Positions 1 through 64,000 of a DNA stretch of 64,000 bases are shown one piece after another. The position numbers and the translations under genes were made by a program. The notes under the pieces were generated by a model. It had not been told where the DNA came from. It made no database searches and saw nothing but the letters and a program-made list of their open reading frames with translations. How positions within the stretch are numbered: the first letter of the stretch is position 1; each line of letters starts with the position of its first letter. This DNA is from Antedon mediterranea (Eukaryota > Echinodermata > Crinoidea > Comatulida > Antedonidae). Location of the stretch: assembly GCF_964355755.1 (NCBI RefSeq), contig NC_092672.1:1240001-1304000 (forward strand). Reading direction: 5' to 3'.

Positions 1-782
1 AATGTCTTTTTTGGAAAGAACTTCACTGACGCCTGTATAATCATTCTATCACATAAAATCATGTTATAAACGTGTATGACGTCATCATTAGAAGCAAATT
101 GATATTCTAGTAGCATTGTATCTTTACACGTTAATAGCCAACGTTACAGTCGTATCGTAAAACACACAAAAGGGTTTTGCGTGACGGATCACTCTTTACT
201 TAATCTACAACAAATAAAGTCAAATGCATTTTAAAATATTGTTGAAGAAATCCGGGAGAAATTCACTACAAAAACAGTTTGTTGAATGGATACCTTTCGT
301 ATTGACGACTACGGAGCTGTATTTCTACCCACTTTCAAACATGAGGATGCGCATAATGACAATTACTCAATAGCCTAGTCACGTGACGCGTCATGGAAAC
401 GAAAGGTCGACATAACGAGTTAATCCCGCCGCATACTACTGGGAATGCTGGTCACGTCACAGTAGTTTAAAACAGAAATATTAACTGAAGATTATAGACG
501 TGATCTGCGTTTAGATAAAACCACACAAGGATGAAGAATACCATTAGAGATAATTGCTTTGATCTATGACTTCTAACAATTGTAATGGACTTCTGCTTAG
601 CATATTTTTATATTCTGATAATTTTCTTGCCCAACTTGGAGATATTGAGAAAATTATCTGTATGGAAAGTGTACAATTGACAACATGGTTTAAACAAAGA
701 AAAGTGTTATAGAAAAAATGTATTTTATTATAAATACGGCATTTCAATTTAGAATATTGTAAGCTGTGTCCATTACACATCA

Positions 783-960
783 CAGTAGTTTGACCCAAAA
801 AATGTGATGTGCCAAAATATGGGGGTGATATGTTCAAATATGGCAGTGATAACGCAAGTGAGTTGACCAATCACAAGCGAAAGTTGGGATGATCCATCCT
901 GTAATTGGTCAAATTACTTGCGTTGCCTACGACTGATACTAGGGACACTAACGTCCAGCT
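783..960. mobile_element. Fragments of MITE-A and MITE-B side by side
   Basis: 783-853 holds the MITE-A core (GTGATGTGCC, ATATGG...GTGATATG). It runs directly into a MITE-B interior (CGCAAGTGAGTTGACCAATC ... AATTGGTCAAATTACTTGCG). Neither has both ends. Confidence 0.6.
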
Positions 961-2089
961 TCTCGACTCGTTTAAAGTTACTGTAGGCATAAACTAAATC
1001 TATTCTAAAAGAGTCCATTCTTTTTAAACTTACATTTGTCCACCAAGTAGGGCCTACTATGATATATAAAATGAATAATAATACGGCATTACATTCTTTC
1101 CTAATTTCGTTTTAATCAGAATGACGACTGTATCTAAATATTCCGTTTAGAATGTTTATATTGATTAATAGCCACACTTATGGGAATGTATCTGATATTC
1201 TCACATTAGAAACTCTTAAAAGGTCGTAAAATCAACCGTTACACACGAGGAACATGAGACCTTTAATTTTTATGAAACAAATCGTTTGATTGCCAAGACT
1301 ATGGTCGTATCTTTGAAAAATTATTTATGTTTTGGATTATTTAAGCTAAATAATTAAAATATTATATAAACCACTCCTACACTTCCGGCCATTGATTTTT
1401 ACAAACATTATAAATACGCATGCGCAATGAACAGAATTTGTTCATTTTAAAGCAATCTTATTTCCGGTCTTACATAAATTATTTATGATTTTGATAGAGC
1501 ATTTGCGAATGTACTATTACTTCCTGACATTTATTCAATGTAAAATCAATATTTATAATAATGAAATAATTGATAGAGGGAAATTTTACCAGAAGATCGT
1601 CTCTTAAAGGCAAACAATAAAGAAAAAAACAATAATACAAAACAAACAACAACAAAAACAAAAAGTGTTCGTAACTTAATTCAGTAATGATTGTCTTTAC
1701 AATAATATTTGTTTTTAGAAGAGTTTCACAAAGTCGATAATCAACTTATAAATACCACTGTATATCAATATATTTACAATTTTTACTTGTTCGGTACACT
1801 TTATTTGTGTTATAGTTGTGTATCAAACAACAACTTTCCAATTGTATTATTGTATATGATTATTAGACAATAACAGTTTTTGAATTTTGAATTTGAGTTA
1901 ATAAAGAAGGTAAAAGAAGCTCTGTAGCTATCCTTACAATGCATAGTTTATAGCTAATGGGGTTTTAAATACAAAAGGAATATTTTACCGAAATTGTGTA
2001 AGCTATAAACTTGAAATAAAAAATGAAATTATAGGAGATCGGAAGGTAGTATTTTGAAAATATTGACAAAATGCACGATGACTACCTAA

Positions 2090-2246
2090 AGCTCTGTCTA
2101 CACTATCAACTTTATGTGACAAAAAAGTGATGTGCAGCCCATATGGACATGATGATGTCATATCACTACCACATTTGGGCATATCACTACTATATTTGGG
2201 CACATCACATTTTTTGTCAAACTAGTTTGATACTGTAGACAGAGCT
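2090..2246. mobile_element. MITE-A copy 1
   Basis: Inverted ends AGCTCTGTCTACACTATCAA and GATACTGTAGACAGAGCT, flanked on both sides by TAA (2087-2089 and 2247-2249). The core has the ATATGG/GTGATATG motif. Confidence 0.85.
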
Positions 2247-2383
2247 TAACACGTTGATCGTTTCACAATAAAACTGAACATATTTGTATTATCTTAAAAG
2301 CCACAAAATATAGGCCCTATCAAATCAGATAGGTAAACTACTGCTTGGGATAATATTTCTCTATAGATTTCTCAAGTGTATAA

Positions 2384-2545
2384 AGCTCTGTCTATCTACA
2401 CATCAAACTAGTTTGACAAAAAATATGTGATGTTCCCAAATGTGGTAGTGATAATATGCCCAAATATGGTAGTGATATGACATCATCATGTCTATGGGCA
2501 CATCACATTTGTTGTCACGTAAAGTTTGATAGTGTAGACAGAGCT
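2384..2545. mobile_element. MITE-A copy 2
   Basis: Ends AGCTCTG ... CAGAGCT with TAA duplicated on both sides. It lies only 137 bp from copy 1, in the opposite orientation of the core. Confidence 0.85.
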
Positions 2546-4769
2546 TAACTCTAGTTTAGTCAAGAAATTGAATAATGTTATTACAAAAGTAGAAATTAAT
2601 TTACATCAAATTGTAATCCGTGTAAATGTCTGCACTATCCACTCATTGGGTTTAGATTACTCTCATCGGTCGTTGTTCAAACACTTCTTATATCCATTAA
2701 TCTCCAACGTGTTATACAAGATTTTGATGAGATGTTATTATTTGAAATTTGACCCTAAGTTAAGTTCAAATGTCGTCATAGAACAACTTCAGATTAATCG
2801 CATTTTAGATATGTTATGCGTTCGTAAGAGTACGGTATCTGCACTGCGCACGCGTATCATCCGCGTCGGCCTTTCATTCAGTGCTATCATTATTAATTGA
2901 TAGAAGGCATGGAAACGTTCTTTATATTTTAAAATGGCAAGAGTGAAGCAACATGAATCTGAACCATATAGAGCATTAACTATAATTGAACTATATATAA
3001 GTACTAGTAATAGGCCTATAGTATACTATCGATATTATAGTACTATTCTATATTATTGATCAATGACCTATGAACTACGACCTATTCAGATTAGACCACC
3101 AATGTCAACTCTCGGGATTTGGCTGAACGACTTGCGACAAGCCATGCTGGATTGACTTCCCCCACGCCACCCTCGCAAATAGTTAACTGCTAAAAGATTT
3201 ACTCGATAATGTGTCGTCATGGGCCGCTAATGTAGTCGCAATAATATTATCCCATATTATTTCAACGGGTTTTTTTCCTAACCTTATACTTATAAATTCA
3301 AAATAACATCCGAAATGTCAATTTTTATTATTTTGTTATTACTGTAAAATATTTTATTGATTAAACGTGATTTCATAAATTGTTACCAAGACAACTGAAA
3401 GCATCTTTACTTTCGCTGCGCCATTAATGATCTTGAATAATAACTTGAATCTATATATTCAGTAAACAGTGCAGCTAACAGACACACACAATTACACCTA
3501 ATAATAATGTATCTTCAGAAATCTATACTTAATTCTCTCCACGGTGTAATTTTAAAAATACTTTCTTACGTTTTAATTACTATCAATATATCGACCTTTT
3601 GTTTTCACCGCGCGGCAAGCGACTACGCAGCTATTGATCTGCGCGGCGTGCGCTTGGCTTTTACAATGCGCAGAATGACATTTCAACTTGCGCGCGCATA
3701 GTGTGGTTAACAACGAAATGTCGCTAATATCAGGTTTTATAATCGCCATCGTTACCTCTGGGTGTAATAAAATACTTCATGCATTTTTCATCATTGCTAA
3801 TTTGAATACGTGAATATAAAGTATCAAATTCGAGAATTAAAATGCAAATTACAAAAACTTATGTCTAAAATCTATTCATAGTATTTTATATTGTGAATTT
3901 GTTGACTAATTTAGAACACAAATGACGCAGTACACGTCAATACATTGGGCAATGTTACATGATAAATTTAGTTTTAAATATTAATCGTTTCTTATGAAGA
4001 TTGTGGTAAAATATTACTCAATATTAGTCTTATTATTTGTGCAGAATTGAAAAAAAAAACAACATGTATTTCGCATATTAGGCCTAATGTATTCAGTGTG
4101 TAGACTTACATTAAAGTATGCCTGGTCCATTGAGCAAGAAATTGAGATTAAGCTGTTTATTGGAAGGGAAATGATCCTGAACCATTGCTATATATGAATC
4201 TACATCATTTACAGAAAAAAATAAGTCTACATACATAGAGTTAACATTGTGAAATAAATGGAAATTATATTAATGTTATTTCCGAATTTTTTTATTCCGA
4301 CTTTTTCCAAGTTATTGTCTGTTCTATGTTTAGGATTCACTTTTGTCTGTATGTAACCCCATGTGTGCCAAAATAATTATATTTTAACCAATTGTAAGTC
4401 AATCGATTTCCAAAACCTATACCGACGTATAAACAAATTCAACTATTCACAAGCATTCCTTCTTTTTTTAAATATTAATGTAAACTTTGAGAGAAATGAA
4501 GGACACCATAATTGTAGGACTTCTTTTGAAAAATACATCAGGGCCTAGTCCCTTTTCTAGAAACCCTCCAATTTACAACTCAGCATCCATCCATGTAGGC
4601 CTACCAATCTGACATATAGAAATAAAAAAACAGTAAGAGCTGAAGTATTTTTTGAAGTACAGTTTTCTACGTCATTCACTGATTAGCCAATTAGGTATCA
4701 TAGAGATTCTTTGTTCTCGTTACTTCTCACAAATAACGCGAATTACAAGTAGCGACAGCAGATCGGATA

Positions 4770-4870
4770 TTCGGTGGTGTGATTGGTCAAATTACTTGCG
4801 GTGCGCGCTACGTCCTGGTATTGCTTCGTCGCTAGGCAGAAATTACGCTGCGCCCTATATAACTTAGTGG
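4770..4870. mobile_element. MITE-B fragment
   Basis: Contains GTGATTGGTCAAATTACTTG and CGCTACGTCC, the right-half signature of MITE-B, without recognisable ends. Confidence 0.5.
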
Positions 4871-6119
4871 TGTGGTAGGTTGATTAATTTTATGATGATG
4901 AATTCATGATAATTAATTTGAGCACAACAATACTCTTAATTGAAAACCATTGATCTAAATCTAATTTGATGCAAATCTTTGGAATAGCTTGAGGAATAAT
5001 GTTTAGAATTTAGAAAAATACAGTTTAATTCGTGAATAGAAGAACGTACATTCTGTGTTGATAATGTGCTGTTAAATCATATCAAGATTTCTAAGGTAAT
5101 ACTATATTTAATGAGATTGCTAAGCCTTCGCTAATGGTGATAATATTATTATTATCTTATGCGGAGGCAATAACCATTAAACAGCGAAGATGATTATAAT
5201 GATATCCTAGTACCATTGATACTTCTTCCACATGCTTTTTTATCTCCATATGCAGTAGTTATAAGCACATCTTAGCAACACTGCACTGATAATATGCTCT
5301 CAATTAACCTTATGAATAAATCCAGTAAATATCGTAGCTAAACACATTTGTTTAGACTATAGCTTCTTTAAAACCAGTCATCGATCCGAAAGAGTCAAAA
5401 TAATTTTTGTTAAATAAATACTAAAAATATTAATTATTAGGCCTAAGATAAGAATGTATTCTTAATATCGCCTTACCTTGACAGCCTAATATTGACAATA
5501 GAATATCCAACTACTACTAGAAAATGAATTGTGTTCATTGAGAAGACGTCTACTGTAATAGTGAATCGAGGATATCTATTGTGTTTGGCCATACAATGAC
5601 TAATGAACCGTGAATTATTGACCTCCTCCTCATGACATCATCACTAAGTGCGCGTATGCTCGCAGTAGTAATTTATCAAGCTTCAGCTAGGCCTATATAA
5701 TAATGTTTATCTTGTAGTACATCTGAACGTGGTCATCAAAAGCTTTTAGTTACAACTGTCTCCTGGTAGTTAATTCGTTTTTTCGTGAAACAGAGCTGAT
5801 GAATAATTGTTCTTTAAACATGTGATGCAATTAGAGGGCGTTTGATTGAGTAACGTATGCTAACTGATGCCGAAATGATGAGTAAGACTCGTTCTCAGCG
5901 CAGATGTCTAAATATGATCAAGGTAGCAATTAATTTAACGTCAATTAACGATGTTTTGAAGTAGCTTTTAAGATTACACGTCTTATTGAGAATTTCATTA
6001 GTTACAGATTCATTAGAGAGATTCCTAATTTTCATAATTGCGCAAATATGTTTTTAGTATAGACGCATGTCGTTAAAATTAACGTTTCCTCCACATGCAG
6101 AGAAATGTTCGCGCGTTCA

Positions 6120-6260
6120 CTCAATTTCAATTTCAATTTATTTTCCACATACTACACAACTACTACAACCTAGTACATGGAGAATGCATATATTAAGATC
6201 TGTGCAGAGCATAGATCTTTAAGCTAAATCAACCTTAGACAATAATATTAATTACAATAA
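6120..6260 (-). mobile_element. Probable retroelement 3' tail
   Basis: On the minus strand it ends GGAAAATAAATTGAAATTGA followed by further ATTGAA units, a pattern typical of non-LTR retroelement 3' ends with a short tandem tail. Confidence 0.4.
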
Positions 6261-6364
6261 ACATAAAAGCATTGAATAAATAAGTAAATAAAAAAATATT
6301 TCATATCGCAGCACGCGGCACGCTTGTACGACGCAGTGTGACGTCACTACATTCTCAAAACAAA

Positions 6365-6530
6365 ACATAATAATAATAATAATAACAACTTTATTTAAAA
6401 ACGGATGCAACACTTGAATCACCAAATTGGTGTTTTTCACAAGGCCGTTACTTACTACAAAACTATTTATACTATTACACAAGTTATCAATTACAGTACA
6501 AAAACAACAACAACAAAAAAAAAAAAAAAA
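6365..6530 (-). mobile_element. Probable LINE (CR1/L2-like) 3' tail
   Basis: On the minus strand it contains CGGCCTTGTGAAAAACACCA and ends AAATAAAGTTGTTATTATTA with more TTA units, the usual 3' microsatellite form of CR1/L2-type elements. An A/T homopolymer (6,515-6,533) lies at the other edge. Confidence 0.45.
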
Positions 6531-7014
6531 AAAGATTTCATGAAAAAATATAGAGTTTCAAGTATACATTGACCCAGAAAATGGTATATTATGTATACAT
6601 AATATAAACGTGACGCCCTTTGTTGTCGGATCAATAGATTGATCTATGCCTCGGCTTGTGACACGGTAAACATATTCAATAATGATTAATTTTACCAGGT
6701 TAAGTACTTTTTTTTAAAGTTCTTAGGCATACATAATGTTACAAAGAAATTATGTTAGAATTAAACATTGGATATTCAGTTACCTGCCGTCATGATACAT
6801 AGTTGAACATTCACGGTCATATTGATGGCAATGTGACTACTTTTGTATGTGAGCCCACTTTATGTAAATGTCTATTGGTAACATCAATAATGATTATTAG
6901 GATGTGGAAAATCACCACAAGCAAATATTTTTAATGTTATTATGAGGAAATCCACAAATGCATCCGTAAATGTTATTCTATTTAATACTAAATATCGTTG
7001 TGTGAGTCATACTA

Positions 7015-7155
7015 AGCTTGGTTGCCACTTGGACGCAACGCAAGGACGTAATTAATTTGACCAATCATGACGTGATGGGTCTTCCGAACTGTCGCTTGTG
7101 ATTGGTCAACTCACTTGTGTTGTGCCTACGTCGTTGTGTTGCGTGGGAATCAAGT
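7015..7155. mobile_element. MITE-B copy 1
   Basis: AGCTTGGTTGCCACTTGGAC ... GTGGGAATCAAGT, right flank TTA. The interior has GACCAATCA and TGATTGGTCAACTCACTTG as inverted halves. Confidence 0.8.
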
Positions 7156-7179
7156 TTACGGAAGTTGATTGAAGCATAT

Positions 7180-7314
7180 CGCTCTGTGATCAAACTAGTT
7201 TGACAAAAAAGTATAGTATGCCCAAATATGGTAGTGATATGACATCCATATGATGTCCGTATATGGGCACATCACATTTTTTTGTCACAATAATGTTTGA
7301 TAGTGTAGAGAGCT
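7180..7314. mobile_element. MITE-A copy 3
   Basis: Left end decayed (GCTCTGTGATCAAACTAG), right end GATAGTGTAGAGAGCT followed by TAA. Directly follows a MITE-B copy. Confidence 0.8.
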
Positions 7315-8370
7315 TAACACATTGTGATATTTCTAATAATCATGACGAAGGAGTTACTGACTATTATCACAATTAGAGAGAATCTACCGATGAGGCCTAC
7401 ATAATCATTACTAAAGATATTTGTATTTAAATCCACGTTCAGAATACAGCCAAGTGATGGTCCACTGGTCCACCAATAGGCCCACAATGGAACTTTAACT
7501 AACAACTGCAGCTTGAGGAAACGTCTATAACATTGTACTCTCATGTTTTGGTTTCTCGGCTTTAAATCTGCCAAATTCATAATTGTTGAAACCACCATGA
7601 GAAAATCGTTGTACATGTATCTGTAACCTTTAATTTGTAGATACCAAACGAAAAGTTAGTAAATTAATACGAAAAGCAAATCGAATTTTGCGTAAAGCTA
7701 GCTGTTATTCTACCTAATGAGGGAGTGCAGAAGACCCTGTAGGCTAATTCCAACACCTTCCTCGACATCAAAATAATAAAGATTAATTGGACTCTCAGTT
7801 CATCCCATCATCTGGGTGAGAAAATATCTGGAAATGAATCGTATATTTTGTTTGCTCAAGAAATAGCGTGGTCATCGATTTTACGTCATTGGACGTGAGA
7901 CATATTTATTATGAATGCACTTAAAATATTTATAAACGGTTTAATGTGTTGACACGCTAGAATGTTCTCCTTCAAAATTCGAGTGTTTTTTTTGTTGGAA
8001 CCTCTAAGTTGGCCGCTAGAAATTAAGTGTTCTTATTATCAATTTATCATTTCTTAGAAAATGATGCACTATGAACCTGATTGGTCGATATGGCATCACA
8101 TTGATAATCCACGTTATAACCGATTGACTCTCGGAGGATCTCAAATGTTATAATGCACCTCTAAGCAGGCAATATCTGTATAATAACATAATAGAACAAA
8201 ACATTTATAATATTAGATAACGTATCAACGTGAGCTGCACCGTATGGGCGGCGATCACCTCTTGTTTATCCCCTGTGGTACCTTAACAAAGAATACGATA
8301 ATTTAAATAATAGGCTCATAATATGTGATCAGCAGTTTTATTTAGCTTGATTACGACACAATCTGACGAA

Positions 8371-8551
8371 GGCTCTGTCTACACTATCAAACTTTTTGTG
8401 ACAACACAATGTGATGTACCCATATATGGACATGATGATGTCACATCACTACCATATTTAAGCATATCACTACCATATTTGGGCATATCACTACAATATT
8501 TGGGCACATCACACTTTTTTGTCAAACTAGTTTAATAATGTAGACAGAGCT
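8371..8551. mobile_element. MITE-A copy 4
   Basis: GGCTCTGTCTACACTATCAA ... ATGTAGACAGAGCT, right flank TAA. The core has three ATATTTGGGCATATCAC-like units. Confidence 0.82.
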
Positions 8552-9185
8552 TAATGTAGGTTGATTGCGGTTACAGCATTACATTTAATTGTATTAATCA
8601 CTGATTGCTAGGATTATGGTATCACTATACATCCTTATTATTGTATTTGTCATAAAGTCCTATTAAAAACTAAACTAAATTAATCTAATTTGAAATAATT
8701 GGATCAGTTAACATTATTACGTCATAATCATTGTCGTCATGAGCATCTCAGTTATAATTGTATCATTATCAAATTCATCTTCTTCATTTAAATTCCATCA
8801 TCAGCACTCATCACTCTTAATTATCATCGTATCGTTTTTTTAACGTTTATAAAATGAACTACAATAATCATAATGATATAATTTCTATTATTATACAGAC
8901 ACAAGACTGGCAACCTTAAATGTCACAATATAATCATTCTAAATGTCACACTTGACAAATTTTGTTACTGTAAATGTCACAGATGATGAATTTTGTTAAA
9001 TGTCACCAAATATGACAACAATTACTATTAAAGTATTCCATGCCTACTCAAAATGTCACATGACTAAAGCTTATTCATTTACATTTGGGAATTCTTATCT
9101 TCGACATCTTAAGGCAGTGATTTTAAATAAGAATGAGTTAACAGTATAACACGGTGAGGTCATTAAACTATTGAAACAATGGATA

Positions 9186-11035
9186 AACATGTTTACAACA
9201 TTATTATAGACATGTTTACAACATTATTATAGACATGTTTACAACATTATTATAGACATGTTTACAACATTATTACAGACATGTTTACAACATTATTATA
9301 GACATGTTTACAACATTATTATAGACATGTTTACAACATTATTATAGACATGTTTACTACATTATTATAGACATGTTTACAACATTATTATAGACATGTT
9401 TACAACATTATTATAGACATGTTTACAACATTATTATAGACATGTTTACAACATTATTATAGACATGTTTACAACATTATTACAGACATGTTTACAACAT
9501 TATTATAGACATGTTTACAACATTATTATAGACATGTTTACAACATTATTATAGACATGTTTACAACATTATTATAGACATGTTTACAACATTATTATAG
9601 ACATGTTTACAACATTATTATAGACATGTTTACAACATTATTATAGACATGTTTACAACATTATTACAGACATGTTTACAACATTATTATAGACATGTTT
9701 ACAACATTATTACAGACATGTTTACAACATTATTATAGACATGTTTACAACATTATTATAGACATGTTTACAACATTATTATAGACATGTTTACAACATT
9801 ATTATAGACATGTTTACAACATTATTATAGACATGTTTACAACATTATTATAGACATGTTTACAACATTATTACAGACATGTTTACAACATTATTATAGA
9901 CATGTTTACAACATTATTATAGACATGTTTACAACATTATTATAGACATGTTTACTACATTATTATAGACATGTTTACAACATTATTATAGACATGTTTA
10001 CAACATTATTATAGACATGTTTACAACATTATTATAGACATGTTTACAACATTATTATAGACATGTTTACAACATTATTATAGACATGTTTACAACATTA
10101 TTATAGACATGTTTACAACATTATTATAGACATGTTTACAACATTATTATAGACATGTTTACAACATTATTATAGACATGTTTACAACATTATTATAGAC
10201 ATGTTTACAACATTATTATAGACATGTTTACAACATTATTATAGACATGTTTACAACATTATTATAGACATGTTTACAACATTATTATAGACATGTTTAC
10301 AACATTATTATAGACATGTTTACAACATTATTACAGACATGTTTACAACATTATTACAGACATGTTTACAACATTATTACAGACATGTTTACAACATTAT
10401 TATAGACATGTTTACAACATTATTATAGACATGTTTACAACATTATTATAGACATGTTTACAACATTATTATAGACATGTTTACAACATTATTATAGACA
10501 TGTTTACAACATTATTATAGACATGTTTACAACATTATTACAGACATGTTTACAACATTATTATAGACATGTTTACAACATTATTATAGACATGTTTACA
10601 ACATTATTATAGACATGTTTACAACATTATTATAGACATGTTTACAACATTATTATAGACATGTTTACAATATTATTATAGACATGTTTACAACATTATT
10701 ACAGACATGTTTACAACATTATTACAGACATGTTTACTACATTATTATAGACATGTTTACTACATTATTATAGACATGTTTACAACATTATTATAGACAT
10801 GTTTACAACATTATTATAGACATGTTTACAACATTATTATAGACATGTTTACAACATTATTATAGACATGTTTACAACATTATTATAGACATGTTTACAA
10901 CATTATTATAGACATGTTTACAACATTATTATAGACATGTTTACTACATTATTATAGACATGTTTACTACATTATTATAGACATGTTTACTACATTATTA
11001 TAGACATGTTTACAACATTATTATAGACATGTACT
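9186..11035. repeat. 23-bp satellite array, about 80 copies
   Basis: Unit ACATGTTTACAACATTATTA plus TAG, head to tail for 1.85 kb with no interruption. Variants are few and recurrent: TTACAG for TTATAG, and TTTACTAC for TTTACAAC, the latter clustered toward the right end. The array decays after 11,035. Confidence 0.97.
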
Positions 11036-11589
11036 ACATTGTAAATTAACATATTTACTACACTGTAGATGTTTCCTCATAAATGTTTACAGTTTATGAT
11101 ATGAATATGATTTTCGTCTTCAGTGTTCTCCAAAATATAGAATTTAATTCCGGAAAATTATGCGAATTACCGAATTATTTATATCCTTAAGAAGAAGAAC
11201 TAATCTACTAAATATCAAAAAGTCAAATAATATTGTACGTTGCCTATCTAATTGACAACATTATAGTTTCCGATTTCTCATTGGTCAATGCTTTGAATGG
11301 TTGGGCCTAATCTCCACTAGTCTAGATACGTGTTTTTATGTATAATTTTCTTACACAATTTTGTAATACCGGTTGGAGACAGTTTAAACCATCAAATCTT
11401 GCTGAAAACTTGCTTTGTGAGAAAAAATGGTCTTATTTCTATTAACTCGACAGTGTTTTTGAGAGTAAATAAACAATATATGAAGCCTTGTTTCAGTACA
11501 TTGACGTCAAAAAGTAGTAAACTCACTGTTTGTGAAATCATGTTCGGTTCGAAAAAGCAATAAAATATATCTTCATATTATACTGACTT

Positions 11590-11765
11590 GAAATTAAACA
11601 GAATTTCTTTCGGAGGATTCTCCTCTTAATCCCCGTCTACACTAAGAAACATTATAGCTTTCGGTGGATTCTCCTCTTAAGCTTCGTCTATACACTAAGA
11701 AACATTAAGCTTTCGGAGGGTTCTCCTCTTAAGCTCCATCTACATTAAGAAACATTACGAAACCA
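11590..11765. repeat. Three diverged copies of a unit of about 57 bp
   Basis: AAGAAACATTA, CTTTCGGAGGATTCTCCTCT and TAAGCTCCGTCTACACTA recur three times with substitutions. Confidence 0.7.
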
Positions 11766-12262
11766 TAGAATGATCTGTGAAATTGATTGAATAATTAATT
11801 AATTAGCTCTTATTGTATTGATTGGTATAATTTAAATAAGAAATTCTTCAATATTTCATTACCATTCTAGATCTGACAAGAACTTAATAAAGCCTCAAAT
11901 TAATATTTGAACATAATTATATTTAAAAAGTCTCTTCTAATTTGTTTGTAATTGTAACTTTGTGTTCAAATACAAATTAAAATATTCTAGTCAATCACAT
12001 CACAATAAACCACCATATTTAGACATAATACAGAAAATACCCGATGTTGCCTCATAAACACAAATAACATATTCACAAAGTGTACGCTCATGATATAAAT
12101 AGAGTCTTCCCTGTACAACAATGACGTCATTCTATTCCTATGAGTCGAAATGTACGTCCTCTGTGGTCTTACTGTTGCTGTAATATACAGGTAGCTATAC
12201 GGTAGTGTACAAAATGTTTATAAAATCAAACTACCATTATGTTTTAATATTTAATAGTCGCC

Positions 12263-12390
12263 ATGGAACGAAAAACACGTAGGCGCAACGCAAACAATTT
12301 GACCAATCAGAGCGACGGAATCATCTAAATAACTGTCGCTTGTAATTTGTTAATTTACATGCATTGCGCGTGCGTCCATTATCCAGGTAA
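12263..12390. mobile_element. MITE-B, degenerate copy
   Basis: GGCGCAACGCAAACAATTTG, ACCAATCAGAGCGACGG and TCGCTTGTAATTTGTTAA reproduce the family interior; termini are lost. Confidence 0.6.
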
Positions 12391-14035
12391 TGATTATTTG
12401 TGATCTGGTTCTACTGATTATTGAATATTTAATTATATAAACAATGATATAAAAAATACTGTTTATTGCTTCCTATCAAGTTTTTGTATTCAGGGTATAA
12501 TTACGTCTGTACAAAGTAGAAAAGCACGTTGAACGATAACGACTCTGCGAGCAATTAATTCAAAACTCATAATCGACGCAGAATCGACGTTTTACATTGA
12601 AGTAAATACTGAATGCTTTGTATACCATAATGATGTGAAATACAAAAATAGAGTCATTTCAATTTTTTTTAAATCCAAAAGCAAAAAGTTTATTCTGCCC
12701 TGTATTTTTTCCCTCTTTAGTAAGGATTTCACCCACTTTTATTTCAGTTTAATAAAAACATAATTGTAGCATAGAGAATGTAAAATATAATATTGTATCA
12801 TTTTCCTGGCCCGTATTAGTCCATCTATGCATCTTAAGACTGGGGTGTACTGTAGTTTTGTTTGAATAAAGACCGATGTTAAACAATTTTTTTTAAATAC
12901 GCCTGTTAAGTCAGTCTCTTCTTAGATATGTCAATGTTCATTATAGTTATCAACAAGAAATTCCTTCTGACGTGATCTCTGATCATTAAAAAAAATCTTC
13001 TCTTTAAATTAAACCTTTGTTCCGCACTTAACAACGTGTTTTGTCTATACGTACTTGTGTGTATAAAGGAGGGCCGACAGCAAAGGACTTGCTTGTTTAT
13101 ATCCACCCTATGTCGAAATAATATTTTGTTTGTTATTTTATTGGTTAATGTTTGATTTTGGTCGAAATAATTGTTGAATTGTATTGTTAACTGTTTAGTC
13201 GCTTTACCAATCTATACGTATGAGTTTGAAAAACATTAAACAGATAAAGAAAATACAATTAGGCCTAACAAAGAAATCAATAGTGTGACTGTGATTGGTG
13301 GAGATAAAAGGAATTTTTTGGGATTTAAAACAGTTTTATGAATTTGCGATTGTTATCTTAATATTCATGGAAATCATCAAACATTTCAAAACATTGTGCT
13401 ATCATATTTTCAAATATCGAATAAAATTACTCAGATTATTGATATGGTATAACATAAGAAGGAGAATAGTTTACAGCAAAAATAGCAATAATATAATATT
13501 GTGCATTATTCACTTCCAAATGAAAACAAATCTACAAACAAATAACAATGTACAATCTTCCTTTTATTGAGGATCCGTTTTAATCATATTCAAGTTTCAG
13601 GAGTAAATGTATAATCGGGGATTTCCCTTCCTTGAATAAAAAAGTTGTTTACTAGTACTTTTGTTGAGAACTAAACTCTTGTGTTTGTCATAATAGTTCT
13701 TATTGTGTTATCATTTAGTTCATTTTCAATTTAATAATTTAATGGCGCTTCTATTATGGCATTATCACCTATAACCGACCGTAGATTAAATGACAAATTA
13801 CCGGCAAGAAAGTCTTTCAGTTTTCATCGATTTTTCTATTTTTAATATGTATTCAAATAAGCAAAGAAACAATTTGATATTAAACGATGAAAATTAATTA
13901 AAAGTCTTGAAAAAAAAATTAATAGTACGATGGGCGAAGGCAGAAATTGATTTGTAAGTTGACGACCATGGTTAGAGATCAAATGAAAGAATAACTGTAA
14001 GGTAGTCGGGAAAATATTACTTTATATGCCTGTTA

Positions 14036-14186
14036 AGCTCTGTCTACACTATCAAACTAGTGTGTGTAATGTGCCAATAAATGGTAGTGATATTCCAATA
14101 TGTGGTAGTGATAAGACATCATCATGTCTATATATGGGCACATCACATTATGTTGTCACATAAAGTTTGATAGTGTAGACAAGGCT
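14036..14186. mobile_element. MITE-A copy 5
   Basis: Ends AGCTCTGTCTACACTATCAA and GATAGTGTAGACAAGGCT, with TTA on both sides. This copy shows the alternative (TTA) form of the TWA duplication. Confidence 0.85.
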
Positions 14187-14703
14187 TTAGAATAAGGATA
14201 ATCATGGTGATGTCATCAACATTGTTTGGCCTCTCAACATTATGCAAATTGGATAGTAAATTTACATTTGCAAATCTACCTTTATTGCTAATATCATCAA
14301 TAATAAGATATTCCTAAGTTGGTTACATTACTTACATTCTACCCATCATTCCTAGCTCTCTGCTGTAATCATTGTAAATCTTTAACGAAGATATAAATTA
14401 CGCGGTTACTTTTAGCAGTATCTCGTCTGCAATTAGAACACCGCGTTCTCGAGGGACTCTCGCGTATCGATAACGCGTTAACCGCGTGCCTATTGAACCG
14501 AGTATCCCGATTGTAAACTGAGCACTATTCTCAATATCTTAGTGTAATTATTAAGATTGTGGTGTGTACGTATGAATAGAATTGATCGATAATGTAGCAG
14601 TGATACTTCGGGTTTGTACGACGATAACGCTATTTCAACTGAATCAATGAAGCGCTGGTTTGAAAATCACACCGTTGAAAACTATACTTTGCAACGCGTA
14701 CCT

Positions 14704-14853
14704 TGGTACACACTTGGATGCAACGCAAGGACGTAACCGCATCGCAAGTTAAACAATCACGACGAGATGGGTCCGAGTGTCGCGTGTGATTGCTCAACTC
14801 ATTTGCGTTGCGCCTACGTCACTGCGTTGCATCCAAGTTGGAACCAAAATAAA
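14704..14853. mobile_element. MITE-B copy 2
   Basis: CTTGGTACACACTTGGATGC ... GCATCCAAGTTGGAACCAA, with ACGCAAGGACGTAAC and TGCGCCTACGTC. A spurious ORF crosses it. Confidence 0.75.
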
Positions 14854-15588
14854 TGGTGTAATGAACGTTTTAGCTGCTACAGAGTTTGCCAATATATCCA
14901 CAGAAAGAAGCAAAAAATAAATATAAAAAAAGTTTTTCTCATGGTAACAAAATAGAAATAATGTTAATTTTATTTACAAATAAAAATAGTTCGTTATAAG
15001 TAATAGGAACTGGATCACATTGCACCTTAACAAATAAGTCTGCAACAAACAGAGAATAATATTTGAATAATTGCATTTTAGAAATTTAGAATATTAAACT
15101 TAAAGATGCTCTTGTGTGTGTGTCGTGTTGATATAAAGATACTGAAACGGCCGCGTGAACACACTTCAACAAATATAAACACAAATCTCGCAATGCACTC
15201 AAATCTTAGCAGCGCTATTATACTAGACCTGAGGTGATAACGAATGAAAGGATGCCAGAATCGGTATCTAATGGTAATTAATGAACTCGAAGTAAATTAA
15301 AGAAATGGTGTGATATATTACCACTCGATGGATCATTGACGACGGCGAATGATAACAGCGTCCAGGCGCCTAACATATTTCAACATTTAGAAAACGAATT
15401 AAGATATCTTGCTTAGAAAATAATTACTTAAATGTAAGCTTTAAAATGTATTTAAGAAACAAGCATTCGATGATAAGATTATGTAACACATATCCGTTTT
15501 ACTTAATCAAAAAAATGTAAATGAGCGTAGTTTATTATAAGTAAAGTATGAAATCGAAAGCATCACCAACACAAGACACGCGAGCTAA

Positions 15589-15767
15589 AGCGTGGTTCCC
15601 ACTAGCGACGCAACACAAGGAAGTAACGCAACGCAAGTGAATTGACCAATCACAAGCGATGGCTTATTCGCTTGTGATTGCTAACTGTCTATAACTTCGC
15701 TTGTCATTGGTTAAAACGCTTGCGTTGCGTTTACATCCTTGCGTTACGTTCTAGTGGGAACCAAGCT
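15589..15767. mobile_element. MITE-B copy 3 (young subfamily)
   Basis: AGCGTGGTTCCCACTAGCGA ... CTAGTGGGAACCAAGCT; flanks TAA and TTA. Nearly identical over its length to the copy at 46,055-46,232. Confidence 0.85.
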
Positions 15768-15817
15768 TTAGGTAGATTGTAACTGACTATTGAAACAGTC
15801 CAAGTAAACTTATGTTA

Positions 15818-15956
15818 AGCTTGGTTCACACTAGGACGCAACGCAATGACATAAGTGCAACGCCGCGTGAGTTGACCAATGACAACCGAATGTGCGAATC
15901 ATTTTTAAAATCACTTTAACTTAGTCCAACACTCGTCCCTTAGTGGGAACTAAGCA
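15818..15956. mobile_element. MITE-B copy 4
   Basis: AGCTTGGTTCACACTAGGAC ... TTAGTGGGAACTAAGCA with TTA on both sides. Lies 50 bp from copy 3. Confidence 0.8.
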
Positions 15957-16690
15957 TTATGTTATCCCTGTCACATCATATTCGTGTACCAATAACTTCA
16001 TAATAGTGACATTATTAGTAACTGCAAGTTTACAACATATATTATCAACAACTAATTAATTAAGTTAACGTAACGTTTGAAACTTCAAGTGAAATTAATA
16101 ACTTAGTAGTTCCAACATTGATTAACTAATTAACAGTATTAAAATGAAAACGATCAATTGATTGATTGAGATATCTTCCTTTATGATTTGTTATTCTTCA
16201 TACGAGTTTGTTTTTTTGAGAAACATAATCAGAAAGATCAATTATTCAGGAATGATTAATATTTAGGCCTATGAAACGGCAGCAGTAGTAAGTACAGTTT
16301 GAACCCAAATCGGAACATTGGTTTTATGTCCTCTTATTTTTAACCACATATATGTCATATAAATGCATTTACGGATGGATTAGTATAAGAATACGGTAAT
16401 CAGTTAAGTCAACTTCAATTTACGGTAATTTAAATAGCCAATGAAATTATATAATAACCATGACGTTTTGCTTCTTCGACTGTGTGTAGGAAGACAGCCA
16501 AGCAGTGTGGGAGTTGTTACAGGAAGGAAGAATGGGGTTGTGTGGAAAGGTGGTATCAGGTAGAAGGTGTGTGGCATGAAGAAGGCGTGTGGCAGGATGT
16601 CGGTGTGTCGCTGCAGAAAAGAGGAGTACAGTTTACCAAATGACATGATGTTTTTGGTAGAATACATGCTTGGTGAAAGAAGATTTTATG

Positions 16691-17001
16691 TAAACGAACG
16701 ATTTCATTAGTAAACCAACGATTTCATGTAAACCAACGATTTTGTGCTATCCAACGATCTTATGTAAACCGCGCGATCTTATTTAAACCGCGTGATCTTA
16801 TGTTAACCGCGCGATCTTATGTAAACTGCGTGATCTTATGTAAACCGCGCTATCTTATGTAAACCGCGCGATCTTATGTAAACCGCGCGATCTTATGTAA
16901 ACCGCGCGGTCTTATGTAAATCGCACGATCTTATTTAAACCGCGCGATCTTATATAAACCGCGCGATCTTATGTAAACCGCGCGATCTTATGGAAACATA
17001 T
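16691..17001. repeat. CpG-rich 19-bp minisatellite, about 16 copies
   Basis: Unit CTTATGTAAACCGCGCGAT; the left-most units are diverged (CCAACGATTTCATGTAAA). Each unit carries CGCGCG or a variant, unusual in this AT-rich sequence. Confidence 0.93.
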
Positions 17002-17447
17002 TATATTTTATAATCTGATGTTTGAAAGATAATGAACAATTATTTAACATAATGAAGAGAATAAAAAACATTCGATACATTTTCAATGATGCTGAATTGG
17101 ACAATATAGTGTTTAACATAATGTATTCATTGAGTTACTGCAATAATAGTAATAGTTATATATTACAAATTACCATTGCGAGAGGATACCATATGTTACA
17201 GCGATATGTTTCCATATGTCAAATGCATTAGTGTTTATGTACTAAAGGTAGACATATGTTAATTTTTCTGTTGCATTTTCTATAGTCAGACTAGAGCACT
17301 ATTAACGAGACACTTTTGGTACCCAACAAAATGCTCAAAATATGACTCTGTTTATAATAAAAACCATATTGTTTTTTCAAATACAATTATCAATGTTTGT
17401 TAGGATTGTCCACACACAAAACAACAACCACAGATTATCTGTTTTAA

Positions 17448-17611
17448 AGCTCTGTCTACACTCTTAAACTTCATGTGACAAAAATGTGTGCTGTGCTTAC
17501 CTAAATATGGATATGATAATATGATATCGCTACCATATTTGTGAATATTACTACAATGTTTGGGAACATCACACTTTTTTGTCAAACTAGTTTGATAGTG
17601 TGGACAGAGCT
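17448..17611. mobile_element. MITE-A copy 6
   Basis: AGCTCTGTCTACACTCTTAA ... GATAGTGTGGACAGAGCT, TAA on both sides. Confidence 0.85.
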
Positions 17612-18420
17612 TAAGGCCTGTTGACATACCGTAGGTGTGCTGCCGATCAAGTAAGTAGGCCTTATCTCAATAGAACCTACTATTTATATTATTTTACGGT
17701 ATTTTATTCATGTATAGGCGGGTTGGATTTAACATAGCTTCAAAAACAATATATCTGGATTAAAAAATTTAATAAAATCCCTGACAAGCAGTATACAAGT
17801 ACAAAACACAGAGACAAGACTGATACATTATTTATACGAGGTTACCATAGCAACAACAACGGATTTCAAACAATAGTGAATATAAATGATGTCGATGTTG
17901 TTATTTATAACAATAGTAATATTTATTATAAATACGTTGGAACAGCGTTATTGACATCTTACATTCACCAACAATATAACCATGACGTCACTCAACAATT
18001 TCCATATTCATGATTATAAGTTTTGAGTTACATTCATTTTATATTACATATTTTTTAAATGTTATTTTTTTTTTATTCACGTGTTAGTGCCCTCTTATAT
18101 GGACCACCTCTGGCCTTCTTGTCTACGGATATTATTATAGCAGACAATAGATTATTATTATCAGTATCACTTTTTGTGATATTTGGATTATTATGGACAA
18201 TTTATTTACAATTTTGTCAAGTTTTCCAACTCTTACCGGCTTCCTTTCAGAATACAGTTATGACATATATCATGTGATACACATGCAACTCTGTAATCAA
18301 GGAATGTGTTTATGATACTGAGAGCAGCAAGTGACATTTGTTAGATAAAATATATAAATAAAATTACTGAAATTAATTTAAACTCACCTCTTTGAGAAAA
18401 TTGTGTTCATTTGTTTCTTT

Positions 18421-18616
18421 TCTCTACCGTCTACGTTCATTATCTATCCAAGCTATTGCAGCATAGGATGCACTAGTACCGTGGAGTACAGTACTTGTAT
18501 TTCTTATGGCTAAAATAATATGTTTGCATTTTGCCATAAACTCGCTGCCGGCGGCGGAGGCGCGGGCGTTTTTCATACAGTAGTGCATCTGAAGACGAGC
18601 GACTTTCTTCATCTTC
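18421..18616 (-). other. GC-rich, exon-like segment of unknown nature
   Basis: On the minus strand a TATAG|GAACGG acceptor-like site is followed by an open stretch containing TEDEESRSSSDALLYEKRPR and LRRRQRVYGK up to a stop, with a possible donor (CACG|GTACTA) just before it. It is GC-richer than its surroundings. I recognise no family and no partner exon, so this may be a gene remnant or chance. Confidence 0.22.
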
Positions 18617-18668
18617 CGTTCCTATATCATGCAATCAGATGACAAACATGAAGATAATACATATACTA

Positions 18669-21600
18669 TAGTACAGGGATTTTGTCATATCAATTGTGCT
18701 ATAGTAACCAGTTTTGACATAAATGGTTACTATAGTATAATAAACATGCGCAGAGTCGACTAATGGGTTCTGCCCATGTTAATTGTGCTATAGTAACCAG
18801 TTTATCGAAAAATAAAAAAGACGAAAATTGACCATTTTTTGAAAAAATCCCTGTACTATAGTACAGGAAACTTTTAAAAAATGGCCGATTTTCGACCCTT
18901 CTATTTTTTTGACATAAATGGTTACTATAGCATAATAAACATGCGCAGAGTCGAATAATGCGTTCTGCGCATGTCAATTGTGCTATAGTAACCACTTTTG
19001 ACATAAATGGTTACTATTGCATAATAAACATGCGCAGAGTCGAAAAATGGGTTCTGCGCATGTCAATTGTGCTATAGTAACCACTTTTGACATAAATGGC
19101 TACTATTGCATAATAAACATGAGCAGAGGCGAATAATGGGTTCTGCGCATGTTAATTGTTCTGCCCATGTTAATTGTGCTATAGTAACCAGTTTTATCAA
19201 AAAATAAAAAGGACGAAAATTGACCATTTTTTGAAAAAATCCCTGTACTATAGTACAGGGAAATTTTCAAAAATGGCCGATTTTCGACCCTTTTATTTTT
19301 TTACAAAAATGGTTACTATTGCATAATAAACATGCGCAGAGACGAATAATTGGTTCTGCGCATGTCAATTGTGCTATAGTAACCACTTTTGACATGAATG
19401 GTTACTATTGCATAATAAACATGCACAGAGTCGACTAATGGGTTCTGCGCATGTTAATTGTGCTATAGTAACCACTTTTGACATAAATGGTTACTATAGC
19501 ATAATAAACATGCGCAGAGTCGACTAATGGGTTCTGCGCATGTTAATTGTGGTATAGTAACCAGTTTTATCGAAAAATAGAAAGGTCGAAAATTGGCAAT
19601 TTTTTTGAAAAAAATCCCTGTACAGAAAATTTTCGAAAAATGGCCGATTTTCGACCCTTTTATTTTTTGACATAAATGGTTATTATTGCATAATAAACAT
19701 GCGCAGAGACGAATAATGTTTCTGCGCATGTGAATTGTGCAATGGTAACCAGTTTTGACATAAATGGTTACTATAGTATAATAAACATTCGCAGAGTCGA
19801 CTAATGGGTTCTGCGCATGTTAATTGTGCTATAGTAACCAGTTTTATCGAAAAATAAAAAGGATGAAAATTGACCATTTTTTGAAAAAATCCCTGTACTA
19901 TAGTACAGGAAAATTTTCGAAAAATGGTCGATTTTCGACCTTTTTATATTTTGACATAAATGGTTATTATTGCATAATAAACATGCGCAGAGACGAATAA
20001 TGGGTTCTGCGCATGTCAATTGTGCTATAGTAACCACTTTTGACATAAATGGTTACTATTGCATAATAAAATGCGCAGAGGCGAATAATGGGTTCTGCGC
20101 ATATCAATTGTGCTATAGTAACCAGTTTTATCGAAAAATAAAAAGGTCGAAAATTGGCCATTTTTTTGAAAAAAATCCCGGTACTATAGTATAGGAAAAT
20201 TTTCAAAAATGGCCGATTTTTTACCTTTCTATTTTTTAACATAAATGGTTACTATAGCATAATAAACATGCGCAGAGTCGAATAATGCGTTCTGCGCATG
20301 TCAATTGTGCTATAGTAACCACTTTTGCCATAAATGGTTACTATTGCATAATAAACATGGGCAGAGTCGACTAATGGGTTCTGCGCATGTTAATTGTGCT
20401 ATAGTAACCAGTTTTATCGAAAAATAAAAAGGACGAAAATTGACAATTTTTTGAAAAAATCCCTGTACTATAGTACAGGAAAATTTGCGAAAAATGGTCG
20501 ATTTTCGACCCTTTTATTTTTTGACATAAATGGTTACTATTGCATAATAAACATGCGCAGAGACGAATAATGGGTTCTGCGCATTTCAATTGTGCTATAG
20601 TAACCACTTTTGACATAAATGGTTACTATTGCATAATAAACATGCGCAGAGGCGAATAATGGGTTCTGCGCATATCAGTTGTGCTATAGTAACCAGTTTT
20701 ATCGAAAAATAAAAAGGTCGAAAATTGGCCATTTTTTGGAAAAAATCCCTGTACTATAGTACAGGGAAATTTTCAAAAATGACCGATTTTCGACCCTTCT
20801 ATTTTTTGACATAAATGGTTACTATAGCATAATAAACATGCGCAGAGTCGAATAATGGCTTCTGCGCATGTCAATTGTGCTATAGTAACCACTTTTGACA
20901 TAAATGGTTATATTACTATAGCATAATAAACATGAGCAGAGTCGAATAATGCGTTCTGCGCATGTCAATTGTGCTATAGTAACCAGTTTTATCGAAATAT
21001 AAAAATGTAGAATTAGGTAGGTAAAAGGGAAATTTTCAAAAAAATGGCCGATTTTCGACCCTTTTTATTAAATGGTTACTATAGTATAATAAACATGCGC
21101 AGAGGCGAATAATGGGTTCTGCGCTTGTCAATTGTGCTATAGTAACCAGTTTTATCGAAAAATAAAAAGGACGAAAATTGACAATTTTTTGAAAAAATCC
21201 CTGTACTATAGTACAGGAAAATTTGCGAAAAATGGTCGATTTTCGACCCGTTTATTTTTTGACATAAATGGTTACTATTGCATAATAAACATGCGCAGAG
21301 ACGAATAATGGGTTCTGCGCATTTCAATTGTGCTATAGTAACCACTTTTGACATAAATGGTTACTATTGCATAATAAACATGCGCAGAGGCGAATAATGG
21401 GTTCTGCGCATATCAGTTGTGCTATAGTAACCAGTTTTATCGAAAAATAAAAAGGTCGAAAATTGGCCATTTTTTGGAAAAAATCCCTGTACTATAGTAC
21501 AGGGAAATTTTCAAAAATGACCGATTTTCGACCCTTCTATTTTTTGACATAAATGGTTACTATAGCATAATAAACATGCGCAGAGTCGAATAATGGCTTC

Positions 21601-22152
21601 TGCGCATGTCAATTGTGCTATAGTAACCACTTTTGACATAAATGGTTATATTACTATAGCATAATAAACATGAGCAGAGTCGAATAATGCGTTCTGCGCA
21701 TGTCAATTGTGCTATAGTAACCAGTTTTATCGAAATATAAAAAGGTAGAATTAGGTAGGTAAAAGGGAAATTTTCAAAAAATGGCCGATTTTCGACCCTT
21801 TTTATTAAATGGTTACTATAGTATAATAAACATGCGCAGAGGCGAATAATGGGTTCTGCGCTTGTCAATTGTGCTATAGTAACCAGTTTTATCGAAAAAT
21901 TAAAAGGTCGAAAATTGGCAATTTTTTTGAAAAAATCCCTGTACTATAAAAAATCCCTGCACTATAGTACATGGATTTATTCAAAAAGGGCAAAATGGCA
22001 CCCTTTTATTTTTCGACAAAACTGGTTTCTATGGCACTATAAACTGATGTTAATGTAATATATGATCATATATAGCAATATTATCGCATATAAATTGAAT
22101 TTATAAAACTTGATATCTTGGCCATTTTTGAACAAATCCCTGTACAGGGATT
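18669..22152. repeat. Array of cruciform-forming palindromes, about 3.5 kb
   Basis: Two modules alternate. Module 1 (about 75 bp) is a hairpin GGTTACTATAGCA ... TGCTATAGTAACC with inner arms ATGCGCAGA/TCTGCGCAT. Module 2 (about 120 bp) is a longer hairpin around CCCTGTACTATAGTACAGGG, with arms TCGAAAAATAAAAAGG and CCTTTTATTTTTTGA. Spacers read TTTTGACATAAAT. Every ORF across the array is a by-product. Confidence 0.92.
20400..21890. repeat. Near-identical tandem duplication of 738 bp within the palindrome array
   Basis: Sequence from about 20,400 reappears at +738, including rare variants such as GGTTATATTACTATAGC (20,907 and 21,645) and GAATTAGGTAGGTAAAAGGG (21,010 and 21,748). Confidence 0.9.
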
Positions 22153-22510
22153 TTTTGGTAATTTTATACAAGAAATAAATATATCATACTGTCTGATGAC
22201 TGTTACTACGATGTAAATAACACAAAATGCTAACAGTATCCATGAAATTAGTGTTTTAGTTTCATTTGATATCATAGAATTACTAACATAAGGCAGGTGT
22301 TGAGGGCAGTGTTCTCAATAATTTAGAAATCAACAATTATGCACTGTACCTAACCATATCATAATAGTGGTATACTGTAAGATTATCCAAAAATAAATCA
22401 AATTTACAACATATATATTTTTTATACTTTCTCTTGTTTAATGTTTCTAGTGGCTAGGCCTAGCCTACCAACACTAGACAAGTGTTCGTTACATTTTCAC
22501 CATTTTCTAA

Positions 22511-22691
22511 AGCTCTGTCTAAACAATCAAACTAGTTTAACAAAAAATGTTACGTGCCCAAATATGGTAGTGATATTCCTAAATATAGTAGTGATATGCT
22601 TAAATATGGTAGTGATATGACATCATCATGTCCCTATATGGGCACATCACATTTTTTTTGTCATATAAAGTTTGATAGTGCAGACAGAGCT
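22511..22691. mobile_element. MITE-A copy 7
   Basis: AGCTCTGTCTAAACAATCAA ... GATAGTGCAGACAGAGCT; left flank TAA, right flank AAA (one mismatch). Confidence 0.8.
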
Positions 22692-23133
22692 AAACGCCAG
22701 TTGGAAGCTATTCATTCAGGTAAATCTTGCTGATGCAACCGACGCCGAGAGTTATATACACAGAAAAAATTAAATAATTATTCTTGATAATCCTTTAAAC
22801 GTTCTAGTCTAGACATCTTATTGCCACAAAAAGAGCAATATTTGGTAATGAGAAGGCATGATTTAAATATAGCACCTATTATAAATTATAAATAACAATC
22901 CTTAGCTGTACTACACAGTGATGTATGTAAAAAGGTGTGTTGTATAATATGCAGGATTCCCTCATCATTACTCAGTACTCTGTGCATTGTTTGCATTTAC
23001 TAAAAAATGGAAAGAAAAACAAAATTCAATACATTCTTCAAATTATTGTGGAAACCTAGTAAATATTTGATAATAGAAAAAAGTACTGTATGTTCTAATA
23101 AATATTTTATAACACCTACATAAATTCCAGTCA

Positions 23134-23232
23134 TTTGATTGGATGATTGTGGGTCACGTAAGCCTAACTAGGCCTAGGATTGTTTGATTGGATGATTGTG
23201 GGTCACGTAAGCCTAACTAGACCTAGGATTGT
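23134..23232. repeat. 49-bp direct duplication
   Basis: TTTGATTGGATGATTGTGGG through GCCTAACTAGGCCTAGGATTG occurs twice in tandem with one or two differences. Confidence 0.9.
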
Positions 23233-23502
23233 ATGGTCGTTGTCATAATTAATATTACAGTAGTTATATTTTGCCTTGTTTAAATATAACACTATTCACC
23301 TCATGGCCTTATGTACCATTCCACTCATAAACATTCATTATTTGTATCATAATTAATGAATAATTATTAATTTTCTGTTTAATACGATTTTGGTTTTCAC
23401 AATTAGGCATTAAATCTTTTAATAATTGCAACATGTTCATTTCTAAGAGACAGAAATTTTGAAGATTCTAGATGCAACGGACGTCTGCATTTGTAGATAT
23501 AA

Positions 23503-23508
23503 TTTATT
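23503..23508 (-). terminator. Candidate PLEKHM2 polyadenylation signal (AATAAA)
   Basis: Plus-strand TTTATT, which is AATAAA on the minus strand, about 200 bases past the PLEKHM2 stop codon. The motif is common by chance in DNA this AT-rich, so position is the only support. Confidence 0.35.
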
Positions 23509-23705
23509 CAAAAGGTATTCAACATTATGCATAAAATCACAACACACAATGTTAAGTGCTATAATTTGTCTGTTAATGTGCAGATGAATAAAATCGATAA
23601 TATGTTTTAAAAAATCAAAATGTAACATATTGTTGATGTATAATATGCATAAGATAAAATCAATAAGTAACAAAAAAAGAAGACTATACCTCATTTCTTG
23701 TTTCT

Positions 23706-23840
23706 TCACCATATATTACCACCCACTCTTCCCCGGAGTAAACTATCGCTTCGTTGCCATGACGACTGGATTAATAAAAAGCATTCCTGACAACGTTGTT
23801 TGACTTTTTCTTCATCAATGGGTTTAATAGGCAAAACAGC
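23706..23840 (-). CDS. PLEKHM2: PLEKHM2 exon 16 (C-terminus and stop)
   Basis: Codes AVLPIKPIDEEKVKQRCQEC, then LLIQSSWQRSDSLLRGRVGG and NIW before TGA. Human ends LIHSAWQRSDSLCRGRASRD plus PWC, so the terminus is nearly collinear. Confidence 0.93.
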   Translation of the reverse strand, partial: AVLPIKPIDEEKVKQRCQECFLLIQSSWQRSDSLLRGRVGGNIW

Positions 23841-26800
23841 CTGAAAAAAGTGTAGTTAAAAATAATACGAGTCTTGTTGATAGGTACAGACTGTAACAAG
23901 TTCAATATGAATGTTATAGGTACAGTGGTGATCTAGTCTTTTAAAATTGGGGGAAAGTGGGATGAGGTTGACAGCCTAAAAAATGGTTCTGAACTTAAAC
24001 CTAATGTTCTTAAATTTCTAGTTTCTTGGTTATGTTATTGTTGCTTAAAAATATTATTACCAAGGTATCAATTTAATTATCAAAATGGTATAATTTTTTA
24101 CTGCAAATGTAATAAACCTAAATTATTGTCAACATATTTTTTTTTTTTAAATGGAAACCAGTAACATATGAAAACAAATTATGTCGTAAGTCTGTTTCTG
24201 TATCTATTTTGAAAACAAAGGCTAGAATCTAAAGCATGCAATATTTGTTTAGGATAAGAAGTTAATCCCTTACTTAAATAAATGGATCCACCAAATTTAT
24301 ATGTAATCTTGTTATATGCATAGAAAATGAATTAGGTCTACAAGCAGATAGAAACTTAAGACACAAACTTAAAAGCAGAGTAGATGACAAGATCAACATT
24401 CGATATATATGGATATAGTGATATGGATCCAGCAAGCACTGACCAATCAGAAGCTGTTAATGCACCTATAGATATTACTTTATTAAGCACAAACTTTAGT
24501 GTCTTAAGACAGAAGCCTAAGTGGTTATATAGACATCTTGATTTCAGCATGCTCAGATGATAAAACAGGCTTAGAAGAATAGCAGATATAAAATATGGAT
24601 GTATTGTAAAATAGCGAATTTTACATAAAATGCATTAAATAAAAAAAAACAAAAAAAAAAAACAAAAAGAAAAAAAAATACAAACAGAAAAACAAATACA
24701 AACATGTTTAATACAATCACAATTTTGTAAATAAAAAAAAATTAGTTTGAAACCAAATTATATTCTTTCAATCATTGCATCATGATGAAATATATTCTTT
24801 TTGTAGGTAAGCAATACAGAAAACATAAACTGATCATTTTGTTACATTTTTCTATTGAATTACATGAAGTATGATGTAAGAATTAACCTACAACTGATCA
24901 ATTCATGATTTCTGTATAGCCTACCTACAGATAAACAATGCACATCTTACTGTTGTAATTAGAAATACACATCTCTATGTAAAGCTCTGTCTACACTATC
25001 AAACTAGTTTGACCAAAAAAGTGTGATGTGCCCAAATATGGTGGTGATATGCTTAAATATGGTAGTGATATGACATCATCGTATCCATATATGGGCATAT
25101 TGCAATGTGGACAAAGATTTAGAAGAGGATCTTAACATTACAAAATGAACCTCAAGAACAAGTTGACAAAAAACGTGTACAAACCTGTTTTGATTTCTGC
25201 CACGCATCACTGACCGCAAGTTCAAACTTCTGTTTCTCGGCTGCGCTCATGAAATAAAACACCCATGGATTGTCCCCCTCACCGTCATTAAATTTCTAGC
25301 AAAAAATTTACAAGATTAATATTAATACTGCAGTAGATTCATTGTTTTACTTCAGTAATATACATTAAATTAACTATACTATTAAACTATAACTATTGAA
25401 TAAGATAATGGTATAGTGTTTTCGGAAGGTTTCTTGCTTTTTTTACTTTATCGTTTTGATCTAGTTTGTTGCTTATTTTATTTGTATCTCCATTGATATC
25501 TTGCCACTGATACCCACAGCATTGTCATTTTGTATCTCCATTGAGATCCAGCCACTGATACCCACAGCATTGTCATTTTGTATCTCCATTGATATCTAGT
25601 CACTGGTACCCACAACATTGTCATTTTGTATCTCCATTGATATCTAGCCACTGATACCCACAGCATTGTCATTTTCTCAGTATTTTGCTTATAAATCTAT
25701 CATTGCATTAATCAATATTATGATATAAATATATTATACTGTTATATTGTCAGTGACATTGTCTTGTCAGTGTGTGTACTGTCCTAATGGTCAGCTTCAG
25801 CTGGATGCACCATGCAAAACATAGTCAAAATAAATCAACATGTAACATAACTATTATATAATACTTACAACTATTGAATAAGACTGTAGTGCGTAGTCCA
25901 TCTGTAGACTGGTGATGTCACATATATTACAGCTACCAAGAATACGATAGAATTGCGTTTGACAGTCTTCGTGACAAAGAAACAACTTGGTATCCGACAC
26001 GACTAGACAACAAGGCTGGCAGGGAGAAGGTGCGTTACCCTCAATTTTAGACGTCATCTGTGAACATTAAAAGTTGTGATGGATACATTATTTTATTTTC
26101 ATTATAAAAGTTTTTTTATTTATTTTTTTTTTCTCCATGGATTTTTCTTCTTGAAAATCTACTATTACCGGTAGTTTCTTCATTAATAATAATAGAATAA
26201 GAATAATTTTTATTAAATCTTCTTTCTTTTAAAAAAAAAAAAAATTTATGTGAATTTCTCTTTTTTAAATATTGTATTGTACCAATATATAATATTCAAC
26301 AGTATATATATATATATGTATACGTACACTTTGTGCAACTATAGTGCAGATGGCTTGTAGCCAATCAGAGACTTCCATTTCATTTTCGCAGGCAACTTGC
26401 AGTGACGAGCCATCATCCAGAATGAGTTCAAAGGCATATGGTCGATCTCCATTACGCACTCGACGACATCCGCCAAAACGATTTGACCTAAACATTGATG
26501 ATACCAATATTTTATATTTTAGAAAACACATTATAATTGGTACTCATACAGTGTCAAAGTTATGCAACAATGTTCATGTTAATATCAAATGGGTTTTTGA
26601 CAATAGTTGCAACCAATACAGTATAGTAATTTACAGCCAATACAGCAATTTGTAGCCAATACAGTAATTTGCAACCAATACAGTAATTTGCAGCCAATAC
26701 AGTAATTTGCAACCAATACAGTAATTTGCAACCAATATCGTAATTTGCAACCAATACAGTAATTTGTAGCCAATACAGTAATTTGCAGCCAATACAGTAA

Positions 26801-29800
26801 TTTTTAACCAATACAGTAATTTGCAGCCAATACAGTAATTTTTAACCAATACAGTAATTTGCAGCCAATACAGTAATTTGCAGCTTACCTTAATTGCACA
26901 GACAACTCAGGCTCATCACTACCTTTCTGAGCAAACTTATGAAACGTATCATGCTTGAGCAGACAATAACAAGGCTTCCAGTAAGCGTAGAACAATTTGG
27001 AACTTGGAACCTTACAGTCCAGCTTGCCCTCCTTGACCACAGGTGACCGGTATAGCTGTAGGTCAGCAGCCGCAAGAGAATTGGTCAAGTCTTCCCAGTG
27101 GACCAATGAGTAAAGGAGGATTTGAACATCTACAACCTGTTATTAAAATTTATTTCCTATGACAGCTTGATAGTTAATTCTAAACTTCTTTTATAACATT
27201 TTTAATCTATAAGGTATTTCTAGAACCAAACAAACCTAGACAGCAAAAAGGAACAACTTGAGAGAAAATAAACACACAACAAATAGTGGAGTTTACCATA
27301 TAAAATTAAAAGATATAATATGAGATTATTTACGTCACAATCTGATTGTTGCGCAACAAACTTGCAAAGTGTAATCTTCTGCGTGGTAGCATCCGTCAGA
27401 ACACTCGGTAAACCCTTTGTCCGACTTCCTCCTTTCATGATTTGCTTAAGTTCATCTAAAAAATATCTGAAAAAGAAATAGAAAAATAAATGTATACATA
27501 CAGAGTCATTATTTTTAGTCAGCATAGACTAAAATGACTCTATAAAGAAGAATGCATGCATCAAACTAACCAAGAGTACATGTTAAGGTGTCACCCAACT
27601 AAGTTTCAGTGTAATAGGTGTAGCCATTGCACAATATATAGGCTGAGCCTGGTATACGGGACATGGTACATATTTATCTATTTATAGAATTAAAATAAAG
27701 AGTGATTACTTAGTGCTTGATTCACATCCATTTGACAGCCAGTATTGCTTCCTTCTATTCACACAGACCAGCTGAATTATCTGGTAATTCAAACTCACCT
27801 AAAAAAAATAATTAAATTTGAATGAATTGTTTATATAAATAAAATAATTTAATTTTTGTTCAAGTTTTTAGTTTTGGAATTTAATTTGGGGTAGTAATAA
27901 ACTTACCGATATATAATCTAAATCATTGTATTGAATTCTTGATTCCACAGAATACGACAAGTCTGAGTCTCCTAAAAAAAACAATCACCTAAATATCATC
28001 TAAATAATTTGTCAATATTTTCAAGCTTTGTAAGGCAAGTCTTCCTCGCTTAACCAGGTCATAGGTTATAGGTCATCGCAATTCTTACCCTTTCTTAATA
28101 AGTACAAAGCTTGGTCCGTGAGTAGAAGAAAGACTGGTTGAATGTCGCCCTCAGAATGACCCGTAGTGAGGTGAAACATCTAAGACGATAAAAAAGATCA
28201 TTATCAACTTTTTATTTTTATTTTTATTTTCTTTGCATTAAAAACACACATTCTAGCAAAGGGATCATGTCAAAACTACTTTACTGTAGTTACAGGAGTA
28301 ATTATGTATTGTAAAAAAAATAAAGCAATTCCTGTACAAACATTTTGTATGATTGTCCAAAAATGTGTAAAAAAATGCTTGCTAAATAATTGCATGAAGA
28401 GGTTAAAATGTAGTAACTGCAGGAAATAATTTGACATGATCCATAATATGAAATTACACACAAGAGAAACACACAAATTAAATCCTTATACCCAAACCCA
28501 ATTACTTTTCAGTCTGGTAGGATTTTTATGTGACAAACAGAGCAAGCTTTATATCATTATTTCATGACATCATTTTATAAAATTTGTTTTACTATGGAAA
28601 ATACAAACTTGTACTCACCTTCCTAAACTCTTCACTTTCATTCTTGAATATCTCAAGCATAAGAAATAGCTTTCTGTTGTTGTCAAGTCTGAAATAATTA
28701 AATAAAATCAAAGACGGGTGCTTCTTTTCAAGGTTTTATGATAGGTCTAACGTAAATCAAAAGTTCCCTAATTTTTTTTCTCTAGTAAAAGATACAATAA
28801 AATAATAAGATTTAAAAGGCGCACATATCCACAAAGTGCTCAAGGCACTTCTGAAAACCATGAAAAAAAACTAAACTTGAAACTAAAAACAACAAAACAA
28901 TTTGACGATTATCTAGTGAATGCTATTCCATCAACTTACTTCATTTCAATGTCTGGTTCAGGCTGCATGCTGATGGTAACTGATGCTGCACCTGATGCAC
29001 TGACAGAATCCTGATTCAATTCTCCACACTCACTCGGTTCCATCACACTGGATCCATTGCCAACACTTGTTCTGGATTCCTGTAAAGACTCCCTATCAGA
29101 GAAGCTCTGAGAAGGAGAAGATTGTTCTGGACTTGAACCAACGCTCTCAGATGACTTCAAAGAAGGCTTATCAGTTTCATCAAACTTCTGATGAACTGGA
29201 CTTGAAAAGAGGCTTTCATAACTGCCATCTTGAAGACTTTTATCAACATCCTGTTGCAATGATGTTTCGACAAGATGCTTGAATGATGTATCTGCTCTTT
29301 GTGGTTGGGAATTTTCATCTTGCAACCTGTCATCTGTTTCAGTCTTTATGTTATTAATTGTACAATCTGCCAGCATATGACCACCATCTACCAGCATGTG
29401 ACTACCATCCACTAGCATGTGATCCCCATCTGATATTTTATTATCTTTTTTAACATTTTTTTCTAATAAATTATTTGTTTCATCAGCTTTAATTTGTTCT
29501 GTGCTGAATCTCCTGGGAAGCTCAGGATTATTGCAATCTGTAAAGTCTGTACTAAATGATTTCTCCTTTGTTTCTACTGTCATGATTACTGGTGAATTTA
29601 AGTGTCCTGCTAATATATTATTATCTCTTGTGAAAGATAATTGGCTGGGTGAAGGATTTTCACTACGAATAAATGGACTGTTTAAATGATCATCCGCACG
29701 TATAGAATCTCCTAATGATGAAAAACTGACATTGTCACTGAAAGACATTGGAGTGCTGGACCAGCTCTCTTCACTGGTGATACTAACAGTACCATCTTCA

Positions 29801-32800
29801 GAGTTTAAGCTCACAGTCTCTTTGTTGGAAGGAGTCTTAGATGCTCTTCTTTTCTTACGCTTCCCTTTTTTACTTTTTTTCTGAAAAATATGAATAACTT
29901 CTAGACTTTCGTTGAGATCATCTGTAATAGATTCCTCTCTGAAAACCCTTCTCAACGGTTTCTCTTTTGAGATATCCAAGACGTCAACGGAAAAATCATT
30001 TTTTTCTAATAAGGCATCTAAACACTGTGTTGGTTTATCAACTCCTTTTGATATATTTGACACTTCAACCGGTAAATCATTTTTCTCTGATAATGCATCT
30101 AAACACTGTATTGGGTTATCAACTGGTTTAAATGGCTCCTCCTTTGAAATATTTAAAGACTGTGTTAGTACTTCAATTGGTTGTGTGTCTATTGCATGGT
30201 TCTGGTCATATTCACATAGATTTGATGTAATTTCTACAGTTTTTACATTACATTCTCCATCACTTAAAGAAGAACTTCTTAACAATTCTTGATTAATTGA
30301 TTTTTCTTCTGTCATTCCACCATCCGTCTCCACATCATCATCTCCGTAAACAATAGTTTCTCCGCTGCATTCTATACACTGTGAGTTTGTTCTTACTCTG
30401 GATTCTATTGGACTGTTTGTAGCACACGCGGATTCACTACTTCCGATCGAAGCGGTATCATAGTTAAAATAATTGTCTTCTTTTTCCTCATCTAATTTAG
30501 TTGCGGAGCGTGGCATGTGACTAACCAAATCCAAGTAAGCATTGTTCTAGAGAAAAGCAAACCACGTACACTGGATCAGTTATTACAATTCATCATAAAA
30601 TAGGTTAATTCATTACATTATCACAAACGCTGAACGTCTTGTGACATAGCACACTCAACAAGACTTTTCCAATCATTATTGGAAAAATTTGCATAGATTT
30701 TAATATTTATTTTATTAGATTTATAATTAATACCTATAATTAAATTATTGAATGAAGAATTTGATTCTAAACAAACAGTGGTTTATCCTTTATTGATTTA
30801 AAATATGATTAAAATATATTTTTTAAAGTCATGTGTTTAGGAAATTTTATTACGCATCTGGTGTTTTCATAAATGAAATTTGTAATTAAACATTAAACTT
30901 CTCCAATTTACATGCACATTGCTGCTACACTGTTTAGATGGTTTAAGCGTGGTTTCCACTAGGACGCAAAACAAGGACGTAGTTGTAACGCAAGCGAGTT
31001 GGCAAATCACACACAACTATTTGAATAACCCATTGCTTGTGATTGATCAATCACTTTGTGTTGCGTTAAGTCCTAGCGTTGCATCCACGCATTAGAGAAC
31101 CACACAAATATCATTCTTAATTAGTAAGATTTACTTTAAATTTGAGAACAGATGAATGACATTTAAAGTACTTTAAAACCAGGAAGATGTACTTACTAAT
31201 TCTGGATCAAACTGAACAAAGTCTAAGCCTGACACAAGCGTTTGTAGTAGGATTAAACGTTGCTTATCTCTCAGGATGGCATCTCTGAAAAAAAAACATA
31301 GCAAATAATGAAAAATGTGAACTTTTAAAATACTAGAAGTTAGAACTAAAGTACATGTGTACATTATTTGAATGTTTTTAATTGTAATTTCGTTCTATGT
31401 ATGATGTAATTGTGAATGTTTTACCGTAATATTTTCTGTCGAGGAAAACTATTTTTCCATGTACACACATTACATATGGAACAAATATGTGTACAGTAAA
31501 CAATACAATCCTTGTATTCAGACCATGTAGTAATTTTCTCAATAAAACAGTTTTATTAGATCATTCCAAACTATTCTAGTGATTTGCCTAAATATGGTAG
31601 TGATATGCCCAAATATGGTAGTGATATGACATCATCATGTCCATATATGGTCACATCATATTTTTTGTCACATAAAGTTTGATAGTGTAGACTGAGTTTA
31701 AGAACCGACTACAGTAAAAAAAGGTTGTTAAATAATTACAGGTTGTAAAGGGTAGTAGAATAATGTTTGCATTGTCCTTTTGTAGCTTAAACTGCTTAGA
31801 CCTTGGGATTGAATGGTCTCTGAGCAGCTGATGCTTCCATATACACAGGAACAAATGCTTGTTGTGGCTGAAACTTATTATAGCTTATCTTGTTTAATTT
31901 GTCTACAATGAACAAGGCCAGTGACTGTTTATAGAAGGTCTGACCATGGTCTGACCATGAGTAGCAGTACTGTAGTATATAAACACAAGCAGTAAATAGA
32001 TATTCCTTCCTTCCATTCATACATACAAAAGGAACATCTATTAACAACATCTGTTAAGTTGCATATCCTGTTTATTTAGATGATTAAGAGTTACTTTAGT
32101 TATTGGTCAGTACTTATCTCAGGTAGATTACAATTAAATCAGGCAACTCCCTGCTATAATATTATGTTCACAGGTCTGTCATATTGTAGCATAAGTTTTA
32201 AAACAAGATTTTCAGTGGAATGGAAACATCATTATTAATCTTTTATTTCATAAATATCACAAATATCATATCTCGTTGCCTCACGGCCAAAATTACCCAT
32301 GATGTACATTACATGACAAGAAAAAAAAACATCTAAAACACAGAAAAAAACTCAGGGGAGTGGAAGACTGCCACAAAAAAAGCAAATTAATCTCATAATT
32401 ATTAATAGAAAGACTAGACTAGTTTAGGGTGATCAAGTAAACACCTGGTGTAACTTACTCATGATAGAAAGACTGGACTAATTTAGGGTGATCAAGTAAA
32501 CACTTGGTGTAACTTACTCATGATAGAAAGACTGGACTAATTTAGGGTGATCAAGTAAACACTTGGTGTAACTTACTCATGATAGAAAGACTGGACTAGT
32601 TTAGGGTGATCAAGTAAACACTTGATGTAACTTACTCATGATAGAAAGACTGGACTAATTTAGGGTGATCAAGTAAACACTTGGTGTAACTTACTCATGA
32701 TAGAAAGACTGGACTAGTTTAGGGTGATCAAGTAAACACTTGATGTAACTTACTCATGATAGAAAGACTGGACTAATTTAGGGTGATCAAGTAAACACTT

Positions 32801-35800
32801 GGTGTAACTTACTCATGATAGAAAGACTGGACTAGTTTAGGGTGATCAAGTAAACACTTGGTGTAACTTACTCATGATAGAAAGACTGGACTAATTTAGG
32901 GTGATCAAGTAAACACTTGGTGTAACTTACTCATGATAGAAAGACTGGACTAGTTTAGGGTGATCAAGTAAACACTTGGTGTAACTTACTCATGATAGAA
33001 AGACTGGACTAGTTTAGGGTGATCAAGTAAACACTTGGTGTAACTTACTCATGATAGAAAGACTGGACTAGTTTAGGGTGATCAAGTAAACACTTGATGT
33101 AACTTACTCATGATAGAAAGACTGGACTAGTTTAGGATGATCAAGTAAACACTTGGTGTGACTTACTCATGATAGAAAGACTGGACTAGTTTAGGGTGAT
33201 CAAGTAAACACTTGATGTAACTTACTCATGATAGAAAGACTGGACTAATTTAGGGTGATCAAGTAAACACCTGGTGTAACTTACTCATGATAGAAAGACT
33301 GGACTAATTTAGGGTGATCAAGTAAACACTTGGTGTAACTTACTCATGATAGAAAGACTGGACTAGTTTAGGGTGATCAAGTAAACACTTGATGTAACTT
33401 ACTCATGATAGAAAGACTGGACTAATTTAGAGTGATCAAGTAAACACTTGGTGTAACTTACTCATGATAGAAAGACTGGACTAGTTTAGGGTGATCAAGT
33501 AAACACCTGGTGTAACTTACTCATGATAGAAAGACTGGACTAGTTTAGGGTGATCAAGTAAACACTTGGTGTAACTTACTCATGATAGAAAGACTGGACT
33601 AGTTTAGGGTGATTAAGTAAACACTTGGTGTAACTTACTCATGATAGAAAGACTGGACTAGTTTAGGGTGATCAAGTAAACACTTGGTGTAACTTACTCA
33701 TGATAGAAAGACTGGACTAGTTTAGGGTGATCAAGTAAACACTTGGTGTAACTTACTCATGATAGAAAGACTGGACTAGTTTAGGGTGATCAAGTAAACA
33801 CTTGGTGTAACTTACTCATGATAGAAAGACTGGACTAGTTTAGGGTGATCAAGTAAACACTTGGTGTAACTTACTCATGATAGAAAGACTGGACTAGTTT
33901 AGGATGATCAAGTAAACACTTGGTGTGACTTACTCATGATAGAAAGACTGGACTAGTTTAGGATGATCAAGTAAACACTTGGTGTAACTTACTCATGATA
34001 GAAAGACTGGACTAGTTTAGGGTGATCAAGTAAACACTTGGTGTAACTTACTCATGATAGAAAGACTGGACTAGTTTAGGGTGATCAAGTAAACACTTGA
34101 TGTAACTTACTCATAATAAAAAGACTGGACTAGTTTAGGGTGATCAAGTAAACACTTAGTGTAACTTACTCATGATAGAAAGACTGGACTAGTTTAGGGT
34201 GATCAAGTAAACACCTGGTGTAACTTACTCATGATAGAGAGACTGGACTAGTTTAGGGTGATCAAGTAAACACCTGGTGTAACTTACTCATGATAGAAAG
34301 ACTGGACTAGTTTAGGGTGATCAAGTAAACACTTGGTGTAACTTACTCATGATAGAAAGACTGGACTAGTTTAGGATGATCAAGTAAACACCTGATGTAA
34401 CTTTCCAATGATGTTTCCTTCAGAGAGAGATACAACCATGCACGACCTTAAAAGAAAACAAAATTGATAATTAAGTTAAAAAATCCATTTCTATTATTTA
34501 AAATTCATGAACTTTGGACGAATAGTTGAATAATATACAAAGAACAGTGGAAGAAGACTTTATTCTTACTCTAAACTTAATCTCAGTTCTACGAGCCACA
34601 TTTTAAAACTAACTCTATTAAATATTAATAAATATAATTTGTGACAACCGAGAAACAAGGTTGGATTTTTAATTGATTGTGCGCAGGGAAGTTGGAACAT
34701 AGTTCTTCACTCTACTCCTAGACATTTTGTGACATCAATGCATAGATCAAAAGTCGTTGCAAAACCAAAAATCCCTATTTACAACACAACTTGTTGTACC
34801 TCGTCCAAAATCAGTTGCGAGACGGTTCAGGGCCATGATGTCCGATATGATGTCTTTGTGTGTGAATTTCTGAACCATCCCCCAGTATCCAGCAGTAATA
34901 ACACGCAACCTGCAAAACAATAAATATAATGCAAAATAGTATGACAAGTTATTCACATAGAAATCAATGTATGGGGTGCAAAAGATGACAAAGCAAAATA
35001 ACAAGTTACAGTGGATTATTTCTCCCAATTCCTTCAAGGTTAAAAGTAAATATCAAACAAAATAATTACACTGTTATAAATTAACATGAAAATTAAACAT
35101 GTTTTACTGTATGTTGTATGGGGCGCAAAAGTTGACAACAGAATATAGATTAATCAACACAAGTACATGTCATCATTGACCCCCACAATAAATGCACATT
35201 CAACTAACCCATGTAGAAATGCATGATCAATATGCTCTACTAATCTTTGGAATGATCTATCCTCGTCAGTTATTGGCGTCACATCTTCTGAATCTTGACT
35301 GAAGTAGAACTTTTGCACCTGAAAAAATCCAAATACAATAATTTATTAAATATTTTTAACAGCTGTTATAAAAGGTTTGATTTTATTCGTTTTAAAACTG
35401 AAACTGCTCATTGTTTTTTTTTTTATAAACCAAGTTGGTTTTACTTTTAGTTTACTTCTTTCCATTTATACTGTATAACAATTGGTTTCTCTATCTTATT
35501 TTAAATCATGGGAAATCTATCAAAAAATTTAAAATACAATATTGTACAGAAAGACAAAAGAAAAGATAGTTGCTAATTAGCTAGCAGCGGACGGCCTAAC
35601 AGAGTTTACACTTTTCCATTCCTATTAAATTTTGAATTGACATCAAGGACAATAATACTCAATAATACTGTTACATGAATAGTAATTTCACACACATTCA
35701 TTGTGTTAACAACAATAAACCTCATTTAAATAATTCATAAATATTCATTAGTTAATTACAATACTAAGCATGCTGGTAGACAGAATGCTACTTCAACATC

Positions 35801-37230
35801 ATCACACATGTTATTATGCTTTGTGTGGAGGAAATACATAACCATTATTTCCTACATGGTTTTGTTTGTGCAACGCTTATCAATTGATACTGATTTAATT
35901 TTAACCATGGAGCAAATTCTTTACGGTAAACAGATGGGCGGGCACATGGAAAATTGAACCCATCGTAGAGATTATCGGGCCCAACATAATTAGACGATCC
36001 GGCCCATTCTAAAAACAAGGGAAAGACGATCGGGTCCATGAAAATAAATTGGATTTATAATTGTTCACCATAAAATAAATTAAAGGTGTTTTTTCCGAGG
36101 GTTTCTTTTCTGCGAGTTGCGAGTTGCAAGTAGGAAAATGCGAGTTGCGAGTCGGAAAATGCAAGTTGCGAGTCGGAAAATGCGTTTTAAGACTCGTAAC
36201 TCGCATTTTCCGACCCGCAACTCGCATTTTCCGACTCGCAACTCACACTTTCCGACTCACAACTCGCACTTTTCGACTCGCAACTCACACTTTTCGACTC
36301 GCAACTCGCACTTTCCGACTCGCAACTCGTACTTTCCGACTCGCAACTCGCACTTTCCGACTCGCAACTCGCACTTTTCGACTCACAACTCACATTTTCT
36401 GACTCGCATTTTCTGATTCGCAACTTGCATTGAAGTAACACTCGTTTTTTCCATGAGTAAAAGAATTATAAAATATTTTAAGAATAGTTTTATTTATTAA
36501 AATTATTTTTTTTTCTATGAAAAGTTCCATCTAGCCTAGCTAGGCTAGTTTAATTCTTGCTTGTAATTACAAACCATTCATAAAAGGCCTGTTTCTGCTA
36601 GACGGTATATTTTTAGTTTTTATTGTTAAATTAGTAATTTTAAAAATGACAGAAAAATGTAATTAGGCCTAGGTAGGCCCTAGGCCTACATTCATTCATT
36701 ATTTATTAAAAGATACTTTTGCTATATTGAGGCCTAGTCATAAAAAAGAATGTGTTTGGGAAATTCCTCTACTAACTTTACTACAGTAGTTAGACCTCAT
36801 AGCCTACAGACAGGTACAGCACAGCAAAGAGTGTGTTGATTTAATGATTGTTTTGTGTCAACAAATTAATAATGACATAATACTGTGCAATGATTGTCAT
36901 TCATTGTTTGTAATAAATAAAAACATAACCTTCTTTCTGGAAGGTAAGCGCAAAGATTTAGGCCTAGCCTAAGGTTAACAAGGACAAGAACAAGGTCAAT
37001 CGAATCGCTAGTCTAGGCCTGGTTAAGAATGGTGTGTGACCAGCACGAAAAGGGAAGAAAGTACAGTAGCGCCGCGCGCCTAGCTAACTACTAGTAGCCT
37101 AGCCAGCCTAGGCCTAGCTTCTTGACATTTTGCCATTCATGTCAAAATATTTCAGTTGAAATACCTCTTTGATCGCTTGTGCGACGTTTTCGAGTATACG
37201 GTCCTTTAGTTGTACACGCTTTTTTGACAT
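23706..37230 (-). CDS. PLEKHM2: PLEKHM2 (SKIP) orthologue, complete, 16 coding exons
   Basis: This gene encodes a RUN- and PH-domain adaptor. In mammals PLEKHM2/SKIP binds the lysosomal GTPase ARL8 through its RUN domain and recruits kinesin-1 to move lysosomes outward. Coding exons, 5' to 3': 37165-37230, 35209-35318, 34800-34909, 34347-34446, 31197-31284, 28940-30546, 28619-28688, 28089-28179, 27907-27971, 27710-27798, 27334-27466, 26889-27136, 26328-26487, 25869-26057, 25185-25295, 23706-23840. All junctions are AG/GT and all phases agree, giving 3,372 nt and 1,123 aa; human is about 1,019 aa. The RUN domain is residues 1 to about 160, a Ser/acidic linker runs to about 694, the PH domain is about 878-978, and the C-terminal block contains the family motifs APSPC.PCCLV, CHEDCQT and SSWQRSDSL.RGR. 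The start is the ATG of MSKKRVQLKDRILENV, which aligns with the human N-terminus. Intron 4 is almost entirely a 59-bp array derived from exon 4. Confidence 0.95.
24983..25118. mobile_element. MITE-A copy 8, internally deleted (PLEKHM2 intron 15)
   Basis: Intact left end after TAA. The right arm is shortened, passing from ATATGGGCATATTGCAA straight to GTGGACAAAGAT, then TTA. Confidence 0.7.
25185..25295 (-). CDS. PLEKHM2: PLEKHM2 exon 15
   Basis: Codes NPWVFYFMSAAEKQKFELAV and SDAWQKSKQ, matching PPWVIYLSCTSELDRLLSAL of human. The acceptor is GCTAG|AAATTT and the donor is CAG|GTTTGT, phase 0. Confidence 0.9.
25483..25675. repeat. 48-bp tandem repeat, 4 copies, in PLEKHM2 intron 14
   Basis: Four copies of a 48-bp unit containing TGTATCTCCATTGATATC and CCCACAGCATTGTCATTTT. 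Because 48 is divisible by 3 the array is open on the minus strand, but it lies inside an intron between two well-supported exons. Confidence 0.9.
25869..26057 (-). CDS. PLEKHM2: PLEKHM2 exon 14
   Basis: Codes a Cys-rich block: APSPCQPCCLVVSDTKLFLC, then HEDCQTQFYRILGS. This is the best conserved stretch with human PLEKHM2 (APSPCIPCCLV...CHEDCQTSFFRSLG). Confidence 0.95.
26328..26487 (-). CDS. PLEKHM2: PLEKHM2 exon 13 (PH domain C-terminal half)
   Basis: Codes FGGCRRVRNGDRPYAFELIL and DDGSSLQVACENEMEVSDWL, followed by QAICTIV. The W in SDWLQAI is the near-invariant tryptophan of the last PH helix; GGCRR..N.DRP.AF matches human. The donor is AGT|GTACGT. Confidence 0.94.
26600..26882 (-). repeat. 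19-bp minisatellite abutting the donor of PLEKHM2 exon 12
   Basis: About 14-15 copies of a 19-bp unit (plus strand CAGTAATTTGCAGCCAATA) with point variants. The array begins immediately inside the intron after GTAAG, so the donor's downstream flank is itself repeat sequence. Open frames across it are repeat artefacts. Confidence 0.9.
26889..27136 (-). CDS. PLEKHM2: PLEKHM2 exon 12 (start of PH domain)
   Basis: Codes VVDVQILLYSLVHWEDL (human FYGLVHWEDP) and then the first PH-domain strands from KEGKLDCK through WKPCYCLLKHDTF. The donor AG|GTAAGC is followed within about four bases by a 19-bp minisatellite. Confidence 0.93.
27334..27466 (-). CDS. PLEKHM2: PLEKHM2 exon 11
   Basis: Codes YFLDELKQIMKGGSR and then LPSVLTDATTQKITLCKFVA, followed by QQSDCD; human has PSILTDATMEKLALAKFVAQ. 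The donor is GAC|GTAAAT. Confidence 0.93.
27710..27798 (-). CDS. PLEKHM2: PLEKHM2 exon 10
   Basis: Codes VSLNYQIIQLVCVNRRKQYW and LSNGCESST; LVC.NRRKQ is identical to human. The donor is AA|GTAATC, slightly weaker than the others. Confidence 0.9.
27907..27971 (-). CDS. PLEKHM2: PLEKHM2 exon 9
   Basis: Codes GDSDLSYSVESRIQYNDLDY and IS; YNDLDYIS matches YNELDYVS of human. The acceptor is TTTTTTTAG and the donor is TCG|GTAAGT, phase 0. Confidence 0.9.
28089..28179 (-). CDS. PLEKHM2: PLEKHM2 exon 8
   Basis: Codes MFHLTTGHSEGDIQPVFLLL and TDQALYLLRK, matching MSTGHMEGNLQLLYVLLTD and YVYLLRKG of human. The acceptor is TCTTAG|ATG and the donor is AAGG|GTAAGA. Confidence 0.92.
28619..28688 (-). 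CDS. PLEKHM2: PLEKHM2 exon 7
   Basis: Codes KLDNNRKLFLMLEIFKNESE and EFRK, matching VDNNHLLLLMIHVFRENEEQ of human. Joined in phase to exons 6 and 8. Confidence 0.9.
28940..30546 (-). CDS. PLEKHM2: PLEKHM2 exon 6 (large disordered linker)
   Basis: This 1,607-bp exon starts NNAYLDLVSHMP (human APYLDLAPYMP) and encodes a Ser/Thr/acidic linker. It contains a basic patch, LEVIHIFQKKSKKGKRKK, that matches human LEVIRVTKKKKIGKKKK. It also has an imperfect duplication of a segment with QCLDAL.EKND (about residues 300-350) and a short repeat of HMLVDG. The only tryptophan is in EESWSSTP; the paired W-acidic motifs of the human linker are not seen. Confidence 0.9.
30946..31091. mobile_element. MITE-B copy 5 (PLEKHM2 intron 5)
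   Basis: AGCGTGGTTTCCACTAGGAC ... GTTGCATCCACGCA with TTA on both sides. Confidence 0.78.
31197..31284 (-). CDS. PLEKHM2: PLEKHM2 exon 5 (end of RUN domain)
   Basis: Codes DAILRDKQRLILLQTLVSGL and DFVQFDPEL, matching TLVSGLEFIRFELDL in human. The acceptor is TTTTTTCAG|AGATG and the donor is GAATTA|GTAAGT, phase 0. Confidence 0.92.
31566..31697. mobile_element. MITE-A copy 9, left end missing (PLEKHM2 intron 4)
   Basis: Core and right end GATAGTGTAGACTGAGT, then TTA. No left terminal repeat. Confidence 0.7.
32030..32400. other. PLEKHM2 intron 4 outside the array: no further feature seen
   Basis: AT-rich intronic sequence between a MITE-A remnant and the 59-bp array, with no exon-like open segment. 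Open frames at 31,650-32,050 lack conserved residues. Confidence 0.5.
32405..34396 (-). repeat. 59-bp tandem array built from PLEKHM2 exon 4 end plus splice donor
   Basis: About 34 tandem units of exactly 59 bp. Read on the minus strand, each unit carries the exon-4 tail (coding LLDHPKLVQSFYHE) followed by GTAAGTTACACC. The last unit (34,347-34,396) is the real exon end. Donor-like junctions recur from 34,347 to 32,459, a distance of 1,888 bp or exactly 32 x 59, so there are 33 donors in phase with no indels. Units differ by a few substitutions (AATTT/AGTTT, TTGGTG/TTGATG, GGGTG/GGATG). Because 59 is not a multiple of 3 and the donor contains an in-frame TAA, the extra copies cannot lengthen the protein. 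Confidence 0.95.
34347..34446 (-). CDS. PLEKHM2: PLEKHM2 exon 4 (RUN domain; founder of the 59-bp array)
   Basis: Codes RAWLYLSLKETSLESYIRC and then LLDHPKLVQSFYHE; RAWLYL and SLESY match human PLEKHM2. The acceptor is TTTTCTTTTAAG|GTCGTG and the donor is CATGA|GTAAGT. The last 50 bases of the exon plus the donor are the source of the tandem array that fills the following intron. If the donor is not used, the frame reads GAG TAA and stops at once. Confidence 0.93.
34800..34909 (-). CDS. PLEKHM2: PLEKHM2 exon 3 (RUN domain)
   Basis: Codes LRVITAGYWGMVQ through LATDFGRG, matching the GYW...HFT and VATNLGRS stretches of human PLEKHM2. The donor is GAG|GTACAA and one base is carried into exon 4. 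Confidence 0.93.
35209..35318 (-). CDS. PLEKHM2: PLEKHM2 exon 2 (RUN domain)
   Basis: Codes residues 23-58 of the RUN domain. The segment LVEHIDHAFLHG matches LCEHLDHALLYG of the human protein. The acceptor is TTTTTTCAG; the exon leaves two bases (GG) that join exon 3 to give the codon before LRVITAGYW. Confidence 0.92.
36105..36430. repeat. 21-bp minisatellite in both orientations (PLEKHM2 intron 1)
   Basis: About three units reading GCGAGTCGGAAAATGCGAGTT on the plus strand (36,105-36,182) are followed by about eleven units of the reverse complement (36,190-36,430). The whole could fold into a stem. Apparent ORFs in all frames here come from the 21-bp period. Confidence 0.88.
37165..37230 (-). 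CDS. PLEKHM2: PLEKHM2 exon 1 (start codon, N-terminus of RUN domain)
   Basis: Codes 22 residues beginning MSKKRVQLKDRILENV; the stretch KDRILEN is shared with human PLEKHM2. It ends in phase 0 before a GTATTT donor. Intron 1 (35,319-37,164) is 1.85 kb and holds a two-orientation 21-bp minisatellite. Confidence 0.88.
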
Positions 37231-37527
37231 TTTATGTCCAGTCCATGATTTCCAATACAAAAAAGCTCGATTTTAAGTGTCTTATACGTCAAATATTGTG
37301 ATTTTTATCATCGTTCATGTGACGAGAGACACGATTCACACGAAACGAAAACAACAACCGATTTATCGATTGTCGCCCTCTATGTGTGAGAAGGTAAATC
37401 TGTGGGAAGTACGCCCTCTGTTATTAGGTAATTTTCTTAAAAAGAACTTGTTTTATTTTTCTAGCGAAAAAATACTGTAAAGCACCCCATGCAGTTTTTA
37501 AATAAAATTATTAATGTGAAAAAAATG

Positions 37528-37682
37528 TTGATGGACACACATTGATGGACACGCATTGATGGACACGCATTGATGGACACGCATTGATGGACACGCATTG
37601 ATGGACACGCATTGATGGACACGCATTGATGGACACGCATTGATGGACACACATTGATGGACACACATTGATGGACACAGAC
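37528..37682. repeat. 14-bp minisatellite, about 11 copies
   Basis: Unit GATGGACACGCATT with a few ACACATT variants, between the PLEKHM2 5' end and the 38.4-kb fold-back element. Confidence 0.92.
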
Positions 37683-38390
37683 GTATTTAAATTGCGAGAC
37701 TGCATCCATAGAAGGCATGGCAGCAGACTAGTGTATTTGATTGAAAGTGATAAAATAATCTAAATAAATAAAAGAGCATAGCAAAAAAGTCAAAATGTCA
37801 TTTTAATATTTATTAGTCCACAAAAATTCTGACTATAAAAAAGAAATCAAAATGTAGTTTTTTCCTAATTACTGAATACTAATTTTGCTGATTTTTTACT
37901 TAATAAAAATATTTCAAAATATACAAAACAGGATTATTTTTTAATGAAATGTACAAACTCTTTTAAAGCATGTTGACAAAAATCACAATTAAATTAAATT
38001 ACAATACCGTATAAAATATGTATCTGTATGATCTAAAGCATAAATGCTACACTTAAATTAAGTAGTAATTAATTTGCTATGTATTGAATATTTTGTCCAT
38101 GTATATATTTACTTAAAGCATAATCACAATACTGAAAACTACATATGAAATTATAATGTAAAACATTTTATTTAAAAATGTCCATCTTGGTTAAGTAAAA
38201 CCGGGACCATGTAAAAATGATTATACAGCAGTTATTGCTAACCAGTGGCCATATTCCCCAATCAAACTTAAGCAAGATATTTCTTGTATAATATTTAAAT
38301 ATTAAGTATTTCACTTAAATCAAGTTTGCAAGTTTCCCTTAAATTGCATTTATAGGAGAGTTTTTTAATTTTAAAGTTAGGTGTTCCCTT

Positions 38391-38790
38391 AAGGCCCATT
38401 TACACTAGGACGATAACGATCGACGATAAATAGACAAATGTGCATTTTTCATACATAAACAAACGAAATATAAAACCTTTTCATTCTAAAACTATAGAAT
38501 AACCTTCTATGCTTCCTTTGATGAAAATGATATTTTCACACGTCCAATCAAATGACGTCATGATTAGTAAGAGCAATAATATCGTGACAATACAACGATT
38601 TTATTGTTTTTATTTATCATGACGCCATTTGATTGGAATTTTAAAAATATTATTTTTATCAAAGACAGCATAAATGATTATCCTATAGTTCTAGAACGAA
38701 AACCTTTCTAATTTATTTTGTTTTATGTAAAAAAAATGCATGTTTATATATTTATCGTTCATAGTTATCGTCCTAGTATAAATGGGCCTT
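38391..38790. mobile_element. Fold-back element, 400 bp
   Basis: The left half begins AAGGCCCATTTACACTAGGA and the right half ends with its near-complement. Similarity between halves extends almost to the centre (shared CGTTCTAGAAC- and CAATCAAATGACGTCATGAT-like blocks). It is bounded by TT and AA so that TTAA can be read at both edges. No coding sequence. Confidence 0.78.
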
Positions 38791-39091
38791 AAGCTTAAGT
38801 GTGAATGGTGAATACAGCCACAGCACTCTATTAACTTGGGGAACACATTCCTCAAGTGGCTAGAGTATTAACTTCTATTGGATTCCAAAAGTGTCCATTA
38901 TCTTACTTCCCTGCTATTCTTAACTTACAAGCAAAATTGCTTAACTACTTCTATACAAATGAGTATATATAAGGTAATAATATAATTTACCTATTCATTT
39001 TTAGAAAAATATAATTTATTTTAACCAATCAATGGTTTACTTGTAAATACCTAATAAATAAACCATATGGTAATAGAATCAACTCTTCCAA

Positions 39092-39242
39092 TACCGGATT
39101 AGCTTTCCTTTCAGCGCTTCCCCATTTCTTGAGGTCAAAAAGGTCCCAAATCCTTTTTACCATTAAATACCGGATTAGATTTCCTTTCAGCGCTACCCCA
39201 TTTCTTGAGGTCAAAAAGGTCCCAAATCCTTTTTACCATTAA
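39092..39242. repeat. 75-bp direct duplication
   Basis: TACCGGATTAG through GGTCCCAAATCCTTTTTACC occurs twice in tandem. A weaker relative (minus-strand TTGGGACC...CACCTCAAGAAA) appears near 50,250. Confidence 0.85.
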
Positions 39243-39812
39243 AAAAAATGTAGAAAACCAGACATACTGTATTATTGCAGCTAAATGTTGTCCGCCGGTA
39301 TTGGTAGAGTTGAGTGAATCTGATAATATACTGTACTTTTAGCTAACACAGTACGATTGGTCAGTCTGTGTCGACTTTCTCTTAAAGCAACTTTTTATTA
39401 CACAATGCGACTGCAAACTTATTAACTATATGCATACAAAGCAATCACACGAATACTTTTTATAGCAAAAGACAGAAATTCTAAACTGCACAATAATGCA
39501 ATAATAATAATATCATGTAAAACCATCACCTTAATTAAATATCTGTCAGTGTTCTTTGTCTGATATTTTTATGTATTGTTTTTTTCGTTTTGTAATGCAC
39601 ACAATTAGCTTTTCTAGCATATAGAAAAGCATAAACCAAAATACAGTAAATAAATAAAGAAAAATGGGCCAAAACCCCAAAGTATTGGGATAATAGTGTC
39701 TTAAAGCAGCCTCATATGGAATGCAAAAAAATATGTCCAAATTGATAATATTAATGTTACATATTGCAATAAAAACCTATTTATTAGTACTTTTTTATTT
39801 TATGATAAAGGT

Positions 39813-40345
39813 GATCTAACGTAACTAATGCGTTCTATGATCTAACGTTAACTAACGTGATCAAACGTTAACTAACGCGATCTAATGTTAACTAACACGA
39901 TCTAACGTTAACTAACGCAATCTAACGTTAATTAACATGATTCAACAATAACATGATCTAACGTTAACTAACCATAACTAACGCGATCTAACGTTAACTA
40001 ACGCAATCTAACGTTAACTAACGCAATCTAACGTTAACTAACGCAATCTAACGTTAATTAACATGATTCAACGATAAAATGATCTAACGATAACATGATC
40101 TAACGTTAACTAACCATAACTAACGCGATCTAACGTTAACTAACGCAATCTAACGTTAACTAACATGATTCAACGATAACATGATCTAACGTTAACTAAC
40201 CATAACTAACGCGATCTAACGTTAACTAACGCAATCTAACATTAACTAACATGATTCAACGATAACATGATCTAACGTTAACTAACCATAACTAACGCGA
40301 TCTAACGTAAACAAACGCAATTTAATGCTAACAAACGCAAGGTTA
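39813..40345. repeat. Complex tandem array of a GATCTAACGTTAACTAAC unit
   Basis: Roughly 15-bp units (GATCTAACGTTAACTAACGC variants) are organised in longer blocks that include CATGATTCAACGATAAC and ACTAACCATAACTAACGC. HpaI-type GTTAAC recurs throughout. It lies downstream of the sialyltransferase stop. Confidence 0.88.
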
Positions 40346-40582
40346 TTTGTACTTACTCAAAATATGCTATTGAATACTCAACGGAAAATCTACACTCAAC
40401 ATTAATTCAAAATCAAAGATGTCAAATCCCAAAATATAAATAATGAACTCTATCTCATTTATGCTGTTTAAATTTAAAAATTTATAATCTAACATTTACT
40501 GAGTCGCATAAAAAATGATGAGCAAGATACAACAGTATCTTCAGTGGGAAAGACAACGGTTTTAAAATATCAATTATCTGAA

Positions 40583-40871
40583 CTATAGGTGGCGACGTTT
40601 TACTGGGTACCTTTTCTTGATCAATTTTGCTTTGTTCTGATTCTTCATAAACGGTGTCTCAATCTTTTTTTCATCCATTGTGATGTTCCATGAAGGTGCG
40701 TGAAACGTCATGTTGTAACGTCGACCCCAACGGGCAAAAACTGCTTTCTCCGTCAAAAATCTATGTCCAGTTCCTTTGCGTGCTTCATTCCATGAGTAGT
40801 ACTTGCACTCAGCCAAGCTGCTGTTTGGACTTTGATAATAATGGTACTTCTTTATCTCACCTGGATGTGTT
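40583..40871 (-). CDS. Sialyltransferase exon 5 (motifs III and VS, stop)
   Basis: Starts THPGEIKKYHYYQSP, contains GTGHRFLTEKAVFARWGRR, and ends in a Lys/Arg-rich tail VKRRHL before TAG. Human has KGSHHRFITEKRVFKNWAR. Confidence 0.94.
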
Positions 40872-43800
40872 CTGAAAAACCAAATGACAAGTTAGAACAC
40901 TTTAATTATATAATAGAAAGATAGCTAAATAATAAGGTCATTGATCAGGTGTTGAAAAGTGTAGTGGATTGGTCCAAAGTGCTTTAAGCTCTGTCTACAC
41001 TATCAAATTAGTTTGAAAAAAAAAAATGTGTTATGTGCACAAGTGGTAGTGATATGATACATCCTGTCCATATATGGGCATATCACATTGATTTTTTTTG
41101 TCACATAAAGTTTGATAGTGTAGACAGAGCTTTACTGTACAGTATAAATGCACTGTACAGTATAAATGCTAATGTTTTGTTGTTAAGTTATTATACAGTT
41201 TGTTTTCTATTATATTTAGTACTAAAGATCCCAGTAAGACGTGGATTCCATCTATTTGGGATCCGTTAACTGTTCAGTTATTCATCATCTATTTAGGATC
41301 CGTTAACTGTTCAGTTATTCATCATCTATTTAGGATCCGTTAACTGTTCAGTTATTCATCATCTATTTGGGATCCGTTAACTGTTCAGTTATTCATCATC
41401 TATTTGGGATCCGTTAACTGTTCAGTTATTCATCATCTATTTGGGATCCGTTAACTGTTCAATTATTCATCATCTATTTGCTATTATATTATTGTTTTGT
41501 TATTTTACAGTTTTAAATAAAAATAAATGTCTATTAAAAGTTTACATTAACAGGTGGAACAGAACCGTGGAGCGGGGTTACTTACTGGCAATGATCCTCC
41601 GGTATAAACCCATACAAATTCACTTTGTCACAGATGTCAATGGCCATAAGCATGGTGAACCAGCCAGTTGATAACCATGTCTTGGTTTTTTGTCTGTCAA
41701 TAAAAAAAACACTAAAATACTTAAACTGTACAATTGCCATTTTTAGTGTTAACATACTGTAGTGTAATAGTACTGTAGCAGACTTTGATAATATGTAATT
41801 TTCTAATGTTATTAAAAGTTAGTGAAATTTTGATTTAATATTCACAATTATGGGAAATTCCCCAGCAAAATGAAATTATTATGGACAATTTAATAATTCT
41901 ATGTGATGTAAAGGCCTTCTTCTGGATTTTCCTCATTGTGCATTGGAGCATTAAATCACAGCATTGTACAATTTTGTTTTTATGACCACCAAGCAAAACT
42001 ACAATACAATGTCAAGTTAACAACTCTACTGCACCTGCTCAAACCCGTCTCCTTCTCAAAGATGATACCTGCGTAATCTTCCCCCTTGAGGGACTCGGCA
42101 TAGAACTTGGTATTGGGGTACAATTTTGGCAATGTTTTGGCAGCCTTTAGTATCCCTTCATGCTTCTTTTGGTACAAACCCCAAGTGATAACAACATCAG
42201 GAGACACATCGCCAGCAAACAGATATTTTTGATTAATGTACGCCTTCACAGCATTAAAGGAACCCATGCGGATAGTTGTGCGATTTCCGACGTCCTCATG
42301 ATAGATTCCGGAAGGAGCATTGTTCATTCGAATCACACATTGGTTGGCGTCAATTTCTTTTCCGAGTCCTCGTCCCATCAGCTGTCCAGAGCTGGATACC
42401 AGCGCGCACACGCTGCAGTTGTAATCTAGCGTCTGAAAAACATTAAATCAATTTAAGAGATCATGTAAAAAATATTCTACTGCAGTTACTATATTTGCTT
42501 ACTTAATATAAACTTGTGATAGTTTGTTCCTATATGAAGTTCATTATAAAGATGTATTGTCTCCCAAAAACATGAAAAATGAAGATTAATTAAATCAGAC
42601 TTTTAATGTTATTTTGTAGTTTTAATAAAGTTAATCACTTCCATAGAAAAACAAATGAAAACAAATAAAGTTTTCACTTATATAAATTGACAAAATAAAT
42701 GGTTAAATTCAACCAAAAACCCACTGGCTGGCTGCCAATTTGACAATTTTTTGCTTTTTCGATTCAATTTTTGGTCAAAGTTTCATTAAAATGGCATATT
42801 CAACAAAAATGTTGTTAAGAATTATTTTTTCAAGTGGACAATACATCTTTAAGGTAAACACTGTAAATAGGAACAGTGTGTATAATTACAAAGAAGTAGG
42901 CACAGACAACACTTATTTGTCCATTCGAGTCCATATCATGATCTTTAGAATAATTACGATACGATAGTATTGTCATTTACACAACAAGATACAAATGAAA
43001 TTTGGTTGATTACATTTGATATAAATACAATAACAAAGAAATTACAGCAATCTAACCAACTTGCTATTAAATACATGAATCGAATAATGTATACCTGTTT
43101 ACTATCTGCTAAAGATATGTAATATTTTCTGACAGAAATGATTTCAGGTGGTTTTGTGGGCTTTACTACTTTACTGCTGTTGGCTGATGTCTTCTCATTT
43201 TCTTCTCTTGTTTTTATCAAAGTTTTATTCACATAAAGAAAAGTGTCCTCTTGAGCAGGTATATGATATAGTTTTGTGAGTAATAGAGATGTCGCGTTGG
43301 CATTCAAATAGTCAGATCGTACTTTGGCATGCGAGTTGACATACTGTTGTGTGTAGAACATACAAAAACATATCATAAATATTCCATAGCAAACCAAAGT
43401 ATATAGAAGAATTTGTTTGTTCTGAAACGAAAAGAAAAGCATGTGTAAAAATCAGAAATATGCTGTAGCCACCATCATGTATGATGCAGCTAGGCACAGT
43501 AGGACCTTGTTTTGCCAAAACCCCTACACATTATAGTAGCATGAATAATTTAGTTAATAAATAAATATAAATAATTTAATAATAATTAATAAATAAACAT
43601 CACATTCACTCACTCTGCTCATCAAAAATACAAAACGGTACTATACTACTATATAGGCTACATTACAACTCAACAAAAAAATGTTCACTCTACTCTACTA
43701 GCCTACCTAGGCACACAGTTGTATTTGCAGTCCGCCTACTATCTAACAAGGAGCAAATACCAAATGACATAAAAGATTCACAAACAATTTCAATATTTAA

Positions 43801-44290
43801 GGCTGCTCTAACAAAACACTATATTTCATGTTATGTATAATTTATTTGTATTTTTCTTGTATATGGTTTTATCTTTAACTGATTGTATTGTATGGAGTGA
43901 GTGCAGAATCTGTTTGGGCTTTAGCCTATTCTCATTCCTGGTTATTTTTACATTGATGACCGAATAAATATTATTATAACAACCGAAAAAAAAAAAAAAA
44001 AAGAAACCTAAAATACCCAAAAATACCGGGCATAAATACTAAGGCATCTAATCCATGGTTTAGGCCTACACGGATTACACGAATCCTCTAGTTAGCATAC
44101 TTTTTAGAGAGAGGCCTGGTCACCGGTTGCTCTCTGAGTGATAGTAGAGATACTCAGCTGATATCCGCCTATCTATAGTCTAGAGGTCTATTATGCCACC
44201 CACTAGAGAGAGTAGTTTAAGTAGGCCTAGTAAGCCTAGTAGTAGTAGACTAGCCTTTCTAGGCCAAGACAGTAAGTAACTCACCTCCAT
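40583..44290 (-). CDS. ST6GALNAC-family alpha-2,6-sialyltransferase, complete, 5 coding exons
   Basis: Predicted Golgi type II enzyme of family GT29, moving sialic acid from CMP-sialic acid to a GalNAc-containing glycan. Exons 5' to 3': 44285-44290, 43095-43421, 42035-42432, 41586-41693, 40583-40871; phases agree, giving 1,128 nt and 375 aa. Residues about 5-26 form the signal anchor (ILLYTLVCYGIFMICFCMFY), followed by a stem with N-glycosylation sequons. Sialylmotif L begins CSVCALVSSSGQ and includes CVIRMNNAP and VGNRTTIRM. Motif S is STGWFTMLMAIDICDKVN. Motif III is YHYY (289-292). Motif VS is HRFLTE (H316, E321). The short catalytic domain and RMNNAP..G...DVGNRT resemble ST6GALNAC3/5/6 rather than ST3Gal or ST8Sia. 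Which of the vertebrate III-VI members it matches best cannot be decided by eye, so no symbol is given. Confidence 0.92.
40987..41131. mobile_element. MITE-A copy 10 (sialyltransferase intron 4)
   Basis: AGCTCTGTCTACACTATCAA ... GATAGTGTAGACAGAGCT with TTA on both sides. Confidence 0.85.
41249..41478. repeat. 37-bp tandem repeat, about 6 copies (sialyltransferase intron 4)
   Basis: Unit CATCTATTTGGGATCCGTTA plus ACTGTTCAGTTATTCAT; copies differ only at TTGGG/TTAGG and one base at the end, so it is young. Confidence 0.94.
41586..41693 (-). CDS. Sialyltransferase exon 4 (sialylmotif S)
   Basis: Codes KTWLSTGWFTMLMAIDICDK and then VNLYGFIPEDHC; human ST6GALNAC5 has NTWLSTGWFTMTIALELCDR. The acceptor is TTGACAG|ACAAAA and the donor is GCCA|GTAAGT. 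Confidence 0.94.
42035..42432 (-). CDS. Sialyltransferase exon 3 (sialylmotif L)
   Basis: Starts TLDYNCSVCALVSSSGQ, carries all of motif L, and ends EKETGLSR. The acceptor is TTTTTCAG|ACGCTA and the donor is GAGCAG|GTGCAG. Confidence 0.94.
42549..42849. mobile_element. MITE-C copy 1 (sialyltransferase intron 2)
   Basis: About 300 bp with inverted ends AAGATGTATTGTCTCCCAAA and TGGACAATACATCTT. Flanked by TA (or ATAA/TTAA if the ends are drawn one base in). Internally TAATAAAGTTAATCA and CCACTGGCTGGCTGCCAAT are shared with copy 2. Confidence 0.82.
43095..43421 (-). CDS. Sialyltransferase exon 2 (membrane anchor and stem)
   Basis: 109 codons: hydrophobic anchor, then a Lys/Thr/Ser-rich stem containing NATS and NKT sequons. 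The acceptor is CGTTTCAG|AACAAA and the donor is CAG|GTATAC, phase 0. Confidence 0.88.
43745..44003 (+). mobile_element. 5'-truncated LINE 3' end with poly(A), in sialyltransferase intron 1
   Basis: In the plus frame it reads QIPNDIKDSQTISIFKAALT and then KHYISCYV and TAA (43,838-43,840). That is the common C-terminus of CR1/L2/jockey-type ORF2 proteins (form LP.DI..S.S...FK..L...Y). It is followed by about 145 bp of 3' UTR, GAATAAATATTATTATAACA and an A-run (43,986-44,002). It sits in reverse orientation to the host gene. The 5' edge is approximate. Confidence 0.65.
44285..44290 (-). CDS. Sialyltransferase exon 1: two-codon coding exon (Met-Glu)
   Basis: ATGGAG followed by GTGAGT. Exon 2 is open from its acceptor in phase 0 and begins NKQILLYTL with no upstream Met in the exon, and this is the nearest plausible start with a donor in phase. 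It gives a short cytoplasmic tail before the anchor. An alternative is initiation at a Met inside the anchor. Confidence 0.55.
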
Positions 44291-44299
44291 AATAAAACT

Positions 44300-45930
44300 A
44301 TACTTTTAATAATCATTGGTGTTTATTTTGAAAGTACATTTTATACTATAGTATAAAAACGGGACCAAACACAAATCGACGAACAAGTTGATAACTTGGC
44401 TGTTCTTAAGATCTTATAGATACACGACACTGACATGATGTACGCGTCGGTGGGTTTGCGCTATTTACTTTCTATTGACTATGGTGTGGGTGCGTACGTC
44501 GTCAACGTCATAAATAAGAGCGCCACCATGCTTTCAGCAAGGTTGAAGACCATATTATTTTAAAGGATTTAAAACACAAGGGACAAAGGAGTGTAAATAT
44601 AGTAGGCTTAATTAAATTGTAGATTCAGAAAGTGTAAAACAACAGCAATGACACAAATTACCGGATAATATTATTGTTTTAATTTCAAGTGCACATAATC
44701 ATGACGAATTACATTGTTTCATCTTTATTTTCGATTGTTATTTGGATCAAAGGATAAACAAATCAAACATAATCATAGGCCCGGGTGCATCCCGACCTCC
44801 CTGATCATTAAATTAAAAATAATTTTATTCGGATGACATGATTATCGTTGATAATTATTTCTCGACACACAGAACCTTTATGGATAGGCCTATTATGGAT
44901 TAAATTTTTATCGGATAATTAAATTTGATTCGAAATTAGTCCGGGTATACCAAGTACCACTGAGTAGGCCTACACAGTCGATGTTTATATAATAAGTTTA
45001 TATATTGATAATTAGTTGAATACACAGTCTTTGTTGTCACAGAAGTATTCACTTTGACCAAAATTGGATCGATAAAAGGAATATTAATCTGAAGAAATGA
45101 TATAGGCCTACCATCCTACATGGGGGCCTACTAATTAGGAATAGTCTATGAAATTGAATTTAAGCATTACATTTCATCTTTATTAATAATTCGATGTTTA
45201 AGGGCAATACATCTTTGGGTGTAAATAGACCACCCTCGTAAAATATTGTTAGAATAAAATAAATTAAAATTTAAAAATAAATGGTTTATAGGACTGACGT
45301 GTGAACGGAACTCTTGGTCTCTAAGACACGAAAATAACATTCCGGGGATAGAAGACTACACGTCCGTATAAAGTAAAAAATTTAATTTAACAACATCATC
45401 ATCATCTAAAATAAAATACATTAAAAATGACACTACAGAGACTACATTGAGTTCTACGCCTATATGTTTTAACTTTATACTACTAAGTACTATGATCATG
45501 TTTTAATATCACACATCACAGGGTAGTAATTTTGCTTTACTGTCGTGAGATATTTAAGTCACAGATAATATTCAATCTCCTAGCGTTCCAGCCCCCCATC
45601 AATTTGCCTCATCCCATAAATGGAGGTACAGTAGACTTACATCTCAGAGATACAAACAAGTAAACAATACTATAAATAGGCCTACAAATAATCAATATAT
45701 TTACTTTTTGAATGATCCTTATAAATGACATGGCATGCACAGTCTTCCCCATACAGTCGACATCAGTCCTAAAATGTTAATGCCAATATGAGTAGCTTTT
45801 TAATATTGCACACGTTTTAGTGATTAATTTTTATTACGATGGGTGATTGAATGCATAGGCCTACGTTTTGTTTGACCAGGTTCGAATTATTGATTTTCTC
45901 CCACGGTTTATGATTTAACAGCTGAAGATG
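44300..45930. other. Intergenic, includes sialyltransferase upstream region
   Basis: 44,400-44,540 is GC-richer (TACGTCGTCAACGTCA, GCGCCACCATG) and lies 110-250 bp upstream of the presumed start codon, so it is the likeliest place for the promoter. I see no clear TATA box. The rest is AT-rich with no exon. Confidence 0.4.
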
Positions 45931-45934
45931 CGCT

Positions 45935-46530
45935 GACGCTGAGTTCGGATTTAGGGACGATCCATCGCGTCGTGATTGGTCTAAATTACTAAAGCTTTGT
46001 ACTCCACACTCTAGAGGCGCAATACAAGGACGTAACGCAGCGTAAATGATTTAAAGCGTGGTTCCCCACTAGCGACGCAACACAAGGACGTAACGCAACG
46101 CAAGAGAATTGACCAATCACAAGCGATGGCTTATTCGCTTGTGATTGCTCTGTCTATAACTTTGCTTGTCATTGGTTAAAACGCTTGCTTTGCGTTTACG
46201 TCCTTGCGTTACGTTCTAGTGGGAACCAAGCTTTACCAATGAGAATTGAAGCGATAGATTATTCGAACTGTCGCTTGTCATTGGTCAACTTGCCTGCGTC
46301 TACGTCCTCGCGTTGCGTCCTAGTAGTGGGAGAACAAATCTGAACTTGGTTCACACTCATGCGTGGTTCCCGCTAGAGACGCAACACAACGTCGTTCTAG
46401 TGGAACCACGCTTTACAAGCGATGAATTATACAATGGGTCGCTTGTCATTGGTCAACTCCCGCTTGGGTTGCGTCCTAGTGAGAGCCAAGCTTTACATCA
46501 GGACGCAACGCGAGGACGCAGACACAACGC
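45935..46530. mobile_element. Nested MITE-B cluster
   Basis: At least four overlapping copies. A complete young copy (46,055-46,232; flanks TAA/TTA) interrupts an older copy whose halves are 46,010-46,051 and 46,236-46,322. A small 52-bp palindromic derivative (about 46,361-46,412) interrupts another whose halves surround it up to about 46,495. Further terminal-repeat pieces follow to 46,530. Confidence 0.75.
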
Positions 46531-47524
46531 AAGTAAAACAAGCGTATCGATGTATAATTACTGCTGTTGACATAAAATATATGTATTAAAATGCATCAAA
46601 TGCTAAATCACCATATCCAACTACTAATAACAACGCTTCATAGTGATGTTTGTCAGTGTATGTTAAATAATCAATATTCAATTCACCAATATTATATCTA
46701 CGTAATCATGTGACATTTACAACAAGATAAGGAACTGTACAACACGCCTGCATAATAATAAGCCTATGTTATAAGTTATTATGGTGTGGTATGATTAAAT
46801 TTTAGAGGGATGTTTCAGTGTTTAGTAGGTAGAGGTTCACATCAGTGGCCGGCTTTATGTTGGTCTTGGATCTTATGAACTAATATTATACTGTGTATGT
46901 TTGTATTGTTTGTAACCAACTTGCCCATTGGCCCATGGTTTTATCTTCCAAATTTTTTTAAAATAAATTAATAATAGTAATTATAAACCTTAACCACCCT
47001 TGTCCTATTTCAAGCAGTACTTGTTAATACCAGGTCGATGACGTCATCTATTGTTATGTGCAATACATAAAAATAGAGATAACTAGATAACGATCTCCCA
47101 TCTTTACAATACTGTACATCGTCATTAAGTTTATTATAAACACAACAATATTAATTATAATATTCTTATGTCAGCTTCAACATGCGTGGATGCATCTGTT
47201 AAGACAGGTGAATAAAAACACGTAACAATTACTTTATTTACATAATTTTTTTAATAAGAGTACAGTACTATAACAATGAACGTATACAACGTTTATTCGC
47301 CGTAAAAAACACAGTGATGAGTACTATACCAGGGAAGAGTGCAATTAAACTCTTCCCTGATTAGTACAGTGTTAATTCTATATGCAGTCTCCTTATCAAC
47401 AACAAATAACGATTACAACTTATATATTTCTGTGTCTACATCAGTTTAGTCTAGCAGAAGTGACGTACACTTAATCTATATGTACGGCAGTACAGCGGTG
47501 TAAATGAAGTTGAAAAAAATGGTA

Positions 47525-47815
47525 CAATCTACCACCATTCAAAAATGGTACATTGTACCACAACCATTAAAGAATGGTACATTTACTACAACCATTAAAG
47601 AATAGTACACTGTACCACAACCACTCACAAAATGGTACACTGTACCACAACCATTCACATATTATGGTACACTGTACCACAACCATTCACATATGATACA
47701 CTGTACCACAACCATTCACAAATGGTACACTGTACCACAACCATTCACAAAATGGTACACTGTACCACAACCATTCACAAATGGTATACTGTACCACAAC
47801 CATTCTTACCACATT
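47525..47815. repeat. Minisatellite of about 27-30 bp, about 10 copies
   Basis: Unit AATGGTACACTGTACCACAA plus CCATTCACA. The first half is itself near-palindromic (GGTACACTGTACC). Located 0.65 kb past the RERE stop, possibly in or just beyond its 3' UTR. Confidence 0.9.
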
Positions 47816-47830
47816 GCAAACCCATGATTG

Positions 47831-47836
47831 TTTATT
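47831..47836 (-). terminator. Candidate RERE polyadenylation signal (AATAAA)
   Basis: AATAAA on the minus strand about 620 bases past the RERE stop, next to a minisatellite. Supported only by motif and position. Confidence 0.3.
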
Positions 47837-48459
47837 TTATTTTCTAATAAAAAAAATTCCCAAAAATCTCCCCAACATGATCTAAAATTTGTCTGTAATT
47901 CCTCTCTTTGCTATCGTTCCTTATCGATGACGTTTTCTTAATTAATTTACATTCTAACTCTCTACAGCTATATCTGTTACTTTCTCCACTAGATTTCATC
48001 CCATATTTGCGTTATCTTTATCAATTAGGATTTTCTGTAAAAGCTAGAAAGTACTGAAATACAGAATTGGTTCTCATCTAGCACACAATTTGTACAAATC
48101 ATTAAGGCCAAAACCGAAGTAAGAGAAAGGCTTACAATCCCAAGTTTGTAAGCAAACACTTACAAATGCAAATTACTCACAATTCAATTGTGTTTTTTAA
48201 CACTTATCACCAACTTGTCTTCAGACCACAGAGAGGGTTTTACTCGAGTCACTATTGTATTGCAAACGAGGGTGGACGTGACGTCCTGTCGAGAGAAATT
48301 CAAACCCGTTTAAAGTTCTTGCGCCGACCTAAAAACCATGGATGGAGGGCTTGTCATACGACACAATCTGAGTTCGCTTTTAAACAACCAATACCTACTC
48401 ATTTTATGTAGTTGATAAATTAAATATTCTATTTTTGTTACAGATCTTATTTTTAATGT

Positions 48460-49437
48460 TTAGTGTCTTGCAAAGTGATGTCTCTCCAACATTCGTTGAT
48501 GTTCTTCGTGAATAGCCAGAACCTCATTCATGTGACCTGGAACTAAATGACCCGGTGCGATCAAATGCGGTGGAGGGTGACCTGCAGAAGATGGTGGTGG
48601 AGGAAGAGGACTGTATGGTAACGACGTGGGAGGACCACTGGCTGGTTCATTTCCACGCATTACCATGTGATCCGGATGAAGATGGAGGTGTGTGTGCGAA
48701 TGCGAGTGTGAATGATGATGTGGTGTTGACCCAGGTCGGTTCGCGGCGATCAACTGATCATTAATGGCCGCCATTTGCTCAGAGTGTAACCGTTCAGCTG
48801 TTAACCTATCCATCTGGCCAGGAGGTAAGCACGGATGCACTGCTGGATGTTTATCCATTGGATGCGCAAAATGTAAATATGGGGGTATGCCTGCAATCTG
48901 ATGCGGAGCAATAACCGTTTCCCCCGGATGGTGAATGGCGTAGGCCGGTATTGGTGTTCCGCTTCCGTAGAAACCTTCAAATCCTGGTTTCATTTCCCGG
49001 AATTCTCTTTCACGTCGTTCTCGTAGTTCTAATTCGTGTCTACGAAGCTCTCTTTCCTGATGTTCACGTATCTCTCGTTCTCGCATATCACGTTCTCTTA
49101 ATTCACGTTCCCGTAACTCTCGCTCCACTAGATCAATCTGCGCTTCGCGGTTGGCGCCAAGATACATCGACTGCATCTGCATACGCATAATAGGGTCTGG
49201 TCCCACAAGGTTTGTGTAGTCTCTCTGCAACGGATGCCCTGGTGGTAGGCCGACATGAGGGCGTGCATACTCTCGCAGAGTGTGTAAGGCAGGCATGTCA
49301 TGTGGTGGATATTGTATGTGCGGTGACCGATGCTGAGGTACGTAAGCATGAGGTGGGGGTGGCCCGCGCTGTAACCCATACGATCCTGTGATCTGTGCAT
49401 CTGCTGTAACATTGGCTGGTGGAGTTAAAGGTCTTGT
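48460..49437 (-). CDS. RERE: RERE last exon (Arg-Glu repeats, His tract, stop)
   Basis: Codes [35 protein letters not shown] (human TPALRTLSEYARPHV), the Arg-Glu dipeptide region around [39 protein letters not shown] and a His tract [15 protein letters not shown]. It ends [11 protein letters not shown] and TAA. Human continues much farther past the His tract, so the tail is shorter here. Confidence 0.93.
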   Translation of the reverse strand, partial: TRPLTPPANVTADAQITGSYGLQRGPPPPHAYVPQHRSPHIQYPPHDMPALHTLREYARPHVGLPPGHPLQRDYTNLVGPDPIMRMQMQSMYLGANREAQIDLVERELRERELRERDMREREIREHQERELRRHELELRERREREFREMKPGFEGFYGSGTPIPAYAIHHPGETVIAPHQIAGIPPYLHFAHPMDKHPAVHPCLPPGQMDRLTAERLHSEQMAAINDQLIAANRPGSTPHHHSHSHSHTHLHLHPDHMVMRGNEPASGPPTSLPYSPLPPPPSSAGHPPPHLIAPGHLVPGHMNEVLAIHEEHQRMLERHHFARH

Positions 49438-52400
49438 CTGCAAAACAAAATCAAACATTGATAACAAAAATATTTATTAGCAGGTTTGCATTCAACAGTA
49501 CAAAGAATTTAATAAACAAATAAATGACAGGAAAATTTGAAATAAAATTTGAACTTAAATCCCCCCCAAAAAAACATCATTTATATTGCATTCTTTTTAT
49601 GTTGCACACAGCATCATCGACTGTTAGAAACACTGAACCACATAGAGTACTTACTGCTTGTTTTTCCTTCTCTTTTTCTAGTTCCTTCGTCTTCTTTTGT
49701 TCATCATTTTCTCTAGCCTCGGTTTCAGCTTTTCTTCTTAATGCTGCTTCCTTTCGCTTTTTTAACATTTCTGGCGATGCTGAGAAAACTAGGTCTGTTC
49801 GACTGCATGTAGTATGCCCACGAACCCAGTGACGAACGAATCTAAAAATACGTATTAAGAGTTCTTTTAAATAAATTTTACAAAGACTACTAAACTAGAT
49901 GGGCTGTATACAGAAAACATTTGATTATGAATACTCTAAAGTTCTGTCTACCCTATCAAAATTTATAAAAAAATGCAATGTGCCCATATACGGACACGAT
50001 GACAACATATCACTACCATATTGGGCACATCACACTTTTTTTGTCAAACTAATTTGATAGTGTGACAGAGCTTAATACTATATTCTAATTATCTCACAAA
50101 AAACATTCAGCAAAGCGTGTTTGGTTTTTTTGGAGATTAAAGTTGAACACTGTGAGCCAAAAAAAAAAATCTCCCAATACCGGACACCTTTGAGCTGTTT
50201 GGTTTTCCAGAAATTCTGGTATTCTTAATGTGTTTTTAATGGTACAAATGAATTTGGGACCTTTTGCACCTCAAGAAAATTCTGGTATTGGGGAGTTTCA
50301 AGTTTTCAGAGACAATCTGGTATTGGCTGTATAACACAAATGTAGAAAGTGCGACTACTAACCTTGTATTTCTAGAGGTTGATGTGTATACTACTTGGTC
50401 GCCAATATATGGAATAGGTGACGGACCAGATCGGACAATGATGTCATCACTATCGCTATCTTGATCATCATTGTCTTCCTCTTCGGTACAAAGGTCAATG
50501 ACCTCTCCCTTAACAACATCCCTGGAATGTGATGGCATCTCTTTCTTGATGACAACATCCCTAGAATTTGATGACATCTCTTTCTTGATGACAACATCCC
50601 TAGAATTTGATGACATCTCTTTCTTGATAACAACATCCCTAGAATGTGATGGCATCTCTTTTTTGATGACAACATCCCTAGAATGTGGAGGCATCTCTTT
50701 TTTGATGACAACATCTCTAGAATGTGGTGAAAACTCCTTTTTAATGACGGGCGTTTCAATATTTTTACGCAAGTCCAAAGCATTAGATTTACAATCGTGA
50801 ATAGCACTGAGAGGTATTTCAACCGGAGGTATAATGGTACCTTCCGTCTTAACACTATGCACAAACGTATCGCGAGATTGCTTCACTTCGCCATAGTAGC
50901 GTTCATCGTGTTTATACATTCTATTATTTGCATGCATGAGGGCGCTAGCATAGCCATATGCCGACGCATAGTCCTCTTTTGGTTCCTGTTTAACTATAAC
51001 CGTTGCAGGGTATGACTTTGCCTCTAATGTAGGCTTCTTATGACATATTGCACCTTTTTCAACCATTCTTTCAATTGCTTTGATACTGTCTTCTTCAATT
51101 CGTTCTACAAATTTGTCTTCAAGTCTTCTTTCTAAATTTATCTTTTGTTCTACAGTTTCGTCAACTTTTCTGTCTATTTTTACTTGTGACTTTTCCTGTA
51201 TCATGGCAACCGTCCTTTTATCTATGTCTTCATCTACTCTTCCTTCCAATTTATTCTCAGTCTGTTTATCAATGGTTTCTATTCCTCCTTCCAGCTTATT
51301 CTCAGTCCTTTGCACGAGGCTATCTGTATTTTCGGGGCCAAAGGTACTTTTAACAATTTCTTCACTTAATGCACTTTCTTCATCTTGTTCTTTCGCAACA
51401 GAAGATTCTAATGTGTCTATCAGATCACTGTTAGTTTGTTCTTCTTCATCTAAATTACTAATTGCATTTACTAAATTGTCATTTACAGAGTTGTCATTTG
51501 TTAAATTGTCATTTTCTAGATTGTCCTTTATAATATTTTCTGTCTCTCCATTGTCAGGGTCCTCCTCAAGATCTCCAGGACTGGTTGATCTTGAGGCAGA
51601 AGTACTGCCCTCACTTGTTCCATCCTGTGGAGTAGACTCTTCACCAGCCTCTTCCACTCCCGCATCTGATGCTTGCTCCGTTGTTTCATCTTGATCCTGA
51701 AATTAAACAAATTTAGTTAATTCATTTCAAACACAGGCAAACACACACACACAAAAAAACACCGGTATCAGATCATATCAAGATCTCCATTGATTTGACT
51801 GATTAGTATCAGTTGAGTAAATTTTTAACCTTGGGAACTGTAGTCTTTAATAACACACTTCATCAAGTTAACAGTAAGAGTAAAAGATTGATCAAAAAGC
51901 CTGTTAATATTATGTAACATGCTGACAAAATAGAGTTAGCTTGGGTCAAGCCTTAAAAACTTTTCGCGGTTGATGGACACAATGAAAGAAGTAGGGGCAC
52001 TGCAAGTAATTTGATAGATAACCTAAACTGTTGGTTGTGATTGGTCAATCCACTTACGTTACGTCTACGTTGTTGTGTCAAAATGGTACCCGATGGATCA
52101 CTGTCGATTGTAATTGGTCAACTCACCTGTGTTGTCTTCGAGCAGGAACCATGCTTTAACACTTTTTTCTCTTAAAAATGTGAATGTGAAAAATAGTGTG
52201 CTTACCTCCATAGTATTGTCTTCCTCCTGTTCATTGATACCAACTGATGTCCCACAGCTGTTCACACTCTCCTCTTCTTCTGGCTCTAGTTTTACAACCG
52301 TTGGGCTATCATAACCCTCAGTTTCCACCTAAACCAAAATAAGAAAAATGTTTAACTTGATAGTTATGCTATCTGGGTTCAAATCCAGTCATATGTCAGA

Positions 52401-55400
52401 TTTTTTCTCAGGGTTCATTTTGCAAAAGCACCATTGGTTTGGAACCAGCTTTCACTCAATATCCATCTCACCTGTTTCAATAATTTTTGTTAGGGCTCTG
52501 AGACATCAATGCTTTATAATATTTATTATTATGACAAAGACATGTTTATGCATCTTCTGTTATCAGGATTGCTAACTTTAGGAAGAGCAGGAAATGAATT
52601 TACATATGGTTATTATTATATGGTAATTTGCCTGAACATACATATTTATATAAAAACAATTGTAACACATTTCTATTATCAAGCATAATCTATTTTAAAA
52701 ATTAAATTTCTACTAAATCTTTCCGATGTACCTTGCGTTTTTTACTTATAGACTTTGTACTGCCCTCGCTTGACGTGCTGAGCGTACTCGGTGAGTTTCG
52801 GTTGTACGTTTTCTTCTTTCCAATACCTACAGGGCTAGCATTATCAGAATATTTATTTCGTCCGCTTCGTAAAGTTGAACTTTTCTGTATAAAATAATGA
52901 CAATTAATAAAAAATATTACTATATAACAATTTTTGTATTTATTTCAATGCAAATGCAACAGCGATAACCATGCTTTCTAGACTAATTCTCCTATACTCA
53001 GATACTAAAGCTGCTTTGGCCTTTAGGACTTGAACCCAAGACTTTTGGATTTATAAGCAAGCATGACAAAAATACCAAGCTACAGTGTCACTACTTTATC
53101 AACTCACTAATTCACCATGGCGACGAGCACGTAATTTGTTCCTTAGCTCCAACGCTTCGTCATCCTTAACCGGTCTAAACATGAACGTTGGTGCTTCACG
53201 TGGGATGGTGATTGGTGGCAACTGATCATATCTCTTAAAATATAGTCTGCAGTTGTAGCAGAGCAGCAGCTTATCTCTTCCGCCATGATGCCAATCTTTG
53301 GAATCTGCAAAGGAAGGAATAATAACATGGTGTATTGATGAGGGTAATCGGATCAAGGCAAGAGGTATGGGTTCAAGAAATGTCTTAGAATTTACTAACA
53401 ACACTTATACTTCAGATTAGCTGGAGGCTGTCCACCCACATGACTTAAGCTCTGTCTACACTATCAAATTAATTTGAAAAAAAAGTGTGATGTGCCCAAA
53501 CATGGTAGTGATATGCTGAAATATGGTATTGACATGACATCATCATGCCCATATATGGGCACAGCGCATTTTTTTGTCAAAGAAAGTTTGATACTGTAGT
53601 AGTAGATAGACTGCCCTCTATAGTACAACCTTTGTTTGCAAACAAAAGTTGCAGACTAGGCTGACAACTCCTTTTCAAACTCCAATTTTGTGGAAGTTTT
53701 AGACGCCAGTCTATACTACCTACTGAAGCCAGTCAAGCAGTGTAGACTATAGGCTTAAAGATGTATTGTCCCCCAAAAACATGATAAATGAAGATTAATT
53801 AAATCAGACTTTGAATGTGTTATTTTGTAGTTTTAATAAAGTTAATCAGTTCCATAGAAAAAAAAACGAAAAAAAAAATGTTTTCACTTACAAAATGACA
53901 AAATAAATGGTTAAATTCAACCAAAAATCCATTGGCTGGCAGCCAATTTGACAATTTTTTTGCTTTAAATTACATCTCTTTTTAGGTAAATACATTTTTT
54001 TTCGATCCAATTTTTGGTCAAAGTGGATAACTATTATGTTACATTAAAATGGAATATTAAAAAAAAAATTTGGTAAGAATTATTTTTTCAGGGGGACAAT
54101 ACATCTTTAACTAGCATGTCGTAATAATGTGATCAGAAGATGTTTTAAACTCACTTGTTACAAAGCAATGTCGGCATGCATACCCGTAGTATTCTCCATC
54201 GTCTGACTCAAACTCATCCTCACTCGCAGAACTTAAGTCAACTGTAATTGAAAGAAATAAATAAAAACATTATAATATATATAATATAAATAAAGCAACT
54301 GAACTTGCGCAATTGTTTGTGGCAACTGAACTTGCGCAACTGTTTGTGGCAACGCATCAATTTAATTTCTAGATGCATCATCATCATTACGTAAGTGTTT
54401 GTGGCGATGTTTCATATTTAACCCTAGTCACATCATTTATAATTACATCATTGTTTGTGGCAATGTTTTCGTTTAACCCTAGACGCATCATCATCATTAT
54501 GTAATTGTTTGTGTGAACATTTTACATTTAACCCTAGACGCATCATCATCATTATGTAATTGTTTGTGTGAACATTTTACGTTTAGCCCTAGACGCATCA
54601 TCATCATCATTATGTAATTGTTTGTGTGAAAATTTTACGTTTAGCCCTAGACGCATCATCCATAAAGTTCATAATAATAAATTATTTAATTTTCAAGATA
54701 TAAGAAACATCACATGACAAAAAAAAGAATAAATACTATTGGTATAACTTACTGTATTCACTATTTGGGGGTCTATTGGCACGTAAAACTTTCATTCTTC
54801 TTAGCATACTCTGACGGCGCCCTCGTCGGTAGATTCTTTGATTAGCAGCTTCTGGAGTCTTTTTCCAATAATAGTAATATTCTACGAGTTCACACTGTTG
54901 ACAAAGAAATCAAAAGAACAATAACCAAAGAACGACGACCAAAGAACAATAGTATGGTTAATCTGCACTGATTCAATAGAGAATGAGCAAGTTGGGGTAA
55001 TCACATCATTTTAAACTTGTCACCAAAAATAAATCCGCGAAAACTTTTACTTTTAGTTTTAAAAGACAAACGTTATAAATGATGTCCGGAAGATCTAAAT
55101 AAAGTTTAAAAGATTCACAATTTCATAATGATACTGCAAATAAAATCGCTTTTTTTAATTAAAAAAGAGATAATCAATCATTAGGAATTAGTTTCAGTTA
55201 AATCCTAAAGAGACCCAGGATGGCTTTCATTTTACAATTTGAGAAAAAGCTCTATAGCGTTTGCTAATTGCTACCATTTCAAGCGCTCAATAAAAAAATA
55301 TCTTTCGCTTTTTAAATGAAAAAAATATGTTAGCTTCAGTTAAAATCAAACTGAATTAAAAAAATGGAAATATAAATTGAGTTAAAGAATTAAACCATAT

Positions 55401-58400
55401 TTAAATTAACATTAAACAAATTAAATATGTTTATTTTTTCACATATGAAATTTCCCTTTCAGCCAAAATTAAGGTGTCTTTTAGGATATAAGTATACATC
55501 TGTTGATATCTAAGTTGTTTGTAATATTAATTAATTAAGGCTCATTAGAGACAATGAGATAATTGATAATCTTCTGAGTATTTTTAATTGGCAGCTGACA
55601 GGAAGATGATTTTCTTATCTTTTAGCGTCACGTATCGTTCAACTATTAATAACTCGAGGAAGTCTCAGTAATCCTCGGCGACAGAGATGAGTTTAGAAAA
55701 ATAAAGAAATTTGTTTTGACATGTTTTCGATTTTGTTTGACAATTACAATCTCTTGTAAATGGTAAAGTTTCTCATCTATTTAGTTTTGCTGCTTTTTGG
55801 TTTAAAGATCATCAACTAAAAAAAATAGGTTATGTAGCCCCAGGTTGTAATGCATCACTTTTGACAATATCCATCTCAGACATTAGTTTGAAGGTTATCT
55901 ACCCAAGGATAATAATAATGACTTTTAAATTGTATATGTTTCATCATATCCACTGTAATATTAATCAAGGCTATTACAAAAATGTTTTTTTAAATGGTTT
56001 AAGTTAATGTACCAAATGGTACAAGGGTTATGGGATCACGACCATATCATGTGGTCTTGGCATGAAAGTAACCTAATTGAGTTGAGTAAATGTTGGGGGT
56101 GGGCTTAGAGTTTGGGAGATAGATTTGGAACAATGTACTACTGCAGTAACTGCAGTAGAATAATAGTGAACAATTTATAAATCACAAGACATATTAAAGG
56201 TTATCTAAATATTTATGTTACAACAATATAATAATATTATGTTGTTGTAACATAAATAAGATATTATTATATTGTTGTAACATAAATATTTAGATAATCT
56301 TTAATATGTCTTGTGATATATAATAATTATTAATATTAAAAGCAACTCACTGTTTGTTTACTGGGTATCAGTTCTTTTCTTATTCTAAAGAAATTCTTTC
56401 CAAATTGTCGAAGACCTTTCACAAACAATTTCTGTAATAAGAAAACAAAATATGTAATACGTAGGCCTATTGATATTATAAATTGTTCTCAGTTTTAGTG
56501 AAAACTAAGGAACTCGGGTCCCTGCGGGTCCATGGCAGCCACAGTACACAGCATACCATTATCAGGATACTAAGGAACTCGGGTCCCTGCGGGTCCATGG
56601 CAGCCACAGTACACAGCATACCATTATCAGGACACTAAGGAACTCGGGTCCCTGCGGGTCCATGGCAGCCACAGTACACAGCATACCATTATCAGGACAC
56701 TAAGGAACTCGGGTCCCTGCGGGTCCATGGCAGCCACAGTACACAGCATACCATTATCAGGACACTAAAGAAATGATGTCTACACATTTCCAATGTTTTG
56801 GACAATGATGTTTATGAGACCAACATCTTTATGTCCCATTCAAAGAGGCAATGAGAGTATAGTATCTTACCACTGATATAAGCAGTATGGAGACATGTCT
56901 CAATCTCTTACCTCTAAACATTATAGTTCAATGTACCCTACCTATGCCATATCAAAACTAAATAGTTATTTTAGACAATAAACTGTCAAGTTATGGGTTA
57001 GAGGTACATTAGTATACATTTTTTGATGATCAAATACAAATCTTCTTAAATAATTTATAAACAGGTTTAACATAATGTAGTAATAATAATTTAGTAGAAT
57101 AAATTTGGACATAAAATAATATAACTGATGTAACATTTATATACTAGGTAACATTTATATACTAGGTAACATTTCCTGTATTATGGATGCATTATAAAAG
57201 TAGTAGACACATTTACCAAGTGTTTAGCATATCTGATAATAGTCAATAATGCAATTACTGTATCTGATATTCTTGTTTCAGTATCTGAAATACTATCTGC
57301 TACAGCTTTATTTTGAAGTCTAAATTTTAGCAATATTTGGAAAAAATAAATATTGAATGCTTTTTAAAATTTTTAATTAGACTTAAAATAGTATTATTGC
57401 TTTTACTTAATATTTTAATTTATATTTTATATATTGAATGTCTACAGCAGTTTTCTACAGTACATTGTGCTCCTTTAAAATGTGTTCATGGAATAATTAA
57501 GTTTTACACTGTTAAAACTAACATAACAATTTTATTGCAGTAAAAATTTAGTTACTGCAGTAGAATAATAATTAAAGTAATTTAACTAAAGTAAAATATC
57601 TCTGTTTAAATTGAGAATAATGTATGGTTCAACCGAAACATTATTATTAGATATTAGAAATAAAAACCACCATAAAAGGATTATCGTATCAAAGAGTACT
57701 TAGATAGATTAATTTTATTTGTGTGATTATTTGCAAAATCGAAAATGCGAATGAAGGGCTTAAAATATTGAAGTTCAAAATTAAACAGAAATAGTGTATC
57801 ACGACAAGAAAAATGAATATTAAATATTTAATCAGACGTTGAATAATCACTTCCACAGAAAAAAAAATGTTTTCACAAAATAAAATGACAAAATATATGG
57901 TTAAATTAAATTTAACCAAAAACCCATTGACTGGCTGCCAATATGATATTAAAATGGCGTATTCAACAATAATTTTTTGAGGGGGAAAATACATCTTTAA
58001 TAAAGGTTTCTTTAGAAGTCCCAAATGTTAAAAACAACAACAATTATTATTTTTTATTGTATATGCACTGTCTCGCTGTATCAACATGTCAAGTTTCATT
58101 AGCTTTATTTTTAATATCTCTATTAAATGTTTAATTCCCTTAATTTTTGCAAACAATTTAATTCAGCAATTATATACAGTACACTCAAAATATTGTTGTG
58201 CATAAAATAAACAGGTCAGCTTTAAGTATTAATAACTGCAATATTACCCACCCATGGCATTATAATATTCCAGCAGGTATCTATGTATAGCTTAATATTT
58301 AATAATGACTTTAATATTCATTAAACAAAACATGTTATAATCACGAATACAGGTAAAAGGAGAATTCAGTTGCAAACACTATCAAATATTGTTTGAAAAA

Positions 58401-61400
58401 AAAAACAGTGTGATGTGCTCAAATATTGTAATGATGTGTCCAAATATGGTAGTGATATGCCAAAATATGGTAGTGATGTGCCAAATATGGTAGTGATATG
58501 CCAAAATATGGTAGTGATGTGCCCAAATATGGTAGTGATGTGCCCAAATATGGTAGTGATGTGCCCAAATATGGTAGTGATGTGCCCAAATATGGTAGTG
58601 ATGTGCCCAAATATGGTAGTGATATGACATCATTATGTACATATATGAGCACAAACACTTTTTTTGTCGCATAAAGTTTGATAATGTGGACAGAGATTAA
58701 TAGACAAAATCAGAGCCCTCGTGAGAATTCTCACAGCTGCTATACGTCAGCCATTAAGGGCACAATGGGTTGTCATCATAAACATTGTATGAATTAGCTG
58801 TATTTGTTGTACTGTTTGATTGATTTGTTTGTCTGTAAAGCATCTTTTGTGAATATTAACCAACAGCGATCTTTTATTGGATTAAAAAATGATAGACAAT
58901 AATATCAAAAGGATTCCTATTTAAATTATATTGGTAAAATACATTGAAAGCAAAATGGTTGGCCAGTTAGTATTAATTCAATTTTTTTACTAATGTATTG
59001 TAAACTAAATGTAACCTGTAAAACGGAGGCGTCTATTCAACCCAACAGCAAAGGAACATTAATTAAGGGACATCTGGGGACATTAATTAAGGGACATCTG
59101 GGGACATTAATTAAGGGACATCTGGGGACATTAATTAAGGGACATCTAGGGACATTAATTAAGGGACATCTGGGGACAAAACATGGCTTTTTATTTATAC
59201 TACCAGAGCCACACAGCAACGGCCATTCAAGATGTTCAGATGAAAAGACCATGTTTCTGATGTCTTAAATCTTAAGGGATAAAAATATGTGACCTATTAA
59301 CCTATCTACAGAATGGGACATTATTTAAAGGGCATCCATGTGAACAGACCACTAAAGATTTTAAGAAGCAAACTTAAAGGTAAGGTACTTACTGTCTCTT
59401 CCTCGGTCCATTTCTTGTCAACTGACTTTGGGACTGGGTCTTTGATCAATGCTTGTAACGCCTTACTTGTTTGGTAGTCATAATGATGAAGCTGTTGATG
59501 CAACAACAATAATTAAATAAATAATTGAACTTTGTTTTAGCAAAATACACAAAAGTCTCAGTTAAACTGCAGTTTACAAATAAAACTATAGCACAACAAC
59601 CAAACAAACGTTGCATGAAATCTGCAATCATGAAACAAAATGAACAAAGTTGAAACTGTGGTTTTGGCTTTATTTGAATGAAATGTGTGTGTGTTCATCA
59701 CACAATAGAACGAAAAAAAGGGGCTCTGTCTACACTATCAAACTTTATGTGACAAAAAAATGTGATGTGCCCGTATATGGATGATATGTCATATCACTAC
59801 CATATTTGAGCACTTTTTAAAAACTAATTTGATAGTGTAGACAGAGCTTTAGAATGATCTAGGATAACCTGTGACTTGCAGCCTAATTTGGCTGAATTGT
59901 GCACAATTAACTAAGTTTAAGGAACTCACAATATTTAAAGCATTAATGGTTGTAATATCCTTAGACGCAGCATCACAACCTTCCTCAGGTGAACCGCCGT
60001 CACACATGCCTACAAACGCTGCCATGCTTCTTGCAGCTCGTAAGTACATCAGTAAATTCACGTCCTCTATGTGCGTTTTCCACGTCAGCTCCTCCTTCTC
60101 CGTTGTAGTTTGCCCGGTTGGTTTCGGCTTACATCGGTATAACGGTAGCACGGCCTGGTGACTTGGACCGATTTTAATCTCTCCTTGGGTGCTAGCAAGA
60201 CGTCTGTGACAAACAATAAAACCGTGATTAATAACATTTTTTGTTTTTTATATATTTAGGCCAAGGATACCCATAAGTGAATTTATTTCATAAATGTGAT
60301 AAACATACGTATGATTCTCTACATAAACAAAGGCCCTGTTCAGACCCATGGCGTTAGACCGTTTTAGCGTACGACGCTAAAAGAATGTGTGTCTGAACAG
60401 TTGGGGATTAGCGTACAACGCGTCGTACAACGGTTGTAGCGTTGTAGTGGAAAACGGTTGATAGTACCGTTTTAGCGTACGACGCTACTGTAAGTCAACG
60501 TTGTATCCAATCAGAACGTTTCCTGTTATGACGCGATACAAGGTTTGACCTAGGCTGACATCTTGTATCGTCAATGTGTGAGATGGATTTCAATAACAAA
60601 AAGGCCAGAATAAATAAGGCCTAACTACACTACAAACTACTAACTATCAACTGATTACCATTATATTTTCTAACAAATGACATAAATACATGCACCTTGT
60701 ATTTAAACAGGGACTACGATCCCATACGCTTTTAGGCCTAGGCCTAGCTAGGCCTAGAGTCGATCATTCACGCATTTCATTCAAGCTAAAAACTAGCGTG
60801 GGACATCAAGTCACTCATTCATACAAGGCAGACTAGACTGGACAAGTTTAATGCTGAAAACTAACCCCCTAACTCCTAAAAAATTCAGTAAACAAACAAG
60901 GGGAGCTGTGTCCCTTTTATTAGCAAGTTAAGGGTTATTTTCAACCGACTGGAACAAAAAATATATATCTTTGACTGGACTGGATAGACTAATCACAATC
61001 AATTTTTTCTTCATCATTAGAAGGCTTGCTTTATTTTCGTAACACAAGAACCTGGGGAAAATGTTTTTAACACAAAATAAAACAATAGAAACAGAAATTT
61101 GGCTTTACTATATTTTTCTTAAATAAATGCTGAGGTATGTTTTATTTACGGCAAATTTTGTCATAATTGTAGGGCTGAGATCTAGGCCTATATACAGAGT
61201 GGAAATAATGATGAAAACACGTGGGTAAGAGCACATGAAATGCAACTAGAAACAACCTGAATGACGTACTTCCGTTGTAACGATAATCGTACGCTATGGG
61301 TCTGAACACCTCGTTTTTTTCTCTGCGGTTTGTAACGTGACCTTGCTAGTAACGTTGTATGCTAAAACGGTCTAACGCCATGGGTCTGAACAGGGCCAAA

Positions 61401-63406
61401 GTCTTATTACAATTAAAGCCCCATTCCCTACGTTTTTTAGATCTAATTTAAGATCACAAACTATATTTAATGTAAAAATAATACTATATGGTCCTATTGC
61501 GATAACTTTTTTCGTCTTTAAACGGTTAAAAATGTGAAAAATAAATCGATTTTAATAATTATAGCGGCCCGCTATAAATCCCAAAATGCATTGCGCGCGG
61601 ATTGATATTGTTGTTTTTCACCTGTAATTCGCCCACTTTTCGATCGATCGTGAAGCCAAAACAAATGGAAGACTCCTAACTTTTCAGCGAAAATACTGGG
61701 TTTTCCCCAATTTGTATCAACGGAGTCTGGCAAAAATAGAAAGACAATTAATGCAGCAACTATACAACGTCAAACTAGGTATATAGCTAGCGTACGATGT
61801 TCGTACGTTACCGATGTTTACCAGCTAGGCCTACAAAACTAAGCCTAGCTAGGCTAGGCCTGAGACCGTCCACGAGAGGTCGATCGCCGCGAGCTACTTA
61901 GGTAGTGCATTGTTTCTCACTTTTTATCATAATTTACCATAAAACGTACATTTAAGACAAGGAATGACATGGTTTAATGTTTTTAAAGTGATATATATGT
62001 ATTATTTTCCAAAAAACGTCCAAAATTGCAGGGAAGGGGTCTTTAAGTCTCATTGGGTGTGGAGTTGTAAATTGTCCAGACACTGACTTCATTAAAAGTT
62101 GAAAACAAATATTTAGAAAATAATGTTTTAATGTTACTTTTAACCTCAGAAATATTCTGGTTTCTTTGTTTGAGTAAATTTAACGTAACATTTCGTAATT
62201 TTAAAATGTTTAAAACACTTACCTAGTTTCTGGGTTGTATCCAAGAATATAAAAGAAACAATTGCGATCAGCTTCAAAATCTTTTGCACTGTGGATGTCA
62301 TTATAATGCTTCACGGTACATTTACCCCTACGGAAAAATTGAACAAGTTAAAACCAATTGATCATTCCTTTTAGTACAATATTAAAGACGTTATTTCCAG
62401 TAATTTACTGTCATGTTTACTAATGAAGTTATAAATGGAATAAGAATTTAAATTTCTACATAGTTATAACTGTATAAAGTTAAGTGTAGTGTAATGTTGT
62501 AGTTATATTATCAAAGACTACTATATTTAATAAGACAATTTGGAAATTGGAGACAACTCTGGGATATATTGTTCCCTTGGGTTGTCAAAACTTGAATTTA
62601 TATTTATTCATTAATTTTACTCAAGGCAACAGTTTCCCAGTAATGTGTTTTATAAAAGGATCTTGTCATAAAAAGTGTGTGACTTTCTGTAACTTTATAA
62701 ACACACAGTGTAAGTCTCGGGCGTGTCAGATATAAACAGCTCACGGTTCTTACCTTAGTAAACACACAGTGTAAGTCTCGGGCGTGTCATATATAAACAG
62801 CTCACGGTTCTTACCTTAGTAAACACACAGTGTAAGTCTCGGGCGTGTCAGATATAAACAGCTCACGGTTCTTACCTTAGTAAACACACAGTGTAAGTCT
62901 CGGGTGTGTCAGATATAAACAGCTCACGGTTCTTCACCACAGGATCAGTGATAATAAGATCAAAACCAGAATCTGAAAAAACACATCATGAATAATAAGA
63001 TTTATAGACCTAATGACAGGTGACAGACCTAATTTGCATATTTGCTACTTTAATGCATATCCTTAATTTGTATATGATATTTTCTGATTGTACCTTTTAA
63101 ACATGTGTCCACATGTGTACAAAATTCATGGTTATGAATTAATAAGATACCAATTTCATAGAAAAAAATCAGTTATGTTATAAAAAAAAAAAGAAGCTAA
63201 TTTGCATAATTACTGAATACTGAATACTATACATTCTGCAAGTTGTTCTCTTGTTGGAATGAAGAGGTCACACTCTAACTTAAATAAATCCAGTTCTTAC
63301 TATTTTCTGAGTGTCGATCTTGAACCAGCAGCTGATACACTGTCTCTGGTACTTCAACATGGCGATAGTACCACTTGGCTATCAAAATCACATTCTCACG
63401 TTTACT
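48460..63406 (-). CDS. RERE: RERE/atrophin orthologue, 14 exons, N-terminus outside window
   Basis: Nuclear receptor corepressor of the RERE/Atrophin family, which recruits HDAC1/2 and G9a through ELM2-SANT. Exons 5' to 3': 63301-63406, 62876-62972, 62223-62327, 59930-60203, 59393-59491, 56351-56431, 54753-54894, 54155-54241, 53108-53304, 52732-52884, 52206-52328, 50363-51696, 49655-49841, 48460-49437. Phases agree throughout: 3,963 nt, 1,320 visible residues. Order: end of BAH, ELM2, SANT, GATA-type zinc finger, acidic middle exon with repeated SUMO-consensus motifs, then the Atrophin region with Arg-Glu dipeptides and a His tract. Human RERE is 1,566 aa with a long Pro-rich middle that is not seen here. 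It is the full BAH-containing form rather than the short ATN1 type. The first exons lie beyond 64,000. Confidence 0.95.
49655..49841 (-). CDS. RERE: RERE exon (start of Atrophin region)
   Basis: Codes [20 protein letters not shown] and then a charged helix [20 protein letters not shown]. Human has [20 protein letters not shown] and [20 protein letters not shown]. Confidence 0.92.
49940..50072. mobile_element. MITE-A copy 11 (RERE intron)
   Basis: AGTTCTGTCTACCCTATCAA ... GATAGTGTGACAGAGCT, TAA on both sides. Located between the RERE middle exon and the start of the Atrophin region. Confidence 0.82.
50363..51696 (-). CDS. RERE: RERE large middle exon (acidic, SUMO-motif repeats)
   Basis: A 1,334-bp exon coding about 444 residues. 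The first half is Glu/Asp/Asn-rich and likely disordered or coiled. The second half has [24 protein letters not shown] and six tandem 13-residue repeats, then a run of acidic residues and SRNTR, which joins the next exon at the position of human [12 protein letters not shown]. The human Pro-rich middle is replaced by this sequence. Confidence 0.9.
50508..50745 (-). repeat. In-frame 39-bp coding repeat: six copies of a 13-residue SUMO-motif unit
   Basis: Six tandem units of the form [13 protein letters not shown] (variants FSPHS, MPPHS, MSSNS) inside the RERE middle exon. Each of the six carries IKKE, fitting the psi-K-x-E SUMO acceptor consensus. The 39-bp period keeps the frame. Confidence 0.93.
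51980..52155. mobile_element. MITE-B, degenerate copy (RERE intron)
   Basis: GTTGTGATTGGTCAATCCAC, TTACGTTACGTCTACG and AATTGGTCAACTCACCTGTG, ending AGGAACCATGCTTTA. Two right-half signatures suggest a rearranged or double copy. Confidence 0.6.
52206..52328 (-). CDS. RERE: RERE exon (acidic, with VKLE)
   Basis: Codes [20 protein letters not shown] and an acidic tail [14 protein letters not shown] followed by acidic residues fits the extended SUMO consensus. The acceptor is GGTTTAG|GTG and the donor is GAG|GTAAGC. Confidence 0.88.
52732..52884 (-). CDS. RERE: RERE exon (Ser-rich basic region)
   Basis: Codes [20 protein letters not shown] and a Ser/Thr-Lys region with [18 protein letters not shown] and KKRK. 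Human has STLRSGRKKQPASP and GRNSPSAASTSSNDS. Confidence 0.92.
53108..53304 (-). CDS. RERE: RERE exon (second half of GATA zinc finger)
   Basis: Codes [20 protein letters not shown], giving the second Cys pair, then [20 protein letters not shown] and PVKDDE. Human has [20 protein letters not shown] and FMFKPVKEED. Confidence 0.96.
53448..53612. mobile_element. MITE-A copy 12, right end eroded (RERE intron)
   Basis: Left end AGCTCTGTCTACACTATCAA after TTA. The right arm reads GATACTGTAGTAGTAGATAG and is no longer a clean terminus. Confidence 0.7.
53758..54107. mobile_element. MITE-C copy 2 (RERE intron)
   Basis: AAGATGTATTGTCCCCCAAA ... GGGGGACAATACATCTT; flanks TTAA and TTAA or TA and TA depending on how the ends are drawn. 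About 350 bp, collinear with copy 1 plus a short insertion near the right end. Confidence 0.85.
54155..54241 (-). CDS. RERE: RERE exon (first half of GATA zinc finger)
   Basis: Codes [20 protein letters not shown] and then YACRHCFVT, providing the first Cys pair (C-x2-C) of the GATA-type finger. Confidence 0.95.
54295..54660. repeat. Diverged tandem repeat of about 60 bp (RERE intron)
   Basis: Units of TAATTGTTTGTGTGAACATT, TTACGTTTAGCCCTAGACGC and ATCATCATCATTATG, five to six copies, the right-hand three nearly identical. Confidence 0.85.
54753..54894 (-). CDS. RERE: RERE exon (end of SANT, basic tail)
   Basis: Codes [20 protein letters not shown] and a basic stretch [13 protein letters not shown], ending PPNSEY. 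It matches human [14 protein letters not shown]. Confidence 0.95.
56181..56317. repeat. Inverted repeat with arms of about 53 bp (RERE intron)
   Basis: Arms CACAAGACATATTAAAGG ... ATATAATAATA and complement, separated by about 25 bp; one or two mismatches. It lies 34 bp below the SANT exon donor at 56,351, so it would fold just inside the intron. Confidence 0.88.
56351..56431 (-). CDS. RERE: RERE exon (SANT domain)
   Basis: Codes [20 protein letters not shown] and then LIPSKQT; human has [20 protein letters not shown]. The donor is ACA|GTGAGT. Confidence 0.96.
56505..56765. repeat. 65-bp tandem repeat, 4 copies (RERE intron)
   Basis: Unit TAAGGAACTCGGGTCCCTGC plus GGGTCCATGGCAGCCACAG and CATACCATTATCAGGACAC; nearly perfect copies, GC-richer than the intron around it. 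Not similar to either neighbouring exon. Confidence 0.94.
57793..57997. mobile_element. MITE-C copy 3, degenerate (RERE intron)
   Basis: Shares ACCCATTGACTGGCTGCCAA and the right end GGGGGAAAATACATCTT; the left end is decayed. Confidence 0.65.
58376..58697. mobile_element. MITE-A copy 13 with expanded 21-bp core (RERE intron)
   Basis: Starts at ACACTATCAAATATTG, ends GATAATGTGGACAGAGAT, then TAA. The core, one to three units in other copies, holds about ten tandem units of 21 bp (GTGCCCAAATATGGTAGTGA plus T) at 58,420-58,625, doubling the element's length. Confidence 0.85.
59060..59180. repeat. 24-bp tandem repeat, 5 copies (RERE intron)
   Basis: Unit GGGACATTAATTAAGGGACA plus TCTG, one substitution in the whole array. 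Confidence 0.93.
59393..59491 (-). CDS. RERE: RERE exon (ELM2 end, SANT start)
   Basis: Codes [20 protein letters not shown] and then [20 protein letters not shown] is the start of the SANT domain. The acceptor is CAACAG|CTTCAT and the donor is ACA|GTAAGT. Confidence 0.94.
59722..59848. mobile_element. MITE-A copy 14 (RERE intron)
   Basis: GGCTCTGTCTACACTATCAA ... GATAGTGTAGACAGAGCT, then TTA. Short core with a single unit. Confidence 0.8.
59930..60203 (-). CDS. RERE: RERE exon (ELM2 domain)
   Basis: Codes [20 protein letters not shown] (ELM2 start) and, farther on, [20 protein letters not shown] and [14 protein letters not shown], ending INALNI. Human has [20 protein letters not shown]. 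Confidence 0.96.
60332..61397. mobile_element. 1,066-bp element with about 37-bp perfect terminal inverted repeats (RERE intron)
   Basis: The left end GGCCCTGTTCAGACCCATGG continues CGTTAGACCGTTTTAGC, and the right end is its exact complement. Flanks are AAA on both sides. GTCTGAACA and CGTACGACGCTA motifs recur inside as sub-terminal repeats. No ORF of useful length, so non-autonomous; the superfamily is unclear. Confidence 0.8.
61417..62046. mobile_element. Possible second non-autonomous element next to the 1,066-bp one
   Basis: Left edge AAAGCCCCATTCCCTACG and right edge CAGGGAAGGGGTCTTT are imperfect inverted repeats about 630 bp apart. The interior is mixed, with a CpG-rich patch (GCGGCCCGCTATAAATCC). 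Ends are approximate. Confidence 0.4.
62223..62327 (-). CDS. RERE: RERE exon (end of BAH domain)
   Basis: Codes [20 protein letters not shown] and then [12 protein letters not shown], matching human [15 protein letters not shown]. The acceptor is CCGTAG|GGGTAA; with the two bases of the previous exon this gives R-G-K, as in human LRGKC. Confidence 0.94.
62698..62935 (-). repeat. 61-bp tandem repeat of a RERE BAH exon end with its splice donor, 4 copies
   Basis: Four copies at an exact 61-bp period; the highest-coordinate copy is the 3' part of the RERE exon 62876-62972. CTAAG|GTAAGA donor junctions stand at 62,876 (authentic), 62,815 and 62,754; the fourth copy (62,698-62,750) lacks a donor. 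Intronic copies read GCGTGTC where the exon has GTGTGTC, and one has a CATATA variant. No acceptor precedes any copy, so they cannot form separate exons. Confidence 0.93.
62876..62972 (-). CDS. RERE: RERE exon (BAH domain; founder of the 61-bp repeat)
   Basis: Codes [20 protein letters not shown] and then [12 protein letters not shown]; human has [20 protein letters not shown]. The acceptor is TTTTTTCAG|ATTCTG and the donor is CTAAG|GTAAGA. The exon tail and donor are repeated in the next intron. Reading through the donor gives AGG TAA, an immediate stop. Confidence 0.93.
63301..63406 (-). CDS. RERE: RERE exon (BAH domain)
   Basis: Codes [20 protein letters not shown] and then [15 protein letters not shown], matching human [20 protein letters not shown]. 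It is the first RERE exon in the window. The acceptor is TTCTAG|AGTAAA and the donor is AATA|GTAAGA. Confidence 0.93.
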
Positions 63407-63431
63407 CTAGAATCAAAAGACAAAATCTTAA

Positions 63432-63580
63432 AGCTCTGTCTACACTATCAAACAAGTATGATATGCCCAAATATGGTAATGATACAGTATGCCCAAATAT
63501 GGTAGTGATATGACATCATTATGTCCGTACTGTATATGGGCACATCACATTTTTTTGTCACATAAATTGATATTGCAGAC
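63432..63580. mobile_element. MITE-A copy 15, right end eroded (RERE intron)
   Basis: Left end AGCTCTGTCTACACTATCAA after TAA, core with two units; the right arm fades at TTGATATTGCAGACATAATC. Confidence 0.72.
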
Positions 63581-64000
63581 ATAATCATATTTTAGAGCTT
63601 ATAGTAAAAAGCAATGTTTGTGAAACCCTTTCATAGATAAACATTTGGATTATACAACTCATACATCACCACATCAGTGTCTCCAGAAAGACATTCACTT
63701 TTATTTTATAAAGAAAACAGAGATATTTTAGTATAATATCTTTATGAAGGAACCAACAACCAATGAAAGAAGATTTTAATTACCACAACACCACTATTTT
63801 AAATCAACTCTTCTCATAACAATAATATCACATTACCAATAGAAAGAGGACATATTTTGTAACCAATGATCAAGTTCTATTACAATTTAAACTAAACACC
63901 AACAATAGGATCAACAAACAAAGACAAGTCAATGATACATTTAACCTTCAAAAGAACAAAGAGCTAATATAAGAACCTGATGCAATGATTGGCATGCATT

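Follow-up and report, generated by a model that had tools for sequence, protein, structure and literature searches.

A probable mirage-type minisatellite with 33 splice donors at an exon of a PLEKHM2-like gene in Antedon mediterranea

Introduction

The founding paper on mirages, a name coined for repeats of this kind in cephalochordates, is reportedly Canestro 2002. In the accessible text of PMC3087553 the name is given to tandem repeats that span exon/intron boundaries in the amphioxus Adh3 gene (units of 10-72 bp) and in globin genes (150-160 bp); they occur at donors and at acceptors, and many of their units, not all, keep the AG/GT signals. The same text describes clusters of unstable length and a homogenisation that spares the cluster edges, and identifies the globin genes as BflGb6 and BflGb9, with BflGb6 haplotypes of 6 and 3 units. 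RT-PCR of the Adh3 and globin genes indicated that regular splicing is apparently undisturbed (PMC3087553, accessible text). Two other described systems are related. In human segmental duplications, minisatellites at exon-intron boundaries can activate cryptic splice sites, and the accessible portion of that report (PMC2812944) concerns paralogues with units averaging 30 bp in four copies and describes altered gene structures, new introns among them. Intron gain via tandem duplication of a proto-splice site is raised in the accessible text of PMC3087553 and is reportedly the topic of PMC2891723. The word "minisatellite" is absent from the main text of PMC3902484.

We analysed a window of 64,000 nucleotides of the crinoid Antedon mediterranea (C3:1,240,001-1,304,000), taken from an assembly of 354 Mb with 11 chromosome-sized contigs. 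The window has a GC content of 33% and contains no N; this GC content and the number of chromosome-sized contigs would speak against Branchiostoma. A search for GH6 found no match in this genome and none in 14 controls, so that it carries no weight, and a COX1 search found no match here but did find one in 8 of the 14 controls. The first-pass annotation had pointed to a coding exon whose tail and splice donor are repeated through the following intron, and had added the impression that no example of such an arrangement was described. That impression has to be given up, since mirage repeats at exon/intron boundaries are reported in the amphioxus Adh3 and globin genes (PMC3087553).

Results

The exon concerned is a PLEKHM2-like coding exon of 100 nt at 34,347-34,446 on the minus strand, recognised by homology and by its open frame and encoding part of the RUN domain. 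It is accompanied on the same strand by an upstream coding exon at 34,800-34,909 and a downstream coding exon at 31,197-31,284, both placed by translation and homology, the latter with an acceptor before 31,284. When the three exons were joined (34,909-34,800, 34,446-34,347 and 31,284-31,197), one of the three frames was open in translation, and the product matched human PLEKHM2 (8jca_B) at an E of 6.5e-22 over query residues 3-98, with no gap across both junctions; the next-best match was PLEKHM1 (7e-13). Pfam RUN was detected at an E of 1.7e-17 in a query that had been hand-joined to one more upstream exon. The first-pass annotation was therefore right that 34,347-34,446 is an exon with RUN-domain coding and that its first donor (GTAAGT at 34,341-34,346, minus strand, following the exon end at 34,347) leads to the right protein, as joining 34,347 to 31,284 yields the ungapped match to the human protein; by homology this donor is the authentic one. 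The numbering of the exon as exon 4 is plausible.

TRF reported a single array at 32,405-34,403 on the minus strand, with a period of 59, 33.9 copies, 97% matches and 0% indels. Exon-end positions recur in register from 34,347 through 34,288 and onward to 32,459, and each of them carries an intact donor of the form ATGA/GTAAGT (the slash marks the junction). The count of 33 donors over 32 periods of exactly 59 bp without an indel, given in the first-pass annotation, was reproduced in this way, and so was its statement that every donor after the first runs into a GAG TAA stop, since GTAAGT then stays in the message behind CAT GA. The 34th and terminal unit (32,391-32,449, minus strand) is decayed: its donor, expected after 32,400, is gone and ATTATG stands in its place. 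Pairwise identity among the 33 units has a mean of 97.1% and a minimum of 89.8%, and the 32 intronic units comprise 12 distinct sequences. These intronic units vary at 11 sites, all by transitions, of which seven are C-to-T changes when read in coding orientation; none of the 11 falls inside the 9-nt donor. In the exon copy three sites depart from the array consensus, and no intronic unit shows that combination. The exonic share of the repeat is 50-57 nt. A whole-genome DNA search returned one candidate region, the PLEKHM2-like locus itself, with at least 32 overlapping matches.

Compared with the described systems, the head-to-tail repeat spans an exon/intron boundary (the exon being identified by homology), 33 of its 34 units keep GTAAGT, and its 59-bp unit lies inside the range of 10-160 bp found in the accessible text of PMC3087553; on the grounds of boundary, splice signal and unit length, the array therefore belongs to the described mirage kind. 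As in amphioxus, arrays on the donor side and on the acceptor side are both present in this genome (see below). With regard to the escape of edge copies reported for mirages, the three-site combination peculiar to the exon copy and the decayed terminal unit suggest, short of settling the matter, that the edge copies of the PLEKHM2-like array may escape homogenisation. Unlike BflGb6, with its 6 and 3 units, the present array displays 33 donors. It resembles proto-splice duplication in that a stretch with splice signals was copied, and differs from intron gain by that route in that the copies remain within an existing intron and a new intron is not seen.

All 33 donors share an identical hexamer and the identical three preceding bases, so the donor itself offers no reason for the first to win. 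Extra conservation of the donor positions over the remainder of the unit was not detectable among the 33 units of this array; a neutral array need not have kept all 33 donors intact, yet simple arithmetic puts the chance of zero variable sites in the 9-nt donor, given 11 sites, at about 0.13. The computed U1 duplex was -5.6 for the PLEKHM2-like donor and -5.7 and -7.0 for the donors of the neighbouring exons, with -15.0 for the consensus. Predicted accessibility was 0.037 for the first donor and 0.041 as the mean of the other 32; the median for 32 other GTAAGT sites in the window was 0.05, and equally low or lower values came up in 147 of the 200 shuffled units. Masking of the decoy donors by hairpins was rejected on the comparison of 0.037 with 0.041 and on the result of the shuffles. 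As modelled, donor strength and predicted accessibility are no account of the first site winning. Exon context or the order of transcription may favour the first splice site.

Six further cases were recognised in this genome, of which the BAH, DNAI2-like, coiled-coil and PAK-like exons carry the array on the donor side and the DGK-like and kinesin exons on the acceptor side. The BAH case is the second mirage in the window and belongs to a BAH-domain gene that we presume to be RERE-like. Its exon (62,876-62,972, minus strand, by homology) ends CTAAG/GTAAGA and is overlain at that end by a 61-bp array of 3.9 copies (62,698-62,934, minus strand, TRF), with donors after 62,876, 62,815 and 62,754 and a last copy without one. 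The upstream exon lies at 63,301-63,400 (5' end approximate) and the downstream exon at 62,223-62,327, both on the minus strand, and in the joined translation the first donor keeps the frame into the latter. Joined in this manner, the BAH exon gave an ungapped match to MTA1 (E 1.6e-4); its Pfam BAH score of 25.1 bits is under the curated cut-off of 30.8 bits.

On contig C1, the array at a DNAI2-like exon (ATT/GTAAGTAG) consists of exactly 6.0 units of 69 bp, remainder 0, and all six copies are identical, from which it follows that apparently young arrays occur. With the first donor used, the match to mammalian DNAI2 is gapless (E 7.6e-72); the later donors would be in frame, the unit being 69 bp, and open until past the last copy, so that their use would insert repeats of 23 residues. 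Also on C1, a probable coiled-coil exon is followed by about 69 donors at 64 bp (at least 67 triplets, together with the edges as read), in a unit that includes just the final 9 nt of the exon. No family match for it lay above the cut-off (the best was DUF4287, E 0.09), the coiled coil was judged by eye, and no other case is as uncertain. The PAK-like exon (L065; PAK1, E 2.4e-39) has an 80-bp unit on its donor side in at least 5.5 copies up to the fetched edge, and the kinesin exon (L159) an exact 50-bp unit on its acceptor side in at least 5.7 copies, again up to the fetched edge. The second acceptor-side array, at the DGK-like exon (L077), was a chance find; both acceptor-side arrays finish with an acceptor adjoining the coding exon. 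Homology through the first donor was ungapped in 3/3 donor-side cases for which both exons and a homologue were at hand (PLEKHM2, DNAI2 and BAH/MTA1), a count that leaves out the PAK-like exon (next exon not fetched) and the coiled-coil exon (no clear homologue).

The frequency of such arrays was estimated in a sample, picked by hand irrespective of arrays, of 120 exon matches, made up of 40 kinase rows out of 140 and 80 kinesin rows out of 134; the kinase rows are short matches, some of them with stops, the kinesin rows are without an internal stop, and some loci overlap. Junctions were called by simple scoring, which gave donors for 112 of the 120 exons and acceptors for 117. One of the 112 called donors (L065, PAK-like) and one of the 117 called acceptors (L159, kinesin, called one unit upstream of the acceptor that adjoins the coding match) lay inside an array, which points to an order of magnitude of 1%, within broad limits. 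An overlap flagged at L072 was rejected as a mirage, being the pyrimidine-rich end of an intron, and arrays close to a junction and not over it (for example L090, L097, L127, L155 and L156) were left uncounted after reading. The TRF list of the 30 kinase loci cut out in the kinase search, mostly long uninterrupted matches, was kept out of the junction counts.

Measured by distance from the donor, array coverage was 0.9% (-40 to +20), 2.2% (+21 to +60), 5.9% (+61 to +120) and 7.7% (+121 to +200); on the acceptor side it was 3.9% (-200 to -121), and in the vicinity of the junction 1.4-1.7%. Arrays cover 17-19% of the whole window. The drop in coverage toward donors is easier to reconcile with counter-selection at junctions than with recruitment, and the junction-spanning arrays thus appear to be the sparse margin of a minisatellite-rich genome stretch. 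Genome-wide, three copies of GTAAGT at minisatellite spacing were not enriched (3593+5022 matches vs 5410+4995 for the reversed pattern). The corresponding counts were 1346+989 vs 1200+1532 for GTGAGT and 118+292 vs 99+129 for AGGTAAGT, a few large arrays dominating the latter among the matches listed; given these triplet counts, we do not claim that donor motifs are enriched in minisatellites. The places examined for donor triplets were among the matches listed, all on contig C1. On reading, those at C1:258k (L006), 417k (L002 and L003; upstream edge not reached), 1.43M (L081), 7.79M (L078), 17.48M (L079) and 17.78M (L080) were not accepted as mirages, and those at C1:0.29M, 0.68M, 2.48M, 3.42M, 4.24M, 19.36M and 22.25M were taken as pattern rows only.

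Discussion

Judged from the sequence, the PLEKHM2-like array is very probably a mirage-type minisatellite that is tolerated since the exon-adjacent donor is the one used. Its history may have begun with the tandem duplication of 50-57 nt of exon together with the start of the donor, and slippage or unequal exchange would then have expanded the repeat to 34 copies. New copies would be added beyond the first donor, within the intron, leaving whole the coding sequence that precedes it; in the acceptor-side equivalent, an acceptor and the start of an exon would be duplicated, and neither the exon-adjacent site nor the coding sequence would be disrupted. Within the intron, arrays may grow provided that splicing keeps to the site next to the exon. 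We propose that the array persists because splicing uses the exon-adjacent donor and the rest is removed as intron, and we infer near-neutrality for the array. Microhomology at the breakpoints is not claimed: the start of the PLEKHM2 and BAH units coincides with, or lies close to, an AAG of the exon that is similar to the AAG of the donor, but the DNAI2-like array, with exactly 6.0 identical units, indicates that shared microhomology is not required.

Three roles had been proposed for the array, namely titration of U1, decoy donors that tune splicing, and neutral expansion, and the neutral one fits best. Under decoy tuning, choice of a downstream donor would produce GAG TAA and nonsense-mediated decay, and copy number would set the productive fraction. 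The 33 equal donors, whose alternatives all stop at once, and the lack of any predicted accessibility advantage for the first one agree with such a role; however, similar arrays occur in other genes, the alternatives of the DNAI2-like exon are in frame, so that the stop is not a common design of these arrays, and the amphioxus data suggested that splicing is undisturbed (PMC3087553, accessible text). We regard decoy tuning as improbable. We also give little credence to a more general form, in which mirages sit at about 1% of junctions, the choice among up to about 69 donors is imperfect, and array length serves as a fast-mutating, heritable splicing dial in many genes.

A dense row of GTAAGT sites could conceivably recruit U1 snRNP against premature polyadenylation, or titrate U1, but titration of an abundant snRNP by one locus would be implausible, the computed duplex is weak (-5.6 against -15.0 for the consensus), and GTAAGT triplets are not enriched over the reversed pattern genome-wide; a U1-binding function is thus very unlikely. 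Across donor conservation, accessibility and the other genes with arrays, we found no evidence for either U1 titration or decoy tuning, as far as sequence can speak to them. It is likewise hard to credit that the array or its length is an artefact of assembly: tandem arrays are often misassembled, but this one contains 12 distinct units among 32, without indels and in a window without N, and the other mirages in the assembly vary in unit, length and uniformity. That 34,347-34,446 is not an exon, its coding resemblance being accidental, can be dismissed in view of the ungapped human PLEKHM2 match and the RUN domain.

Neutral mirage-type expansion thus remains our reading, and the PLEKHM2-like array is most likely neutral and not unprecedented. 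If the frequency of such arrays matches that in our small sample, they would also endanger the prediction of genes in genomes of this kind. Mirage arrays are relevant, too, to the proposed seeding of new introns by junction-spanning repeats. They are natural experiments on how one splice site is chosen among dozens of identical ones, and this genome offers graded cases, from the PLEKHM2-like array (33 donors, frame-breaking) and the DNAI2-like array (six identical copies, in frame) to the probable coiled-coil exon with about 69 donors.

Unit variation and other repeats

Among the 32 intronic units of the PLEKHM2-like array (window 32405-34403, minus strand), the copies of the 59-bp repeat beyond the exon's own, there are 11 variable sites; transitions are found at all 11, seven of which are C-to-T changes when read on the coding strand. 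A 23-bp array with about 80 copies and 98% matches lies at window 9183-11032. The 21-bp motif GTGATATGCCCAAATATGGTA occurs repeatedly over the window (for example at 8445-8512, 31577-31628, and 58410-58623) and is also present in several of the loci fetched from elsewhere in the genome. At times it is embedded in a longer stretch common to several places, which may be a short mobile repeat.

Further arrays at exon/intron boundaries

A 19-bp array (window 26625-26884) begins no more than a few bases from the start of an intron, next to the neighbouring coding exon; this preceding exon ends in CAATTAAG before GTAAGC and itself lies outside the array. Mirages, minisatellites that span the boundary so that their units repeat a splice signal, were found on both sides of introns. 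On the acceptor side, a kinesin exon carries exact 50-bp units (L159, C7:436782-437455) and a DGK-like exon units of about 76 bp (L077, C1:21833500-21834800). The second donor mirage of the window, independent of the first, has 3.9 copies of a 61-bp unit at a BAH-domain exon (62698-62934). A PAK-like kinase exon shows a donor mirage with an 80-bp unit (L065, C5:5310033-5311027), and the fetched stretch stops before its downstream end. Behind a probable coiled-coil exon (L004/L005, C1:277307-281651), about 69 donors are spaced at 64 bp, and the exonic share of the unit is the exon's last 9 nt only. At a DNAI2-like exon (L001, C1:1196300-1198100, positions 662-1075), the 69-bp unit is present in six copies, all identical; judged from the sequence, alternative donors would keep the frame here and add 23-residue repeats.
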